From: Paludibacteraceae bacterium
GTDB taxonomy: Bacteria; Bacteroidota; Bacteroidia; Bacteroidales; Paludibacteraceae
Direction of reading: 5' to 3'
NCBI GenBank assembly: GCA_017550335.1
Contig: JAFZPM010000049.1
Span: forward strand, 62,001-126,000
DNA: 64,000 bases
The position numbers were made by a program, and so were the translations under genes. This document shows positions 1 to 64,000 of this stretch, piece by piece; the stretch's first letter is position 1, and every line of letters begins with the position of its first letter. The notes beneath the pieces were generated by a model. The model saw only the letters and a list, made by a program, of their open reading frames with translations, was not told where the DNA came from and did not search any database.

Positions 1-455
1 TCGCTATTCCATACTATTTTTTTCCCTTCTTCTTCAATTGATAACACTCCAAAATCTTTATTTAAAATATCATCAGTCACATCTTCTCTTAAATCTTTAA
101 GACCAATTAGTTTTATTTTACCAGGACCTAAATACTTTGAATAAAACAGATAAGTTCCTGTTATGCATAGACATCTAAAAATAATACTATCTTTTTTTAT
201 AGTTAACGAATATTCGTTATTTTCCTCATGCAATTCATCTTCAAAATCCTCTCGCCCGTAATACACCCCTTCCCAATTATATAGGGTATCAAATTCCGAC
301 ACATAAGAAGCTAAACTATCCGAGGCATCGGCATTGTCAGAATTTTGATTGGCATATCCGCAACTGTTCATGACCAAAAGAGACAAAAGAACAACTATAC
401 AGATTATTAAATATTTGTTTGAATTGAATTGTTTTTCCTTCATCTTGTCTACCAT
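1..455 (-). CDS. Partial lipoprotein, function unknown (C-terminus outside window)
   Basis: The reading frame is open from a start at 455 (or 443) to the left edge, about 150 codons. The N-terminus has a lysine/asparagine-rich n-region, a hydrophobic stretch (LIICIVVLLSLLV) and a cysteine in MNSCGY, which fits a lipoprotein signal. The mature start is rich in Asp/Ser, followed by a segment with several Glu/Asp residues. The frame is clearly more AT-rich than its neighbours. It lies 27 nt downstream of the large exported protein on the same strand and may share its transcript. I recognise no domain. The start at 455 adds MVDK before the second Met; neither start has a clear ribosome site. Confidence 0.6.
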   Translation of the reverse strand, partial: MVDKMKEKQFNSNKYLIICIVVLLSLLVMNSCGYANQNSDNADASDSLASYVSEFDTLYNWEGVYYGREDFEDELHEENNEYSLTIKKDSIIFRCLCITGTYLFYSKYLGPGKIKLIGLKDLREDVTDDILNKDFGVLSIEEEGKKIVWNS

Positions 456-482
456 TTCGTATTAGGATAATTGAAAAACATA

Positions 483-3400
483 TCACCGAACGATCTTCTG
501 TCCATTCACCACATACACACCCGACCGGATCGGCTTCACGACACGCAAACCGGCCTGCATATAGAACTGGTCCACCAATAGACCACGCATATCGTAGATC
601 GTCACCCATTGCGCCTTGCCCACCGTCTCGAAGCAGAAGCCCTCCTCCACATTGTAGACAAGCAGGGAAGTGGTCTCGTTCCGCAGTTCATCCACCGCCG
701 TCAAATCACCCGCCAATGCCTTCACTTCGGCCTTGGAAAGGATGATCCACCTTTGCTGGCTCGCAGAATTCTGGTGGTCGAATCGCGCGGCGGAAACACT
801 GTTGTTCGCGGAGGATAAGGCCATCGGACGGTTCGTTCCGTCAGCGAAGACCATCCAATAGGACTTCAGGTTGAAATACTGGTTAGTGACATTCTGACGG
901 GAACCCATCAGCTGCACCGCATATTTCTCCTGCGAGCCCAAGGAGAGCCTTGAATTGGCGCAGGAGAGCGATTTATCCTCCGATACGTTCCGGAAATCAT
1001 ACAACTGCGTTTCCGGCTCGAAATGGATCTTCCAGGCGTAGGAATTCTCCTTGAGCATGGTCTGCCAATCCGTGGCCTTCACCGAAAGATTGCCGTTCTC
1101 CAACCGTAAGGAGGTCGGTGTGCTTGCATCCTGAGCAGCGGACAAAAGGTAATAGGTCTCGTAATCCTCCTGCGTGAACGTGTAGGCTGGGGAAGCGAAC
1201 GCACCTGACACCGGCGGCAAGTTATCCTCTCCCAACGCTTGGATAATCAGCGCATTGGCGTAATAGAGGATACGTGTGCCGTCATCCTCGTGCGCCCCAT
1301 TGATACCATACGGCCAGAAGTGCGTGTTATCGCCCTTCAATTGGGCGGAGTTGTCATTCTCCAGGAAATGTAGGATCTGGTCCGTACGTTCTCCCAGCCA
1401 GAAGCCTTTGGTCGTCTCCTGTCGGTAGATGGATGAGTTCATCCAATTATCCGTCGTACCGACACCTGCGGCGTGGCACATCTCATGCTGGATCGTACCC
1501 GTACGCTGGTAGCTAGCGTTCGGTCCGACCCTCATCCAACCTCCATAGCTACAATCCGCGGTCTGGGTGCTCGCCCCATACGAAACGGTCAGATGCAGGC
1601 CACGGATGCTCGTGATATTGTTCCAGACATCACACGCGTCCGCCACAGCCTCGTTGATACGATTGTTCTCCTCGTCGGAGCCTCCATTGTTGTACGACCA
1701 GGTGATGTCACCCTTCGGCAAGGTGCAGATCTTGATGCGCTCGCCATAACCCACCGCATTCGACCGCGTGATCGCATAAGGGCGGATATAATAGACCGTG
1801 GAAGGGGTCAACCCTGTCATGACATAGATGGTCCCGTTGTTAGTGTAGGATAGGGAAGAGCGGTCGTCCAACACCGTCGGGTTGGAGGAGGTGGACCAGC
1901 AGAAGCCCCGCTCCGTGATGTTATTGCCTGAGAACGTGGCACGCCCGAAAGCCATCGTCGCACCCGTCGCATGACGAGGATCCGTCACGACCGTAGGGAT
2001 ATCCCCCGTCGCATTCGACACCTGGAACGTGAATATAGCGTCGTCGAGCCGCTTCACACACCCGTCAAGGTCATCCACACCCATCGACTCATTGCCTAAA
2101 TACTTCTTCGCCTCGTCTATGGCCGCCTGCAGCTCTGCGCTACCATTCTTTCCCTCCTGATAGGTGTTCTCGGCCAAGGCTATCTCCTCCGCAAGACGCT
2201 GGAACGCCGCGGCCGACGAACCCGCCAGCTCGGTATACTGACGAAGACGTGTCGCGATGGAGGAGAGATCCTTCTCGTTCGGACTTCCCAACCACGCCTT
2301 CGCCTTGGTTACCTCAGCCTCCAATTGGGTTCGGTATGCCTTGTAGATTGTTCCACTCAACAGATCCTCAGCCACATCCACACGCCGTTGGATCTCCGCC
2401 GTATAATCGTCCATGCTAGCCGCACTGTACATTAGCCTGAAATTATCCACCGCCAACCAGTTGCCGGAAGCGTTTTTAGCCACAAAACCTATTGAAAAGT
2501 TCTCCTCCATATGGGTGAACTGCAAGGTATATTCCTTCTTCTCGGAGACCGCCACACTGTCACCGCCCGCGATGATCCATGCGCCCGTCTGACCATTCCT
2601 TCCGTCCTGCGTGTTCTGCGCCGCCACCTTCAGCGTATAGACACCGTTGGGAGCCTCCGAACCAATCTCCTGGACAACACTTGCGCTACCCACCTTAGAG
2701 CCTGCGGAAACCCATTTCTCCGCATAGTAGTTGCCTGATTTCAGCGAGAACGACGTGTTAGACTGCGTCTGTAGGCCTGACACGCTCCATCCCTCAAAAC
2801 CATCCTCGAAGCTTGGGTTCACGATGAAACGGGTCATGTCTGAAGGATGATCCGAGGAGGAGTTGGCCCAACCATACACCTCCAACTGATTCCTCAATGC
2901 CTCGTCCGCCTTGAAAAGATCCGCATAGGAAGCGCTCTCATCGTCGCACACACGCTGCACCTCGTCCATCACGGCCTTCAGATCGGCCGCATTGTTCCCC
3001 GTACCGCTACCATAGGTGGTGCTGGCGGTGGAGAGGGTGGTCCGCAGTGTGGAACGCATCCCGGCGATCAAGTTGCTATTATCACCCACCAGATAGAGCC
3101 TCACGAAATCGACCACCACCTTGGCGGAATTGGCCGAACCGTTCGCCACGCCCTTGAAACCGATCTGCACCTTGCCTTCCTTCTCCGACGAAAGGGTAAA
3201 GGAGACCTCATCCACCGTCCAATTCATAGGGAAAGAGGAGAGGCGGGAAAGGGAGGAGGAGCCGTTGTCCGGAATCCATCCCAAAAGGCTATATCCATTA
3301 GTGGAATTGCTACCGTTGTAGAAGGCGGCCTGCAGCTTGTACGAACCAGCCGGCAAGGTGATCTTCTGATAATACTTCAAAGACTCCTCCCAGCCCGTGC

Positions 3401-3713
3401 TGAGCACCAAACAGCCACCCTTCGAGCCCTGATAGCCCGACGAAGGAACCTTTCCGTTGGTGTTGAACGTCTTGCCCGTTCCCAGCTCATAGACACCCGT
3501 CACGGTGTAATCCACACCGATATCCTTGCTCCAGCCGTAGACAGGGAGAATCTCCTGCGCCACGTTCCCTTGCTCATTCGCCTTATAATCAAAGTGTTCC
3601 GAGTCGTCGAACCCATAGTTCTGCAGATAAAGGTCCGAGATATCAATATCAGCCCACGCCGAAGCGCAGAAAGCCAAAGAGAACGTAATAATGGATAATA
3701 AACGTGTTTTCAT
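483..3713 (-). CDS. Secreted HExxH (zinc metallopeptidase-like) protein with T9SS type A sorting tail
   Basis: This protein of about 1076 residues starts with a signal peptide (MKTRLLSIITFSLAFCASAWA). The ORF opens upstream at 3785, but that ATG lies inside the -7 box, so 3713 is preferred. The N-terminal half looks like carbohydrate-binding or jelly-roll segments. An Fn3-like section follows (near residues 590-680), then a putative catalytic region with HEMCHAAGVG at about residues 743-752, the HExxHxxG pattern of zinc-dependent peptidases. A region near residues 920-1000 resembles a ricin-type or other binding module. The C-terminus ends in GVYVVNGQKIVR, typical of Por-secretion type A tails, which implies export across the outer membrane by T9SS. 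Peptidase activity is inferred from the motif only; the substrate is unknown. Confidence 0.75.
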   Translation of the reverse strand: MKTRLLSIITFSLAFCASAWADIDISDLYLQNYGFDDSEHFDYKANEQGNVAQEILPVYGWSKDIGVDYTVTGVYELGTGKTFNTNGKVPSSGYQGSKGGCLVLSTGWEESLKYYQKITLPAGSYKLQAAFYNGSNSTNGYSLLGWIPDNGSSSLSRLSSFPMNWTVDEVSFTLSSEKEGKVQIGFKGVANGSANSAKVVVDFVRLYLVGDNSNLIAGMRSTLRTTLSTASTTYGSGTGNNAADLKAVMDEVQRVCDDESASYADLFKADEALRNQLEVYGWANSSSDHPSDMTRFIVNPSFEDGFEGWSVSGLQTQSNTSFSLKSGNYYAEKWVSAGSKVGSASVVQEIGSEAPNGVYTLKVAAQNTQDGRNGQTGAWIIAGGDSVAVSEKKEYTLQFTHMEENFSIGFVAKNASGNWLAVDNFRLMYSAASMDDYTAEIQRRVDVAEDLLSGTIYKAYRTQLEAEVTKAKAWLGSPNEKDLSSIATRLRQYTELAGSSAAAFQRLAEEIALAENTYQEGKNGSAELQAAIDEAKKYLGNESMGVDDLDGCVKRLDDAIFTFQVSNATGDIPTVVTDPRHATGATMAFGRATFSGNNITERGFCWSTSSNPTVLDDRSSLSYTNNGTIYVMTGLTPSTVYYIRPYAITRSNAVGYGERIKICTLPKGDITWSYNNGGSDEENNRINEAVADACDVWNNITSIRGLHLTVSYGASTQTADCSYGGWMRVGPNASYQRTGTIQHEMCHAAGVGTTDNWMNSSIYRQETTKGFWLGERTDQILHFLENDNSAQLKGDNTHFWPYGINGAHEDDGTRILYYANALIIQALGEDNLPPVSGAFASPAYTFTQEDYETYYLLSAAQDASTPTSLRLENGNLSVKATDWQTMLKENSYAWKIHFEPETQLYDFRNVSEDKSLSCANSRLSLGSQEKYAVQLMGSRQNVTNQYFNLKSYWMVFADGTNRPMALSSANNSVSAARFDHQNSASQQRWIILSKAEVKALAGDLTAVDELRNETTSLLVYNVEEGFCFETVGKAQWVTIYDMRGLLVDQFYMQAGLRVVKPIRSGVYVVNGQKIVR

Positions 3714-3782
3714 GATATGTACAATATAAAGGGCAAACGCAAGACGCATCGGCCTCGCATCACCCCTGCGTTCAGTATAGCG

Positions 3783-3814
3783 CAAATGTAAAATAAAAAT
3801 CCCTAAATGCCGAA
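3783..3814 (-). promoter_or_regulatory. Promoter of the HExxH exported protein
   Basis: On the minus strand the sequence reads TTCG-N20-TACATTTG, close to the Bacteroidota sigma-70 consensus TTTG-N19-21-TAnnTTTG. Transcription would begin near 3776, leaving about 60 nt of leader before the chosen start at 3713. Confidence 0.6.
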
Positions 3815-3929
3815 AAAACCGTCGAATTTTATGGGAAGGTCCAACCGTGCTTCCCCTCGTTCAACGTCAACGGAATTTTTATATAAAAGATTGATATAGA
3901 GTAGGGTAATGTCCCATTCCGGACATACC

Positions 3930-5261
3930 CTAATTGAATAACTTATCCAGTTTTTGTATGCTGGAGGACAGACAGAAGACGATCACATCGTCGCCCGGCT
4001 GGATATGGGTATTACCGTTCGCGATTTCCCCCTTGCCGTCACGTATCACACCACCGATGAAGATGTCGCGCGGTATCTTGAGGCCCTTGATCTCCGCCTT
4101 GGTGATGTAGGCACCCTCCTTAGGCGTCAGTTCGACAACCTGCGCATCCACGTGCGTCAGTCCCTTCACGTTCCTGACGTCGGCGTCCAGCGTATATTGG
4201 TAGATATAGCTGGCGGCGATCAGTTTCTTGTTGATGACCGTACCGATGTCCAAGTTCTCCGCCAACGGTATGTAGTCAATGTTCTCCACCTCCGAGATGG
4301 TCTTCCGAAGACCGAATCTCTTAGCGGAGATGCAAGCCAATATATTAGCCTCCGAGTTGTCCGTCAAGGCGACGAAAGCGTCCACATCCTCGATGCCCTC
4401 CTCGCGCAGCAGCTCCAAGTTCGTGGCGTCACCCAAGATGACCAAGGCGTTGTCCATCTTCTCCGCCAGCTTCATGATCTTGCTCTTATCCTTCTCGAGG
4501 ACCTTCACATGGATATCGTCATGGAGCATATCGACGGTACGTTGCGTGATGTTTCCACCACCCATGATCATCAGATCCTTCACCTGGATCACCTCCTTAC
4601 CCGCCTGTTCACGCACATTGGCGATGAAGTCGCGCGTCGTGATAAAGTAGACTATATCGTTCGCCAAGATCTCGTCATCTCCCTTAGGGATGATGGTGGA
4701 CAAGTCTCGACGGATAGCCACGACACGATAGAACTCACTGTGTTTCAAGTCTTTCAGCGGTTGGTTGATGATAGGAGCGTTACTACGCACCTTCATACCG
4801 ATCAGGGTCAACTCACCGTCGCTGAACTCCATCCATTGGCGGACCCAGTTCATTCTGAGCGAATTGACGATCTCCTTAGCGGCCAGCACCTCAGGATAAA
4901 TCAGGGAATCGATGCCCAGATCCTTAAATCTGGCGGTATTTTTAGGAGAAAGATATTCGTAATTATTGATTCGGGCCACCGTCTTCTTAGCGCCCATGTT
5001 ATGGGCCAGTATGCACGAAGTGATATTCTGGCTCTCGTATGGTGTAACACCGATAAACAAATCTGCCTGGGAAACATTCGCCTCTTCCAAATCCTTGATG
5101 GACGTGGTGCAGCCCGTGACCGTCATCAGGTCATAATTGGACTCCATCCTTTGCAGTTTCTCCTCGTCATCATCCAAAAGGATGATGTCATGGTTCTCTC
5201 TCGACAACATCTTCGCCAAGTGAGTACCCACTTCTCCAGCACCTGCAATAATTATTTTCAT
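3930..5261 (-). CDS. trkA: Trk system K+ uptake regulatory subunit TrkA
   Basis: TrkA is the cytoplasmic NAD(H)-binding gating subunit of Trk/Ktr potassium channels. At 443 residues this has the full two-repeat architecture: an N-terminal Rossmann fold (GAGEVGTHLAKML from residue 6), a first TrkA-C domain (about 140-220), a second Rossmann fold starting at MGGGNITQR (about 233), and a second TrkA-C domain at the end. The membrane partner TrkH is not in this window. A hairpin (3902-3932) overlaps the stop codon and may help end the transcript. An open frame of 438 codons on the opposite strand is a shadow. Confidence 0.93.
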   Translation of the reverse strand: MKIIIAGAGEVGTHLAKMLSRENHDIILLDDDEEKLQRMESNYDLMTVTGCTTSIKDLEEANVSQADLFIGVTPYESQNITSCILAHNMGAKKTVARINNYEYLSPKNTARFKDLGIDSLIYPEVLAAKEIVNSLRMNWVRQWMEFSDGELTLIGMKVRSNAPIINQPLKDLKHSEFYRVVAIRRDLSTIIPKGDDEILANDIVYFITTRDFIANVREQAGKEVIQVKDLMIMGGGNITQRTVDMLHDDIHVKVLEKDKSKIMKLAEKMDNALVILGDATNLELLREEGIEDVDAFVALTDNSEANILACISAKRFGLRKTISEVENIDYIPLAENLDIGTVINKKLIAASYIYQYTLDADVRNVKGLTHVDAQVVELTPKEGAYITKAEIKGLKIPRDIFIGGVIRDGKGEIANGNTHIQPGDDVIVFCLSSSIQKLDKLFN

Positions 5262-5345
5262 AAATTCTAATTTGTATCCCGCGAATTTAGTGAAAAATAT
5301 GATAGGTGTACCATAGAAACGTTTACAAGCGCTTTTTCCAGGAAA

Positions 5346-6293
5346 CTACAACGTATGTATTCCCTCCCTGAACGTCGGATATTTCAGCTGCGGGAGGAGT
5401 TCCGCCCTCATGCGGCTCGTGTCCCCATAATAAGGCACCTTCCCGATGGTGATGAAGTCCTGCGTCAATGGCGCGCGGCATCCCGTGAGACTGGAAACCG
5501 TCTCGAACACCCATGCGGCAGTGCGGATCATCCACATCGGCATCACCCACGGACGGCAGGTTCCCCATTCCTTCGCCGCCTCGTCCAAGAACTCCTTCAG
5601 CGTCTGCACCCCTTCGTCGCCGAGATGATAAATGCCCGATGCGGTCGGGGAGAGGATGGCCGCCTTCGTCGCCGCCACATAATCGTCCTTGGAAATCAAG
5701 TGGATATAGTTCGGCTCCTTCCAAATGCCCAACAAGCAATGGCGGGAAAACCAGTGCGCGGCGTCTATCATCAGGATGCCCTTCCCATAGACCATTCCGC
5801 AACGTAATATCACCTTTTCAAAGCCAGTCTCCGCCAACAAGAGCTTCTCCTCCTCCAAACGGGTCTTCGCATGCACCGAATTGGGCGTGCCGTCCAACCT
5901 GCCTGTCGCAGGGTGCTCAGGGGTGGTATCCCCCTCCACGTGCGGGAAACTGAACAGGATCACTTTCTTCACACCGGCGGTCTTCGCCGCACGGAGCAGG
6001 TTCGAAAAATATTGCGTGTTGGTGGTCGGAAGAAACTTCTCAGGATTTCCTTTGAACAGGATGCCTGCGAAATGGATCACCGTGTCTACGCCTTTCAGCG
6101 AATCAATCAGGGAGTTCTCCTCCCGCAAATCCACTTGGAAAGGCTTCACCTTCTCATGCTTCAGTAACGACTCCGGCAGAGGATTCTTATGCCATAGGAG
6201 ATGCAACTCGACCTCGTCGGAGAGGAGCCCCTCCGCCAATAGGCTACCCAAATTACCAGCCGCTCCGGTTATCGCTACAACTTGTTTTTCCAT
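5346..6293 (-). CDS. Atypical NAD(P)-dependent epimerase/dehydratase (extended SDR family)
   Basis: The 315-residue protein has an N-terminal Rossmann motif GAAGNLGSLL (residues 10-19), an acidic residue after beta-3 (QVDLRE) and the HFAG motif typical of extended SDR proteins. At the usual YxxxK catalytic site the lysine appears to be K143 (HAKTRLEEE), but the residue four positions before it is Ser139, not Tyr. The protein may therefore be non-catalytic or belong to the atypical SDR group that binds NAD(P) without the standard chemistry. It sits between TrkA and a phosphoesterase on the same strand, with gaps of 84 and 63 nt. The substrate cannot be predicted. Confidence 0.8.
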   Translation of the reverse strand: MEKQVVAITGAAGNLGSLLAEGLLSDEVELHLLWHKNPLPESLLKHEKVKPFQVDLREENSLIDSLKGVDTVIHFAGILFKGNPEKFLPTTNTQYFSNLLRAAKTAGVKKVILFSFPHVEGDTTPEHPATGRLDGTPNSVHAKTRLEEEKLLLAETGFEKVILRCGMVYGKGILMIDAAHWFSRHCLLGIWKEPNYIHLISKDDYVAATKAAILSPTASGIYHLGDEGVQTLKEFLDEAAKEWGTCRPWVMPMWMIRTAAWVFETVSSLTGCRAPLTQDFITIGKVPYYGDTSRMRAELLPQLKYPTFREGIHTL

Positions 6294-6356
6294 ACCTGCT
6301 TAATTTTTGGAATTGATGAATAGATTTTATATGATGCGCAATGCGGACAAAATGCG

Positions 6357-7022
6357 TCACTTCGAAGAAATATCCAGCGTCAGAAGAGGGTAGGCGACCT
6401 CCTTCATGTTATTGCAACGGCTCACGTTATAGAGGGTCATCCCCCTCCATTTCACCCTTTTATGATTACCTTGGTGGATATGTCCGCAAAAAACGTAACG
6501 TATCTTACGAGACTCAAGCGCAGCCGTCAGCTCCGGACTTCCCACATCCAAACCATCCTCCACACCCGCCAATCCACCGATCTCGAACGGCGCGGCGTGG
6601 GCGATCAGGATATCACACCTCTCGGGTATCCTCTGGAACGTCTCCATCAACTGCGCCGACTCCTCGCTGAAGGCGATGTTACGCTTCGGCGGCAGGGTAT
6701 TGGGCGTCCCGTAGAAACGAAGCCCCTCCAATGTCATCGAATTATTGCACAATATCTTCAGCTTGGACGAAGAGAGCGAGGTGAGCCGCTTCCCCTTGTA
6801 GAGCTCCTCGAAATAGTAATCATGGTTGCCTGGCACCAAGACGACGTACTTACAAGGCAAGGAGGAAACCCATGGCGAGAAATAGTCGTAAAACCACTGT
6901 TCCTGCGCCACCGCATCCTTATCCATCTCCTTGGGAAAGACATCCCCTCCGATGATGACAATGTCACATGCGGAGATGTTGGGCAAATGACCATGGATGT
7001 CCGATGTTACCGTGAACTTCAT
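6357..7022 (-). CDS. Calcineurin-like metallophosphoesterase
   Basis: The five blocks of the calcineurin-type phosphoesterase fold are present in 221 residues: DIHGH (residues 8-12), GGDVF (about 26), PGNHDYYFE (about 64), a histidine in IAHAAPF (about 140) and CGHIHQG (about 179). These residues coordinate two metal ions. No signal peptide is seen, so it should be cytoplasmic. The family includes phosphodiesterases and phosphatases, and the motif set does not identify the substrate. A -7 box (TAACTTTG, minus strand, 7042-7049) lies about 20 nt upstream of the start. Confidence 0.88.
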   Translation of the reverse strand: MKFTVTSDIHGHLPNISACDIVIIGGDVFPKEMDKDAVAQEQWFYDYFSPWVSSLPCKYVVLVPGNHDYYFEELYKGKRLTSLSSSKLKILCNNSMTLEGLRFYGTPNTLPPKRNIAFSEESAQLMETFQRIPERCDILIAHAAPFEIGGLAGVEDGLDVGSPELTAALESRKIRYVFCGHIHQGNHKRVKWRGMTLYNVSRCNNMKEVAYPLLTLDISSK

Positions 7023-7158
7023 ATTTCTTCTCTTATATCCGCAAAGTTAATAAATGTTCCGTTTCCAGCCTCATTTCCACCCTTTTTTAATCGTGAAAAC
7101 GGACGAAAAAGGGAGAGGAGACCACCAACGTTAAACAATGTTAAATATTTATTCAACT

Positions 7159-7190
7159 ATTGTGTAATTATGTTTTATAACATATTTTTG
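7159..7190 (+). promoter_or_regulatory. Promoter of a short transcription unit
   Basis: ATTG-N20-TATTTTTG matches the Bacteroidota promoter pattern. Transcription would start near 7197 and run into the terminator at 7333-7378, giving an RNA of about 180 nt. Confidence 0.6.
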
Positions 7191-7235
7191 CAACATCAAA
7201 ATTAAAGGAAAGTTGAACATAAAATACTAAGCAAA

Positions 7236-7292
7236 ATGGTTTGTTTGAACATGATCGTGATTGCCCTGATTAGAAAGTACGCCAAGTTCTAA
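7236..7292 (+). CDS. Candidate 18-residue hydrophobic peptide
   Basis: The frame encodes MVCLNMIVIALIRKYAKF: a short hydrophobic core followed by a positively charged tail, a shape seen in membrane-associated micropeptides. It is the only credible frame in a compact unit with its own promoter (7159-7190) and a strong terminator (7333-7378). The leader before the ATG is about 39 nt; an AAGGA sits 26 nt upstream, too far for a normal ribosome site. I do not recognise the peptide. The RNA itself could be the functional product. Confidence 0.4.
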   Translation: MVCLNMIVIALIRKYAKF

Positions 7293-7332
7293 TCTGAAAG
7301 AAATTTCTTCATTTTAAGGTTATTAAATTGTT

Positions 7333-7378
7333 AAGCGCATTTGGTCGGCAAGCCGGATGCGCTTTAATTTTTTTTTTT
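7333..7378 (+). terminator. Rho-independent terminator of the short unit
   Basis: Arms AAGCGCAT (7333-7340) and ATGCGCTT (7357-7364) pair perfectly, and an inner CGG/CCG can extend the hairpin. A run of about ten T follows. Confidence 0.8.
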
Positions 7379-7551
7379 AGTATATATACTAGAGGGAAGA
7401 GGGAAAAATACTACTTGCCACACCAAAAGAGGAAACATCATAACATCACAGAGGATGGACAAGCAAAAAGATGCATAACATCCATACGACTAAACATCCA
7501 TAGATTTCACGCCTCAGAATAGGGACTCAACAAAACAAGATAAACAAAGAA

Positions 7552-7573
7552 AGGGCATCCTCCCGGATGCCCT
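7552..7573 (-). terminator. Hairpin terminator ending a very short minus-strand transcript
   Basis: AGGGCATCC and GGATGCCCT form a perfect 9-bp stem. On the minus strand it is followed by TTCTTTGTTT, a T-rich though interrupted tail. With the promoter at 7611-7640 it would define an RNA of only about 55 nt. Confidence 0.5.
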
Positions 7574-7610
7574 ATCCACAACAGTTATATATTAAAATAA
7601 TTAACGTGCA

Positions 7611-7640
7611 CAAATGTAGTAATAAAAAATGAAACACAAA
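7611..7640 (-). promoter_or_regulatory. Minus-strand promoter in the gene-poor interval
   Basis: On the minus strand the sequence reads TTTG-N18-TACATTTG. No protein gene follows; the next element is the hairpin at 7552-7573. Confidence 0.45.
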
Positions 7641-7816
7641 CTATTCCTCTGATTTTTTTTGCATTAGAAAGTAAAAAAATTTCTTCACCAATAGAGCAAC
7701 ATCATCAAACATAAAATATACAACAATAAATCAATCACGATAACAATGGAACAACGCTCCTTCACCCCCAATATCGGGTAGGGGAAAAAGAAAATCCCTA
7801 CAAAAAAATGTAAGCG

Positions 7817-7848
7817 AAAAAAAAGGGCGACACGAAAATCGGCCGCCC
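7817..7848 (-). terminator. Terminator of the lipoprotein gene at 7873-8745
   Basis: On the minus strand GGGCG and CGCCC pair around a 14-nt loop and are followed by eight T. It lies about 25 nt beyond the stop codon. Confidence 0.7.
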
Positions 7849-7872
7849 ATGGGATATTACATGAAAAATTCA

Positions 7873-8745
7873 TCAATTCACATCTGACTGAAGAATCGGA
7901 CCTGCGACAATGGTACCCGCATCACCTGTCATGAACTTTTTAACGTTAGGGTACAGACCCTCATTCTTCTCAGGTTCGGTCACGGACCATACATAATAGA
8001 CCGTATTAGGCTTCAGTTTAGGAATAACATAAAAACCGTTGTTGTTCACCCTACAATCATCCGACGTCAAGGAGTTCTCCGCACGGATATAGATCCTTTG
8101 GTCAACACCCGGCAAATACTCGGAACCTTTAGAAGCGAAAGCCTCCATATAACCAACGACGCCACACAAATTAGCATTTTTACCATCGTTAATGTAGAAA
8201 TCGCCGCCATATACTTGTCCTCCGTCAACCTTCACGTCAAACACTGTAGCCGATTTGCCGTCCACATTGTCATTGTAAGCGAAGATTTTATAGTTGCCGT
8301 CATTCAGGTAATCGAATCTGTATGTACCATCATAAGAGGTTCTAGCCTTATCGTCGTACCCATATTCATGGTCCCCATATATGATGAACACATCCTCGTC
8401 GCATCCAACGATCGTATCTTTCCCGAAACGGAACATCCGATTCATAACCCTTGTGTAGTGGTCCCTAAGGCTGGTCAAGGAATCCATCTGCGCTGAGGTA
8501 AGCGTCTTCTTCCCATACATTTTGTTCAAGACCGCATTATTCTCACTGATCGTGTTCATCAAATTCTTCAGAACGTCGGCATCTCCATCAATGTTGGAAT
8601 TACAATAGATGTCCCCATCGTCGATGATCTTATAAACCTTTCCCACGATGGAACCATCACCACCTTCACCTTCCTCTTTCTCACACGAATAAAAGAATCC
8701 TGACAAAAAAGATAAGCCGGCCAAAATAACTAACGTGTTTCTCAT
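7873..8745 (-). CDS. Predicted lipoprotein, function unknown
   Basis: The protein has 290 residues. The N-terminus (MRNTLVILAGLSFLSGFFYSC) is a lipoprotein signal with Cys21 as the likely lipidated residue, followed by a charged EKEEGEGG linker that suits surface or periplasmic anchoring in Bacteroidota. The mature part starts with a GSIVGKVY strand and later has a segment (YDGTYRFDYLNDGNYKI) resembling carboxypeptidase-regulatory/Cna-B-like beta-sandwich folds. A second similar strand pattern lies near residue 190. No catalytic motif is visible. It has its own promoter (8789-8820) and terminator, so it is probably monocistronic. Confidence 0.75.
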   Translation of the reverse strand: MRNTLVILAGLSFLSGFFYSCEKEEGEGGDGSIVGKVYKIIDDGDIYCNSNIDGDADVLKNLMNTISENNAVLNKMYGKKTLTSAQMDSLTSLRDHYTRVMNRMFRFGKDTIVGCDEDVFIIYGDHEYGYDDKARTSYDGTYRFDYLNDGNYKIFAYNDNVDGKSATVFDVKVDGGQVYGGDFYINDGKNANLCGVVGYMEAFASKGSEYLPGVDQRIYIRAENSLTSDDCRVNNNGFYVIPKLKPNTVYYVWSVTEPEKNEGLYPNVKKFMTGDAGTIVAGPILQSDVN

Positions 8746-8788
8746 ATTCTAAAAAATAAAATCCTTTATATCCTTTATATTCCCGGTT

Positions 8789-8820
8789 CAAAATTATAGA
8801 TTCTATAATTCATACCCAAA
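8789..8820 (-). promoter_or_regulatory. Promoter of the lipoprotein at 7873-8745
   Basis: On the minus strand the sequence reads TTTG-N20-TAATTTTG, an exact fit to the Bacteroidota pattern. It lies about 45 nt upstream of the start codon. Confidence 0.65.
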
Positions 8821-8863
8821 ACATTTTCAACAAAAGAGTGAAATAAGCGCAAAAAATAACGTA

Positions 8864-11206
8864 TCACTTATCTATCATCCTGTCATGGAACAACACATAA
8901 CCGATGTTCAGACCCGCATTCCAGTTCTTCTCCGGATATGAATATCTGTTACCATACAATGCGGCGGAGATGAACTTCAAGTGTGCGACCAACGTCAACT
9001 CATTGATGAAATAGAAGCTGAAGAAGGGACGGTACTGGGCTCCATAACTACCTGTCACACTGATTGGTTTGAACGGCACATACGCATAATTCTCGAAGCG
9101 CAGATGGAACACATTGTTGAACTTATATATCGGTGCCAAGCCTCCAGCCACATAGGTATGCGAACAGAATGCGGAGTTAAACACAAATTTACCATAGTTG
9201 GACGGCGCGAACATAGGGGAAATCAAAAGGCTCTCTATGTAATTGCTCCTCAATGGCACATTGGAAACCACACCGTCGAAATATACCCCTAGGGAGAGAT
9301 GCTTGCAAAAATCGAAGTATCGGTCACAATTGGCGGACAACTGTATCCAAGAGGTAGGTTCCTTTTTGTGGAAAAGCTTCAGGAAGCCATTTTCGTCTAT
9401 CCCATACTTCTTCGAAGACAAGCTGCCGCACACATAATGGCCCGTAATGCTGATACGCATTCCTGACACTGGATACTGCTTGTGGGACAGAGAGTTATGC
9501 TTATATTGCAACGTACCGATCCTTAGATAGTAGGTCGTGGAGTTCCATTTATCCTTCTCTTCCGGCAGATAATGGAAATGGTCATTCTTTTGTCCATATC
9601 CGAATCCGAGATCCAACTTACCCTTCAGGGAGAAAGGGATCATCATCTTGACCTTCCCGTAAAACTCGGAAGTGTACGCCTCCGTCGATATATTGTTCTT
9701 GATATCGTTCTCGTAGAAAGGCTCCTGTTCATTCATATAATTGATGTGACAGTAATCCACGATCATCTTCAGGCCCAACGGCACCCGCCCCGGACGATCC
9801 AGACGCAATTGAGCATGGGCATTCTTGTACAATGTGCCGATCTGACCATCCAACGCCACATTGTAGCCGAAGTAATGTATACCCCTTTTTTGAATCCCCA
9901 AATAGAGATTATTCGCGGCGGACGATGAGATGTTTCCTCCGAAAGAGACCTCGAAATCACTGTTCAGCTTAACATCGAGATAGAGGTCATAGTTTCCGAC
10001 GGAATCGTTAAAATAGGCATGCGGAACGATTTCGGATATTTTCTCGTCCGACAATAATTTATAATATACCTTCTGGAAACTATTGATATCCAACACCGAA
10101 TCCTTTCTGCTCAATAGGAAACTGTTCATCACATACTTACGTTGAATCGGATTGACACCACGGACAGTCACAGAGCCGAACACCAATTCCTTTTCCTTCT
10201 GAACATATTCCGCCCGTCGCTTCCCGACCTCTTCCGCACTGGTCCTCCTCGCCACCCGGCTCTTGATCCGCTGGATCATCGCCTTGGTGGAATCGTACCC
10301 CAACTGCTCCAACTCCTTGATCCTATGGAAATCCAACAATCCGACATCCGTGAAATGGAAATCTATCAACACACCTTTCTCTTCCGGTATCTCATAATTG
10401 GTTTCGTCCATGATCAGTTTCTCAAGCAGAGCCACCGGACTCGCCTTGTTCCCCCCATCAAGGGAAGGGTTGTCACTCACCGCACATCCGATGATGAAAT
10501 CGGGATGGAAATCATTCTCCATCACATCCACAGGGAAATTATTGTATATTCCGCCATCCAACATCAACAAGCCATCCACCTGTATGGGCTTGAAAACGAA
10601 TGGGAAAGACATGGAGGTGCGCACCGCATCGCCCAAATCACCCTTACGGTGAACATACGCACGCTTGTGCACCACATCGGACGCCACACAACGGAACGGC
10701 ACAAATAAGCTGTCGAAATTCCCCTTGCATGCCGCATTCGCCTTGGAAAACAGATCCATGAACGCGATGTTCAGCTGGTCCGGCGGCAACACGCTGGCAG
10801 GAATCAGGAAATTCGCCCCGGAGTTAGCGGAGTCCCGCACATTCACCTTAAAACTGATGAAATCCGGGGTAGGGTCGTCCCTCTTGAAAAAAAACGAATT
10901 ACGCTCATCCAAGATTCCGTTCTGCCAACGCATGAACTTCTCGGACGAAATAAACGAGGTCATCTCATCGGGAGAATATCCCATCGCATATAAGGAGCTG
11001 ACGATGGCCCCCATGGAAGTACCCGCGATATAATCGATGGGAATACCTTCCTCCTCCAAAGCGCGGATCACACCAACATGGGTACATCCCTTGGCACCTC
11101 CACCACTAAGGACCAGACCCACCTTTTGGGCGGACACATCAGAGCGGCCCACCCATGAGAGAAGGAAACATATAAATAATATCCGACAAACAAAACCTCT
11201 GTTCAT
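8864..11206 (-). CDS. Patatin-like phospholipase fused to an outer-membrane beta-barrel
   Basis: The 780-residue protein starts with a signal peptide ending near residue 26. A patatin domain follows (residues 28-320), with oxyanion motif GGGAKG (35-40), nucleophile elbow GTSMG (Ser64) and the partner Asp in LDGGIYNNFP. Next comes a POTRA-like segment (about 345-410) and a long C-terminal region of alternating strands like the BamA/surface-antigen barrel, ending near LFHDRMIDK. This layout matches PlpD-type type Vd patatins, which use the barrel for outer-membrane placement. It is predicted to hydrolyse lipid acyl chains. The clpC stop codon lies 13 nt upstream, so the two may be co-transcribed. 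Confidence 0.87.
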   Translation of the reverse strand: MNRGFVCRILFICFLLSWVGRSDVSAQKVGLVLSGGGAKGCTHVGVIRALEEEGIPIDYIAGTSMGAIVSSLYAMGYSPDEMTSFISSEKFMRWQNGILDERNSFFFKRDDPTPDFISFKVNVRDSANSGANFLIPASVLPPDQLNIAFMDLFSKANAACKGNFDSLFVPFRCVASDVVHKRAYVHRKGDLGDAVRTSMSFPFVFKPIQVDGLLMLDGGIYNNFPVDVMENDFHPDFIIGCAVSDNPSLDGGNKASPVALLEKLIMDETNYEIPEEKGVLIDFHFTDVGLLDFHRIKELEQLGYDSTKAMIQRIKSRVARRTSAEEVGKRRAEYVQKEKELVFGSVTVRGVNPIQRKYVMNSFLLSRKDSVLDINSFQKVYYKLLSDEKISEIVPHAYFNDSVGNYDLYLDVKLNSDFEVSFGGNISSSAANNLYLGIQKRGIHYFGYNVALDGQIGTLYKNAHAQLRLDRPGRVPLGLKMIVDYCHINYMNEQEPFYENDIKNNISTEAYTSEFYGKVKMMIPFSLKGKLDLGFGYGQKNDHFHYLPEEKDKWNSTTYYLRIGTLQYKHNSLSHKQYPVSGMRISITGHYVCGSLSSKKYGIDENGFLKLFHKKEPTSWIQLSANCDRYFDFCKHLSLGVYFDGVVSNVPLRSNYIESLLISPMFAPSNYGKFVFNSAFCSHTYVAGGLAPIYKFNNVFHLRFENYAYVPFKPISVTGSYGAQYRPFFSFYFINELTLVAHLKFISAALYGNRYSYPEKNWNAGLNIGYVLFHDRMIDK

Positions 11207-11218
11207 CCCAAGTTTATA

Positions 11219-13768
11219 TTAGACCTCGATAGTGCATTCCGTCGAGTTTTTTTCCTTATTCATCACAATGACAAGCCGATTCCCTTCCTTCGGCGCATTA
11301 CTCAAGATGGATTCCGCCACAGGATCCTCGACGTACTTCTGCAACGCTCGTTTCATCGGTCGGGCTCCATACTGCGGATCATATCCCTGCTCCGCGATGA
11401 ACGACTTCGCCTCCTCCTCCAATGAGAGGGAAAAACCTAGCTCCTCCATGCGTTTGTAGATATGGGCAAGCTCCAAATCAATGATCTTCAGGATGGACTC
11501 CTTGGTCAACTGGTCAAACATGATCACGTCATCGACCCTATTCAGGAACTCAGGGGAGAAGGTCTTGTTCAACGCCTTCATGATCACGCTCTGCGCCAAT
11601 TTGCGATCCCCCTCACGACTCGACATGGAGAATCCAATTCCCTTACCGAACTCCTTCAACTGGCGCGTACCAGCATTCGAAGTCATGATAATCACCGTGT
11701 TACGGAAATCTATATGGCGTCCCGTGCTATCGGTCAACCGCCCTTCATCCAACACCTGCAACAACATGTTGAAAACGTCCGGATGCGCCTTCTCAATCTC
11801 ATCGAACAAGACAATGGAGTAGGGCTTACGCCTAACCTGTTCCGTGAGCTGGCCACCTTCATCGTATCCTACGTATCCCGGAGGCGCTCCATTCAGCCTG
11901 GAGACGGAATATTTGTCCATGTACTCGCTCATGTCCACCCGGATCAGAGCGTCCGCACTGCCGAACATCTCCTTCGCCAACGTCTTCGCCAAGTAGGTCT
12001 TGCCCACACCGGTCGGACCCAAGAATATGAACGAGCCGACAGGCCTGTTGGGATCCTTCAATCCGATACGGTTGCGTTGAATCGCCTTCACCGTCTTGTC
12101 CACCGCCTCGTCCTGACCGATGACCATCGACTTCAGCAACGTGTTCATCCGCACCAATTGCTCGCCCTCCGAACGCGCCATACGCTGAACAGGTACACCC
12201 GACATCCTTGAGACGACCTTCATCACATCATCCTCGGAGACCCGCAGACGATTCTCCTTCTGGTTCTCCAACCAAGCCTTCCGTTCCGCCGCCAATCGGG
12301 CAGACAAAGACTTCTCCTTATCACGGTAATCAGCCGCCAGCTCGAAATCCTGCGACTTGACATACTGCATCTTCAACTCCTTCACCGACTCGATCTCCGC
12401 CTCCAGATTCAAGATGTTTTCCGGCACGGAGATGTTAGCGATATGCATGGCGGAACCCACCTCGTCCATGGCATCGATCGCCTTATCAGGGAAGCAACGG
12501 TCCGTTATGTAACGACCCGTCAGACGCACACACGCCTCCAACGCCTCGTCCGAATACGACACGTTATGATGATCCTCATAACGCTCCTTCACGTTCTTCA
12601 GGATCTGAAGCGTATCCTCCGGGGAGGTAGGCTCCACAAGGATCTTCTGGAAACGACGCTCCAAGGCGCCATCCTTCTCTATCTTCGTGCGGTACTCGTC
12701 CAACGTCGTGGAACCGATACATTGGATCTCACCCCTGGCCAAGGCAGGCTTCAGCATGTTCGCGGCATCCAAGGAGCCCTGCGTTCCGCCCGCACCCACC
12801 ATGGTGTGTATCTCGTCTATGAATAATATGATATTCGGATTCTTGGACAGTTCGTTCAGAATCGCCTTGATGCGTTCCTCAAACTGACCACGGTACTTCG
12901 TACCCGCCACAACTGCGCCCAAATCCAAGGAAATGAGACGCTTATCATGCAGAATCCTTGACACGTTCTTGTTCACGATCCTTGTCGCCAAGCCCTCCAC
13001 GATGGCAGTCTTACCGACACCCGGCTCACCTATCAGGATCGGATTGTTCTTCTTCCTGCGGCACAGAATCTGCGCCAGACGCTCCATCTCGTCATCACGA
13101 CCAACCACTGGGTCGAGCTTACCTTCCTCCGCCGCCTTCGTCAAATCGACACCGAAATTGTTCAGCACAGGCGTGTCGACACCACCGACAACAGGTTCGG
13201 TCTTCGTATTCGAGAATGATGCGGCACTCTCCTCCGACGGACGGGCCTTGCCACCGGGAGCCGCACTGCCACCATACATCGGATCGTCCACATCATCGTC
13301 ATCGTCCATTTGGTCAAATTTATTGGAGAAGTCCACCTCATCCCTATGCATCAGCAACGTGAGCTGATCATACGTAACATTCTGCTGGCGGAGAGCCTCC
13401 GCCGCCAAACTCGTGTTCTCCCTCATGATGGCCAAGAGGATATGGTCAGTCCCCAACTCGTCGCAATGGAACATACGAGTCTCGAGACTAGCGTATTTCA
13501 ATATTTTTTCAGTCGATTTCAAAAGAGGCAGATCACTATCGATAGCCACCTCGTTCACCTGTCGGAGCCTGTCTTCGAGGAACTCCTTCACCACCTTGAC
13601 ATCCACGTTCATAAGACGAAGCAATGTGTTGGCAGGACCTCCGCCATCGCGTATGATACCCAGCAACAAATGCTCGGGAGCGATACATGAATCACCTAAC
13701 CGCTGCGCCTCCTCCCTGCTGTACGACAAGACATCCTTTACGTTCTGAGAATATTTATATAGAGCCAT
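11219..13768 (-). CDS. clpC: ATP-dependent Clp protease ATP-binding subunit ClpC
   Basis: ClpC is a Hsp100 unfoldase that feeds substrates to ClpP. The 849 residues hold a double Clp-N repeat (1-150), an Asp-rich linker (DDDDDVDDP), AAA1 with Walker A GEPGVGKT (about 245), a middle domain with a UVR-type motif (about 450-485) and AAA2 with Walker A GPTGVGKT (about 580). A GIGF sequence after AAA2 sits where ClpP-interacting hexamers have their IGF/VGF loop, so association with ClpP is expected. The gene is transcribed divergently from gyrA from its own promoter (13789-13820). No adaptor gene is nearby. Confidence 0.96.
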
Positions 13769-13788
13769 TTTCCTTCTAGTTTATTCGG

Positions 13789-13820
13789 CAAATATAAGAA
13801 AACGGACAGACTCATACAAT
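13789..13820 (-). promoter_or_regulatory. clpC promoter
   Basis: On the minus strand the sequence reads ATTG-N20-TATATTTG. The -7 box ends about 20 nt upstream of the clpC start. Confidence 0.6.
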
Positions 13821-13898
13821 ATTAAAAGGTAGGAATACGATGAAAAAAGCCCCGTTATTCATTTTTTAACCAAAAAAGAGCAAAAATAATTCCATGGT

Positions 13899-13929
13899 TT
13901 TGCTCCGTTGTGTTTTTTTTGTACTTTTA
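13899..13929 (+). promoter_or_regulatory. gyrA promoter
   Basis: TTTG (13899-13902), 19 nt, then TACTTTTA (13922-13929). The pattern differs from consensus only in the last base of the -7 box. Confidence 0.55.
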
Positions 13930-13966
13930 CGATATTTTTACGGAGTAGAATAAAGTTGAATATATA

Positions 13967-16489
13967 ATGGTTGATCAAGACAGAATTATCCAAATCGACA
14001 TTGACAAAGAGATGCGCTCCTCGTACATCGATTATTCAATGTCAGTGATTGTGTCCCGTGCGTTGCCAGACGTCAGGGATGGCTTCAAGCCAGTTCATCG
14101 CCGCGTCTTATTCGGTATGAGCGAATTGGGTTTAGTATCCAACAAGCCAACAAAGAAATCAGCAAGAATCGTAGGAGAGGTTTTAGGAAAGTACCACCCG
14201 CATGGAGATTCCTCCGTGTACGGTACGTTAGTCCGCCTTGCACAGGACTGGACCTTGCGATACCCGCTCGTCTACGGGCAAGGTAACTTCGGTTCCATCG
14301 ACGGTGACTCCGCAGCGGCTATGCGTTACACCGAGGCTCGCCTGCAGAAAATCACAGAGGACATCCTGGTCGATTTGGATAAAGACACTGTCGACTTCCA
14401 AGACAACTTCGACGGCGAGCACCAAGAGCCTACAGTTCTGCCAACCCGCATCCCGCAATTGCTGGTGAACGGAGCCTCCGGTATCGCCGTGGGTATGGCG
14501 ACGAACATGCCGCCCCACAACCTTTCCGACACGATCGACGCCTGCGTGGCCTACGTGGACGATAAGGATGTGGATATCGAGACTCTAATCAAGCTCATCA
14601 AAGCTCCTGACTTCCCGACGGGCGGTATCATCTACGGCTACGCCGGCGTGCGCGACGCCTACCTGACAGGCCGCGGACGTGTAGTCATCCGCTCTAAAGT
14701 GGAGATAGAAAACGAGAACGGAAGGGAAAAGATCATCGTCCGCGAAATACCTTACCTGGTGAACCGCGCCGAGATGATCAAGGACATCGCCGACATGGTC
14801 GCGGAAAAGAAATTGGAGGGAATCTCCAACATCAACGACGAGTCGGACCGCGAGGGTATGCGTATCGTGATCGACGTGAAACGAGACGCCAACTCCAACG
14901 TTTTGCTTAATAAACTATACAAATACACAGCGCTTCAGTCTTCCTTCAGCGTGAACAACATCGCCTTGGTTCACGGAAGACCGAAATTACTGAACCTGAA
15001 AGAGTTAATCGCAGAATTCATCGCTCACCGCCACGAGGTCGTTGTCCGCAGGACACGTTACGAACTGGCGGAGGCTGAGAAGAAAGCGCACATTCTGGAG
15101 GCGTTGATCGTCGCTGTGGACAACATCGACGAAGTCATCCGCATCATCCGTTCCTCCGAGAACGTGAACGCGGCCAAGGAAGGCTTGATGAAACGCTTCG
15201 GGTTCGACGACGATCAGGCTAAGGCTATCGTCGAGATGAGACTCGGCGCTTTGACGAAACTCTCCATCGACGACTTGAGGGCTAAATACGAAGACCTCAT
15301 GAAACTCATCAACCACTTGAAGGATATCCTCGCCAGCGAAGACCTCCAAATGCAGGTGGTGAAGGAGGAATTGCTCGATGTGAAGGCTAAGTACGGCGAC
15401 GAAAGACGTACGGAAATCAAGTATACTTCGGAGGAATTCAACCCTGAGGACTTCTATTCGGACGATCAGATGGTCATCACCATCTCACACCTCGGCTACA
15501 TCAAGCGTACTCCGCTCGACGAGTTCAAGGCGCAAGGTCGTGGTGGCGTGGGCTCCAAAGGAAGCAGCTCGCGCGACGAGGACTTCATCGAATACATCTA
15601 TCCGGCGTCCATGCACAACACGATGTTGTTCTTCACCCAAAAGGGCCGTTGCTACTGGTTGAAAGTATACGACATCCCTGAGGGAAGCAAGACGACCAAG
15701 GGCCGCGCCATCCAGAACATGCTCAACATCGATGCCGACGATAAGGTGAACGCATTCATCAAGATCAAGTCGCTGAACGACGAAGAGTTCTGCAAGTCAC
15801 ACTACTTGATGTTCTGTACCAAACGAGGTATCGTGAAGAAGACCTCTCTGGAGGCCTATTCCCGTCCTCGCGCCAACGGTGTCAACGCTATCACCATCAG
15901 GGAGGACGACCAAGTCATCCAAGTGAGACAGACGACCGGAAACAGCGAGATCATCTTGGCGAACCGCAACGGACGCGCCATCCGTTTCAACGAAACGAAA
16001 GTGAGGGAAATGGGTAGGACAGCGACCGGTGTACGAGGCATGACGCTCGACGGACCGGACGACGAGGTGGTAGGAATGATCACCATCAACGATCCTCAGA
16101 CGGAAACAGTGATGGTCGTATCCGAACAAGGCTACGGAAAACGCAGCGACATCGAAGACTACCGCATCACCAACAGGGGCGGTAAGGGTGTCAAGACGAT
16201 GAACATCACGGACAAAACAGGTCTATTGGTAGCTATCAAGAGCGTGACGGACGAGAACGACCTGATGATCATCAACAAGTCAGGCATCACCATCAGATTA
16301 AAGGTGACCGACGTCCGCGTGATGGGCCGCGCCACACAAGGCGTGCGTCTCATCAACCTCACCAAGAAGAATGACCAAATCGCATCCGTATGCAAGGTTC
16401 TTTCCCAGCCGGACGAGGAAGAGGAATTGGAGGAAGAGGAAAACCCACAAGAATCTGGAGATGAGAACAATATTAACGAACAAAACTAA
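13967..16489 (+). CDS. gyrA: DNA gyrase subunit A
   Basis: GyrA is the breakage-reunion subunit of type IIA topoisomerase. The 840 residues include the catalytic tyrosine in [11 protein letters not shown] (Tyr121), the winged-helix and tower domains, a coiled coil (about 360-490) and a C-terminal beta-pinwheel with a GyrA-box-like segment ([11 protein letters not shown]). The presence of that box argues for GyrA rather than ParC. The tail is highly acidic ([11 protein letters not shown]). In the quinolone-resistance region the sequence is [10 protein letters not shown], with Ser82 and Gly86 at the positions of E. coli Ser83 and Asp87. A TPR gene starts 12 nt downstream and is probably co-transcribed. 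Confidence 0.95.
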
Positions 16490-16501
16490 TTATTAAATAT
16501 C

Positions 16502-17737
16502 ATGAAGAAAATAGCAATCACGGTTTTCGCCATGGCATTGACCATGAGCGGATTCGCACAGAAAAAGTTGGTTAGAAGCGCTGAAGGATATCTTTACGAG
16601 CAGCCTTTCAATTCAGCAGCAGCAGTAAAAGACATTGAGACAGCCATGAAGGATCCTTCATCCAGCAACTTGGCATATACCTATGACGTGGCAGGTCAAA
16701 TATATTTCAAGATATATGAGACAGAAGCACAGAAGAGGGAAGTGAAGATGGCGTACGACCAGAATCTCATGAGCGAGAACTTGATGAAGTCGATAGACGC
16801 TTATCTGAAATGTGGAGAATTGGACCAACTACCAGATGAGAAGGGAAAGGTTAAACCTAAATACACAAAGAATGTAAAAAAGAATGTCTCCACGTACTCT
16901 ACATACCTATTGTTGGAGGCTCAGCAACACCAAAACAAGAACGAAATCGATAAAGCGTTCGATCTGTTGTCAAAATACTTGAGCTTGCCATCCAACAGCA
17001 TCATGAAAGATGAAGGAATCGAGAAGAACAAAGAGATCAACTTCAATGATGTAAAATTCCTCGCGGTCAACTTGGCTGCCCAAGACGAAAAGAAACGCCC
17101 GACCATGATCAAGTACATGGAAGAGCTGAAAAAAGAGTCGTACAAGGAAGAGACCATGTACGAGTGGTTGTGCGACGCATACAAGAAGGATCAGCAGAAC
17201 GATAAGATGATCGCCACGATCAACGAAGGTCTCAAAAAATACCCTTCCAACAAGTATCTCATGGGAAACTTGATCAACTATTACTTGGAGAACAACAAGA
17301 AGGATGACGCGATCAAGTATCTGGACGAAGCCATCGCAAAAGATCCAAATAACCCGCAGTATTATATCATCAAGGGAAGAATGCTTCTGAAGGATGAGAA
17401 ATTCGACGATGCCATCAAAACCTTCTCCAAGGCGGTTGAACTAACTCCAAACGAGTTCGACGCACAGTTCGAATGCGGTTTGGCATACGAGAAGAAAGGC
17501 GAAAAGATCATCAACGACGCCAACAGCATTAAGGACATCAAGAAATACAATGCTGAGAGATCCAAGGGAACCGCAGAATTAAAGAAATCTCTTACTTACT
17601 TCGAGAAAGCTCGTAGCATCAACGAAGAAGATGTGATGAACCTCCAGTTCCTCCGTTCCGTATACTACAAATTGGGCATGAACGACAAATACAAAGAGGT
17701 AGACAAGAAGTACGAAGAAGTTAAGAACAAGAAATAA
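16502..17737 (+). CDS. Exported tetratricopeptide-repeat protein
   Basis: The 411-residue protein starts with a signal peptide (MKKIAITVFAMALTMSGFAQ). The rest is alpha-helical and Lys/Glu-rich, with recognisable TPR units in the C-terminal half, for example around GLKKYPSNKYLMGNLINYY and the AIAKDPNNPQYYIIKGRML and AVELTPNEFDAQFECG repeats (about 245-330). TPR proteins act as scaffolds, so the role is probably in a periplasmic or envelope complex. It directly follows gyrA (12 nt) and ends at a strong terminator (17840-17877). The coupling with gyrase is more likely a shared transcript than a shared function. Confidence 0.8.
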   Translation: MKKIAITVFAMALTMSGFAQKKLVRSAEGYLYEQPFNSAAAVKDIETAMKDPSSSNLAYTYDVAGQIYFKIYETEAQKREVKMAYDQNLMSENLMKSIDAYLKCGELDQLPDEKGKVKPKYTKNVKKNVSTYSTYLLLEAQQHQNKNEIDKAFDLLSKYLSLPSNSIMKDEGIEKNKEINFNDVKFLAVNLAAQDEKKRPTMIKYMEELKKESYKEETMYEWLCDAYKKDQQNDKMIATINEGLKKYPSNKYLMGNLINYYLENNKKDDAIKYLDEAIAKDPNNPQYYIIKGRMLLKDEKFDDAIKTFSKAVELTPNEFDAQFECGLAYEKKGEKIINDANSIKDIKKYNAERSKGTAELKKSLTYFEKARSINEEDVMNLQFLRSVYYKLGMNDKYKEVDKKYEEVKNKK

Positions 17738-17839
17738 GCAGAGAGTGGGCTCTGGCGATTCCGAAGAGGTATCCCTCGGTTGTATCCGTTGAACGAATAC
17801 AGCTAATTCTCGGAAACCGACCTACATGCTTCGAAGACA

Positions 17840-17877
17840 GGGAAGGCGGACATTCATTTTGTCCGCCTTCCCTTTTT
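17840..17877 (+). terminator. Terminator of the gyrA-TPR operon
   Basis: GGGAAGGCGGAC (17840-17851) pairs over 12 bp with GTCCGCCTTCCC (17861-17872), followed by five T. Confidence 0.85.
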
Positions 17878-17940
17878 AGTAATATTTAATGGCAAAGCAT
17901 TGTTATTTTCAACATAAATCATTATATTCGTTAGAAAGCG

Positions 17941-18795
17941 ATGTCAGATATGAAAAAAGTAACAATCATTATTGTCGGCTATAATTCTTGGCATTACTTG
18001 CAAAAGAATTTCGCATCCCTTGATTTCCTGAAGGATAACAAGGATGTGGAAATATTGTATATCGATAACGGATCAACGGACGAGACAAGGACCGCCGTAG
18101 AATACTCATACCCCAACATCCGAATGATTTGCTGCGCGGACAACAATGGGGTCGCCGCAGGAAAGAACATAGGAATCGTCAATGCGCTCCACAGCGAATA
18201 CCTGCTTTTCCTGGATTCGGATACGGAAATGAATCCAACGACCTACGAGACAATGCTGGCCTACATGGACGAGAACCCGGAAGTGGGGCTATGCAGCTGC
18301 AAACTAATAGGATTGGACGGCGAAACACAGCAAAGCTGCAGGAAATTCCCGAGGATCCGGCACATCGTCAAAGCATATATCCACGATGTATCGCTCCGGT
18401 ACAACATGGAACTATTCAGCAAAGACTACCAAGACACGTTGTACGACATGAACCAAACGGAACCCTTCGAGGTGGACTACGCGATAGGAGCCTGCCACCT
18501 TATCAGACGGGAAGCACAAATAGCCGTCGGATTCTGGGACGAGAACTTCTTCTTCGGTCTCGACGACGCCGACTTCTGCTTCAGAATGAAGAGGGAAGGG
18601 TACAAAGTTGTTTGCTTGCCACAGGTAAGCATCCAACACGCCTACGAACACAACACCACCACAACGCAAAATTTCTTCTCCAAATTGACATGGAAAAAGA
18701 TTTGCGGCTTCTATCACTACTTCAAAAAAGTACGATTAAAGAAATATTCAATGATAAAAAATAAAATTCGACTCCAAAGAAGAAAAAAAAGTTAA
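17941..18795 (+). CDS. Glycosyltransferase family 2
   Basis: This 284-residue GT-A enzyme has the N-terminal nucleotide-sugar segment (VTIIIVGYNSWHYL), a DxD metal site in LFLDSDTEMNP (about 92), and the acceptor-side block AIGACHLIRREA followed by DENFFFGLDDADFC (about 200-215). These blocks resemble rhamnosyl- and related transferases that build surface polysaccharide. The C-terminus is strongly basic, suggesting membrane contact. It stands alone between two terminator or promoter regions rather than in a polysaccharide cluster. A -7-like box TATATTCG (17924-17931) lies just upstream. Donor and acceptor cannot be predicted. Confidence 0.85.
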   Translation: MSDMKKVTIIIVGYNSWHYLQKNFASLDFLKDNKDVEILYIDNGSTDETRTAVEYSYPNIRMICCADNNGVAAGKNIGIVNALHSEYLLFLDSDTEMNPTTYETMLAYMDENPEVGLCSCKLIGLDGETQQSCRKFPRIRHIVKAYIHDVSLRYNMELFSKDYQDTLYDMNQTEPFEVDYAIGACHLIRREAQIAVGFWDENFFFGLDDADFCFRMKREGYKVVCLPQVSIQHAYEHNTTTTQNFFSKLTWKKICGFYHYFKKVRLKKYSMIKNKIRLQRRKKS

Positions 18796-18799
18796 AAAA

Positions 18800-18831
18800 T
18801 TTCTCTGTTAATCACAAAAAGTATAACTTTG
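18800..18831 (+). promoter_or_regulatory. aspS promoter
   Basis: TTTC-N20-TAACTTTG; the -7 box (18824-18831) is an exact TAnnTTTG. Confidence 0.65.
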
Positions 18832-18853
18832 TGCCATGTAAACGTGTATCGAT

Positions 18854-20605
18854 ATGTACAGGACAAGAACATGTGGAGAGTTGAATATCGCTGACGTGGA
18901 CAAAACAGTCACATTAGCAGGGTGGGTACAGAAAGCCCGTAAAATGGGTGGCATGACTTTTGTCGATATTCGAGATCGTTACGGGATCACTCAAATCGTC
19001 TTCAACGAGGAAATCAACGCTGAACTATGCGGGAAAGCCAATAAGTTGGGTAGGGAATGGGTGATTCAGGTGACCGGCAAGGTTGCGGAGAGAAGCAGCA
19101 AGAACCGGAACATCCCGACAGGCGAGATAGAGATTATCGCCGAAAAACTTGAAATACTGAACACGTCGGAAGTGCCGCCATTCACGATCGAGGATAACAC
19201 GGACGGAGGCGATGACTTACGCATGCAATACAGATATTTGGATCTGAGACGTAATTGCGTCCGTTCCAACATCGAATTGAGGCATAAAATCGCTTTTGAA
19301 GTTCGCCGTTTCCTGGACGAGCAGCATTTCCTTGAGGTCGAAACCCCAGTGTTGATCAAATCAACGCCAGAGGGTGCCAGGGATTTCGTCGTTCCTTCCA
19401 GAATGAACCCAGGCCAATTCTACGCTTTACCGCAATCCCCTCAGCAATTCAAACAGTTGTTGATGGTAGCTGGTTTCGATAGATACTTCCAAATCGTCAA
19501 ATGCTTCAGGGATGAAGACTTACGTGCGGATAGGCAACCTGAATTCACCCAGATAGACTGCGAGATGTCATACGTGGAGCAGGAGGATGTGCTGAACATC
19601 TTCGAGGCCATGATAAAGCATATATTCAAATATGTGAAAGGAATTGACTTCAAGGAACCATTCCCTCGTATGACATGGCACGAATGTATGCGTCTTTACG
19701 GTTCAGACAAACCGGATATGCGTTTCGGCATGACTTTCGTCGAACTGAAAGACCTGACGGAAGGCCACGGATTCAGCGTATTCGACAACGCTAAGATCGT
19801 CGTCGGAATATGTGCTGAGGGTTGTGCGGAATATACCCGCAAACAATTGGATCAGCTGACTGATTTCGTGAAAAAACCGCAGGTGGGCGCCAAAGGTCTC
19901 GTGTACGTGAAATACGAAAAGGACGGCTCATTCAAGTCCAGCGTGGATAAATTCTATGCGAAGGAGGACTTGCAGAAATGGGCGGAACGTTTCAACGCGA
20001 AACCAGGAGACTTGATGCTGATCCTTTGCGGCGACGACGAAAACAAGACACGCAAGCAGATGAACGAACTGAGGTTGGAGATGGGTGACCGTCTCGGACT
20101 GAGGGACAAAAATAAGTTCGCACCGTTGTGGGTCATCGATTTCCCTCTTTTCGAGTGGAGCGAGGAAGACCAACGGTTCTATGCGATGCATCACCCATTC
20201 ACAAGTCCTAAGACAGAGGATATTCCTTACTTGGACAGCGATCCGGGACGTGTACGTGCGAATGCTTATGACTTGGCGATGAACGGAGTAGAGTTGGGTG
20301 GAGGTTCCATCCGTATACACGACTCCCAATTGCAGAACAAGATGTTCCAATTGCTTGGATTCACTCCTGAAAAGGCGATGGATCAGTTCGGCTGTCTGAT
20401 AAATGCGTTCAAATATGGTGCGCCACCTCACGGAGGACTTGCCTTCGGATTGGATCGTGTCGTTTCCATGTTGGCGGGATTGGATTCCATCCGCGACTGC
20501 ATCGCATTCCCGAAAAACAATGCGGGCAGGGATGTGATGATAGATTCACCTTCCGCCATAGACGAAGCACAATTGAAAGAGCTTTGTCTAAAAGTAAATT
20601 TGTAA
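18854..20605 (+). CDS. aspS: Aspartyl-tRNA synthetase
   Basis: AspRS charges tRNA-Asp. The 583 residues begin with the anticodon-binding OB fold (to about 105). The class II core follows, with motif 2 in [15 protein letters not shown] (about 215) and motif 3 in [13 protein letters not shown] (about 535). A GAD insertion domain lies between, so this is the bacterial long form. Bacterial AspRS can be discriminating or not; whether AsnRS (37137-38531) removes the need for indirect Asn-tRNA synthesis fits with both genes being present here. A terminator follows at 20643-20676. Confidence 0.96.
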
Positions 20606-20642
20606 ATATTTTCCATATATTCATAGTTTTATTATTTTGTGT

Positions 20643-20676
20643 GACACTGCTTCGTGAGAAGCGGTGTCTTTTTTTT
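20643..20676 (+). terminator. aspS terminator
   Basis: GACACTGCTTC (20643-20653) pairs with GAAGCGGTGTC (20658-20668) around a 4-nt loop with one G-T pair, followed by eight T. Confidence 0.85.
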
Positions 20677-20701
20677 GTGGATAACTTAAAAGATATTCCC
20701 G

Positions 20702-20731
20702 TTTGAAAAAACAAAATCTTTATTATCTTTG
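20702..20731 (+). promoter_or_regulatory. Promoter of the nucleoside phosphorylase-tilS pair
   Basis: TTTG (20702-20705), 18 nt, TATCTTTG (20724-20731). Confidence 0.55.
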
Positions 20732-20791
20732 GTAAAAGGTGAATTCTTTTAATTCATCGTCGTAATAGTGTTTAACATAAAATAGAGGATT

Positions 20792-21664
20792 ATGCCAAAC
20801 AGAATAATACCACCTTCCGAACTGATCATCAACGAGGATGGATCCATATTCCACCTTCACGTCAAGCCAGAACAACTGGCGGACACGGTGATTCTAGTGG
20901 GAGACCCGACAAGAGTCAGCATGGTCGCCTCCTTCTTCGACAGCATCGAATGTGACGTCCAAAGCCGTGAATTCCACACGATTACGGGCGTCCATAAAGG
21001 GAAGAGGATATCCTGCGTCTCCCATGGCATCGGAACGGACAATATCGACATCGTGGTCACCGAACTGGATGCGCTGAAAAACATCGATTTCCGGACCAGA
21101 TGCGTCAAGGAGCACCACACCACACTGACGATGGTCAGAATCGGCACTTCAGGAGGACTGCAGGATTTCACGCCTGTGGGCTCTTACGTGGTCTCTAAGC
21201 GCTCGATAGGCTTCGATGGCATGCTACGGTTCTACGACCTCCCGGAAGGCGTCACAGACGAGGATTTCGAGTCAAAATTCTGTGAATACACCAATTGGAG
21301 GAAAAAACTATGCATACCTTACGTGGTCTCGGCCGACGAGGAACTGGTCAACCGTATCGGGAAAGACATGGTGATGGGCGTGACCATCTCCGCTCCAGGC
21401 TTCTACGGTCCACAAGGACGATTTGTCCGCATCCCTCTGGCAGACCCCGAACTGAACAAGAAAATCATGTCGTTCGACTACAATGGCGAGAAAATCACCA
21501 ATTACGAAATGGAAAGCTCCGCCGTCGCAGGAATGGCGAAACTGTTGGGACATAAAGCCATGACGGTATGCTGCATCATCGCCGGACGGGTCGACAAGAG
21601 CATGAACACCTCATACAAGGGTACAATGGAAGGTCTCATTAAAACTGTGTTGGAAAGAATTTGA
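20792..21664 (+). CDS. Nucleoside phosphorylase (uridine phosphorylase-like, PNP_UDP family)
   Basis: Members of this family cleave nucleosides with phosphate to a base and ribose-1-phosphate in nucleoside salvage. The 290 residues show the phosphate-binding segment VGDPTRVSM (about 36), a SHGIGTDNIDIV strand (about 75), the base-site glycine loop GTSGG (about 120) and the ribose-binding block NYEMESSAVAGMA (about 240), which carries the family's Met-Glu-Ser signature. The long N-terminus and this combination suit the Bacteroidetes uridine phosphorylase-like group more than the hexameric DeoD type. It lies 12 nt upstream of tilS and is probably co-transcribed with it. Substrate preference is inferred. 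Confidence 0.83.
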   Translation: MPNRIIPPSELIINEDGSIFHLHVKPEQLADTVILVGDPTRVSMVASFFDSIECDVQSREFHTITGVHKGKRISCVSHGIGTDNIDIVVTELDALKNIDFRTRCVKEHHTTLTMVRIGTSGGLQDFTPVGSYVVSKRSIGFDGMLRFYDLPEGVTDEDFESKFCEYTNWRKKLCIPYVVSADEELVNRIGKDMVMGVTISAPGFYGPQGRFVRIPLADPELNKKIMSFDYNGEKITNYEMESSAVAGMAKLLGHKAMTVCCIIAGRVDKSMNTSYKGTMEGLIKTVLERI

Positions 21665-21676
21665 AGATAGAAGAGG

Positions 21677-22987
21677 ATGGGAAAAATATCGGAATGCTCC
21701 TTTGCCGAACTCATACCAAAAGGAGCGAAAATAATAGTGGGACTGAGCGGCGGAGCCGACTCCATCACGCTATTAGATTCGTTGCACAAACAAGGTTATA
21801 TGTGCATTGCAGCGCATTGCAACTTCCATATTCGCAACGAAGAGGCTAATCGTGACTCAGAATTTGCACATTCGCAAGCAAATGCGCGAAAAATTCCCTT
21901 CTTCCGAATCGATTTCAACACCAACGAATACGCCACCCTCAAAGGCATATCCACAGAAATGGCGGCGAGAAACTTGCGCTATCAATGGTTCGCGGAACTC
22001 AAAGAGAGGGTGAAGGCAGACTACATCGCGGTGGCCCACCATGCGGATGACAGCATCGAAACCTTCCTGATCAACCTATCCAGAGGAACTGGGCTGAAAG
22101 GATTATCCGGCATCAAAAAAATGCAGGGCGACATCGTCAGACCATTGCTCGAATTCACAAAGAAAGACATCCTCGAATACATAGAGGAGCAGGGATTATC
22201 GTATGTGGATGATTCCACGAACTTCGAAAGTGTCTATTTACGGAACAAATTCAGGAACCAGGTCATTCCCTTGCTGGAACAGATCAATCCAGCCTTCCGA
22301 CAGAACATGATGCAGACCATCTCACATCTACGCATGGCGGAGCAATTCGTGTCGCACCAGCTTTCGGCCCTCACAGGGATAATCCAGCACGGTAACGGAT
22401 GGACAATACCTAAACAAAACATCCTTTCCAACCCCGACAACGAATTCATCCTATACGAGACACTGAGTCCCTTCGGCTTCTCGTCCGACGTCGTGCAGAA
22501 ATTGCTCCACTTAGGGATGGATGGCACAGGGAAACACTTCCTTTCCTCCCGATACGAACTGCGCTGCGAAAGAACGGAGTGGGAGATAGTCCCCATCCAA
22601 AAAAGGAGGGAGGTTTCCTACACGATCAAAGACCCCGATGACGTGCAAAATCTACCCATCCGACTAAAAATCGACCTGATTTCAGCCGAAAACCTGACCA
22701 TCAGGAAGGAAAAACGGACTTGCTACGTGGATTTTGACAAGATTACCTTCCCTTTATATTTAAGAAACAGTAAATCAGGAGATTATTTCTATCCATTCGG
22801 CATGAAAGGACGTAAGAAGACCAGTGATTTCTTTATCGACAACCACTATTCGCAGGCAAAAAAGGAAAAAACATGGGTTCTGACCAACTCCGACGGAGAA
22901 ATCATCTGGATAGTAGGAGAGCGAGCCGACAACAGATTCAGAATCGAGGGGACAACCCGCCAAGTCTACCTCTTCTCAATCGAATAG
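21677..22987 (+). CDS. tilS: tRNA(Ile)-lysidine synthase TilS
   Basis: TilS adds lysine to C34 of tRNA-Ile(CAU), changing its codon reading from AUG to AUA. The 436 residues have the N-type ATP pyrophosphatase loop SGGADS (24-29), a HCNFHIR segment following the first helix, the AVAHHADDSIETFLINL block (about 115-130) and a C-terminal TilS-type substrate-binding domain. The length is normal for the long form. The gene ends 63 nt before the convergent HAD gene, with no obvious terminator between them. Confidence 0.93.
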   Translation: MGKISECSFAELIPKGAKIIVGLSGGADSITLLDSLHKQGYMCIAAHCNFHIRNEEANRDSEFAHSQANARKIPFFRIDFNTNEYATLKGISTEMAARNLRYQWFAELKERVKADYIAVAHHADDSIETFLINLSRGTGLKGLSGIKKMQGDIVRPLLEFTKKDILEYIEEQGLSYVDDSTNFESVYLRNKFRNQVIPLLEQINPAFRQNMMQTISHLRMAEQFVSHQLSALTGIIQHGNGWTIPKQNILSNPDNEFILYETLSPFGFSSDVVQKLLHLGMDGTGKHFLSSRYELRCERTEWEIVPIQKRREVSYTIKDPDDVQNLPIRLKIDLISAENLTIRKEKRTCYVDFDKITFPLYLRNSKSGDYFYPFGMKGRKKTSDFFIDNHYSQAKKEKTWVLTNSDGEIIWIVGERADNRFRIEGTTRQVYLFSIE

Positions 22988-23050
22988 GCAAGCAAAATTG
23001 TTCGACAAAGTCCAATGGAAAATATGGGGAAATGTACGGGGACACTCCGA

Positions 23051-23521
23051 CTAGCGTTTCCTGGCGTTAACCTCTTGCCTGACTTTCTCAAGCCATTCGC
23101 CGAAACGGATAAAGATATTTTTAGGGGAAGAGGTATTCGCCTCCCGTTGCGGCTCAAAATACGAGAATGCTTTTCCGGACGTCACCTGACGATAGATAGT
23201 CGTCCAATCAGGCACACCGCCCAAATTACGGTCGTCGATGAAGAGATGGGCGTTCACCTTGCAGGAAAAATAAGCAGAAGAGTCAGGTTCCCCCTCCTCG
23301 AAGCAATGCGTATTGACCGCATCGAACACCAAGCCACGTTCCTCGCACCATTTCAGCGCCTCATCGAGGTATTCACCGTTCCTGACCGTCCATAAGATCA
23401 GCACATGGTGCTGCTCCTTCTGGAACTTCTTCAGGACATCCACCGCAAACGGACGTTCTTCCCCAATCTCAGGGAAACAATTCTCGACGATCGTACCGTC
23501 AAAATCCACCGCTATTCGCAT
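23051..23521 (-). CDS. Small HAD-superfamily phosphatase-like protein
   Basis: The 156-residue protein has the HAD nucleophile motif DFDGT (residues 6-10), with Asp6 and Asp8, a threonine in LILWTVRNGEYL (motif II, about 48) and FIDDRNLGG (motif IV, about 94). The cap is minimal. Such short Bacteroidetes HAD proteins are usually annotated as hydrolases of unknown substrate. Its start overlaps the 3' end of the membrane-protein gene at 23512-23988 by 10 nt, so the two are translationally linked, with recR upstream in the same direction. Confidence 0.78.
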   Translation of the reverse strand: MRIAVDFDGTIVENCFPEIGEERPFAVDVLKKFQKEQHHVLILWTVRNGEYLDEALKWCEERGLVFDAVNTHCFEEGEPDSSAYFSCKVNAHLFIDDRNLGGVPDWTTIYRQVTSGKAFSYFEPQREANTSSPKNIFIRFGEWLEKVRQEVNARKR

Positions 23522-23988
23522 GATTTCTCCTCCTGGTGATTCTCCAACATATAGGTCAGATCGTTACGATTCGGTTTGCAGAAAAAGAGCAGGAAAAGCA
23601 GGCAGATCACCACGCACAAGAAGGCGGACTGCGATCCGAAGACCATCCAGGCGATGAAATTCAACGCTAGAGCCACCAATACGACACCGATACGCAACAG
23701 GAACCACTTGACGATATGGGCCACCTTCTGCTCTTCATCCTTCTCCTTCGGAAGTTTATTCTTCGTATAGACGTGGTACAGACGGAGGGACAATGGGATT
23801 CCCAAAAGCATGGTGAGGATAGCGATAGACTCGCCGACGATCCTATCCGACTGGTCTTTTATCACCATCACATCATGGTTGGGGTTATAAACACTCATAT
23901 AATAGAAAGCGTATACGACGGCAAGCAACACGACGCCCATAATGACCCAGAAAGCAACCGTCATTTTCTTTATCCAATCCATCTTCAT
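23512..23988 (-). CDS. Small integral membrane protein, function unknown
   Basis: The 158 residues hold about four hydrophobic segments: near 10-30, 52-70, 90-112 and 115-135. Short charged loops separate them (for example TKNKLPKEKDEEQK), and the tail is polar. No catalytic or binding motif is recognised. It lies 21 nt downstream of recR and overlaps the HAD gene by 10 nt, forming a recR-membrane protein-HAD operon. The role is unknown. Confidence 0.65.
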   Translation of the reverse strand: MKMDWIKKMTVAFWVIMGVVLLAVVYAFYYMSVYNPNHDVMVIKDQSDRIVGESIAILTMLLGIPLSLRLYHVYTKNKLPKEKDEEQKVAHIVKWFLLRIGVVLVALALNFIAWMVFGSQSAFLCVVICLLFLLFFCKPNRNDLTYMLENHQEEKSCE

Positions 23989-24009
23989 GGTATAGTCAAT
24001 TTAGAATTA

Positions 24010-24621
24010 TCACATTTTATAGGGGGTACGATTAAGGATGGAACGTCCCAACGTCACCTCGTCCGCATATTCCAGCTCGTCACCGATGGAAACGCCCCGG
24101 GCTATCGTGGTGATCTCCACATCAAACCTGGAGAGTTTCTTGTATAGGTAAAAGTTGGTCGTGTCCCCCTCCATCGTCGGACTCAAGGCCAAAATCACCT
24201 CCTTTATGCCGCCAGCCTCCAGCCGTGCGATCAGTTCATCGATCGCCAAATCAGAGGGGCCCACACCGTCCATAGGAGAAATAACGCCGCCTAGGACATG
24301 GTAGAGGCCGTGAAACTGCTGGGTATTCTCGACAGAAATCACCTCGTTGATGTTCTCCACGACGCAAATCTGAGACGAATCGCGCCGCTCGTCCGCACAA
24401 ATACCACAGATATCCGAATCGGAGATGTTATGGCAAACCTTACAGTACCGAATACCATTGCGTAATGTAATGAAAGCATTACCGAACTGTTCCACATCCT
24501 CACGGCTCTGGCGCAACAAATGCAACACCAACCTCAATGCGGTTTTCTTCCCTATGCCGGGCAATTTAGAAAACTCCTTTACGGCATTATCCAAAAGAAT
24601 CGAAGAACACGGATTATCCAT
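24010..24621 (-). CDS. recR: Recombination mediator RecR
   Basis: RecR works with RecO (and RecF) to load RecA on single-stranded gaps. The 203 residues include an N-terminal helix-hairpin-helix ([13 protein letters not shown], about 20-32), a four-cysteine zinc finger (Cys60, 63, 72 and 75), a Toprim domain starting at [10 protein letters not shown] (about 85) and a C-terminal Walker-B-like strand. This is the usual bacterial size and order. A minus-strand -7 box TAAATTTG (24651-24658) lies about 30 nt upstream. Confidence 0.95.
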
Positions 24622-24752
24622 TCTCTACAACTAGCTTTGATATACGTATGCAAATTTATAAAAAATAGGGCATCCCTAAAAATAATTAAGGTCTGGTATC
24701 ACCGTCACACTGAAAAACCATGTTTTTTCTGGTTGAAAGTTAACCTCACGAG

Positions 24753-24800
24753 AATCGAATATTTGGAATCCCCTTCACACCACACGGGAAATATTCGATT
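24753..24800. repeat. 12-bp perfect inverted repeat
   Basis: AATCGAATATTT (24753-24764) is mirrored by AAATATTCGATT (24789-24800), separated by 24 nt. It lies at the recR side of the AT-rich regulator region. It may be a hairpin or a two-half operator; no T tract follows on either strand, so a terminator is unlikely. Confidence 0.6.
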
Positions 24801-24888
24801 TTCGTACATATGGGATTTTACAGGAATCTAAGCCACAAGGGGAGTTTAGATCTGTTTTATAGAGCATACAAAATAGCACTGAAAAATT

Positions 24889-25064
24889 GCACATTTGTAA
24901 AACTGCAAATTCACGTATACACACCATTACAAATGTAAAACGCAAAAATTCGATGGTAAAAATCATAATTTTACAGTCTGTAATTAGCTAAAAATACATT
25001 TGTAAATATACAATTGTAAACATTTACAACAATATAAAAACACCGACAGATTACAATAATGTAA
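24889..25064. promoter_or_regulatory. Cluster of TTACA/TGTAA palindromic operator-like sites
   Basis: The segment holds at least six related sites: TTACA-AA-TGTAA at 24927-24938 (perfect), TTACA-N3-TGTAA at 24971-24983, TACA-TT-TGTA at 24995-25004, the palindrome TACAATTGTA at 25009-25018, an opposite-phase TGTAAA-N1-ATTTACA at 25016-25028, and TTACA-N4-TGTAA at 25051-25064. A half site starts the series (24891-24900). Spacing is irregular. The shared core suggests binding sites for one dimeric regulator, most simply the XRE protein encoded at 25778. Confidence 0.55.
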
Positions 25065-25260
25065 ATGCAAATTTAAACAGATAAATATAGTAATATCAGT
25101 TAATTAAATATCGAAAACGAAACTTTCACTTTAAATAAAAACATTACATCGTCCAAAAAATGGGAAAATAGCCGATTTTACCATCAAAAATATTTAACAC
25201 AAAATACATACAACGTTATATATTAAACATTTATACAATTAAAGTAAAACTAAAACTTTA

Positions 25261-25680
25261 AAAACATGGAGAATTTAAGGGAAACGATCTGACGATGAAA
25301 CAGTAAAGCTGTCACTTACAAGGGCAATGTCAGTAGAAAATACGGCTATTTTTGGCGTGACGTACCACAAAAACCGCCCATATCGCATAAAACGGGTGAA
25401 ATAAAGGTATTTATTAGCCGCACAGTCCATTAATCCTCCTCTGGGCACATAATTGGCCGCCTAAGGAGATATAGAGGCACCAGAGCACAAGAAAAAAGTC
25501 CCACACAAGAGTAAAATGGATGAATGGCTGAAAGCCACCACTATTACACGAACAGGATGCTTAGGAACGTCTGACAAACGCAGCGATTGAACACGGAAAT
25601 ACAAGTATCTGCCTCCAAACTTGAAGTCGGATTTTTACAACAGGATTAAAGGCTATTACATACGTAAACAACGAGTATGC
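25261..25680. other. Non-coding stretch of unknown origin between the two operator clusters
   Basis: This part is less AT-rich than its flanks (roughly mid-40s percent GC by eye). It has only tiny open frames, for example one of 25 codons starting at 25328, and none resembles a known protein on either strand. It could be a decayed gene or a long leader. I see no insertion-sequence ends or tRNA-like structure. Confidence 0.4.
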
Positions 25681-25684
25681 ATAT

Positions 25685-25754
25685 TTACACTTGTAATTTA
25701 CAAAAATAAATAACAATTTTACATTGGTAAACAAAATATTAATTACATTTGTAA
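25685..25754. promoter_or_regulatory. Operator-like palindromes just upstream of the XRE gene
   Basis: Two perfect TTACA-N2-TGTAA sites (25685-25696 and 25743-25754) and one with a single mismatch (25719-25730) lie within 95 nt of the start codon at 25778. They share the core of the upstream cluster. Their position suggests autoregulation. Confidence 0.6.
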
Positions 25755-25777
25755 ATCGAACATTTTACAAAATAAAA

Positions 25778-26386
25778 ATGACAAAAAGTGTAGCAGAACG
25801 CATTGCGGAAATCATAAAGATGGAGAATTTGACCAATTCTCAGTTCGCACAGCTGATCGGTATACAACCATCGGCGGTGACGCACCTACTCAGCGGCAGA
25901 AATGCGCCAAGTTTGCAGGTCATACAGAAGATTCTTGACACTTTTCGAGGAATTAGTCCAGAATGGTTCGTGTCAGGCATTGGAGATATGTACAGAAAAT
26001 CACCCGAACAGATTGAAAACAAGGTAGATACAACAAAAAAGCAGCAAAGTTATCCCTATCAGCAGTCGTTATTTCCTGAGATTCCGATACCTCCACAGGA
26101 ATATGGCAAGGAAAACGAGATAAATTCCAACGACGATGAAAAGGAAAAATACGCGAGCGAACCGAGGTATGAGCAAGCGCCGATCCAACGACAAGAAAAT
26201 CCATTATGGAGCGGAACGTACAACAACGCACCCCAACAACCGATGGCGAACACACCGGTGCAACCTCAGGAAGAAAAAAAGGAGAAACCGGAACCCATTC
26301 CAGTCTCTCCCCGTATCGTGAAAAAAATCATCGTATTCTATTCGGACAACACCTACGAAGAATACGGTGCGCAACTCAACAACTAA
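25778..26386 (+). CDS. XRE-family helix-turn-helix transcriptional regulator
   Basis: The 202-residue protein has an N-terminal Cro/CI-type DNA-binding domain (residues 3-65), with the helix-turn-helix in LTNSQFAQLIGIQPSAVTHL. A long Pro/Gln/Glu-rich flexible region follows (about 75-170), then a short hydrophobic C-terminal motif (KKIIVFYSDNTYEEYG). That tail recurs, in my recollection, in Bacteroidetes XRE proteins and may mediate dimerisation. An in-frame ATG at 25724 is possible, but it overlaps the operators, so 25778 is preferred. The stop codon abuts the convergent dnaJ stop. The dense palindromes upstream suggest it controls itself and perhaps other genes. Confidence 0.82.
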   Translation: MTKSVAERIAEIIKMENLTNSQFAQLIGIQPSAVTHLLSGRNAPSLQVIQKILDTFRGISPEWFVSGIGDMYRKSPEQIENKVDTTKKQQSYPYQQSLFPEIPIPPQEYGKENEINSNDDEKEKYASEPRYEQAPIQRQENPLWSGTYNNAPQQPMANTPVQPQEEKKEKPEPIPVSPRIVKKIIVFYSDNTYEEYGAQLNN

Positions 26387-27547
26387 TTAGTTGAACATAC
26401 TCTTGAACCTGGACAAGAAGTTGCGCTTAGCGCTTTCCGTCGGAGTCATGTTCTCCGACTTGTCGAGTTCCTCGAAGATCTTCTTCTCCTCTTTCGAGAG
26501 ATGTTCAGGGATATAGACCCCTATATTCACCAACAAATCGCCGTTTCCGTAGCCATTGACGGACGGAAGGCCCTTGCCCTTCAGGCGTAAGACCTTGCCC
26601 GGCTGCGTACCCGCCTCGATTTTCACCTTCACCTTGGAATCCACCGAAGGAATCTCCGCCGTACCACCGTTCACCAACATTGGAACAGAGAACAAAGCGT
26701 TGTAAATAAGGTCGTTTTCGTCGCGTATAAGCTCATTATCGGGTTCTTCCTCTATCAACACCTGTAAGTCGCCGTCAATGCCGCCATTTCGAGCCGCATT
26801 GCCCTTTCCTTTGACGCTGAAATACATTCCGTCAGCCACGCCGGCAGGAATCTTAACAGGGATGACCTCCTCCTCCTGGACGACACCCGTACCTCCACAA
26901 TGCTTACATTTCTTCGTGATGGTCGTACCCATACCGTTACAGTTCGGACATTCGGACTGCACCTGCATGGCGCCGAAAAGCGAATTCGTGACACGGTTCA
27001 CCACACCTGCGCCACCGCAAGTGGTACACTTCGTGACAGAATTACTATCTTCCGCACCGCTTCCGTTACATGCGGCGCACTTGACATAACGTTTCACCTT
27101 CAGCTTCTTCTCCACGCCGAAAGCCACATCCTTCAGCGTCACCTTCACACGGACACGCAGATCGGAGCCCTTGCGGACCCTCTTCCCGCCGCCTCCGCCA
27201 CCGAAGCCGCTGAAACCACCAAAGCCGCCACCGAAGTGGCCACCGAAAATATTACCGAATTGGGCGAAGATATCCTCCATAGACATACCGCCGCCATCGA
27301 AGCCGCCGCCGCCAGAGAAACCGTCCAAACCCGCATGTCCGAACCGATCGTAACGGGCTCGTTTATCGGCATTGCTGAGGACGTCGTACGCCTCCGCAGC
27401 CTCCTTAAACTTCTCCTCGGCAGTCTTATCCCCCGGATTCTTGTCCGGGTGATACTGAATGGCCAATTTACGGTAAGCCTTCTTTATCTCATCAGCAGAA
27501 GCGTCCTTGGAAACCCCCAACACTTCATAATAATCTCTCTTTGCCAT
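26387..27547 (-). CDS. dnaJ: Chaperone protein DnaJ
   Basis: DnaJ is the Hsp40 co-chaperone that stimulates DnaK. The 386 residues hold an N-terminal J domain with HPD (33-35), a Gly/Phe-rich linker that is unusually glycine-rich (about 75-125), four CxxCxGxG zinc repeats ([32 protein letters not shown], about 155-225) and the C-terminal substrate-binding domains. It lies 11 nt downstream of grpE. No dnaK is in the window, as is common in Bacteroidetes where grpE-dnaJ is a separate unit. No CIRCE element is seen upstream of the pair. Confidence 0.97.
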
Positions 27548-27558
27548 ATCGTAACAAA

Positions 27559-28158
27559 TTATTGTCCCACAATAACCTTAGCGAAACGGAGCACCTTGTC
27601 TTTCAACATATACCCCTTCTGCGTACAGTCGACGACCTTGCCCTTCAGATCCTCGGAAGGAGCAGGGATCATCGTAATAGCCTCGTGAAAATCGACATTG
27701 AACGGAGCACCTTGCGTCTCGATCGGTGTGACACCGTTCTGAGCCAGGAACGAATTGAACTTGCTGTATATCAAATCGACGCCTTCCTTTACGGAAGAGA
27801 CCTCCGTAGCACTCTCCATCGCCTTCATCGCACGCTCGAAATCGTCCACAAGAGGCAACATGTTCGCGAATATGCCTTCGCCCGCAGACTTGATCAACTC
27901 CGAACGGGCCTTCAATGCCTGCTTCTTGTAGTTCTCGAAATCAGCGTACAAACGGATATAGTCATCATGTAATTTAGCGCATTTTTCCTCCAGCTCCTTC
28001 ACTTTGTCCGCATCAGAGCCAGCTCCGTCCGCAGCCTCCTCGGGAGCCTCCGCCTTCGTATCCGCAGCCTCCTCAGCGGCAGATGCGTCGACTTTCACTT
28101 CTTCGTTTTCATTCTCAATCGGTTGTGATTGATTATCCATTGTTGCATTCTCTTCCAT
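27559..28158 (-). CDS. grpE: Nucleotide exchange factor GrpE
   Basis: GrpE releases ADP from DnaK. The 199-residue protein has a disordered acidic Ala/Glu-rich N-terminus (about 1-55), a long coiled-coil helix ([21 protein letters not shown], about 68-90) and the C-terminal beta-domain with [19 protein letters not shown] and the final KVIVGQ. A second Met at residue 7 (28140) is a possible alternative start. It is the first gene of grpE-dnaJ. A -7-like TATGTTTA (28186-28193, minus) is near the start. Confidence 0.95.
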
Positions 28159-28313
28159 CGTATATTAAATTTTCATTATTAGCGTAAACATATAGTGTCT
28201 CATAAATAACCTATCAAAAAATTTGCCATCCCGCATATCCGCACTAAAACATGACACTGTGACACGACAGCAGACATTCTGGCGGATTCCTCAAGGAAAT
28301 ATCTGACAGAAAA

Positions 28314-30695
28314 TCATTTGCCCAAGTTCTTCAGACGCGCATATTTCTGCAAAATTTTCTTCTCTCCTAAATTTTGGAAATTGATGGTGAACTTCACATC
28401 ACCCCCCACATTCTCTATCTCAAGGACGGTTCCCCGACCGAACCTTTCGTGTTCCACCCAACAGCCCACCTCTATGCCATCCGTATTCGGCATAGGCTTT
28501 GGGACGGACACAGACGGAGCAACCACCTCTGCAGACACCCTCGGAAGGGGTTTCAGATTTCTCGGCGCCACATAAGTGGTGGAGCGGGGCATAGGCTCAG
28601 GATCAGGCTGATACGTTTTCCGCCATGGCTTCGAGAAAGGGGAACTGCCACCTCTGTTCGAGAATGCGAAGTCATCCTCGTCATCCCACATGGAATAACG
28701 TCCACGGGACTCCGAACGATTAAAGCCCCCAGCAGGGCAATCCAACAATTTTTCGTCTATATCCTTGAGGAAACGGCTCGGCAACGTGTTGTCCCTGACA
28801 CCATTCCTGAACCTGGACTTCGCATAGCTAATAATACAATTCTCCTCCGCACGGGTAATCGCCACGTAAAACAAACGACGTTCCTCCTCTATACCATCCT
28901 CACTCAGAAGAGACGCTTTAGGAGGAAACAACTCCTCCTCCAATCCCACAACGAATACATTCTTGAATTCCAGACCTTTAGCGGCATGGACAGTCATCAG
29001 CGTGACCTTATCCTCCACATCGACTCCGCCATCATCGATGTCCGACATCAATGAGACCTTCTGAAGGAAATCGGAGATAGTGGCGTCTTGACCCGTCTCC
29101 TCACGGTTGGATTCGCAAAACTCATGGATACTGTTCAGCAACTCATCCAAATTCTCCAATTTGCCGATACCCTCCGCGGTCTTGTCCTCCTCCAAATCCC
29201 TTCGTATTCCCGATTCAGTCAGCACTCTTTTCGTAAAAGAATAGGCATCCGTAGTCTCCATATCCCCACTTAATCCATGGATCAAAGTGCGGAAATTCGT
29301 CAGTTTCGTGGCCGTTCCGGCATTCACCGGCAAATTATAGCCCAATGGATCAGATATGACGGTCCAATAAGAGATGCCGAAACGCAGGGCAACCTCCGAA
29401 ACCTTAGCCATGGTCGTATCCCCGATACCCCTTGCGGGATAGTTGATGACACGACGGAAAGCCTCCTCGTCATCATGGTTCAGGATCAGACGGAAGTAGG
29501 AGAGGACATCCTTGATTTCCTTGCGCTGGTAAAATGAATGACCACCATGGATCACATAGGGAATAGCACGTTTCCGCAATGCCTCCTCGAAGACACGCGA
29601 CTGGGAATTGGTGCGGTACAACACCGCCATATCCTTGTAAGCATACTTTCCGAAAGAGACGAAATCACTAATCTGGGACACAACGGAAGAGGCCTCGTCC
29701 AGATCCGAATAGGAGCAAACCACCTTCACCTTGCTGCCCTCCTTCTGCTCGGAGTAGACATTCTTCTGCAGTTGCTTCTTGTTCTTTTCGATCAAGCTAT
29801 TCGCCACCTTGACAATATTCGGGGTGGAACGATAGTTGCGCTCCAACTTGAACACCTTACAGTTCGGGAACACCTCCCTGAATTTCAATATATTATCAAT
29901 ATTCGCCCCACGGAACGAATAGATGCTCTGCGCATCGTCACCCACCACGCAGACATGATGATGAATCGCCGCCAACTTCTTCACCACGAGGTGTTGGGCG
30001 AAGTTCGTATCCTGGTACTCGTCCACCAAGATGAACTGGAACGCCTCCTGATATTGCGCCAAAACCTCAGGAAAATCACGGAATAAGATGTTCGTATAGA
30101 GCAATATATCATCGAAATCCATGGCACAAGCCTTGTAGCAACGGGCGAAGTACAGGGAATAGATTTCCGACAGGCGAGGAATCTTCGCATAAGCGTCATT
30201 CTTCTGCCAGTCCGTATGGGTACGGTAGACATCAGGGGTGACTAAGCTATTTTTCAGTTGGGAGATGCGGGAGAGCACCGCCTTAGGCGTATACTTCTTC
30301 TCATCGAGTCCCATCTCCTTGACGATGTTCTTCACCAAGCTTTTAGAATCCGCGGTGTCATAGATGGTGAAACTAGGTTTATAGCCTATTTTTTCAGCCT
30401 GTTGGCGCAGGATACGCGCGAAAATCGAATGGAAAGTACCCATCCATAACCGTCTGGAGACCCCTTCGCCGACAATACTATCGATACGTGACTTCATCTC
30501 GTCCGCCGCCTTGTTCGTGAATGTCAACGCTAAGATACGGTTTGGCTCATATCCGGACTTCAGTAATCCTGCGATTTTATAGGTCAGCACACGCGTCTTT
30601 CCAGAGCCGGCACCCGCCACCACGAGCGAGGGTCCATCATTGTAAAGAACAGCATCCTTTTGATTGTCATTCAGTTGGCTTAAAATTTCCTCCAT
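28314..30695 (-). CDS. UvrD/PcrA-type superfamily 1 DNA helicase
   Basis: The 793-residue 3'-5' helicase has the Q-motif segment LNDNQKDAV (about 7), Walker A AGAGSGKT (about 27), DEYQDTN motif II (about 225), QSIYSFRGA motif III (about 255) and the late motifs LMTVHAAKGLEF and YVAITRAEE. A C-terminal Tudor-like tail (WVEHERFGRGTVLEIE) follows a low-complexity linker, as in PcrA. It unwinds DNA in nucleotide excision and mismatch repair and removes RecA. UvrD and PcrA cannot be separated here. Maf is divergent upstream. Confidence 0.93.
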   Translation of the reverse strand: MEEILSQLNDNQKDAVLYNDGPSLVVAGAGSGKTRVLTYKIAGLLKSGYEPNRILALTFTNKAADEMKSRIDSIVGEGVSRRLWMGTFHSIFARILRQQAEKIGYKPSFTIYDTADSKSLVKNIVKEMGLDEKKYTPKAVLSRISQLKNSLVTPDVYRTHTDWQKNDAYAKIPRLSEIYSLYFARCYKACAMDFDDILLYTNILFRDFPEVLAQYQEAFQFILVDEYQDTNFAQHLVVKKLAAIHHHVCVVGDDAQSIYSFRGANIDNILKFREVFPNCKVFKLERNYRSTPNIVKVANSLIEKNKKQLQKNVYSEQKEGSKVKVVCSYSDLDEASSVVSQISDFVSFGKYAYKDMAVLYRTNSQSRVFEEALRKRAIPYVIHGGHSFYQRKEIKDVLSYFRLILNHDDEEAFRRVINYPARGIGDTTMAKVSEVALRFGISYWTVISDPLGYNLPVNAGTATKLTNFRTLIHGLSGDMETTDAYSFTKRVLTESGIRRDLEEDKTAEGIGKLENLDELLNSIHEFCESNREETGQDATISDFLQKVSLMSDIDDGGVDVEDKVTLMTVHAAKGLEFKNVFVVGLEEELFPPKASLLSEDGIEEERRLFYVAITRAEENCIISYAKSRFRNGVRDNTLPSRFLKDIDEKLLDCPAGGFNRSESRGRYSMWDDEDDFAFSNRGGSSPFSKPWRKTYQPDPEPMPRSTTYVAPRNLKPLPRVSAEVVAPSVSVPKPMPNTDGIEVGCWVEHERFGRGTVLEIENVGGDVKFTINFQNLGEKKILQKYARLKNLGK

Positions 30696-30781
30696 ACGAT
30701 TTTATCTCTCATTATCCTCTGCGAAGATACGGAAATTTCTGCTAAATTCGCGCAAGGAAAAACGATACTTGAGGAACTATT

Positions 30782-31354
30782 ATGTTAGAGCAATATCATG
30801 TCATATTAGCCTCCAATTCCCCACGAAGGAAAGAATTGTTGGCAGGGTTAGAGATAGATTTCGAGGTGAAAACGATCAAGGGGTTGGAGGAACATTTCCC
30901 CAACAACTTGCGGGAAGGAGAGATTCCCCTGTATCTGGCGAAACAGAAGATGCGGGCATACAGCCACCTCATCCAAAGCAACGAGTTGATCATCACAGCC
31001 GACACGATCGTATGGAAAGACAACGACCTGATGGGGAAGCCCAAGACCAAGGAGAACGCCATACAGATGCTCCGAAGCCTCTCCGGCGACACGCACCAAG
31101 TCTACACGGGCGTATGCGTCAAAACCAAGGAGAAGGAAGTTTCCTTCGTGGCGCAGTCGGATGTCCGTTTCGCCACGTTGACGGACGAGGAGATCACCCA
31201 CTACATCGAGCGTTACAAGCCATTCGACAAGGCAGGCTCATACGGCGTGCAGGAGTGGATCGGCTACATCGGGGTGGAGCACATCAACGGCAGCTTCTAC
31301 AACATCATGGGGCTTCCGATACAGAAACTCTACAACGTGCTGAAAGAATTCTAG
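30782..31354 (+). CDS. Maf-family nucleoside triphosphate pyrophosphatase
   Basis: Maf proteins hydrolyse non-canonical or canonical nucleoside triphosphates (dTTP/UTP or modified CTP/GTP). The 190 residues have the N-terminal SNSPRRKELL signature (11-20), the ADTIVW motif (about 75), a GDTHQVYTGVC strand (about 105) and the AGSYGVQEWIGYI block (about 148). The YhdE-type (dTTP/UTP) and YceF-type subfamilies differ at few positions, so I leave the substrate open. It is monocistronic, with a hairpin terminator at 31406-31429. Confidence 0.9.
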   Translation: MLEQYHVILASNSPRRKELLAGLEIDFEVKTIKGLEEHFPNNLREGEIPLYLAKQKMRAYSHLIQSNELIITADTIVWKDNDLMGKPKTKENAIQMLRSLSGDTHQVYTGVCVKTKEKEVSFVAQSDVRFATLTDEEITHYIERYKPFDKAGSYGVQEWIGYIGVEHINGSFYNIMGLPIQKLYNVLKEF

Positions 31355-31364
31355 AGAATTATGG

Positions 31365-31388
31365 AACGTCAGTTCGACGTAGTCAATT
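31365..31388. repeat. Copy 1 of a 24-nt dispersed repeat
   Basis: AACGTCAGTTCGACGTAGTC followed by AATT. A copy with one substitution lies at 57133-57156. Both are just downstream of a plus-strand gene and next to a GAATTTTGAATTTTGAA-type segment. Confidence 0.55.
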
Positions 31389-31405
31389 TTGAATTTTGAA
31401 TTGAA

Positions 31406-31429
31406 GGAGGTGGGGAATCACCTCCTTTT
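31406..31429 (+). terminator. maf terminator
   Basis: GGAGGTG (31406-31412) pairs with CACCTCC (31419-31425), followed by four T. It overlaps the last codons of the convergent patatin gene. Confidence 0.65.
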
Positions 31430-32233
31430 GTATTTGGAGGAGACCCTGACCTTCATCCGCAGTTCATCCCAATCCACCGCATCGAGGGCGTTGCAGGCAT
31501 CCTCGTAACCGATTTGGAAAACCTCCTCGGCCTTGGAAGCGTCGAACATGCCATACGACCTTGCGCGGAACGTCTCAACCAAGATATCGCAATCTTTCTT
31601 CTCCTCGATGGTATTACCATTCACAGAGAGGTGGAAAACACGCTCAGAAACGTCCTTTATCCCCTCAAATTTGTCCTCATGGGTGATGGGATTGACATGT
31701 ACACCAATCACGATGTCACAGCCCTTCTTACGCAAGATTTTAGCCGGCAAATTACAAAACAGGCCACCATCCACATATAACTTCCCGTTGATGCACATTG
31801 GTTTGAAGAAGATAGGCACGGAAGCGGAAGCGATGACACAATCGAGGAGAGGTCCCTTGTCGAAGTATACATTCTTGCCGTCATTCAGTTCCGTCGCATT
31901 GACAACCAGCGGGATACGCAGATCCTCGAAGTTCTCGGCCTTGATCTTATCCTTGATGAACTTACCGAACTGGTCCATACGGGTTATACCTCCATGACGA
32001 GGCATGGTCAAGGAGAGCATGTGGTACATGTCACTCTTTTTGATGTATTGGCAGATATCCTCGGGCGTATTACCGTCCGCATACAGCGCACCCATGATGG
32101 CGCCCGCGCTCACACCTGAGATATGATCGACCTCAATGCCACGCTCCTCCAACACTTTCAACACTCCTAAATGGGCGATGCCTTTCGCACCCCCGCCGCT
32201 CAACGCCAAACCGACCTTATAACCTTCAAACAT
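31418..32233 (-). CDS. RssA-like patatin phospholipase
   Basis: The 271-residue, barrel-free patatin protein has oxyanion loop SGGGAKG (12-18), nucleophile elbow GVSAG (Ser42) and a DGGLF motif (about 155) carrying the catalytic Asp. No signal peptide is seen, so it should be cytoplasmic or associated with the inner face of the membrane. It is the second patatin in this window, and the catalytic blocks are similar to those of the outer-membrane fusion at 8864-11206. It lies 96 nt downstream of the ene-reductase gene, so shared transcription is possible but not certain. Confidence 0.87.
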   Translation of the reverse strand: MFEGYKVGLALSGGGAKGIAHLGVLKVLEERGIEVDHISGVSAGAIMGALYADGNTPEDICQYIKKSDMYHMLSLTMPRHGGITRMDQFGKFIKDKIKAENFEDLRIPLVVNATELNDGKNVYFDKGPLLDCVIASASVPIFFKPMCINGKLYVDGGLFCNLPAKILRKKGCDIVIGVHVNPITHEDKFEGIKDVSERVFHLSVNGNTIEEKKDCDILVETFRARSYGMFDASKAEEVFQIGYEDACNALDAVDWDELRMKVRVSSKYKRR

Positions 32234-32329
32234 AATCGTTAAATCAATCTACTGCTTAAACCATGAAATGTGCTCCGAAGGACACACTCCTCCAGCAAAC
32301 ACTTCGTAAAAGTAGCAAAAAGAATTGGA

Positions 32330-33568
32330 TTAATAGCCTTTTTCCCGATTGTTTTCAAGTTCATCCAACAATGATTGAGGAATATTCTCCTTTCCTTCCC
32401 TCAAGATACACTGATGGCAAGCCATTTCCTTCGAATACATACGTCCGATACAGTAGTTGGAATGGTCGCAGGAGACACGCGCATGCTCATCCGCCTGCAT
32501 ATCATTCACGAAATGGGGGTTATTGAGCAGAGCCCTCGCCATGGCCACGAAATCAAAGCCATCGTCCAGCACCTCATCAATCTTATCCTTGGAAACCAGA
32601 CCGCCCACATAGCACAGAGGCATCTTCAGCGCCTGGCGGAACTTCAGCGCATCCTCCAGGAAATAAGCCTCCTTGAATTTCACCGGAGGAACCAACTTCG
32701 ACCCGCACATGCGGACCAGAAGAGGCAATAATCTCTCGTTCATGTAATACGACATCGTGCGGAGCGGCATCGCACCACGCATGACGTTCATCGGCGCACT
32801 GCTGACGAATCCGCTACTCAACACCAAGCAATGGACGCCGGAGCGCTCCAAGGTCTTCGCCACCTCCAAGCTCTCGTCCAACTCCATGCCATGGCGGCAA
32901 CAATCGCGCATATTCATCTTCACCAGCACGGCCATGTCACCCTTGGCGGCCTTCAGCACCTCGTCCACCGACATCTTCATGAAGCGCATCCTGTTCTCCA
33001 GCGAGCCACCGAACTCATCCTTCCTATGGTTCGTGGAAGGGGAGAGGAACTGGCTGATCAAGTATCCATGACCCGCATGGAGCTCCACCGCATCAAAGCC
33101 AGCCTCACGGGCCAATTCGACGCCATGTCCAAACAATTTGGCGCTCTTCTCGATCTCATCCTTGCGCATTCCCCGCACGATGGTCGGAGAATAGATATTG
33201 AAGCCAGTCGAGGCGGAAATAGGGGTGCATCCACAAATCTTCTTATGGGACATGTTTCCGCAATGTCCGATCTGGATGCTGACGGCGGCACCTTCACGGT
33301 GGATATCATCCGTTATTTTCCGCAACGCAGGGATATTTTCCTCCTTCAGCCACAACTGATGAGGGAAGGAGAGTCCGCTCTGCTCGACAGCGGAATAGGC
33401 GAGGGTAGTCATGCCCACACCCCCAGCGGCGACAGAGACATGATAATCATGCAACATCTGGGACGGTGCATTACCCGGACACATACCCTCGAAGGCGGCG
33501 GAACGTATTGTCCGATTTCTTAATGTCAAAGGCCCGATCCTACCGGGCGAGAACAACAATGAAGCCAT
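32330..33568 (-). CDS. Old-yellow-enzyme family NADH:flavin oxidoreductase with four-cysteine tail
   Basis: The 412-residue protein is an OYE-type TIM barrel: an N-terminal GPLTLRNRTIRSAAF strand (about 12), the active-site IQIGHCGN strand (about 100) and the HAGHGYLISQFLSPSTN block (about 168-184) seen in 2,4-dienoyl-CoA reductase and BaiCD-like enzymes. Cys367, Cys373, Cys384 and Cys387 (C-x5-C-x10-C-x2-C) lie at the end, an arrangement different from the usual CxxC-CxxxC cluster of longer family members. The second flavodoxin-like half of BaiCD or FadH is absent. It lies 24 nt downstream of a 5-alpha-reductase homologue, which points to enone or steroid-like substrates. The true substrate is unknown. 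Confidence 0.85.
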   Translation of the reverse strand: MASLLFSPGRIGPLTLRNRTIRSAAFEGMCPGNAPSQMLHDYHVSVAAGGVGMTTLAYSAVEQSGLSFPHQLWLKEENIPALRKITDDIHREGAAVSIQIGHCGNMSHKKICGCTPISASTGFNIYSPTIVRGMRKDEIEKSAKLFGHGVELAREAGFDAVELHAGHGYLISQFLSPSTNHRKDEFGGSLENRMRFMKMSVDEVLKAAKGDMAVLVKMNMRDCCRHGMELDESLEVAKTLERSGVHCLVLSSGFVSSAPMNVMRGAMPLRTMSYYMNERLLPLLVRMCGSKLVPPVKFKEAYFLEDALKFRQALKMPLCYVGGLVSKDKIDEVLDDGFDFVAMARALLNNPHFVNDMQADEHARVSCDHSNYCIGRMYSKEMACHQCILREGKENIPQSLLDELENNREKGY

Positions 33569-33592
33569 ACCAATTCGTTTTTTCCGTGTTTT

Positions 33593-34366
33593 TCAGTAAA
33601 GAAATGGAATAATACGCTTCAGATGAAGGTTTTCCATTTCAGGAAACATGATCCTATATTTTTTATAAATCGTATTCGCACGAGGCGTCAAATTCGCAAA
33701 AGTCCAGAGAGCGAAAACCGCCCCCGCCCAGGACCAAGTCATGATGGCGAAACCGATCCATTCCATCAGTTCACCCAGATAATTGGCGGAAGTGACATAG
33801 TTGAACATTCCACCCTTGGGCAAATAATGGTTCGGATCTCCCGGCTTGCGAAGATGACGGACAATGTGGTCAGAATGCAGGTTGACCCCCATTCCCACGA
33901 GGAAGATCAACACCCCCACGATGAACTGAGGAGTGGTCAGCCAATCGACGGAATAGCGTCCTTCGGGCGATACGTAGAAAATCCAGCCTCCCTGCATAAG
34001 TCCATTCAACGTGTTGAAAATAATGCCCATAGCCATAATCATTATCGGCATACGGCTCTTTCCCCGCATCAGGGAAGGGAATATGAAAGATCGCTGGAAA
34101 TAATGCGACTGGAACAACAAGAAAAAGATGAAAGGGACCAACTCCCAGGTGCGGTCAGAGAACCACCAGCATGCCAGCATGACAAAAAATACCGGAGACT
34201 CCATCAAGACCCATCCAACCTTGTTATTCACAGAAACGCCCCATTTCTTATCGAACATAATGCCATACCCCGCATCCACAAAATAGAGGGACACGAACAC
34301 GATCACAGCCACTATAGCCATAATCACAAGAAACACATTGAAATAGGACAACGTGAACAAATACAT
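33593..34366 (-). CDS. Steroid 5-alpha-reductase (3-oxo-5-alpha-steroid 4-dehydrogenase) family membrane protein
   Basis: The 257 residues hold about six to seven membrane segments. From memory of the SRD5A family, its cofactor and catalytic blocks are intact: a Glu in VLMESPVFF (Glu56) equivalent to human SRD5A2 Glu57, HYFQRSFIFP (about 88-97) around the second catalytic Tyr, VNLHSDHIVRHLRKPG (161-176), the block YLPKGGMFNYVTSANYLGE (181-199) and the C-terminal RIIPFLY. Family members reduce delta-4 double bonds of 3-oxo steroids with NADPH. It is the first gene of a likely operon with the OYE-type reductase 24 nt downstream. Bacterial homologues act on bile acids in some Bacteroidota. The exact substrate here is inferred, not shown. 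Confidence 0.85.
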   Translation of the reverse strand: MYLFTLSYFNVFLVIMAIVAVIVFVSLYFVDAGYGIMFDKKWGVSVNNKVGWVLMESPVFFVMLACWWFSDRTWELVPFIFFLLFQSHYFQRSFIFPSLMRGKSRMPIMIMAMGIIFNTLNGLMQGGWIFYVSPEGRYSVDWLTTPQFIVGVLIFLVGMGVNLHSDHIVRHLRKPGDPNHYLPKGGMFNYVTSANYLGELMEWIGFAIMTWSWAGAVFALWTFANLTPRANTIYKKYRIMFPEMENLHLKRIIPFLY

Positions 34367-34385
34367 ACCATTCCTTAAAAAAGAA

Positions 34386-34417
34386 CTTGCGAATATAATA
34401 TTTATTCATTACATTTG
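34386..34417 (+). promoter_or_regulatory. Promoter of the structured RNA candidate
   Basis: CTTG (34386-34389), 20 nt, then TACATTTG (34410-34417), an exact -7 box. On the other strand a -7-like TATATTCG (34390-34397) could serve the 5-alpha-reductase gene, so the two promoters would overlap. Confidence 0.6.
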
Positions 34418-34423
34418 CACTAT

Positions 34424-34580
34424 GTTGAATATTTTTTATTTTTACCTTTAACCTATGAACGGGACGAGAGTCCCCTAAACTAAAAAGTTGTCTGACTGTC
34501 GTCAGACGTCGTCCGAGACGGTTTGCTTTTAGTCGAAGACGAAAAAAAATGCCAAAGGATTCCTTCCTTTGGCATTTTTA
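34424..34580 (+). ncRNA. Candidate structured small RNA, about 157 nt
   Basis: The interval begins just after a consensus promoter and ends in a strong terminator. It contains two perfect hairpins: GGGAC-GAGA-GTCCC (34461-34474) and GTCTGAC-TGTC-GTCAGAC (34490-34507). A GC-rich segment (34507-34540) with further pairing potential lies before the terminator hairpin. The only open frames are fewer than ten codons, so a coding role is unlikely. It does not match a class I recognise: not tmRNA, not RNase P, and too small and differently shaped for 4.5S. It could be a regulatory sRNA, including one acting on the neighbouring reductase operon. Confidence 0.5.
34549..34580. terminator. Bidirectional terminator
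   Basis: ATGCCAAAGGA (34549-34559) pairs over 11 bp with TCCTTTGGCAT (34565-34575). There are eight A before and five T after, so it can end both the plus-strand RNA and the minus-strand GLUG protein gene. Confidence 0.85.
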
Positions 34581-34623
34581 TTTCATGGTGAGGAAACACA
34601 GCGCCACACGGGCGCGGCGACCG

Positions 34624-36960
34624 CTATCTGATCAGCACGAGCTTTCCACCGATAGCATAAACACCCTTCGGCAAACCACGCACTTCCGTCAGGCCTTCCT
34701 CATAACGGATAGGCTTAACCACCTGTCCCAAACGATTGAACAGACACGTGACGCCAGCGTCCACCGACTTGATATACAACACGTCGCCCATCGAATAGAC
34801 TTGGAAGGAGAGCGCATCCTCGGAATCGGCCACAGAATCATAAACCGACGAGCTCTCCGCCGAATTAAACTTAGGGTATCCGGAGTATTCCCCAGCGACC
34901 CATTTCCTATACACGATAGTATCCTGTGTGCCATTCAGGGAATCCACGCCATGGTTCAACACATCGATGAACTTCGTCGATTTGATGAACTCCGTCGTGG
35001 TGGCGATCACGGAATCGTTCACCTGTCCCCAATAGCCCTCGTCAGAATAGAACAACGTGCTGTCATAGTAGCAATTATCGAGCGTCTCGATCAGGAATTC
35101 GAAGACGAACGGGCTTCTCAAGCCAGACTCCTCGGATGTGTTTGTCACATGGCAAGATGCATAGCAGTTGACGAATCGGCAGTTGTCCTGCTCCACCGCC
35201 ACAAATCCGCTGGCCTTACCATCGCCACGCACATCACCCAGATTGAAGCAGTTTAGGATATCGCAATCGATGGCGACTCCGATGAAGCCAGCCGCACCAT
35301 CAGCGGACGTGCCGGTAACCGACGCCTCACCGCCACAATTCGCGAAAGTGGAAGACTCCGCATATGCGCAGATCGATCCCGCATAGTATCCCGTAAAGGA
35401 AGAGGACTTCACGGTCAGGTTCTCTATCAGCGCATCCTTCACACTGGAGAACAGTCCTACGAACTCTTGCTCCCTCGTCACATTAAGATCATAAATCGAG
35501 TAATTCGCCCCATCGAAGACACCACTGAAGGATGTGCCGCAGCAGAGGTCATGCTGGCCAATCGGAACCCAATCACCGTTAGCGGAGACATCGCTCATGT
35601 CTATGTCGTCCGTCAGACGTCCCTTAATGGTAGTGGCCCCGCCATTCACCGCATCACGGAACAAGCCGAGATCCTTCGCGTTGCCGATCAAATAGAACCC
35701 ATCGTTATCCTTCTTGAGGAAGTTTTGCTTCAGGACTTTCGTCACCAGGACCACCGTATCGCCCGTCACACCCTTGCCATCGAACGAATTGGCGAATTGG
35801 TAAGAGAAAACGGACTCGCTGCAGATCGGCAATGTCATGGCATCAGAATAGACATCCATACCGAAATAATCGCCCCTATACGTGACGATAAAGACCTTCT
35901 TGGGACGTAAGACAACATCCTCGAACCTCGGATAATCATCCACACCAGAGACCTGCATCCACGTCTTGAAATAGATGGTTCCCCCGAAGAGCGTCTCCTC
36001 ACGTGAAGGCGCTGACTCGACAAAATTGTTCAGGAGCCTCAGCACCGAACCATTCTTAAACGCCGTTGCGGCATTGATTTTAAGGCCAGACTCGAAATCG
36101 TTCTCGTTAGCCATATCCTCCAATCCGAAACAGTTCGAGATGGTTGTTTTTCCCGAGCTTCGCACCTGTCCCGTCATATGACCCGTTGATAATCCGCTGA
36201 TCTTGTTAAAGTTATAACAGTTATAGAAAGAACCCACATCAAAGGTGCCCACGATGCCACCTGCGATGCCCTCGTATATCACATCATTTTCCGCCGTGAT
36301 ATTCGTGACCGCCTTCACGCGTCCCAAGTTATAGCAATTGATGATGGTGACACTTTTCGTATAACCGGCGATGCCACCCACATTGTTCGCACCGACTATC
36401 GTACCGCTATTGCTACAATTGGCGATATTGGCGGAGACCATATCCGCACCGGAGGTTATGCCTCCCACGTTACTCAGTCCGATGACGGTTCCATCAAAAT
36501 GGCAGTTGTCTATCAAGCACTTACGAGCAGAACCATAACCGCTCGACACAATACCCGCACAATTGTCCGATCCTTTCACATATGCGTTCTTGACGATCAG
36601 ATCACGGATCACATCCGCACTGAAGAAGAGTCCCTGCGCGTTATTCTTCGTGAAGATATAAAGGTTAGAGATCGTATGGTTCGCCCCATCGAACCGGATG
36701 GAAAGACGTTTCCTATTGATCGGCACCCACGTCACTTTCCGCCCGTTGATGTCGCCACACACCGTGCTCATGTCGATGTCGCTCGCCAACCGACCATCCA
36801 TCGCCGTACCGCCATTGACGGCATCCCTGTACTCAACCAGATCATCCACACTCTTGATCAGATAGTACCCCTCCGCATCCTGCTCCAAAGCCGCTAAAGA
36901 GGCTTGGCAAGACAAGAGCGCAATGATAAAAGCACCTAAATGCCTGAATTTCTTACCCAT
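34624..36960 (-). CDS. Exported GLUG-repeat protein with T9SS type A-like tail
   Basis: The protein of about 778 residues starts with a signal peptide (MGKKFRHLGAFIIALLSCQA). The ORF extends upstream, but the earlier Met codons fall in the promoter region or leave an implausibly long n-region. Two homologous halves begin with GYYLIKSVDDL and GFYLIGNAKDL, each with a YRDAVNGG or FRDAVNGG block. GLUG-type repeats (for example NVGGIAGYTKS and VGGITSG) are predicted to stack as a beta-helix. The end KGVYAIGGKLVLIR is a T9SS-type sorting tail. Such proteins are usually surface adhesins or binding proteins; the target is unknown. Confidence 0.78.
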   Translation of the reverse strand: MGKKFRHLGAFIIALLSCQASLAALEQDAEGYYLIKSVDDLVEYRDAVNGGTAMDGRLASDIDMSTVCGDINGRKVTWVPINRKRLSIRFDGANHTISNLYIFTKNNAQGLFFSADVIRDLIVKNAYVKGSDNCAGIVSSGYGSARKCLIDNCHFDGTVIGLSNVGGITSGADMVSANIANCSNSGTIVGANNVGGIAGYTKSVTIINCYNLGRVKAVTNITAENDVIYEGIAGGIVGTFDVGSFYNCYNFNKISGLSTGHMTGQVRSSGKTTISNCFGLEDMANENDFESGLKINAATAFKNGSVLRLLNNFVESAPSREETLFGGTIYFKTWMQVSGVDDYPRFEDVVLRPKKVFIVTYRGDYFGMDVYSDAMTLPICSESVFSYQFANSFDGKGVTGDTVVLVTKVLKQNFLKKDNDGFYLIGNAKDLGLFRDAVNGGATTIKGRLTDDIDMSDVSANGDWVPIGQHDLCCGTSFSGVFDGANYSIYDLNVTREQEFVGLFSSVKDALIENLTVKSSSFTGYYAGSICAYAESSTFANCGGEASVTGTSADGAAGFIGVAIDCDILNCFNLGDVRGDGKASGFVAVEQDNCRFVNCYASCHVTNTSEESGLRSPFVFEFLIETLDNCYYDSTLFYSDEGYWGQVNDSVIATTTEFIKSTKFIDVLNHGVDSLNGTQDTIVYRKWVAGEYSGYPKFNSAESSSVYDSVADSEDALSFQVYSMGDVLYIKSVDAGVTCLFNRLGQVVKPIRYEEGLTEVRGLPKGVYAIGGKLVLIR

Positions 36961-36996
36961 ATGCATCATATAAAAATATACCATGTATTTAGTATT

Positions 36997-37029
36997 CAAA
37001 TATAACAAAAAATATTGAATATATTCAAA
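36997..37029 (-). promoter_or_regulatory. Promoter of the GLUG-repeat protein
   Basis: On the minus strand the sequence reads TTTG-N21-TATATTTG, with both boxes exact. This supports the start at 36960 rather than the ORF opening at 37059. Confidence 0.65.
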
Positions 37030-37084
37030 AAGGATGAACGAAAGAAAATGCTCACGCACAAACTTTCTGTAGGAAAAGCTTTAA

Positions 37085-37122
37085 GAAAAAAGTCCGAACC
37101 TCACGTATGCGAGATTCGGACC
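37085..37122 (-). terminator. asnS terminator
   Basis: On the minus strand GTCCGAATCTC and GAGGTTCGGAC pair with one mismatch, and T residues follow. It lies about 15 nt beyond the stop codon. Confidence 0.75.
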
Positions 37123-37136
37123 CCCTATTGTAGAAA

Positions 37137-38531
37137 TTAAAAATCCGCTGTTTTAGGTGTTCTGGGGAAAGGAATGACATCCCTGATGTTCTGCATTCCG
37201 GTCACGAAGAGCATCAAGCGCTCGAAGCCCAAGCCGAAGCCTGCGTGAGGGCATGATCCGTACTTACGGGTATCAAGATACCACCACATATCCTTCATAG
37301 GGATATTCAGCTCCTGGATCCTTGCCATCAGCTTGTCATAATTCTCCTCTCTCACGCTACCACCGATAATCTCACCGATTTGAGGGAAGAGGACGTCCGT
37401 ACCTTGAACGGTCTTGCCGTCGGTATTCTGCTTCATGTAGAATGCCTTGATCTCCTTAGGATAATCGATCATGATGACTGGCTTCTTGAAGTGTTCCTCC
37501 ACCAAGAAACGCTCATGCTCGCTGGCCAAGTCGCAGCCCCAATATACAGGGAACTCGAACTTCTTGCCCTTCGCGATTTCCGCCTCCAGGATCTTGATTC
37601 CCTCCGTATAAGGCAATCTGACGAACTCCGTGGAGACAACTGATTTCAGACGCTCGATCAGACCCTTGTCGATCATATTGTTCAAGAACGTAAGATCGTC
37701 CATGCAGTGCTCCAACGCCCAGTTCACGCAATACTTGATGAACTCCTCCTCAAGGTCCATCAACTCAGCCAAGTCGATGAAGGCGACCTCAGGCTCGATC
37801 ATCCAGAACTCCGCCAAGTGGCGAGGCGTATTGGAATTCTCGGCGCGGAAAGTAGGGCCGAAGGTATAGATGGCACCCAAAGCGGTGGCACCCAACTCGC
37901 CCTCCAGCTGGCCGGAAACGGTAAGGCTGGTCTGCTTGCCGAAGAAATCGTCGTCATATTTGATGGAACCGTTCTCGTCCTTCTTCAGGTCGTAGAGGTT
38001 CTGCGTGGTCACTTGGAACATCTGTCCGGCACCCTCACAGTCGGAAGCCGTGATGATAGGGGAGTGCCAGTAGAAGAAGCCCTTCTCGTGGAAGAACTTA
38101 TGGATAGCGATTGCCATGTTGTGGCGGATCCTCAAGACCGCACCGAACGTATTGGTCCTTGGTCTCAGGTGGGCGATCTCACGGAGGAACTCCATGGAGT
38201 GACCCTTCTTCTGCAACGGATAGGTATTGTCGGCCAATCCGTAGATTTCAATCTCACTAGCCTGAATCTCAACGGCTTGACCAGCACCTTCAGACTTCAC
38301 CAACTTTCCCGTCACACTCAGGCAGGCACCCGTGGTGATCGACTTCAGCAACTCCTCGTCAAACTTATCGACATCCGCAACGATTTGGATGTTATTGATG
38401 GTGGAACCATCGTTCAACGCGATGAAATTCACCTGTTTGTTACCACGTTTGGTACGGACCCAACCCTTCACGTTCACTGTCTCGCCGTATTGAGTCATCT
38501 TGACCGCCTCGACAATCCTCGTCCTTTTCAT
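37137..38531 (-). CDS. asnS: Asparaginyl-tRNA synthetase
   Basis: AsnRS charges tRNA-Asn directly. The 464 residues comprise an N-terminal OB fold (to about 110) and a class IIb catalytic core, with motif 2 in [22 protein letters not shown] (seen around 228-248) and motif 3 near [13 protein letters not shown] (about 435). The close resemblance to AspRS is expected; the ENSNTPRH motif 2 is diagnostic of AsnRS. It has its own promoter (38579-38609) and terminator (37085-37122). Confidence 0.96.
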
Positions 38532-38578
38532 TTTTCTATCAGTATATTATTATATATTTCTCTCTTTAAAACAATCTG

Positions 38579-38609
38579 CAAATATAAAAAAATGTCGCGA
38601 AAGAACAAT
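38579..38609 (-). promoter_or_regulatory. asnS promoter
   Basis: On the minus strand the sequence reads ATTG-N19-TATATTTG, with an exact -7 box. The -33 box overlaps the 3' end of ispD. Confidence 0.55.
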
Positions 38610-39283
38610 CATTCCGACAAAAACGCCTCCGCCCATTTCAGATCGAACACCGTAGTGATTTTTATATTCTCACGGTTCCCCTCCGTCAGGCAGACAGGGT
38701 GTCCAAGACGTTCCACCACGCTCGCATCATCCGTAAACTCCTCACAATAAGGCTGTTCATACGCCTTACGCAGAAGATCCGAGCGAAAGACCTGCGGGGT
38801 CTGCACCAGGCGGAAATCCCCACGGTTCCGGGCCTTGTTCGAACCATCCGCCGAGACCTCACGGATAGAGTCCACCACAGGGACAACCGGCACAGCCGCC
38901 CCGGAGCGTTGCGCCTCAACGAAGGCGGTGTCTATGACCGACTCCGAAACGAACGGGCGGACCCCATCGTGGACAGCCACGCACACGTCCGATGCATACG
39001 CCACGTATGCCAAGCCATTCTTCACGGAATGGAACCTCGTCTCTCCGCCCAAAGCCAACTGGTACGGCACCTCGAAGCGATATTCCGCGCATAGGTCATT
39101 CCAATAGGGGATCTGGTGGGCTGGAAGCACGACGACAATGCCCATCTGAGGGTCGTAGTCATGGAATTTGCGGATGGTCCGCATCAGGATAGGCGTACCC
39201 GCCACTGGCAAGAACTGCTTGGGAACATCAGTACCCATCCGCAAGCCTTTTCCTCCCGCCACGATGACAACGTATTTCTTCAT
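38609..39283 (-). CDS. ispD: 2-C-methyl-D-erythritol 4-phosphate cytidylyltransferase IspD
   Basis: IspD makes CDP-methylerythritol in the non-mevalonate isoprenoid pathway. From the chosen start the protein has 224 residues: MKKYVVIVAGGKGLRMG at the N-terminus carries the nucleotidyltransferase loop, DGVRPF (about 105) is the conserved metal/substrate strand, and the TPQVFRSDLL and TDDASVVE blocks (about 155-175) complete the family pattern. An upstream in-frame ATG adds 13 residues with no homology, so 39283 is preferred. Terminator 39312-39337 separates it from the tRNA genes, and a -7-like TATGTTTA lies at 39287-39294. Confidence 0.93.
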   Translation of the reverse strand: MKKYVVIVAGGKGLRMGTDVPKQFLPVAGTPILMRTIRKFHDYDPQMGIVVVLPAHQIPYWNDLCAEYRFEVPYQLALGGETRFHSVKNGLAYVAYASDVCVAVHDGVRPFVSESVIDTAFVEAQRSGAAVPVVPVVDSIREVSADGSNKARNRGDFRLVQTPQVFRSDLLRKAYEQPYCEEFTDDASVVERLGHPVCLTEGNRENIKITTVFDLKWAEAFLSE

Positions 39284-39311
39284 TCGGTAAACATAGACGT
39301 TATGGATAAAC

Positions 39312-39337
39312 AAAAAAGCCACCCTGACTAGGCGGCT
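39312..39337 (-). terminator. Terminator of the tRNA-Val pair
   Basis: On the minus strand AGCCGCC pairs with GGTGGCT (one G-T pair) around a 7-nt loop and is followed by six T. It lies 11 nt past the second tRNA. Confidence 0.75.
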
Positions 39338-39347
39338 CCACTTCTTG

Positions 39348-39422
39348 TGGTCCCACTAGGATTCGAACCTAGGACCCTCTGCTTGTAAGGCAGATGCTCT
39401 AAACCAACTGAGCTATAAGACC
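39348..39422 (-). tRNA. tRNA-Val (anticodon TAC), copy 2
   Basis: A 75-nt cloverleaf with acceptor stem GGTCTTA pairing with TGGGACC, TTCGAATC in the T loop and anticodon TAC at 39385-39387. The CCA end is not encoded; the discriminator base is A. It is identical to the copy at 39503-39577 and downstream of it in transcription. Confidence 0.95.
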
Positions 39423-39502
39423 TTTAAACTCTCTCAACGGACACCGAAGCGGCTTTTCCAACCATCGGAACGCTCTCCGACGCCCCCGACATCCTTTTTT
39501 TG

Positions 39503-39577
39503 TGGTCCCACTAGGATTCGAACCTAGGACCCTCTGCTTGTAAGGCAGATGCTCTAAACCAACTGAGCTATAAGACC
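39503..39577 (-). tRNA. tRNA-Val (anticodon TAC), copy 1
   Basis: Identical 75-nt gene to the neighbour at 39348-39422, separated by 80 nt. It is the first of the pair behind the promoter at 39638-39668. CCA is not encoded. Confidence 0.95.
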
Positions 39578-39637
39578 ATTCTAAAAAAATCATCCACTAC
39601 CATGTCAACCATTCACCGCCTTTCCCTAAAAGCGTTG

Positions 39638-39668
39638 CAAAAGTAGTGCTATTTTCGGAACATCCAAA
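39638..39668 (-). promoter_or_regulatory. Promoter of the tRNA-Val pair
   Basis: On the minus strand the sequence reads TTTG-N19-TACTTTTG, a complete consensus match. The transcript would begin about 55 nt before the first tRNA. Confidence 0.7.
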
Positions 39669-39809
39669 AAAATCGGCGCATTTTTTTTCAACATAAACAA
39701 ATTAGCTCAAGCAAGGAGGTAAAGGAGAAGCCGGATCCGTGGCATTCGGGCAGACCAACAGGCTAGGGAAGCAACGCCTTCCAACCCGTCAGCACATATT
39801 GTAATAAAC

Positions 39810-39846
39810 TAAAAATGAGTGGCTTTAAAAAAAAAGCCACTCATCA
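39810..39846 (-). terminator. folC terminator
   Basis: ATGAGTGGCTTT and AAAGCCACTCAT form a perfect 12-bp stem around A/T, followed on the minus strand by TTTTTAG. The stop codon of folC is about 55 nt upstream. Confidence 0.75.
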
Positions 39847-39901
39847 TATGGATCCACCGTTCCCAAGTGCCGACCGAAAAGAAGCGGCACGATGAAACAG
39901 G

Positions 39902-41179
39902 CTAAACGATTTCCGCCACCACGTACGTGCTACCGCCAATATAGATGATATCCTCGTCGCATGCGTCCGCAAGGGCAGTCTTGTAAGCATCCGCCACGGT
40001 AGCGTAGGAAGTGCCAGTCAAGCCCTTTTGCTTGGCGAGTTCCATCAGTTTATCCTCCGGCATCGCCCGTTTGCTGTTGGCTTTCGTGAAATAGTAGACC
40101 GCATGTTTCGGCAATAGCTCCAGCACGTGGCTCACGTCCTTGTCGCCCACCATACCGAAGACGATGCGCAAGGTCTTGCATGGCATGCTCTCCAACTGTC
40201 GGACAACATATTGGATTCCTCCCACGTTATGGCCCGTGTCGCACACCACGTAAGGAGTCTCCCTCAGCTGTTGCCAGCGTCCCATGAGGTGGGTCTGGTC
40301 TAACGTGTGCTCGATGCCATGGCGCATGACTTCACGAGGGATATGGTAGCCTAAATGCCGCAATTCCTTTACGGCGCTCAGGACGGTCGTCATGTTCTTC
40401 CGCTGGTAGATACCCAGCAGAGGCGTGCGCACCATTTCCTCCCCGATACGGAGCAATTGGAACGGTTGCTTGTACGAAGCCTCCATGCCTATGAATTCGC
40501 AATCCTCCTGAGGAGCGAAGCAGATACGCGTGTTCACCTCCTCCGCCTTGCATTGGAACACCTCCTTGACGGAACCCTCCGCCTCACCGATCACGACAGG
40601 GATGCCCTCCTTGATGATACCCGCCTTCTCCGCTGCGATCAGTTCCACCGTGTCGCCCAGCAGATTCATGTGGTCCAAGCTGATATTGGTGATGACACAG
40701 AGGTCTGGCGTGATGATGTTCGTGCTGTCCAGACGTCCGCCCAATCCGACCTCAATCACGGCCACGTCCACCTGCTCCTGCCTGAAATAATCGAAGGCGA
40801 TGGCCACGTTCACCTCGAAGAAAGAGGGGCAAACCTTCTCGATCAAGGCACGGTGCGCCTCCACGAACTCCACAACGAACTCTTCAGGGACCATCTCTCC
40901 GTTCACGCGTATGCGCTCCCGGAAATCCCTCAAGTGAGGGGAAGTGAAGAGTCCGACCTTGTAGCCCGCCGATTGCAGGATGGAGGCTAGGGTATGGGAA
41001 ACAGACCCCTTGCCGTTCGTGCCGGCGACGTGTATCGTGCGGAATGATTCATGCGGATGACCGAAATAGGCATCCATCGTCTTCATACTCTCAATGCCCG
41101 GCTTATAACCAGAGGAGCCAACCGTCTGGAAACTAGGCATACGACTGAATATATATTCAATAGTCTCTGCGTACGTCAT
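39902..41179 (-). CDS. folC: Bifunctional folylpolyglutamate synthase/dihydrofolate synthase
   Basis: FolC adds glutamate to dihydropteroate and to folates. The 425 residues from the chosen start show the Mur-ligase-like ATP loop GTNGKGSVSH (about 53-62), a FTSPHLRDFRERIRVNG segment (about 82-98), VGLGGRLDSTNI (about 145) and a C-terminal ligase domain with DTGHN (about 301). The ORF opens 32 residues earlier at 41275 with a segment not seen in the family, so 41179 is preferred. The usual partner folP is not adjacent. Confidence 0.93.
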   Translation of the reverse strand: MTYAETIEYIFSRMPSFQTVGSSGYKPGIESMKTMDAYFGHPHESFRTIHVAGTNGKGSVSHTLASILQSAGYKVGLFTSPHLRDFRERIRVNGEMVPEEFVVEFVEAHRALIEKVCPSFFEVNVAIAFDYFRQEQVDVAVIEVGLGGRLDSTNIITPDLCVITNISLDHMNLLGDTVELIAAEKAGIIKEGIPVVIGEAEGSVKEVFQCKAEEVNTRICFAPQEDCEFIGMEASYKQPFQLLRIGEEMVRTPLLGIYQRKNMTTVLSAVKELRHLGYHIPREVMRHGIEHTLDQTHLMGRWQQLRETPYVVCDTGHNVGGIQYVVRQLESMPCKTLRIVFGMVGDKDVSHVLELLPKHAVYYFTKANSKRAMPEDKLMELAKQKGLTGTSYATVADAYKTALADACDEDIIYIGGSTYVVAEIV

Positions 41180-41284
41180 TTTTATTGAACTATGTTTGGT
41201 TTTTTCAAAATAATCACTAACTTTACCAATACGAAGGTAAGGATTATTTCCTTCAAAAAAAATAATGATTAACACTTAAATTGT

Positions 41285-42619
41285 ATGACCATGGGCGCTA
41301 AGAAAAATTTCGTATTGGATACCAACGTTATCCTTCACGATTACAAGTGTATTTACAACTTTCAGGACAATGACATATACCTTCCGATTGTCGTCTTAGA
41401 GGAGTTGGACAAATTCAAAAAAGGAAATGATCAGATCAATTTCAACGCGCGTGAATTCGTACGCGAGTTAGATTCCATAAGCGGTAGCAAGGACATTTTC
41501 CAGAAGGGTGTGAATTTGGGGGCAGGACTCGGAAAACTATTCATTGTCACGAACTCGGAGTATCCGGAGAAGATCGCGAAAGCTTTCTCCGAGAAGATTC
41601 CTGACCACAAGATACTGGCCGTGGTGGACATTGTCGCCACGAAATTCCCGAAGGTGAAGACCATCCTCGTCTCCAAAGACGTGAACCTCCGCATGAAGGC
41701 GAGATCATTGGGCATGGAGGCGGAAGACTACAGCACGGACAAAGTGACCAACGTAGACGTGTTCGACAAGGCACAGACCGTATTCGACAATGTGGATGCG
41801 GACATGATTGACAAACTCTACGCCTCACCGACAGGACTGCCGCTCGACGACTTCAAACTGGACGGGGAAGTAGGCGCCAACGAGTGCTTCATCATGAAGA
41901 GTAGCCGCTCGACCGTGATGGCACGCTACAACGCCAACACGAAGTTGGTGGAGAAGGTGAAGAAGGAGAAGGCTTTCGGCATCGAGGGAAGAAATGCGGA
42001 ACAATCGTTCGCATTGAACGCACTGCTGGATGACGACATCAAGCTGGTGGCCATCACAGGAAGGGCCGGAACCGGTAAGACATTGCTGGCCTTGGCGGCG
42101 GCGCTGCAACAGCACGAGAAGTACAAACAAATCCTCTTGGCGCGTCCTATCGTGGCGATGTCCAACAAGGACTTGGGCTTCCTGCCAGGCGACGAGAAGC
42201 AGAAGGTCGCTCCTTACATGCAGCCTCTGTTCGATAACCTGAACGTCATCAAACACCAGTTCGGACCAAGCAGCAAGGAACTGAAGCTCTTGGATGACAT
42301 GCAGAAGAGCGAACAACTGATCATCGAAGCATTGGCCTTCATCCGTGGTAGGAGCTTGAGCAACACCTACTTCATCGCGGACGAGGCGCAGAACCTGACC
42401 CCACACGAGGTGAAGACCATCATCACGAGGGCAGGAGAGGGCTGTAAGATGGTATTCTGCGGCGACGTGCAGCAGATCGATACCCCTTACTTGGATATGC
42501 AGTCCAACGGACTCGTTTATATGATCGACAAGATGCGCGGACAGAACATCTTCGCCCACGTGAACCTGATCAAGGGCGAGAGAAGTTACCTCTCCGAGTT
42601 GGCCAGCACATTGCTTTAA
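41285..42619 (+). CDS. PhoH-family protein with N-terminal PIN domain
   Basis: The 444-residue protein joins a PIN-like RNase domain to a PhoH ATPase, the PhoH2 layout. The PIN part (about 8-150) has the acidic cluster start LDTNVILHDYK with Asp11 and a later VSKDVNLRMKA strand. The PhoH part has Walker A GRAGTGKT (about 258-265), RPIVAMSNKDLGFLPG (about 285) and the Walker B region FIADEAQNLTP. PhoH2 proteins unwind and cleave RNA. A start at 41291 is an alternative. The gene is monocistronic, ending at terminator 42651-42690. Confidence 0.9.
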   Translation: MTMGAKKNFVLDTNVILHDYKCIYNFQDNDIYLPIVVLEELDKFKKGNDQINFNAREFVRELDSISGSKDIFQKGVNLGAGLGKLFIVTNSEYPEKIAKAFSEKIPDHKILAVVDIVATKFPKVKTILVSKDVNLRMKARSLGMEAEDYSTDKVTNVDVFDKAQTVFDNVDADMIDKLYASPTGLPLDDFKLDGEVGANECFIMKSSRSTVMARYNANTKLVEKVKKEKAFGIEGRNAEQSFALNALLDDDIKLVAITGRAGTGKTLLALAAALQQHEKYKQILLARPIVAMSNKDLGFLPGDEKQKVAPYMQPLFDNLNVIKHQFGPSSKELKLLDDMQKSEQLIIEALAFIRGRSLSNTYFIADEAQNLTPHEVKTIITRAGEGCKMVFCGDVQQIDTPYLDMQSNGLVYMIDKMRGQNIFAHVNLIKGERSYLSELASTLL

Positions 42620-42650
42620 GAGAAGTCTGACAAGGACCGTAATAAATAGA

Positions 42651-42690
42651 AAGAGAGGATTTCCCACACAAGGAAATCCTCTCTTTTTGT
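42651..42690 (+). terminator. phoH terminator
   Basis: AAGAGAGGATTTCC (42651-42664) pairs with GGAAATCCTCTCTT (42672-42685), with T residues after. A 14-bp perfect stem. Confidence 0.85.
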
Positions 42691-42750
42691 ATCCGCCACG
42701 CAGAAAATCAATCCATCGAGAAGAACCCAACCCAGGCTTTCTGCGCCTCA

Positions 42751-42836
42751 AAATAGTAATTCGTAAATAACTAAATAGTAAACCGTAAACCGTAAACAGA
42801 TAAATAGTAAATTGTAAATAACTAAATAGTAAATAT
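42751..42836 (+). repeat. AT-rich repeat cluster, left side of the 43-kb gene
   Basis: About four variants of a unit close to TAAATAGTAAATTGTAAATA follow one another, two of them with GTAAACCGTAAAC-type changes. The same unit recurs at 43871-43930 in the same orientation. The left cluster ends 6 nt before the stop codon of the minus-strand gene. Confidence 0.65.
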
Positions 42837-42842
42837 AAATGG

Positions 42843-43727
42843 TTATTTAGAGACGGAAACCGCACGGACAAGCATGCCGAACATACGATCGTCCCAGTTG
42901 GAACGTACCCATCTCCATGCGAAATAGAAGCCCATCGACCTATTGCTGGGATCTAACAGGTTTTGTTTAAAATCCACGTCCTTTACCAGATCGGAAGACC
43001 AATAGGCACCAAATTCGCCCACGTTCTTATGGTCTTTGTTAAACTTGAAGCCCGCCGCAGGGAAAAAGATGAAGCTCTCATTCTTCTTTGAGACACCCAT
43101 GATACCTGCGACGCCAGAGTTGTTATAGTTTTGGACCCACAACCAATCGCACCATTCGATAAGCTCCTCTATCTCATCTAAGGTAGGCATACGCCATTTA
43201 TTTCCCCATTGTGCGGTGGCCGCGTCATCCTCAGGGAGAAGCGTTCTCAAAGTGTCCATAACCGCACCTTTCTTCACATATGTCTTTCCTTCGAACTCGA
43301 TGTAGCTATTGGCGCAATATTTGGTTTGTATCTTTTTAGAAGAAGGTTTCACCTCCCCGTTCTCGTCCGGACGGGTCCAGCCTTTCGTGATTTTCGACCA
43401 TTTATAGGTATCCCAATTGTATTCCTTTTTCTTCTTGATCTCACCCCAAGCAAAAAAATCGCCCGTTTCCACCGGTGATTTCGCACCGATGTTGCAGGTC
43501 GCCCATAAAACCCCGCTTGGCAATCCTAAATCCACATAATCATGCTTCCCGATTTTACCGCTAACCGTAAGCTTTACCCCCTCGAAATTGGAGATGAGGG
43601 TGACATTGTACATGTGTTTCTCCTTATCATAGGCAGTTGAGTCATGGAGTTGGAATACAGTTTCCTGTGCCCAATTAGAGGCGCTGGCCACAATCAACGT
43701 GACAAGGGTTAATAAAAGTTTCCTCAT
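42843..43727 (-). CDS. Exported FISUMP-like protein of unknown function
   Basis: The 294-residue protein has a signal peptide (MRKLLLTLVTLIVASASNWA). After a short leader it shows the block HDYVDLGLPSGVLWATCNIG (about 62-81) and a GDFFAWGEIKKKKEYNWD segment, which I associate with the Fibrobacter succinogenes major paralogous domain and related Bacteroidetes surface proteins. Later it has WRMPTLDEIEELIEWCDW (about 180) and ends with FAWRWVRSNWD and VRAVSVSK. No catalytic residues are known for the family. It is bracketed by AT-rich repeats on both sides. Confidence 0.72.
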   Translation of the reverse strand: MRKLLLTLVTLIVASASNWAQETVFQLHDSTAYDKEKHMYNVTLISNFEGVKLTVSGKIGKHDYVDLGLPSGVLWATCNIGAKSPVETGDFFAWGEIKKKKEYNWDTYKWSKITKGWTRPDENGEVKPSSKKIQTKYCANSYIEFEGKTYVKKGAVMDTLRTLLPEDDAATAQWGNKWRMPTLDEIEELIEWCDWLWVQNYNNSGVAGIMGVSKKNESFIFFPAAGFKFNKDHKNVGEFGAYWSSDLVKDVDFKQNLLDPSNRSMGFYFAWRWVRSNWDDRMFGMLVRAVSVSK

Positions 43728-43870
43728 GATAGTTAGTTTTAATGATTAGTGAGTAATTTTAAACGAATATATACAATTTATCATTGACAACCATCCATTT
43801 TATATTTTTTTCTATAGTTTACACAAAGATTTTAGAAGAGGAGAATAAAATCCATATCCGCCACATTCTA

Positions 43871-43930
43871 AAATAGTAAATCGTAAATAGTTAATAAATA
43901 GTAAATTGTAAATAGCTAAATAGTAAATTT
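43871..43930 (+). repeat. AT-rich repeat cluster, right side of the 43-kb gene
   Basis: Three variants of the unit TAAATAGTAAATTGTAAATA in direct orientation, as at 42751-42836. The word TATCCGCCAC precedes both clusters at different distances. A possible GH5 -7 box (TATCTTTA, about 43936) begins right after. Confidence 0.6.
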
Positions 43931-44014
43931 ATTCATATCTTTACCAGCGATTGTCAATTGAGGGGTGTTGATTTGCCAGATGATTGGTTCTTAACCCCTC
44001 CTAAAAAAGTTATT

Positions 44015-45274
44015 ATGAGGATAAGAGGTTTATTTTTAGCCGTTTGTGCTATTTGTGCGCATCTCAACGGCAGTGCACAAGAACATTTTTACGTATGGCA
44101 GAAAGATGGTTCCGTCACCCAGTTTGATGTGGCCGATGTGGATAGCATCACTTTCTCCATGTCTGACGAACCGGCTGAGATGGAGCTGAAAATGACAGCT
44201 ACGCAGTTAGCCTCCAAGATGTTCCTGGCCTGCAATATCGGCAACACGTTCGAATCCGTCGGCTGTTCCACCACCTCCAGCAACGAAAGCTGTTGGGGCA
44301 GCCCGAAAATCACGCAACAGATCATCGACGCCTACAAAGAGGCTGGATTCAATACCGTGCGCATCCCTGTGGCGTGGAACACCTATGCGGAGGCGAATGG
44401 AGGTGTCATACCGGAATGGTGGATGAAGCGCATACAAGAGGTGGTGGACTATTGCATAAAGGACGATCTGTACGTGTTGTTGAACATCCATTGGGATGGG
44501 GGATGGTTGGAGAGGCATGTGGAGGCGGCTTCACAATCCTCTGTGAACAAAACGCAGGAGAACCTATGGGGGCAGATCGCCTCCCATTTCAAGAACTACG
44601 ACGAGCATCTGGTCTTCTGCAGTGCCAACGAGCCAGACACGGAAAATGACGAGCAAGCCGCCATACTCAAGACGTATCACCAGACTTTCGTCAACACGGT
44701 CCGTGCCACGGGAGGCTACAATGGAACACGATGCCTAGTCATTCAATGTGCGGGGACGGCGGCCGACAAAGCCGTGCAGTACGACTACATGCCGACCGAT
44801 ATTGTTCCGGACCGCCTGCTGATGGAGTTCCATTACTACCCATACACCTATGCGTTGATGGAGGAAGATGCCGATTGGGGACCCGCCCATTGGTTCTGGG
44901 GAAAGGATTATCAGAACATAATCGTGGATGGAGTGAATCGTTCCTGCTCTTGGCATACGGAGGAGACCGTCATATCCGAGTTTTCCGCCATCAAAGCGAA
45001 ATTTGTCGATAAGGGCATACCCGTCGTGATGGGTGAGTTCGCCATCATGAACCGTGAACTATCCGCAGAATGGCAGGACAAGTTTGAGGAGTGTCGTGCG
45101 GCCTACTATTATTTCCTGACCAAAACCGCAAAGAATTATGGCATTGTGCCCGTGTTATGGGACACACCGAACGGATCCAAAAGTGTGATCGACCGAGACA
45201 AGTGCACCGTCGGGAACCAAAAAGCCATGGAGGGCTTGCTGAAAGGCGCGAACGAGGGGGTGTATCCGTTCTGA
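44015..45274 (+). CDS. Secreted glycoside hydrolase family 5 (endoglucanase-like)
   Basis: The 419 residues from the chosen start begin with a signal peptide (MRIRGLFLAVCAICAHLNGSA) and a short N-terminal strand module (YVWQKDGSVTQFDVADVDS, about 26-44) common in Bacteroidetes exported proteins. The GH5 barrel has GNTFESVG, FNTVRIPVAWNTY (about 108-120), HWDGGW (about 155), the acid/base region CSANEPDTEN (Glu near 200) and the nucleophile strand PVVMGEFAIMN (Glu near 340). It probably cleaves beta-1,4-glucans or mannans. The ORF opens 19 residues upstream in a region without homology. No PUL partners (SusC/SusD) are adjacent. Confidence 0.88.
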   Translation: MRIRGLFLAVCAICAHLNGSAQEHFYVWQKDGSVTQFDVADVDSITFSMSDEPAEMELKMTATQLASKMFLACNIGNTFESVGCSTTSSNESCWGSPKITQQIIDAYKEAGFNTVRIPVAWNTYAEANGGVIPEWWMKRIQEVVDYCIKDDLYVLLNIHWDGGWLERHVEAASQSSVNKTQENLWGQIASHFKNYDEHLVFCSANEPDTENDEQAAILKTYHQTFVNTVRATGGYNGTRCLVIQCAGTAADKAVQYDYMPTDIVPDRLLMEFHYYPYTYALMEEDADWGPAHWFWGKDYQNIIVDGVNRSCSWHTEETVISEFSAIKAKFVDKGIPVVMGEFAIMNRELSAEWQDKFEECRAAYYYFLTKTAKNYGIVPVLWDTPNGSKSVIDRDKCTVGNQKAMEGLLKGANEGVYPF

Positions 45275-45394
45275 AAAGAATGGAGGGGGAATGTCGGTAA
45301 GATAACCCCTTCTTCATGGCGGATATCGGAGGCGCAGGAGGTGCACCGCCCGATCCCCCATGAAAAATAATTTTCTATTGAGCGGAAAAATCCT

Positions 45395-45402
45395 TAACTT
45401 TG
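45395..45402 (+). promoter_or_regulatory. era promoter (-7 box)
   Basis: TAACTTTG, an exact -7 box, 16 nt before the era start; a T-rich segment (45371-45374) is at about the right distance for the -33 box. Confidence 0.55.
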
Positions 45403-45418
45403 CAAAAAATAATCTCTC

Positions 45419-46300
45419 ATGCATAAATCAGGTTTTGTAAATATTGTGGGCAACCCTAACGTCGGCAAATCGACGTTGATGAACGCTTTGGTGGGTGAGA
45501 GGATCTCCATCATCACTTCGAAGGCGCAGACCACACGACATAGAATATTGGGCATCGTGAACGGGGAGGACTTCCAGATCGTCTACTCGGACACGCCCGG
45601 CGTCCTGAAGCCTAACTACAAGCTCCAGGAATCCATGCTGAACTTCTCTACCAGCGCACTCACCGACGCGGATGTGCTGCTCTACGTGACGGACGTGGTG
45701 GAAAGCGCGGAAAAAAACGCCGATTTCATCGAGAAAGTGAAGAAGCAGAAAGCTCCTGTTCTGCTCATCATCAATAAGATAGACTTGACCGACCAGCCTA
45801 AGTTGATCGAGTTGGTGGAGAAGTGGAAGGGTATCCTGCCGGACGCGGAAATCATCCCTATCTCCGCACAAAATAACTTCAACCTCGATTACGTGCTGAA
45901 AAGGATCAAGAGTTTATTGCCGGATTCACCGCCGTTCTTCGAAAAGGACGCATTGACCGACAAACCGGCTAGGTTCTTCGTCACGGAGATCATCCGCGAG
46001 AAGATCCTCACTAACTACGACAAGGAGGTTCCCTACGCCGTGGAGGTCGTGGTGGAGAACTTCAAGGAGGATAATAAACTCATCCATATCAACGCCGTCA
46101 TCTACGTCGAACGTGACTCCCAAAAGGGCATCATCATCGGTCAGGGCGGCAAGATGCTGAAAAAGGTCGGAACGGAGGCCAGGAAGGATATCGAAGCTTT
46201 CTTCGATAAAAAGGTCTTTCTTGAGCTCTTCGTCAAGGTGGAGAAGGATTGGAGAAACAAGGACAAAGACTTGAAGGATTTTGGCTATCAACCTGAATAA
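45419..46300 (+). CDS. era: GTPase Era
   Basis: Era binds the 3' end of 16S rRNA during 30S assembly. The 293 residues have G1 GNPNVGKS (11-18), the T-rich switch with TTRHR (about 38), G3 DTPG (about 59), G4 NKID (about 119), G5 SAQ (about 149), and a C-terminal KH domain with GQGGKMLKKVG (about 241). This is the standard Era layout and size. der follows 34 nt downstream, and the two GTPases are likely co-transcribed. Confidence 0.97.
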   Translation: MHKSGFVNIVGNPNVGKSTLMNALVGERISIITSKAQTTRHRILGIVNGEDFQIVYSDTPGVLKPNYKLQESMLNFSTSALTDADVLLYVTDVVESAEKNADFIEKVKKQKAPVLLIINKIDLTDQPKLIELVEKWKGILPDAEIIPISAQNNFNLDYVLKRIKSLLPDSPPFFEKDALTDKPARFFVTEIIREKILTNYDKEVPYAVEVVVENFKEDNKLIHINAVIYVERDSQKGIIIGQGGKMLKKVGTEARKDIEAFFDKKVFLELFVKVEKDWRNKDKDLKDFGYQPE

Positions 46301-46334
46301 CCATTGATAACCCTAACAGAATAACGAAAAGGAA

Positions 46335-47648
46335 ATGAGTAATTTAGTAGCTATAGTAGGCCGTCCGAACGTCGGTAAGTCTACACTATTCAACAGACTG
46401 ACCCAAACACACCGCGCCATCGTGAACGACGAGGCCGGCACCACGCGTGACCGCCAGTACGGAAAGGTGGAGTGGAACGGTGTGGAGTTCTCCATCGTCG
46501 ACACCGGCGGTTGGGTGGTCAATTCGGACGATATTTTCGAGGAGGAGATCCGCAAACAGGTGAAGATAGCCATCGAAGAGGCTGACGTCATCCTCTTCGT
46601 CGTCGATGTGACCAACGGTCTGACGGACCTCGACCAACAGGTGGGACAGATCCTCCGCAAAAACAAGAAACCGGTCATCTTGATATGCAACAAGGTGGAC
46701 AACAATGAGTTACGGTACGACGCAGCGGAGTTCTACAAACTGGGATTGGGCGATCCGCAGTGCATATCCTCCATCTCGGGATCGGGCACGGGAGACCTGC
46801 TGGACATGATCCTGGAAGAATTGCCTAAGAAGAAGGAGGAGGAGATGGACGAAGACCTGCCACACATCGCCATCGTGGGTAGGCCGAACGCAGGAAAATC
46901 ATCCATAATCAACGCTTTCATCGGAGAAGACAGGTATATCGTGACGGACATCGCCGGGACGACCCGCGACAGCATACACACCCGTTACACGAAATTCGGA
47001 TACGATTTCTACCTCGTCGACACGGCGGGTATCCGCAAAAAGGGCAAGGTGACGGAAGATCTCGAATACTTCTCCGTCATCCGTTCCATCCGTTCCATCG
47101 AGGATTCTGACGTCTGCATCCTCATGATCGACGCGACAAGGGGCATCGAGGCGCAGGACATGAACATCGTCCAACTGATCCAAAAAAACAAGAAGGGCAT
47201 CGTCGTGTGCGTCAACAAATGGGACCTCATCACGGAGAAAGATTCGAAGTCGACCCTCACGATGGAGAAGGCCATCAGGGAGCGACTCGCCCCGTTCGAT
47301 GATTTCCCTATCGTCTTCACCTCAGCGCTGACCAAACAGCGCATTTTCAAGGTGATAGAGGCCGCCATGGAGGTCTATGGCAACAAGAAGCGGAAGATAG
47401 CGACCAGCAAGCTGAACGAGTTCTTCTTGCCGCTTATCGAGAACTATCCGCCACCTGCCACGAAGGGAAAATACATCAAGATCAAATATGTGACGCAATT
47501 GCCAAATACGCAGATTCCATCGTTCGTTTTCTATGCGAACCTTCCTCAGTACGTGAAGGATCCGTACAAACGATTCCTCGAAAACAAGATGAGGGAGCAA
47601 TGGGAACTCTCCGGTACACCGATCAACATCTTCATTAGGCAGAAATAA
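46335..47648 (+). CDS. der: GTPase Der (EngA), double G-domain ribosome assembly factor
   Basis: Der acts late in 50S subunit maturation. The 437 residues have two tandem G domains, GRPNVGKS (8-15) with DTGG and NKVD, then GRPNAGKS (about 183-190) with [10 protein letters not shown] and NKWD, followed by the Der-specific KH-like C-terminal domain (from about 360) ending NIFIRQK. It is preceded by era. No terminator is evident before the ftsK promoter region, only AT-rich sequence. Confidence 0.97.
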
Positions 47649-47806
47649 CGCTAATGAGTTAAAAATCAATAGTTAAGAGTTGAAAATTGGAGAATTAGAG
47701 ATAGTTGCGGGGATGTTGTTGCGGGGTGATGACGGGCAATCTGTTAAAACACCTAAAAAACACCCGAAGGTTTTTCCTCTCTATGGTGATTTTTGACTCT
47801 TTTTAT

Positions 47807-47814
47807 TAACTTTG
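47807..47814 (+). promoter_or_regulatory. Promoter (-7 box) of the ftsK operon
   Basis: TAACTTTG, 22 nt upstream of the ftsK start. A clear -33 box is not at the expected distance. Confidence 0.45.
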
Positions 47815-47836
47815 CGGTTATAGAAAACTGGATAGA

Positions 47837-50503
47837 ATGGGCAAAAAAGAGCAAGATAAGAGAGCAGACGTGGAGAAAAACACAGAAGGAGAAGGGAAAG
47901 GTGGTTTGTATCCATTGCTCAAAAAAATGAAGGACGAACGTATACAGACGGCCGTCGGGCTGGTGTTGCTGACGTTTGGACTCTATTTGGCATTGGCTTT
48001 CGTCTCATTCTTCTTCACAGGCTGGCAAGACCAAAGCCTGGTGCAGAACACACAGGGATTCACCATCGACTACATCAACGAAAACGTAAGGAACTGGGCG
48101 GGCCTGAGAGGCGCGAAGCTGGCTGATTTCTTCATCAACAGGACTTTCGGCATCTCTTGTCTCCTCTATCTGTTCTTCTACTTCCTTTGTGCGCTGTGGC
48201 TGATGCACATCCGTCCTTTCCGCATGTGCAGGACATTCCTGATCTGCTCCTTCTTCCTGATCTGGTTGTCGCTCTTCTTCGGCTTCTTCTTCGTAAAAAA
48301 CTACGAATCCACCCATCTTTTCTGGGGTGGCGAGCACGGTTATTTCATGTCCATCTGGCTACGCTCCAACGTGGGCGTTGCGGGAACGGCGCTGTTGCTG
48401 ATATTGTCATTGATCCTTTTCGTCATCTGCGCCTATAAAACAGCGATTTCACGGGCGAAAACGGTGGGTGTGACCATCGTTTCCAAGCTAAGGAAACTCG
48501 ATGATGGGACTGATCCTGCCATTGCAGGCGTGGAGGGTGACCCTGAGCCAGAAGGACCGAAGGGTGATAACGTGACCGGTGAGGGCGAGAATGGCGAATC
48601 CACCGTGAAAAACATGGATGGAAACGACGGTGAAAACGATGATCCGAGCAAGGAGGGGAATGATCCGACCAGCGACGATAACACAATCACTTTCACTGAC
48701 AAACAAGAGGGTGAGAAGGAGGGTGATAACAATGCTGGTTCCAGCACAAAAGGCGGCGAACCCGAATTCATTGTCAACCAAGGAAACACGGAGAATTACG
48801 AACCGCAAAACGATCCATCCCAGGCAAACAACGAAGGAGATAACCTCACATCGTCCACCAATGAAGGAACCGACACACCGAAGGGTGGGCAAGAACCTGC
48901 TACCACTGACGCTCCCGCGGGGGCGGACAATGTAGATTTCCAGGTGGATAAAATCAAGGAGGATGACTTCGTGGATCAGGGTGATATGCAACTATATGAT
49001 CCGACGAAAGAACTTAGCTTCTATAAGAAACCATCGACCGATTTGTTCGATGAATCCGTGGTAAGTGGTCCTACCATCAACATGGAGGAGCAGACGCAGA
49101 ACAAGAACAAAATCGTCGAAGTATTGAAGAGCTTCGGCGTCGAGATATCTTCCATCAAAGCCACGGTCGGACCGACAGTGACCCTTTACGAGGTGACGCC
49201 ATCCGCAGGCGTGCGCATCAGCCGTATCAGGAACTTGGGAGACGACATCGCCCTCAGCATCGCAGCCAAGGGAATCCGTATCATCGCACCAATTCCAGGC
49301 AAGGGAACCATCGGTATCGAGGTGCCGAACAACAAGCCTCAGACGGTTCCGATGGCGGATATCATCAATAGTAAGAAATTCCAGGAGTCGAAATACGAAC
49401 TGCCGATAGCGATCGGTAAAACCATCACGAACGAGGTCTACATGGTGGATCTCTGCAAGATGCCGCACGTGCTGGTGGCCGGTGCGACCGGACAAGGTAA
49501 GTCCGTGGGATTGAACGCCATCATCACCTCCATCCTCTACAAGAAACATCCGGCGGAGGTGAAGTTCGTCATGGTGGATCCTAAGATGGTGGAATTCAGC
49601 ATGTACGCACCTATTGAGAAGCATTTCTTGGCTAAGATACCAGATGCTGAGGATGCGATCATCACGGATGTGAACAAGGTGGTGGAGACGTTGAAATCCC
49701 TATGCGTCGAGATGGACGACCGCTACACATTGCTGAAGGAGGCTAACGTAAGGCAGGTGAAGGAGTACAACGAGAAGTTCATCAACCGTAGGCTCAACCC
49801 GCTGAAAGGACATCGTTTCATGCCATATATCGTCGTAATCATCGATGAATTCGCCGATTTGATCATGCAGGTCGGCAAGGAGGTGGAGCAACCGATCGCC
49901 CGCATCGCACAAAAAGCGCGTGCCGTAGGTATCCACATGATCCTCGCCACGCAAAGACCATCCGCCAACATCATCACGGGTGTCATACGCGCCAACTTCC
50001 CGGCACGGTTCGCTTTCCGCGTGTCGACCGGCTTGGAGTCTCGCGTCATATTGGACCAAAGCGGGGCGGAGCAGCTGATCGGACGAGGAGACATGCTCAT
50101 CAGCCAAGGAAACGACTTCGAGCGCGTGCAGTGCGCCTTTGTCGACACCCCGGAGGTGGAGCGCATCACGCAGTTCATCTCCGAGCAGCAGGGCTATCAG
50201 GAGGCTTACGCATTGCCGGATCCTCCGTCGGAAGGCGAGAGCGACGGACCGAAAGATGTCGATTTGACCAAGCTCGACCCACGCTTCGAGGAGGCGGCCG
50301 CACTGATCGTCTCCACGCAACAAGGCTCCACATCCATGATACAAAGGAAGCTCTCCTTGGGCTACAACCGTGCGGGACGTTTGATGGATCAGCTGGAGGT
50401 AGCTGGCATCGTAGGTCCGCAGGAGGGAAGCAAACCACGCGAGGTCAAGATTACCGACTTGGATCAATTGGATATGATAATCAGCAAATTAAAGAACCAA
50501 TAA
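47837..50503 (+). CDS. ftsK: DNA translocase FtsK
   Basis: FtsK pumps DNA at the closing septum and helps resolve chromosome dimers. The 888 residues start with four membrane segments (about 30-60, 100-125, 130-160 and 180-200). A long low-complexity linker rich in Asp, Glu, Asn and Thr follows (about 215-390). The motor core has Walker A GATGQGKS (about 549-556) and IDEFADLIMQVG (about 670). The C-terminal winged-helix gamma domain (DPRFEEAAALIVSTQQGSTS, about 810) binds KOPS-like sites. It heads the operon ftsK-lolA-trxB-small ORF-uvrA-tsaC-glycosyltransferase, with gaps of 13 nt or less at the front. Confidence 0.96.
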   Translation: MGKKEQDKRADVEKNTEGEGKGGLYPLLKKMKDERIQTAVGLVLLTFGLYLALAFVSFFFTGWQDQSLVQNTQGFTIDYINENVRNWAGLRGAKLADFFINRTFGISCLLYLFFYFLCALWLMHIRPFRMCRTFLICSFFLIWLSLFFGFFFVKNYESTHLFWGGEHGYFMSIWLRSNVGVAGTALLLILSLILFVICAYKTAISRAKTVGVTIVSKLRKLDDGTDPAIAGVEGDPEPEGPKGDNVTGEGENGESTVKNMDGNDGENDDPSKEGNDPTSDDNTITFTDKQEGEKEGDNNAGSSTKGGEPEFIVNQGNTENYEPQNDPSQANNEGDNLTSSTNEGTDTPKGGQEPATTDAPAGADNVDFQVDKIKEDDFVDQGDMQLYDPTKELSFYKKPSTDLFDESVVSGPTINMEEQTQNKNKIVEVLKSFGVEISSIKATVGPTVTLYEVTPSAGVRISRIRNLGDDIALSIAAKGIRIIAPIPGKGTIGIEVPNNKPQTVPMADIINSKKFQESKYELPIAIGKTITNEVYMVDLCKMPHVLVAGATGQGKSVGLNAIITSILYKKHPAEVKFVMVDPKMVEFSMYAPIEKHFLAKIPDAEDAIITDVNKVVETLKSLCVEMDDRYTLLKEANVRQVKEYNEKFINRRLNPLKGHRFMPYIVVIIDEFADLIMQVGKEVEQPIARIAQKARAVGIHMILATQRPSANIITGVIRANFPARFAFRVSTGLESRVILDQSGAEQLIGRGDMLISQGNDFERVQCAFVDTPEVERITQFISEQQGYQEAYALPDPPSEGESDGPKDVDLTKLDPRFEEAAALIVSTQQGSTSMIQRKLSLGYNRAGRLMDQLEVAGIVGPQEGSKPREVKITDLDQLDMIISKLKNQ

Positions 50504-50516
50504 ACAACACGGAAAC

Positions 50517-51179
50517 ATGAAAAAGATATTATTACTCATATGGGTCTGTTTGACAGCCCACATCGCCTTCTCGCAAAACGCGACGAAGGAGGAGAGCATC
50601 GACCCAAAGGCAAAATCACTGTTGGACAAGGCAGTGGCCGTGATGGAGAACAAGAAGGGAATGGAGATCCAGTTCACCATCAAGGTGGATAACGTACGTG
50701 ATTCGAAGTCGGAAACATACAATGGAAGCGCCATGCTGAAGGGCGAGAAGTTCAAATTGTCCCTCAAGGATGTGGACACCTATTTCGACGGAAAAGTCGA
50801 GGCGGTACATATGGTGAAGGAAAAGGAGGTCACCCTCAGCAAACCAGACAAGGACGATCTGAAGGAAGTGAACCCGATTTTGCTGATGAAATCGTACAAA
50901 ACAGGCTACAAGATGCGATACATGGGCGTCTCCACAGTCAATGGCAAACCATGCGAGGAGGTGGAGTTATATCCGGACGACCTGAATAGTCCGTACTCCA
51001 TCATCCATCTTATTTTCGAAAAGAAATCATTATTACTGGAAAGCATATCGCTTCGCGGCAAGGGTGGCATCCACACCTACTTCACTGTCACGAAGGTATC
51101 CCCTAAGGAGTTCAAGGACACGGATTTCGTGTTCGACGTGAAACAACACCCAGGGATTGAAGTGGTCGATTTACAATAA
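50517..51179 (+). CDS. lolA: LolA-like outer-membrane lipoprotein carrier
   Basis: LolA shuttles lipoproteins across the periplasm to the outer membrane. The 220-residue protein has a signal peptide (MKKILLLIWVCLTAHIAFSQ) and then the LolA-type fold: a KAVAVMENKKGMEIQF helix-strand start, an SAMLKGEKFKLSLKDVDTYFDG central hairpin (about 73-94) and LDxxVELYPDD-like strands (PCEEVELYPDD). No lolB is recognised nearby, as is usual in Bacteroidota. It is 13 nt downstream of ftsK and 11 nt upstream of trxB. The symbol follows the family name and fine function is inferred. Confidence 0.82.
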   Translation: MKKILLLIWVCLTAHIAFSQNATKEESIDPKAKSLLDKAVAVMENKKGMEIQFTIKVDNVRDSKSETYNGSAMLKGEKFKLSLKDVDTYFDGKVEAVHMVKEKEVTLSKPDKDDLKEVNPILLMKSYKTGYKMRYMGVSTVNGKPCEEVELYPDDLNSPYSIIHLIFEKKSLLLESISLRGKGGIHTYFTVTKVSPKEFKDTDFVFDVKQHPGIEVVDLQ

Positions 51180-51190
51180 AAAAAACACAC

Positions 51191-52129
51191 ATGGATAAAG
51201 TACGTTGCTTAATCATTGGATCAGGTCCTGCAGGATACACGGCCGCCATATACGCCGCCCGCGCGAACCTGTCCCCCGTATTGTACGAAGGGTCGATGCC
51301 CGGAGGTCAGTTGACAACCACGACGGAGATAGAGAATTTCCCAGGCTATCCGGATGGTATATCAGGCGCACAAATGATGGAAGATCTTCGCAAACAAGCG
51401 ATTCGTTTCGGTGCGGACATCCGTGTGGGTATCGCCACCAAAGCAGTCCTCCAGCCTAACGAGAGCATCATCACCATCGATGGCGAGAAGGAGATCCAAG
51501 CAAGCACCGTGATTATCTCAACGGGCGCTTCCGCCAAGTATCTGGGATTGCCGGACGAGAGGAAATATGCGGGCATGGGCGTTTCCGCCTGCGCCACCTG
51601 CGACGGTTTCTTCTACCGCAACAAGACCGTGATCGTGGTAGGCGGAGGAGACACAGCCTGCGAGGACGCCATGTACCTCTCAGGACTTTGCAAGAAAGTA
51701 TATCTGGCCGTAAGAAAGAATTCCCTGCGCGCCTCCAAGGTGATGCAGGAACGCGTATTGCACAACGAGAAGATTGAAATACTCTTCAAGCACGAAGTGA
51801 TCGGTCTCTTCGGTGAAGACGGTGTCGAGGGCGCCAACCTGATGAAGAACAGGGGAGAGAAGGATCAAGAGGAATACAGCATAGCCATCGACGGTCTCTT
51901 CATCGCGATAGGCCACCATCCGAACTCCACGTTGTTCGAGCAATACCTCGAACTGGACAAGCTCGGTTACATCAAGACCTTCCATGGCACGCAAGAGACA
52001 AACGTGCCGGGAGTATTCGCCGCTGGAGATGTGGCGGATCCTCGTTACAGACAGGCAATCACCGCGGCAGCGAGCGGATGCAAGGCCGCCATCGACTGCG
52101 AGCGTTATTTAGTCGAAAACGGATTGTAA
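51191..52129 (+). CDS. trxB: Thioredoxin reductase
   Basis: TrxB passes electrons from NADPH through FAD to thioredoxin. The 312 residues have the N-terminal FAD motif GSGPAGYTAAIYAAR (10-24), the redox pair CATC (Cys134, Cys137), the NADPH motif GGGDTACEDA (about 158) and the C-terminal FAD block GVFAAGDVADPRYRQA. This is the low-molecular-weight bacterial type. It sits in the ftsK operon, 3 nt before a small basic ORF. Confidence 0.95.
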   Translation: MDKVRCLIIGSGPAGYTAAIYAARANLSPVLYEGSMPGGQLTTTTEIENFPGYPDGISGAQMMEDLRKQAIRFGADIRVGIATKAVLQPNESIITIDGEKEIQASTVIISTGASAKYLGLPDERKYAGMGVSACATCDGFFYRNKTVIVVGGGDTACEDAMYLSGLCKKVYLAVRKNSLRASKVMQERVLHNEKIEILFKHEVIGLFGEDGVEGANLMKNRGEKDQEEYSIAIDGLFIAIGHHPNSTLFEQYLELDKLGYIKTFHGTQETNVPGVFAAGDVADPRYRQAITAAASGCKAAIDCERYLVENGL

Positions 52130-52132
52130 GCC

Positions 52133-52258
52133 ATGGCTGACAACTATTTGGAAAAGAAATACGAGGAGTATGAGCAGAAGAAAGCCCAGTTCCTCAAGAA
52201 GAAGAAATTGGGGCTTATCAAAAAGACAACCCAATCTTCCTCTTCCTCTCAAAAATGA
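52133..52258 (+). CDS. Small 41-residue basic coil protein between trxB and uvrA
   Basis: The frame begins [20 protein letters not shown], continues with a lysine run, and ends in a serine-rich tail (SSSSSQK). It is strongly charged, predicted to be one helix, and codon use matches its neighbours. The start is 3 nt after the trxB stop and the end is 32 nt before uvrA, so it is translationally placed within the operon. A similar short protein starting MADNYLE recurs, in my recollection, in other Bacteroidales, often named only by neighbours. No function is known to me. Confidence 0.7.
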
Positions 52259-52290
52259 ATAGACACTGCTGAACAAATATAGATGATCGT

Positions 52291-55101
52291 ATGTCCGACA
52301 TTGGTGAAATCAGCGTAAAAAACGCCCATATCCACAATCTGAAGGGGATTGACATCACGATCCCCAGAAACAAGTTCGTGGTCGTGACGGGTCTCTCCGG
52401 TTCAGGCAAATCATCCCTGGCCTTCGACACTTTGTATGCGGAGGGTCAGCGACGGTACGTGGAGAGCCTCTCCGCCTACGCCAGACAATTCCTCGGCAGG
52501 ATGTCGAAACCGGAGGTGGACTATATCAAGGGACTGCCTCCCGCCATTGCGATCGAGCAGAAGGTGAACACGCGTAACCCGCGCTCCACCGTCGGCACTT
52601 CCACCGAAATATACGAATACCTGAAACTCCTGTTCGCCAGGATAGGAAAGACCTATTCCCCCGTCTCAGGCCGTGAGGTGAAGAAACACACGGTGAGCGA
52701 TGTGGTGGATTATATCTACACGAAACAAGAAGGTACCAGAGGCGTCATATTCGCCCCGATCATGCTACAGAAGGAACGCACCTTGTCCCAACAGATCGAG
52801 GTCTTCCGTATGCAGGGCTATAGCCGTGTGGAGGTGGACGGAGAGATGATCAAGATGGACGAGGCGGTCGGACGCATCAATGAACTGAGCGAGAAGGCTG
52901 ATCGTGTGAATTTGGTGGTGGACCGTTTCTCCGTGCGTGACGATGCGGACACCCGCACCCGTCTGGCGGACTCTATCCAGACCGCTTTCCTAGAGGGCGG
53001 AGACATCTGCTTCGTCCGATTCTATGAGAACGGGGAGGAGAGTGTGGAGCGCTTCTCGAAACAGTTCGAGGAGGATGGTATCCAGTTCGAGGAACCTTCC
53101 GACCTGATGTTCAGCTTCAACAGTCCTTATGGCGCTTGTCCAACTTGCGAAGGATTCGGCAAGGTGATGGGTATCGACGAGGATCTGGTGATCCCGGACC
53201 AATCACGCTCCGTCTACGATGGCGCCGTCATTTGCTGGCGGGGTGATAAGATGTCGGAGTGGTTGAACGAACTGGTCTACAACGCATCGAAGGTCAACTT
53301 CCCGATCCATACCGCCTATGCGGACCTCACACCGGAGGAGAAACGGATGTTGTGGAAGGGAACGCCTTATTTCCATGGCATAGATGATTTCTTCGAATTC
53401 GTAAAGGAGAATCAATATAAGATACAATATAGGGTCATGCTGGCCCGATTCAGGGGGAAAACCACCTGCCCGACCTGCAACGGTAGCCGATTGAAGGAGA
53501 CCGCCAATTACGTGAAGGTGGGCGGGAAGAACATCACCGAACTGGTCTCCATGTCCGTCATCGAACTGAAGAAATTCTTTGATGAGCTAACCTTGACCGA
53601 CGATGAGATGAAGATCGCCAAACGGTTGCTGACGGAGATAAATTTGAGGCTGCAATGCCTGATGGATGTGGGGTTGGGTTACTTGACGATGGACCGTCTC
53701 TCCAATTCCCTGTCAGGTGGAGAGAGCCAGCGTATCAATCTGGTCACCTCCTTGAGCAGTAGCCTGGTAGGTTCCCTTTACATCTTGGATGAGCCTAGCA
53801 TCGGTCTTCACCCAAGGGATACCCACAAACTGATCTCCGTACTGCGGAAGCTACAGCAATTGGGCAATACGGTCGTCGTCGTGGAGCATGACGAAGAGTT
53901 CATGCGGGCTGCGGATTACCTCATCGACATTGGCCCTAATGCGGGACGATTGGGCGGTAATGTGGTGTTCCAAGGCCAATTGACCGATGATCTATTGAAC
54001 GATAAGAAACTACAGGAAGATAGTTATACCATCAAATACTTGCTAGGCACGGACAAGATCGAAGTGCCTAGCCTGCGCAGGAAATGGAGCAACTACATCG
54101 AGGTGGTCGGTGCGCGGCAGAATAACCTGAAGGGCATAGACGTTAAGTTCCCGCTGAATGTGATCACCGTGGTGACTGGCGTCAGTGGTTCGGGCAAATC
54201 ATCCCTCGTGCAGGACGTCTTCTACAATGCGCTGAAACGTGCGTTGGACGGTGTGGCGGACAAGCCGGGACTGCACTCCTCGTTGAGGGGAAGCCTGAAT
54301 CTGGTGCACGACGTCGAATTTGTCGACCAAAACCCGATAGGCAAATCATCCCGCTCTAATCCAGTCACCTACATCAAGGCGTACGACGAGATCCGTAAGC
54401 TCTTCGCCGACCAACCATTGTCGAAACAGATGGGCTACACGGCGGCCACATTCTCCTTCAACGTGGAGGGTGGACGTTGCGACGAATGTCAGGGAGAAGG
54501 TACAGTCACGGTAGAGATGCAGTTCATGGCGGACCTGATCCTAGAGTGTGAATCCTGCCACGGCAAACGCTTCAAGCCAGACGTGCTGGAGGTGCTCTAT
54601 CGCGGCAAGAACATCTTCGATGTATTGAACATGACTGTCAATCAGGCGGTTGAGTTCTTCTCGGAGCAACAAGGAACCATTGAAAAGAAGATCATCCGTA
54701 AGCTGAAGACGCTGCAGGATGTCGGATTGGGCTACGTGAAGCTGGGACAATCCTCCAACACGCTCTCCGGCGGTGAGAGCCAACGCGTGAAACTGGCGGA
54801 GATATTAGGCATGGAAAAGCCTGAGCCGATGATATTCATCTTCGACGAGCCTACAACAGGACTACATTTCCACGATATAAAGACGCTGATGAAAGCCTTC
54901 AACGCATTGGTGGCGAACGGTCATACCGTCATCATCATCGAGCACGATCTGGACGTGATCAAATGTGCGGACCATATCATCGACATCGGTCCGGAGGGCG
55001 GAGACGCGGGAGGAAAGCTCGTATTCGAGGGGACTCCGGAGGAACTCGTGAAATGCAAGGATTCATATACGGCGGAATTTTTGAAGAATAAATTGAATTG
55101 A
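52291..55101 (+). CDS. uvrA: Excinuclease ABC subunit UvrA
   Basis: UvrA recognises DNA damage in nucleotide excision repair. The 936 residues have two ABC ATPase halves: first Walker A GLSGSGKS (about 34) and signature LSGGESQRI; second Walker A GVSGSGKS (about 632) and [11 protein letters not shown]. Zinc-binding CxxC pairs are in ACPTCEGFG (about 279), TCPTCNGSR (about 392), RCDECQGEG (about 730) and LECESCHG (about 753). The C-terminal D-loop and H-loop regions are intact. Its stop is 1 nt before the tsaC start. The 32-nt upstream gap follows the small coil ORF. Confidence 0.97.
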
Positions 55102-55102
55102 C

Positions 55103-55675
55103 ATGGAAGATTTCAAGGAAGACATAAAGAACGCCCTCAAGACGTTGAAAGCCGGCGGCATCATATTGTACCCGACCGACACGATCTGGGGATTGGGTTG
55201 CGACGCCACGAATGAGGCCGCCGTGAAGCGCATATTCGAACTGAAGCACCGTTCGGACGCCAAGTCCATGTTGGTGCTCACCGATAGCATATTCAGAGTG
55301 GAACGGGTAGTGGACGAGGTGCCGGAAGTGGCCTATAGCCTGGTGGAGTGCGCCGACAAGCCGCTGACCATCATCTACGATGGCGCCAAGAACCTTGCAC
55401 CGAACCTGATCGCGGAGGACGGAAGCGTCGGCATCCGTATCACGAACGAGGCCTTCTCCAAGAAACTGTGCGAGGAGTTCCGCATTCCGATCGTCTCCAC
55501 GTCCGCTAACATAAGCGGGGAACCCTCTCCACACAACTTCTCGGAGGTCAGCGAAGTCATCAAAGCGGGTGTCGACTACATCGTGTCATACAGGCAGGAT
55601 GAGAAGACATCGTCCACGCCTTCCTCCATCATCAAACTGGGCAAGGGTGGAGTAGTCACCATCATCAGAGAGTGA
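55103..55675 (+). CDS. L-threonylcarbamoyladenylate synthase (YrdC/Sua5/TsaC family)
   Basis: TsaC makes threonylcarbamoyl-AMP for the t6A modification at position 37 of ANN-reading tRNAs. The 190 residues form a YrdC-like fold with GGIILYPTDTIWGLGCDATN (17-36) as the basic nucleotide pocket, FELKHRSDAKSMLVL (about 46) and a SVGIRITNEAFSKKLCEEF block (about 109). It is the short form without the extra Sua5 domain. The start is 1 nt after the uvrA stop; the stop is 2 nt before the next gene's chosen ATG. Confidence 0.9.
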   Translation: MEDFKEDIKNALKTLKAGGIILYPTDTIWGLGCDATNEAAVKRIFELKHRSDAKSMLVLTDSIFRVERVVDEVPEVAYSLVECADKPLTIIYDGAKNLAPNLIAEDGSVGIRITNEAFSKKLCEEFRIPIVSTSANISGEPSPHNFSEVSEVIKAGVDYIVSYRQDEKTSSTPSSIIKLGKGGVVTIIRE

Positions 55676-55677
55676 GA

Positions 55678-57108
55678 ATGGAACAGAACAAGAGGAACCA
55701 CGGCAGCAAAAAAATGCAACGCATCAAGTACATCCTATTTGATGTGGTGGCAGTCTTATTGGCCTGGGCACTCTTCTTCCTTTTCCGAAGAATAGAAATC
55801 GAGTCGAATGTGGTGCGGGAGATACAACTGTTTTCGCCCATCTACAACTTCGAGAAGCTGATCATTGGAATCCCTTTCTTCTGGCTCTTCATTTTCTGGA
55901 TTTCGGGATACTATAACAAACCTTTCCTGAAATCACGTCTCCATGAGTTCGCTCAGACATTCCTCAGCACACTGATCGGTTGTACGATACTCTTTTTCCT
56001 CCTGTTGCTCAACGACCCTGTGGTCAACTACAAAGACTATTATCTGTCGTTTATCGTACTGTTCCTCATCTATTTCTCCGTGGTATACCTCCTCCGGTAT
56101 ATGATCACGAGGAAGACGACAGAAAGGATCCACAACCGAACCATAGGTTTCAATACCATCATCATCGGTACAGGGGAAAAGGCGAAGCAGATCTACGGGC
56201 AATTACAATCCATGAAGCTCTCTTCAGGCAATTTCATCAACGGATTCGTATCCTGCGAGGAGCATATGGTGATCGACGGCTCACTCATACTGGGGGATAT
56301 CTCCCAATTAAACGATATCATAGAAGCGAATCAGATCGAAGAGGTGATCATTGCGTTGGACAATAACGACAGGAACGCCCTGCTGCCCATCTTCAATATC
56401 CTGTACCACCATGATGTGACGGTGAAGGTGGCCCCGCAACTATATGATTATCTGATAGGTGGAGTGCGCATGACCTCCATCTTCGGTGCACCGCTCGTCA
56501 GTGCATTGGATGTTCGGCTGAATGAGTTCGAGAAAAACGTCAAACGTCTCTTCGACATCCTCTTTTCCTGCTTCGTGATCATATTGGTTTCCCCTTTCTG
56601 CATGATACTATCATTGCTCATCAAACTCACATCCGATGGCCCCGTATTCTACAAACAGGAGCGGGTAGGGTTGCATGGTAAATTATTCCATATCCTGAAG
56701 TTCAGGACCATGGTGAGCAATGCGGAAGCGTCAGGTCCGCAGTTGGCTTCAAGCGACGACCTGAGAATCACGAAGATAGGTCGCACGCTTCGGAGATTCC
56801 GCATCGACGAACTGCCTCAGTTCATCAACGTGCTAAAGGGTGACATGTCCATCGTGGGACCTAGGCCGGAACGCCCCTTCTACGAAGAGCAGATCGCACA
56901 AAAAGTACCCTACTACGGCATCGTGCATAAGGTGAAGCCAGGCATCACCTCTTGGGGCATGGTGAAATACGGCTATGCGACAGACGTGGACAAGATGGTC
57001 GAGCGTCTACAATATGACATCATCTATCTGGAGAACATCTCCCTTCTGGTCGACCTGAAGATCTTGATTTACACCGTCAAAACCGTCGTTTCGGGAAAGG
57101 AAACGTAG
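55678..57108 (+). CDS. Undecaprenyl-phosphate glycosyl-1-phosphate transferase (WbaP/WcaJ type)
   Basis: This family starts surface polysaccharide synthesis by moving a sugar-1-phosphate to undecaprenyl phosphate. The 476 residues have four to five N-terminal membrane helices (to about 150) and a Rossmann-like soluble segment (RTIGFNTIIIGTGEKA, about 160). A re-entrant membrane stretch (KRLFDILFSCFVII, about 290) is followed by the catalytic cytosolic domain with QERVGLHGKLFHILKFRTM (about 325-343), RIDELPQF and SIVGPRPERP. An alternative GTG start at 55672 overlaps the tsaC stop. It closes the ftsK operon. No polysaccharide gene cluster follows. Confidence 0.9.
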   Translation: MEQNKRNHGSKKMQRIKYILFDVVAVLLAWALFFLFRRIEIESNVVREIQLFSPIYNFEKLIIGIPFFWLFIFWISGYYNKPFLKSRLHEFAQTFLSTLIGCTILFFLLLLNDPVVNYKDYYLSFIVLFLIYFSVVYLLRYMITRKTTERIHNRTIGFNTIIIGTGEKAKQIYGQLQSMKLSSGNFINGFVSCEEHMVIDGSLILGDISQLNDIIEANQIEEVIIALDNNDRNALLPIFNILYHHDVTVKVAPQLYDYLIGGVRMTSIFGAPLVSALDVRLNEFEKNVKRLFDILFSCFVIILVSPFCMILSLLIKLTSDGPVFYKQERVGLHGKLFHILKFRTMVSNAEASGPQLASSDDLRITKIGRTLRRFRIDELPQFINVLKGDMSIVGPRPERPFYEEQIAQKVPYYGIVHKVKPGITSWGMVKYGYATDVDKMVERLQYDIIYLENISLLVDLKILIYTVKTVVSGKET

Positions 57109-57132
57109 GGAATTAAGAATTTTGAATTTTGA

Positions 57133-57156
57133 AACGTTAGTTCGACGTAGTCAATT
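57133..57156. repeat. Copy 2 of a 24-nt dispersed repeat
   Basis: AACGTTAGTTCGACGTAGTC followed by AATT, one substitution from the copy at 31365-31388. GAATTTTGAATTTTGAA-type sequence is adjacent here too, on the other side. Confidence 0.55.
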
Positions 57157-57195
57157 AAGAATTAGGGGGCGGAGGCTAAAAACCTAATATTCAAC

Positions 57196-58572
57196 TTACT
57201 CCTTCGTCCTAATCAAGCTAATAGAACCCTTTCTCAGGTATTCCTCTCCGTCTGTGCCTTTGGCCTTGATCACGTAGAAGTAGGCGCCGATGGAGGCTTT
57301 TTCGCCTCTGAATGTGCCATCCCATCCCTTCGTGATATCATCTGATTTGTAGACACGTCTTCCCCATTGGTCGTAGATGGAAATCTCGAACGATTCGATG
57401 GAGCGGTAGCCAACCCTGAATTCATCATTTATGTTGTCACCGTTAGGGGTGAAGGCGTTCGGCACGTAAAGTTGAGACTTGGCGATCTGCAGGCAAGCGT
57501 ATGACTTGTGGTCACAGATGCTATCATTACGGATATTGCTTACCGTCAACTCGATGCAATGCATGGTCGGTTCGCTTATCTCAAAAGAGTTGATATCCTT
57601 GCCGAAATAAGTGTACGCCCCTTTGAAGTCACCATTTCTAGCCTGTTCACCATCCGCAAAAGCCCATTCGTAATGGTTGACCATATCGTTGGAATAGCTG
57701 TACAGGTTCAGGACAATCGGTCCCGACTGGCGGAACTTGGCTATATTTTCCTTAGCCTCCTCCAACGAAGTATAGAAATGGAGCGTGCTATCCGTTCCCT
57801 CATCCCCCTCATGCTCATACTTGGAGCGGGTCTCCATATATGGATAAGCCACCACCGCCTGCGTATGGAACGTATCCGTGACAATAGGCTGGACATCCAG
57901 TTTCAGCTCATTCTTAGCCATAAGGTCCGTCACCTCGAAAGGAGTGTCCAAATAAGGCATCACATCCAATATGACGGAACTCGTCCCGTCCTTCTCCTCG
58001 GTCACCTCCTCCTCGGAAGGGAAATCTCCCTTCAGGAGATAGTTTTTGTATCTCACAGAAACCGTACGGCTGATTTTTTTCGTGTTTCCATATTCGTTGA
58101 AATACTCCATGACAGGCGCGATCGCAAGCTCGAAATCACTGCAGATGACCGTGTCCTTAGGGAAAGAAACACTTTGCAATGGTTTGAACTCCACCACGCA
58201 TGTATAGACGTACGAATCCAGCTCTTCACCATACGAATAATCCTTATATTGAATCAGATAACCCGTATTCGCGGATAGATTATTGAATGTTACCATCTGA
58301 GAATCAGCGGATAACACATATTCGCTCGATTGAAGAAGCAAAGAGTCGATTTTTTCCTCTCCCAAAGTGATTTTATAGCAATTCAACCCCCTGAGAGCCA
58401 AGCTATCCGTCGAAAAAGAGAAAGAACCCTCACTGGCTTTCTCGAAAATCAAGTAATCCGCCTTCTTGCCACTAGCCACGCCTTTCCCTCCTGTGATGGA
58501 GAATGTGCCGGAAAAACTGTTCGCCGCAGCGAAAAAAGAAATCAACAAAAATAGAATCCTACGTTTCATCAT
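57196..58572 (-). CDS. T9SS type B sorted (gliding-motility C-terminal domain) exported protein
   Basis: The 458 residues begin with a signal peptide (MMKRRILFLLISFFAAANSFSG). The middle is beta-rich with a PKD-like segment (about 280-330: YSYSNDMVNHYEWAFADGEQ). The C-terminus carries the gliding-motility-associated domain: YVPNAFTPNGDNINDEF (about 372-388), ISIYDQWGRRVYKSD and GWDGTFRGEKASIGAYFY, ending in GSISLIR. This domain is the T9SS type B signal that usually needs PorU/PorV partners. The protein is likely surface-attached; its ligand is unknown. It converges on the sugar transferase and is divergent from the LysM gene. Confidence 0.85.
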   Translation of the reverse strand: MMKRRILFLLISFFAAANSFSGTFSITGGKGVASGKKADYLIFEKASEGSFSFSTDSLALRGLNCYKITLGEEKIDSLLLQSSEYVLSADSQMVTFNNLSANTGYLIQYKDYSYGEELDSYVYTCVVEFKPLQSVSFPKDTVICSDFELAIAPVMEYFNEYGNTKKISRTVSVRYKNYLLKGDFPSEEEVTEEKDGTSSVILDVMPYLDTPFEVTDLMAKNELKLDVQPIVTDTFHTQAVVAYPYMETRSKYEHEGDEGTDSTLHFYTSLEEAKENIAKFRQSGPIVLNLYSYSNDMVNHYEWAFADGEQARNGDFKGAYTYFGKDINSFEISEPTMHCIELTVSNIRNDSICDHKSYACLQIAKSQLYVPNAFTPNGDNINDEFRVGYRSIESFEISIYDQWGRRVYKSDDITKGWDGTFRGEKASIGAYFYVIKAKGTDGEEYLRKGSISLIRTKE

Positions 58573-58662
58573 TTATCATTTACAAATTGAGTGCAATATT
58601 ACAAATATTCAAGGGAATTTTGAAATATTTATGTAAATTTGCAACTCAAGTTTTTAGATATT

Positions 58663-60744
58663 ATGAGGAAATTTTTATGTAGTGTGATAGCTTGCTCTTC
58701 CATGGTCATTTCAGCATGGTCTGTTGACTTGAATTATCCTAAGAAGAAGATTAACGGCAAGCAGTATTACGAGTATGTGGTACAGAAAAGCGAGGGCTTC
58801 TATTCCATATCAAAGAAATTCGGTGTGACGGAGGAGGAGATCAAGTCCGTGAATCCAGGCACAGAGAACGGCCTGACGTTGAACGCGACCATCCTAATCC
58901 CAGTGAAAGCGGATTCCTACATCACACACGTGGTGGACAAGAAAGAGACATTGTACTCGTTGTCGAAGAAATACGATGTCACCTACGATGACCTATACGC
59001 TCTCAACCCTTCGTTGAAGACGGACGGCCTGAAGTACGGCACCGAAATCAAAATCCCCACCAAGAAGACCATCACAGGCCAGAACATGACGGTGAGCGAC
59101 ACGCTGCCGAAGGTGAAAAAAGAGACGAAGCCTTCGTTCGTGATCCGTGAGGTGAAGAAGGGGGAGACACTCTATGGCATCTGCCGGGAATATGGCATCA
59201 CCTCCGAAGAGATCATCCGATTGAACCCGGATGTGAAGGATGGTGTGAAGGTGGGCCAGAAATTAATCATTCCACCCGTACATGCCAACACCGCCCTGAC
59301 GGAGAACTCCGTCGAGAACAAGGTTCCTAAGACGTTCAAATACCACAATGTGAAGAAAGGCGAGACACTCTTCAGCATCTGCCAGGAATATGGCGTCAGC
59401 CAGGAAGAGGTGCTGCGTCTGAACCCGAAGGCTGCGGACGGATTGAAGGCTAACATGGTGCTGATCATCCCACCGTCCATCGACGGGCAACAGAACAAGG
59501 ACAACGCCACCCAATTGGCTGATGCGGCGCAGGTTGACACCGTGGCGGTCGATTCGACCCCAGCCGTTGTCTTCGTGCCTCAAACCACACCGAAAAAGGA
59601 AATCAATATGGCACTCGTCCTTCCTTTCCAGTTCAGCAAATACTCCGAGACAAGCCAAATCGACGGCAACATGGACAAATTCCTTGAGTTCTACCAGGGT
59701 GCACTGCTGGCGATGGATAGCCTACGCAAGACGGGACTCTCCTTCAACATGAACATATTCGACTCCGGCGAGTCCGAAGCCGACATGAACAAATTACTGG
59801 AGAACCGCGACATCGAGAAACTGGACTTCATGATGGGTCCCGCCTATACGGGACAAATCAAAGCCATGTCCGATTACACTAAACTGCACGACGTGAAGAT
59901 GGTGATACCTTTCTCTTCCAAATCGGAGGAGACGGTCTCTAACCCGAATATCTTCCAAGTCAATACGCCGCTCAACCAATTGAACTATTTGATGGCGGAT
60001 CTCTTCATCAAGAATTTCTCCGATAAGAACATCGTATTGGTGCGCTTCAACAACTCCAAAAACGACAAGAATGAGTTCGGCGACACGTTGGCGGCAATGC
60101 TGAAAGCGCAGAAGATCAATTTCAATTCCGTGAATTTCAGTACATTATCCGCCATAAGAACACAGTTGGTCGCTCACAAGGAGAACATCGTGGTTCCGCT
60201 GACCTCCAACCAGGTCTCACTGAGCCAAGTCCTTCCAATGATCAACATGATGAATACGGACAAGAAAGAGGTCTCCATCTTCGGCTTCTCGGAGTGGCAG
60301 AGCTACCCAAGCATCGCGAAAGATCTGTTCATTCTGAACACGTACATCGTCACACCGTTTTACACGGACTTCGAAGATCCTCAGGTCATCAATTACCTGA
60401 AACAATTCAGGAAATACTACAATGCGGAGCCGGTCAACAGCCAGCCACAATATGGCATGTTGGGCTACGATGTCGTGATGTACCTCTCCGAGGCTATCTC
60501 CAAATACGGACATGATTTCGAGCATGGAATGAATAAAATACGCATCAATGGACTACAGTCCCACTTCTTCTTCAACAAATTCGAGAATGGAGGATACTAC
60601 AACAGTAGCTTCATGCTGATGAGACACAACAGGAAGGATGGCGTGGTGCTGGTAGGCGGTACCGTTCCTCAAGAGTTCAAACCGCTCATGGACAAGCAAA
60701 CGGAAAAGGCGAAGGAGAAAGAGAACGAGAAGAAAAACAAGTAA
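58663..60744 (+). CDS. LysM-repeat protein with C-terminal periplasmic-binding-like domain
   Basis: The 693 residues start with a signal peptide (MRKFLCSVIACSSMVISAWS). Four LysM modules follow (about 32-75, 80-125, 150-200 and 215-265), each with a GETLYxI-type start and NP-x-IPP end. LysM binds the glycan chains of peptidoglycan. After a Thr/Asp linker (about 275-310) the C-terminal region (LPFQFSKYSETSQIDG onward) resembles a type 1 periplasmic-binding protein, as in LpoA-like or ABC substrate-binding folds. The Lys/Glu-rich end is flexible. It lies 3 nt upstream of a PorT-like gene, pointing to an envelope role. The ORF opens 8 residues earlier without support. Confidence 0.82.
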   Translation: MRKFLCSVIACSSMVISAWSVDLNYPKKKINGKQYYEYVVQKSEGFYSISKKFGVTEEEIKSVNPGTENGLTLNATILIPVKADSYITHVVDKKETLYSLSKKYDVTYDDLYALNPSLKTDGLKYGTEIKIPTKKTITGQNMTVSDTLPKVKKETKPSFVIREVKKGETLYGICREYGITSEEIIRLNPDVKDGVKVGQKLIIPPVHANTALTENSVENKVPKTFKYHNVKKGETLFSICQEYGVSQEEVLRLNPKAADGLKANMVLIIPPSIDGQQNKDNATQLADAAQVDTVAVDSTPAVVFVPQTTPKKEINMALVLPFQFSKYSETSQIDGNMDKFLEFYQGALLAMDSLRKTGLSFNMNIFDSGESEADMNKLLENRDIEKLDFMMGPAYTGQIKAMSDYTKLHDVKMVIPFSSKSEETVSNPNIFQVNTPLNQLNYLMADLFIKNFSDKNIVLVRFNNSKNDKNEFGDTLAAMLKAQKINFNSVNFSTLSAIRTQLVAHKENIVVPLTSNQVSLSQVLPMINMMNTDKKEVSIFGFSEWQSYPSIAKDLFILNTYIVTPFYTDFEDPQVINYLKQFRKYYNAEPVNSQPQYGMLGYDVVMYLSEAISKYGHDFEHGMNKIRINGLQSHFFFNKFENGGYYNSSFMLMRHNRKDGVVLVGGTVPQEFKPLMDKQTEKAKEKENEKKNK

Positions 60745-60747
60745 CCG

Positions 60748-61545
60748 ATGTTGCGGACAAATCTTATGCACAGGATATTTTTAGCAGCCGTCTTATCCAT
60801 CGTCTCCCTCTCATTGTCCTATGGACAGCAACTGAGGAGAGATTTCCTCCAAGAGGTATCCATGGGTGTAAACGCGGGTGTGAACCTCACCAAGGTCAGT
60901 TTTCTCCATAACATGAACGACCGGCTATATGAGTTGGGTAACCAATCATTGCGGCAAGGCATACGATTCGGATTCGTCACGAGATATATCCACCAAAACC
61001 ATTTCGGCGTCCAATTGGAGCTGAGCTATGTACAAGCTGGCTGGACGGAGAAATTCCACGAGAACTCAGGCGTCTCCATGGTGAACGACATCGACATGCA
61101 GGACGTGGAATTAGGCAGGAGGCTGGAATATTGGGACATACCGGTTTTGGCTCATATCTATTTCGGTAAAAGAAGGTTGCGCTTCTTCGTGGACATGGGT
61201 CCGGAGATTCGTGTCATGTCCAAATATGGGGAGGTCAAATGGAATATCCCGGAGGGTGACGAGCGGCGCAATGCCTTCCAAGCAGGGGACAACCGATTCG
61301 AGGAGGATCATCATAACGTCGACTACGGATTGACAGGAGGCGGAGGCTTCGACCTGAAGATCGGCAAGATGGTCCATGTGTTGGTGGAATGCCGCTACTC
61401 GTACGGATTCGGCGATTTGTACAACAATAACAAGGCGGACTTGTACCAACGTTCCAACAACCAAATGCTAGGAGTGATGGGCTCCGTGATGGTTCCTGTC
61501 TTCAAATTCAAGGAGAGGAAAGACAATCCTGAAGCCGAAGAATAA
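60748..61545 (+). CDS. porT: PorT-like outer-membrane beta-barrel protein (type IX secretion)
   Basis: The 265 residues start with a signal peptide (MHRIFLAAVLSIVSLSLSYG; an alternative Met at 60766). The rest is a beta-barrel pattern with alternating residues and a VNAGVNLTKVSFLHN strand, LELSYVQAGWTEKF and a final VMVPVFKF strand. The length, strand count and motif NAGVNLTKV match PorT, the T9SS component in Porphyromonas, and its relatives. The call fits the three T9SS-tailed proteins in the window. It is 3 nt downstream of the LysM protein. PorT-like proteins outside T9SS exist, so the symbol is tentative. Confidence 0.6.
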   Translation: MLRTNLMHRIFLAAVLSIVSLSLSYGQQLRRDFLQEVSMGVNAGVNLTKVSFLHNMNDRLYELGNQSLRQGIRFGFVTRYIHQNHFGVQLELSYVQAGWTEKFHENSGVSMVNDIDMQDVELGRRLEYWDIPVLAHIYFGKRRLRFFVDMGPEIRVMSKYGEVKWNIPEGDERRNAFQAGDNRFEEDHHNVDYGLTGGGGFDLKIGKMVHVLVECRYSYGFGDLYNNNKADLYQRSNNQMLGVMGSVMVPVFKFKERKDNPEAEE

Positions 61546-61581
61546 GGGACGTTCCCATATCGGTTCTGAAAGAAAAAAAAT

Positions 61582-61609
61582 GAAAGGCAACTCACATGAG
61601 CTGCCTTTC
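61582..61609. terminator. Bidirectional terminator between porT and the SDR gene
   Basis: GAAAGGCA-CTC pairs with GAG-TGCCTTTC around a 4-nt loop, with an A/T-rich stretch on both sides. Confidence 0.75.
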
Positions 61610-61634
61610 TGCTTTATGTTTAATACGTTATTGC

Positions 61635-62360
61635 TTAAAGCTTTTGCAAAGCCTCGTCCAACGTGAGTCCCGCATAATCTTGTGCGGAGAAAAGCCTACC
61701 GCTCTTCTTGTCGTTCACGAATGCGCCAAGCACCATGCCCGGGATGGTGGAGTCTGGGTCATTCGGTGCCTTTGGTCCACCGAGGTCTGTCCTGCACCAA
61801 CCCGGATCCGCCAAACTGATGATGACATCCGTTCCGTCCACTGTTCCGGCCAAATCGGTGGTCACCTTGTCCAACGCCGCCTTGCTTGCGGAATAGCCCG
61901 CCTGCTCCGGCTCGTTCTTGATACCGCTTGTGGTGTTGATCACACGTCCGAATCCGCGCTTGATCATGTCCGGTACGAAGGCGTAGCACAGCATCATAGG
62001 AGCGATAGTGTTGATGTAGAAACTGGTGGAGTAGTCTTCCACTGGTGTCTCGAAATACTGTGTTCTATAGGCGATCTGAACCGCCGCATTGTTAAACAGC
62101 AAGTCCACCTGCGTGCCTTTCCCCTTGATCTCTTGGATCATCGCCTCAACCTCCTTCGGATTCGACAACTCGGCGGCGACACAATAGGCCTCAACACCCA
62201 TCGCCTTCACCTCCTCCAACACGTCCCTTGTGTGGTCCAAGCTACGGCTATGCAGAATCAGGTTGCAGCCCTGCGATGCCATGAATTTCGTCACTCTGTA
62301 ACCGATACCCCTGTTGGCACCTGTGATAAGTGCCCATCTTCCTCTCACATCTGTTTTCAT
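61635..62360 (-). CDS. Short-chain dehydrogenase/reductase (classical SDR)
   Basis: The 241-residue protein has TGANRGIGYRV (14-24), the NNAAV motif (about 90), the Ser in INTTSGIKNE (about 140) and YSASKAALDK (about 155), so the Ser-Tyr-Lys triad is intact. A C-terminal DPGWCRTDLGG follows. It is alone on its strand with a -7 box (TATCTTTG, 62403-62410, minus). SDRs of this type reduce ketones or aldehydes with NAD(P)H; hydroxysteroid dehydrogenases belong here but so do many others. It is 27 kb from the reductase pair at 32-34 kb, so a link is not shown. Confidence 0.88.
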   Translation of the reverse strand: MKTDVRGRWALITGANRGIGYRVTKFMASQGCNLILHSRSLDHTRDVLEEVKAMGVEAYCVAAELSNPKEVEAMIQEIKGKGTQVDLLFNNAAVQIAYRTQYFETPVEDYSTSFYINTIAPMMLCYAFVPDMIKRGFGRVINTTSGIKNEPEQAGYSASKAALDKVTTDLAGTVDGTDVIISLADPGWCRTDLGGPKAPNDPDSTIPGMVLGAFVNDKKSGRLFSAQDYAGLTLDEALQKL

Positions 62361-62428
62361 AAGTTTTAAGTGTTATTTGAAACATTATACTTTCTAACAT
62401 TGCAAAGATAAATATTTTACATCAGTAA

Positions 62429-62459
62429 TTTGTTCTGTGCCATAAAAATTGTAACTTTA
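62429..62459 (+). promoter_or_regulatory. Promoter of the rubrerythrin gene
   Basis: TTTG-N19-TAACTTTA, close to consensus. A GTCCT-GAC-AGGAC palindrome (62495-62507) lies in the leader and may be an operator or a hairpin. Confidence 0.6.
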
Positions 62460-62563
62460 CGTTGTTATGGCTTTGAAAAGAACGAGTGACTATTGTCCTG
62501 ACAGGACCATTTGACAACGAATAATTATCAGAATCATATATTTAAAATTAAAAAAATTTTTTT

Positions 62564-63115
62564 ATGGCTAAGTTTATTTGTACAGTGTGTGGCTATGTCC
62601 ACGAAGGTGATTCAGCTCCAGAGAAGTGTCCTCAATGTAAGGTGCCAGCCTCTAAGTTCAAGAAGTTAGAGGAGTCTGACGAGGCCCTTTCTTTCGTCAC
62701 AGAGCACGTGATCGGCGTGGCCAAAGGTTGCGACGACGAGATGATCAAGGATTTGAACGCTCATTTCAACGGAGAGTGTTCAGAGGTGGGTATGTACCTC
62801 GCGATGAGTCGCCAAGCGGACAGGGAAGGCTATCCTGAAATCGCGGAGGCTTTCAAACGTTACGCATGGGAGGAGGCTGAACATGCCGCTAAATTCGCGG
62901 AATTGTTGGGCGATGTGGTATGGGACACAAAAACGAACCTCGAGAAGCGTAAGAACGCGGAAGCGGGCGCTTGTGAGGATAAGATGAGAATCGCTAAACG
63001 CGCGAAGGAATTGAATCTGGACGCTATCCACGACACCGTGCATGAGATGGCGAAGGACGAAGCCCGCCACGGAAAGGGATTCGAGGGATTGTACAACCGT
63101 TATTTCAAAAAATAA
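62564..63115 (+). CDS. Reverse rubrerythrin (NADH peroxidase type)
   Basis: Rubrerythrins reduce hydrogen peroxide in anaerobes. This 183-residue protein has its rubredoxin-like Fe-Cys4 domain at the N-terminus ([11 protein letters not shown] and [10 protein letters not shown], Cys6/9 and Cys23/26 by count) and a four-helix di-iron domain after it. The iron ligands are suggested by [25 protein letters not shown] and [13 protein letters not shown]. The usual order is the opposite, so it is the reversed form. It is followed 6 nt later by a YhcH-family gene. The leader holds the palindrome at 62495-62507. Confidence 0.9.
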
Positions 63116-63121
63116 AAGACT

Positions 63122-63562
63122 ATGGTGGTAGACTCTTTGGACAATCTTTTGGCATACGTCTCCCTTCATCCTCGCTTCGAGTTGGCGTTCGATTTTATCC
63201 GCCAGCTCGATTTCACGAAGCTGAAACCGGGACGGATTGTGGTCGACGATGACATTTACATCAACGTGGACGAAGTGCCTCTGCGCCCTTTGGAAGGAGC
63301 TCGCTATGAGACGCACGACGCCTACATCGACATTCAGATTCCTATCACAGCTGGGGAGACGATCGTCTATGCGGAACGAAGCACTTTAGGCACGCCGGTG
63401 GAGGTCCACAAGGACAAGGACTATGCCCTTTATGACGCTCCCTTGTCTACACGCATCGATTTGAGGGTGGGGGACTTCGCCATTTTCTTCCCGCAGGATG
63501 GTCACATGCCGATCATCGGTGAGGGAATCACGAAAAAGATTGTGGTCAAAGTGAGAGTCTAA
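63122..63562 (+). CDS. YhcH/YjgK/YiaL family protein
   Basis: This 146-residue member of the DUF386 family adopts a cupin-like fold. Visible blocks are FELAFDFIRQLDF (about 20), a His/Asp-containing ETHDAYIDIQIPITAGE segment (about 62-78) and FAIFFPQDGHMPIIG (about 120-134). The family is linked to sugar metabolism, often sialic acid, but no sialic acid genes are adjacent here. It probably shares the transcript of the rubrerythrin gene. A bidirectional terminator follows. Confidence 0.85.
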   Translation: MVVDSLDNLLAYVSLHPRFELAFDFIRQLDFTKLKPGRIVVDDDIYINVDEVPLRPLEGARYETHDAYIDIQIPITAGETIVYAERSTLGTPVEVHKDKDYALYDAPLSTRIDLRVGDFAIFFPQDGHMPIIGEGITKKIVVKVRV

Positions 63563-63597
63563 GCCATCGTTTTTACAACAACAGAGAATCCACAAAA

Positions 63598-63626
63598 AAA
63601 GGCGTAGCTCAATGAGTTACGCCTTT
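63598..63626. terminator. Bidirectional terminator between yhcH-like and guaB
   Basis: AAAGGCGTA with CTC pairs with GAG and TACGCCTTT around AAT, with one G-T pair. Both sides are A/T-rich, so it can end both converging transcripts. Confidence 0.8.
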
Positions 63627-63647
63627 GCTTTTCTATCGATTTAGGGA

Positions 63648-64000
63648 TTAGCCCTGCTCCTTCAAGATAACATCGTGAGCACCGCCTTCGATGATGGAAG
63701 TGGAGGATACCATGGTGATCTTCGCTTTCTGCTGCAACTCAGGGATCGTGATGGATCCGCAGCTGCACATCGTAGAGATGATCTTGCCCAATGTCTGGTT
63801 CAGATTGTCCTTCATCTTACCTGCGTAAGGAACGTAGCTGTCGACGCCCTCCTCGAACTTCAAGGCTGCGCTTCCGCCCATATCATAGCGTTGCCAGTTC
63901 TTCGCGCGGTTGGAACCCTCGCCCCAGTATTCCTTCACGATTCTATTTCCGATGGTCAATTTCTTAGTCGGAGACTCGTCGAAGCGAGCGAAGTAACGTC
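63648..64000 (-). CDS. guaB: IMP dehydrogenase, C-terminal part (runs past right edge)
   Basis: The last 117 codons are present. [14 protein letters not shown], a GEGSNRAKN loop, [18 protein letters not shown] and [14 protein letters not shown] match the C-terminal flap and end of IMPDH, which oxidises IMP to XMP in guanine nucleotide synthesis. The catalytic cysteine, CBS domains and N-terminus are beyond the window. The flanking bidirectional terminator agrees with a normal 3' end. Confidence 0.82.

Follow-up and report, generated by a model that had tools for sequence, protein, structure and literature searches.

The question raised by this locus is whether a short interval between two protein-coding genes houses an RNA gene of its own and, if so, whether that RNA serves the operon beside it or acts elsewhere. 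The interval lies in a 64,000-nucleotide stretch of DNA from a Paludibacteraceae bacterium (GenBank assembly GCA_017550335.1, contig JAFZPM010000049.1, positions 62,001 to 126,000), which we refer to as the window. It contains no usable genes and is bordered by a divergent gene for a protein of the 3-oxo-5-alpha-steroid 4-dehydrogenase family (PF02544; 33593-34366, minus strand), here called the reductase and regarded as context outside the RNA unit, and by a convergent gene for an 811-aa protein (34624-37059, minus strand). An initial annotation had proposed a structured small RNA of no recognised family at this position, and implied a function connected with the reductase operon or with the response to bile or steroids. 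To our knowledge, few small RNA families have been described for the Bacteroidota outside Bacteroides.

Organisation of the locus

The interval holds a promoter (34386-34417), three hairpins and a bidirectional terminator with a 15-bp stem (34545-34579). Bacteroidota promoters are of the type TTTG-N19-21-TAnnTTTG, and the one identified here on the plus strand is made up of a -33 box CTTG (34386-34389), a 20-nt spacer and the -7 box TACATTTG (34410-34417), bearing out the promoter originally claimed; a sigma-70 scan gave no site there, the box type being that of the Bacteroidota. By automatic scan, 17 of the 19 homologs have a TAnnTTTG box upstream, and in the remaining two (L055 and L082) TATATTTG is seen by eye just within the matched stretch. 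The RNA is predicted to run from about 34424 to 34580, with a start placed 5-7 nt past the -7 box and an end at the T-run of the terminator, which agrees with the length of about 157 nt given before. Within its promoter lies TATATTCG (34390-34397, minus strand), the probable -7 box of the divergent reductase on our reading of the sequence, which abuts the -33 box of the RNA and is consistent with the suggested overlap of the two promoters.

In the alignment of homologs the 5' region shows a conserved box, ACCUUUAACCUAUGA, at 34444-34458 of the plus strand. In other subgroups it takes the form AACCUUAGCCYGUGA and is there the predicted 5' end of the RNA: in eight homologs (L074, L057, L065, L048, L067, L063, L046 and L059) the conserved box AACCUUAGCC starts 5-7 nt past TAnnTTTG, at the expected transcription start. 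In the subgroup to which the window belongs it lies 27-53 nt downstream of TAnnTTTG, behind an AU-rich leader.

At the other end, the intrinsic terminator has T-runs on both strands, as had been proposed, and also serves the convergent gene; it is present in all 19 homologs, with stem sequences that differ among subgroups. The statement that the interval lacks usable open reading frames holds as well, since none exceeds 39 aa save a mechanical frame of 235 aa that starts within the terminator. Coding was also considered as a source of the conservation and rejected: the spacing between the invariant elements varies by lengths that are not multiples of three, and this, together with the covariation described below, means that coding does not explain the structure.

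Several features of the surroundings may be recorded here. The reductase belongs to a two-gene set (32330-34366, minus strand), the other product being an OYE-type FMN oxidoreductase (PF00724), and reductase homologs occur in 28 of 81 related genomes, among them members of other families of the order. The 811-aa protein looks repetitive and has no matches to Pfam or NCBIfam; its gene's place beside the RNA is taken by other genes in L062 and in L074, L057 and L065. A tandem pair of tRNA-Val (TAC) genes with equal scores lies further along the window (39347-39422 and 39502-39577, minus strand).

Conserved structure of the RNA

Two perfect hairpins had been claimed and both are found: hairpin 1, GGGAC-GAGA-GUCCC (34461-34474), which is variable or absent in other genera, and hairpin 2, GUCUGAC-UGUC-GUCAGAC (34490-34507), in which the CUGUYG formed by the loop and its closing pair is invariant. 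A third hairpin (34509-34542), missing from the initial annotation, has the strongest covariation; its stem covaries throughout and its loop carries an invariant GUUUGC at 34521-34526. Folding energy alone is not decisive, as the z-score of -5.9 for the full RNA against shuffled sequences is owed mostly to the terminator, the body without it reaching only -1.67, with 12 of 200 shuffles equally good.

It is the comparative evidence that shows the RNA to be real. Among 18 distinct sequences, 10 of the 15 pairs in the two-hairpin core are altered on both sides and 95.9% of cells pair, and the covariation score is 0.555 as against 0.166 +/- 0.023 when shuffled and at most 0.151 with slid partners, all in an alignment that was fitted to the model and is thus biased toward the structure. 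Compensatory changes were already visible by eye in the first alignment, which was made by sequence alone. In hairpin 3 all eight pairs show changes on both sides. The excess of G-U cells (12) over A-C cells (3) favours the plus strand as the RNA. Conservation of sequence is distributed differently, in that the loops and the 5' box are kept where stems vary: CUGUYG, bar its C/U position, and GUUUGC never change, and hairpin 2 is largely conserved in sequence on both arms of its stem while the stem of hairpin 3 changes freely. Read from sequence, the locus thus has a promoter of its own, a terminator of its own and a conserved structure unexplained by coding, the marks of an independent small RNA gene.

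Distribution of the family

A DNA search recovered relatives within the genus. The first covariance model gave 18 family members in 300 genomes, and the second found the RNA in 19 of 358 genomes of the family and in 4 of its 33 genera, as a single copy each time. One of these members (in G100) scores marginally (E 0.017), yet a -7 box and a terminator are present and both of its hairpins show matching changes. Beyond the family, covariance searches gave nothing other than the RNA's own genome among 198 genomes of the order and 296 of the phylum, and a third model, run on 393 order genomes, gave only two marginal matches (L133 and L134, E 0.015 and 0.039), which look coding by eye, have no promoter and were judged to be chance. 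Samples of more than 40 genomes were run with stricter filters, so that weak relatives could be missed in them.

A pattern scan of all genomes returned Bacteroidales records, mostly with Paludibacteraceae in the title and a rumen or horse-gut origin, together with scattered matches elsewhere; those outside the Bacteroidales fail the model, the only borderline score being that of L047 (E 0.08). A phage origin was discarded, there being no phage matches and a single pattern match on a viral contig that fails the model. We regard it as very likely, from these comparisons, that this is a real, conserved and transcribed structured RNA. On the same evidence, the predicted RNA constitutes a family confined to part of the Paludibacteraceae, in uncultured gut and rumen Bacteroidota.

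Genomic context and the reductase

In 11 genomes of the same genus the RNA and the reductase gene are divergently arranged, but the two come apart in both directions. In one genome (G015) the reductase has been lost along with its partner gene and the RNA is kept, now beside a patatin gene; two (G005 and G012) have the reductase with no detectable RNA, and two from other genera (G018 and G020) have the RNA with no reductase homolog. Upstream of the reductase gene in G005 and G012 (L091 and L092) there is AT-rich sequence with stretches alike between the two, which may be a repeat or a mobile element. Elsewhere the RNA adjoins what are presumably mscS, era, his or rimO genes, names that we read off the sequences and not from family scans, and these neighbours change between genera. 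The separation from the reductase and the change of neighbours together make the RNA an independent unit, and the latter also means that it is not the leader of any one gene.

The initial proposal thus stands in one part and lacks support in another. That there is a structured small RNA belonging to no described family is upheld by the conservation, the covariation, the promoter and terminator of its own and the lack of an Rfam match at the gathering threshold. A function tied to the reductase operon, or to bile or steroid responses, is not supported, given the separation of RNA and reductase, the unrelated genes, mscS for example, beside the copies in other genera, and the ordinary degree of complementarity to the reductase start. 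Local transcriptional interference, through the promoter region common to both in this genus, is possible. The case is a warning against reading function from neighbours, as the conspicuous position next to a steroid reductase has not been kept in relatives.

Functional interpretation

Our analysis gives some preference to a regulatory small RNA of about 157 nt that is transcribed independently, acts in trans and is restricted to part of the Paludibacteraceae; whether its main mode is base pairing in trans we put at an even chance. The RNA would be made from the TAnnTTTG promoter and end at the terminator, and would act elsewhere than at its own locus, the contacts with target mRNAs, near their starts, being made by the 5' box, by the loops GUUUGC and CUGUYG, or by all of these; hairpin 2 may also be held by an RNA-binding protein. 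The trans-acting reading draws on analogy with GibS and FopS, which act through 5' seeds on the start regions of target mRNAs (PMC7366714, PMC11697453). A limited search of nine genomes for sites complementary to the 5' box found no common start-region target, the box giving 11 non-self sites and the control pattern 7, and so lent no support to pairing of the box with start codons through its wobble-tolerant complement TCATRGGT-RRRGGT. Pairing with the starts of the reductase or mscS mRNAs was likewise set aside, as duplex energies, by a crude method, were at the level of shuffled sequences.

These negative target results fit an RNA that binds protein, as a sponge, a scaffold or part of a ribonucleoprotein, in which CUGUYG of hairpin 2 and GUUUGC of hairpin 3 are what is recognised and pairing is secondary. 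The invariant loops speak for this, as does hairpin 2, whose sequence is kept on both arms while the stem of hairpin 3 is free to change, and because such conservation suits binding as well as pairing, protein binding stays a serious rival, if an unlikely one; against it, a conserved unpaired 5' box would be more typical of a pairing seed. A bolder form, to which we give less credence still, is that the invariant loops form a protein recognition site and the RNA is one partner in a regulatory ribonucleoprotein particular to its lineage within the Bacteroidota, for which few global RNA-binding proteins are known to us. Local regulation of the divergent reductase operon, whether by interference between overlapping promoters or by action on the reductase mRNA, has in its favour the divergent arrangement in 11 genomes of the genus and the abutting boxes, but the genomes in which either partner occurs alone and a duplex energy no better than shuffles make it improbable.

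More improbable again is a cis-acting leader, serving as attenuator or riboswitch for a gene downstream such as mscS. In five loci (L074, L057, L065, L048 and L063) mscS does lie downstream on the same strand, but in the window, and in most genomes of its genus, the gene that follows is encoded on the other strand, a convergent arrangement that in the window largely refutes the idea; the downstream gene also differs between genera, and a terminator stands between it and the RNA in all. Least credible of all is a diverged housekeeping RNA that Rfam does not recognise. The models for 6S RNA (RF00013) and small SRP RNA (RF00169) have no match at the locus or anywhere in the genome, which leaves room for such a candidate; RF00169, however, also omits a Bacteroides control genome, so its silence here means little, no SRP loop of the GGAA type is seen, and the RNA goes undetected in most of the family (19 of 358 genomes). 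Bacteroidales-1 (RF01693), moreover, is a separate gene of the same genome (C49:44542-44718) and not the RNA locus. In this genome (G000) the SRP and 6S models are thus silent and Bacteroidales-1 is matched; the current RF00169 model seems to overlook the SRP RNA of this lineage.

With its alignment, promoter, start, end and two invariant loops, the family offers a probe that is ready for use, and rumen and hindgut genomes can be annotated with its covariance model.

Comparison with known bacterial RNAs

The annotation's failure to recognise an RNA family is matched by a scan of the RNA against Rfam 15, in which no family reached the gathering threshold, housekeeping RNAs included; permissive scans gave weak sub-threshold matches that we take as chance. 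A full-text literature search found no paper mentioning both Paludibacteraceae and sRNA. As far as Rfam 15 and the portion of the literature searched extend, the family is apparently undescribed. The covariance models found no member outside the Paludibacteraceae in the order samples.

Three known systems bear comparison. Bacteroidales-1 is likewise a structured stand-alone RNA of the Bacteroidales, but its model has no match at our locus and it is found in genomes both with and without the new RNA. GibS of Bacteroides thetaiotaomicron is a stand-alone intergenic RNA of 145 nt with a conserved 5' part, hairpins and an intrinsic terminator (PMC7366714), and in all these respects, including its similar length, it resembles the RNA presented here. 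It is, however, described as largely unstructured and as having a non-canonical promoter (PM2) (PMC7366714), and by that description the new RNA is set apart by its covarying hairpins, invariant loops and TAnnTTTG promoter. The FopS RNAs of Bacteroides are about 65-70 nt long and multicopy, with 14 in B. thetaiotaomicron (PMC11697453); like the new RNA, they have a Bacteroidota promoter of canonical form and a 5' region that is conserved, whereas the new RNA, judged against their description, differs in being about 157 nt long and present as a single copy.
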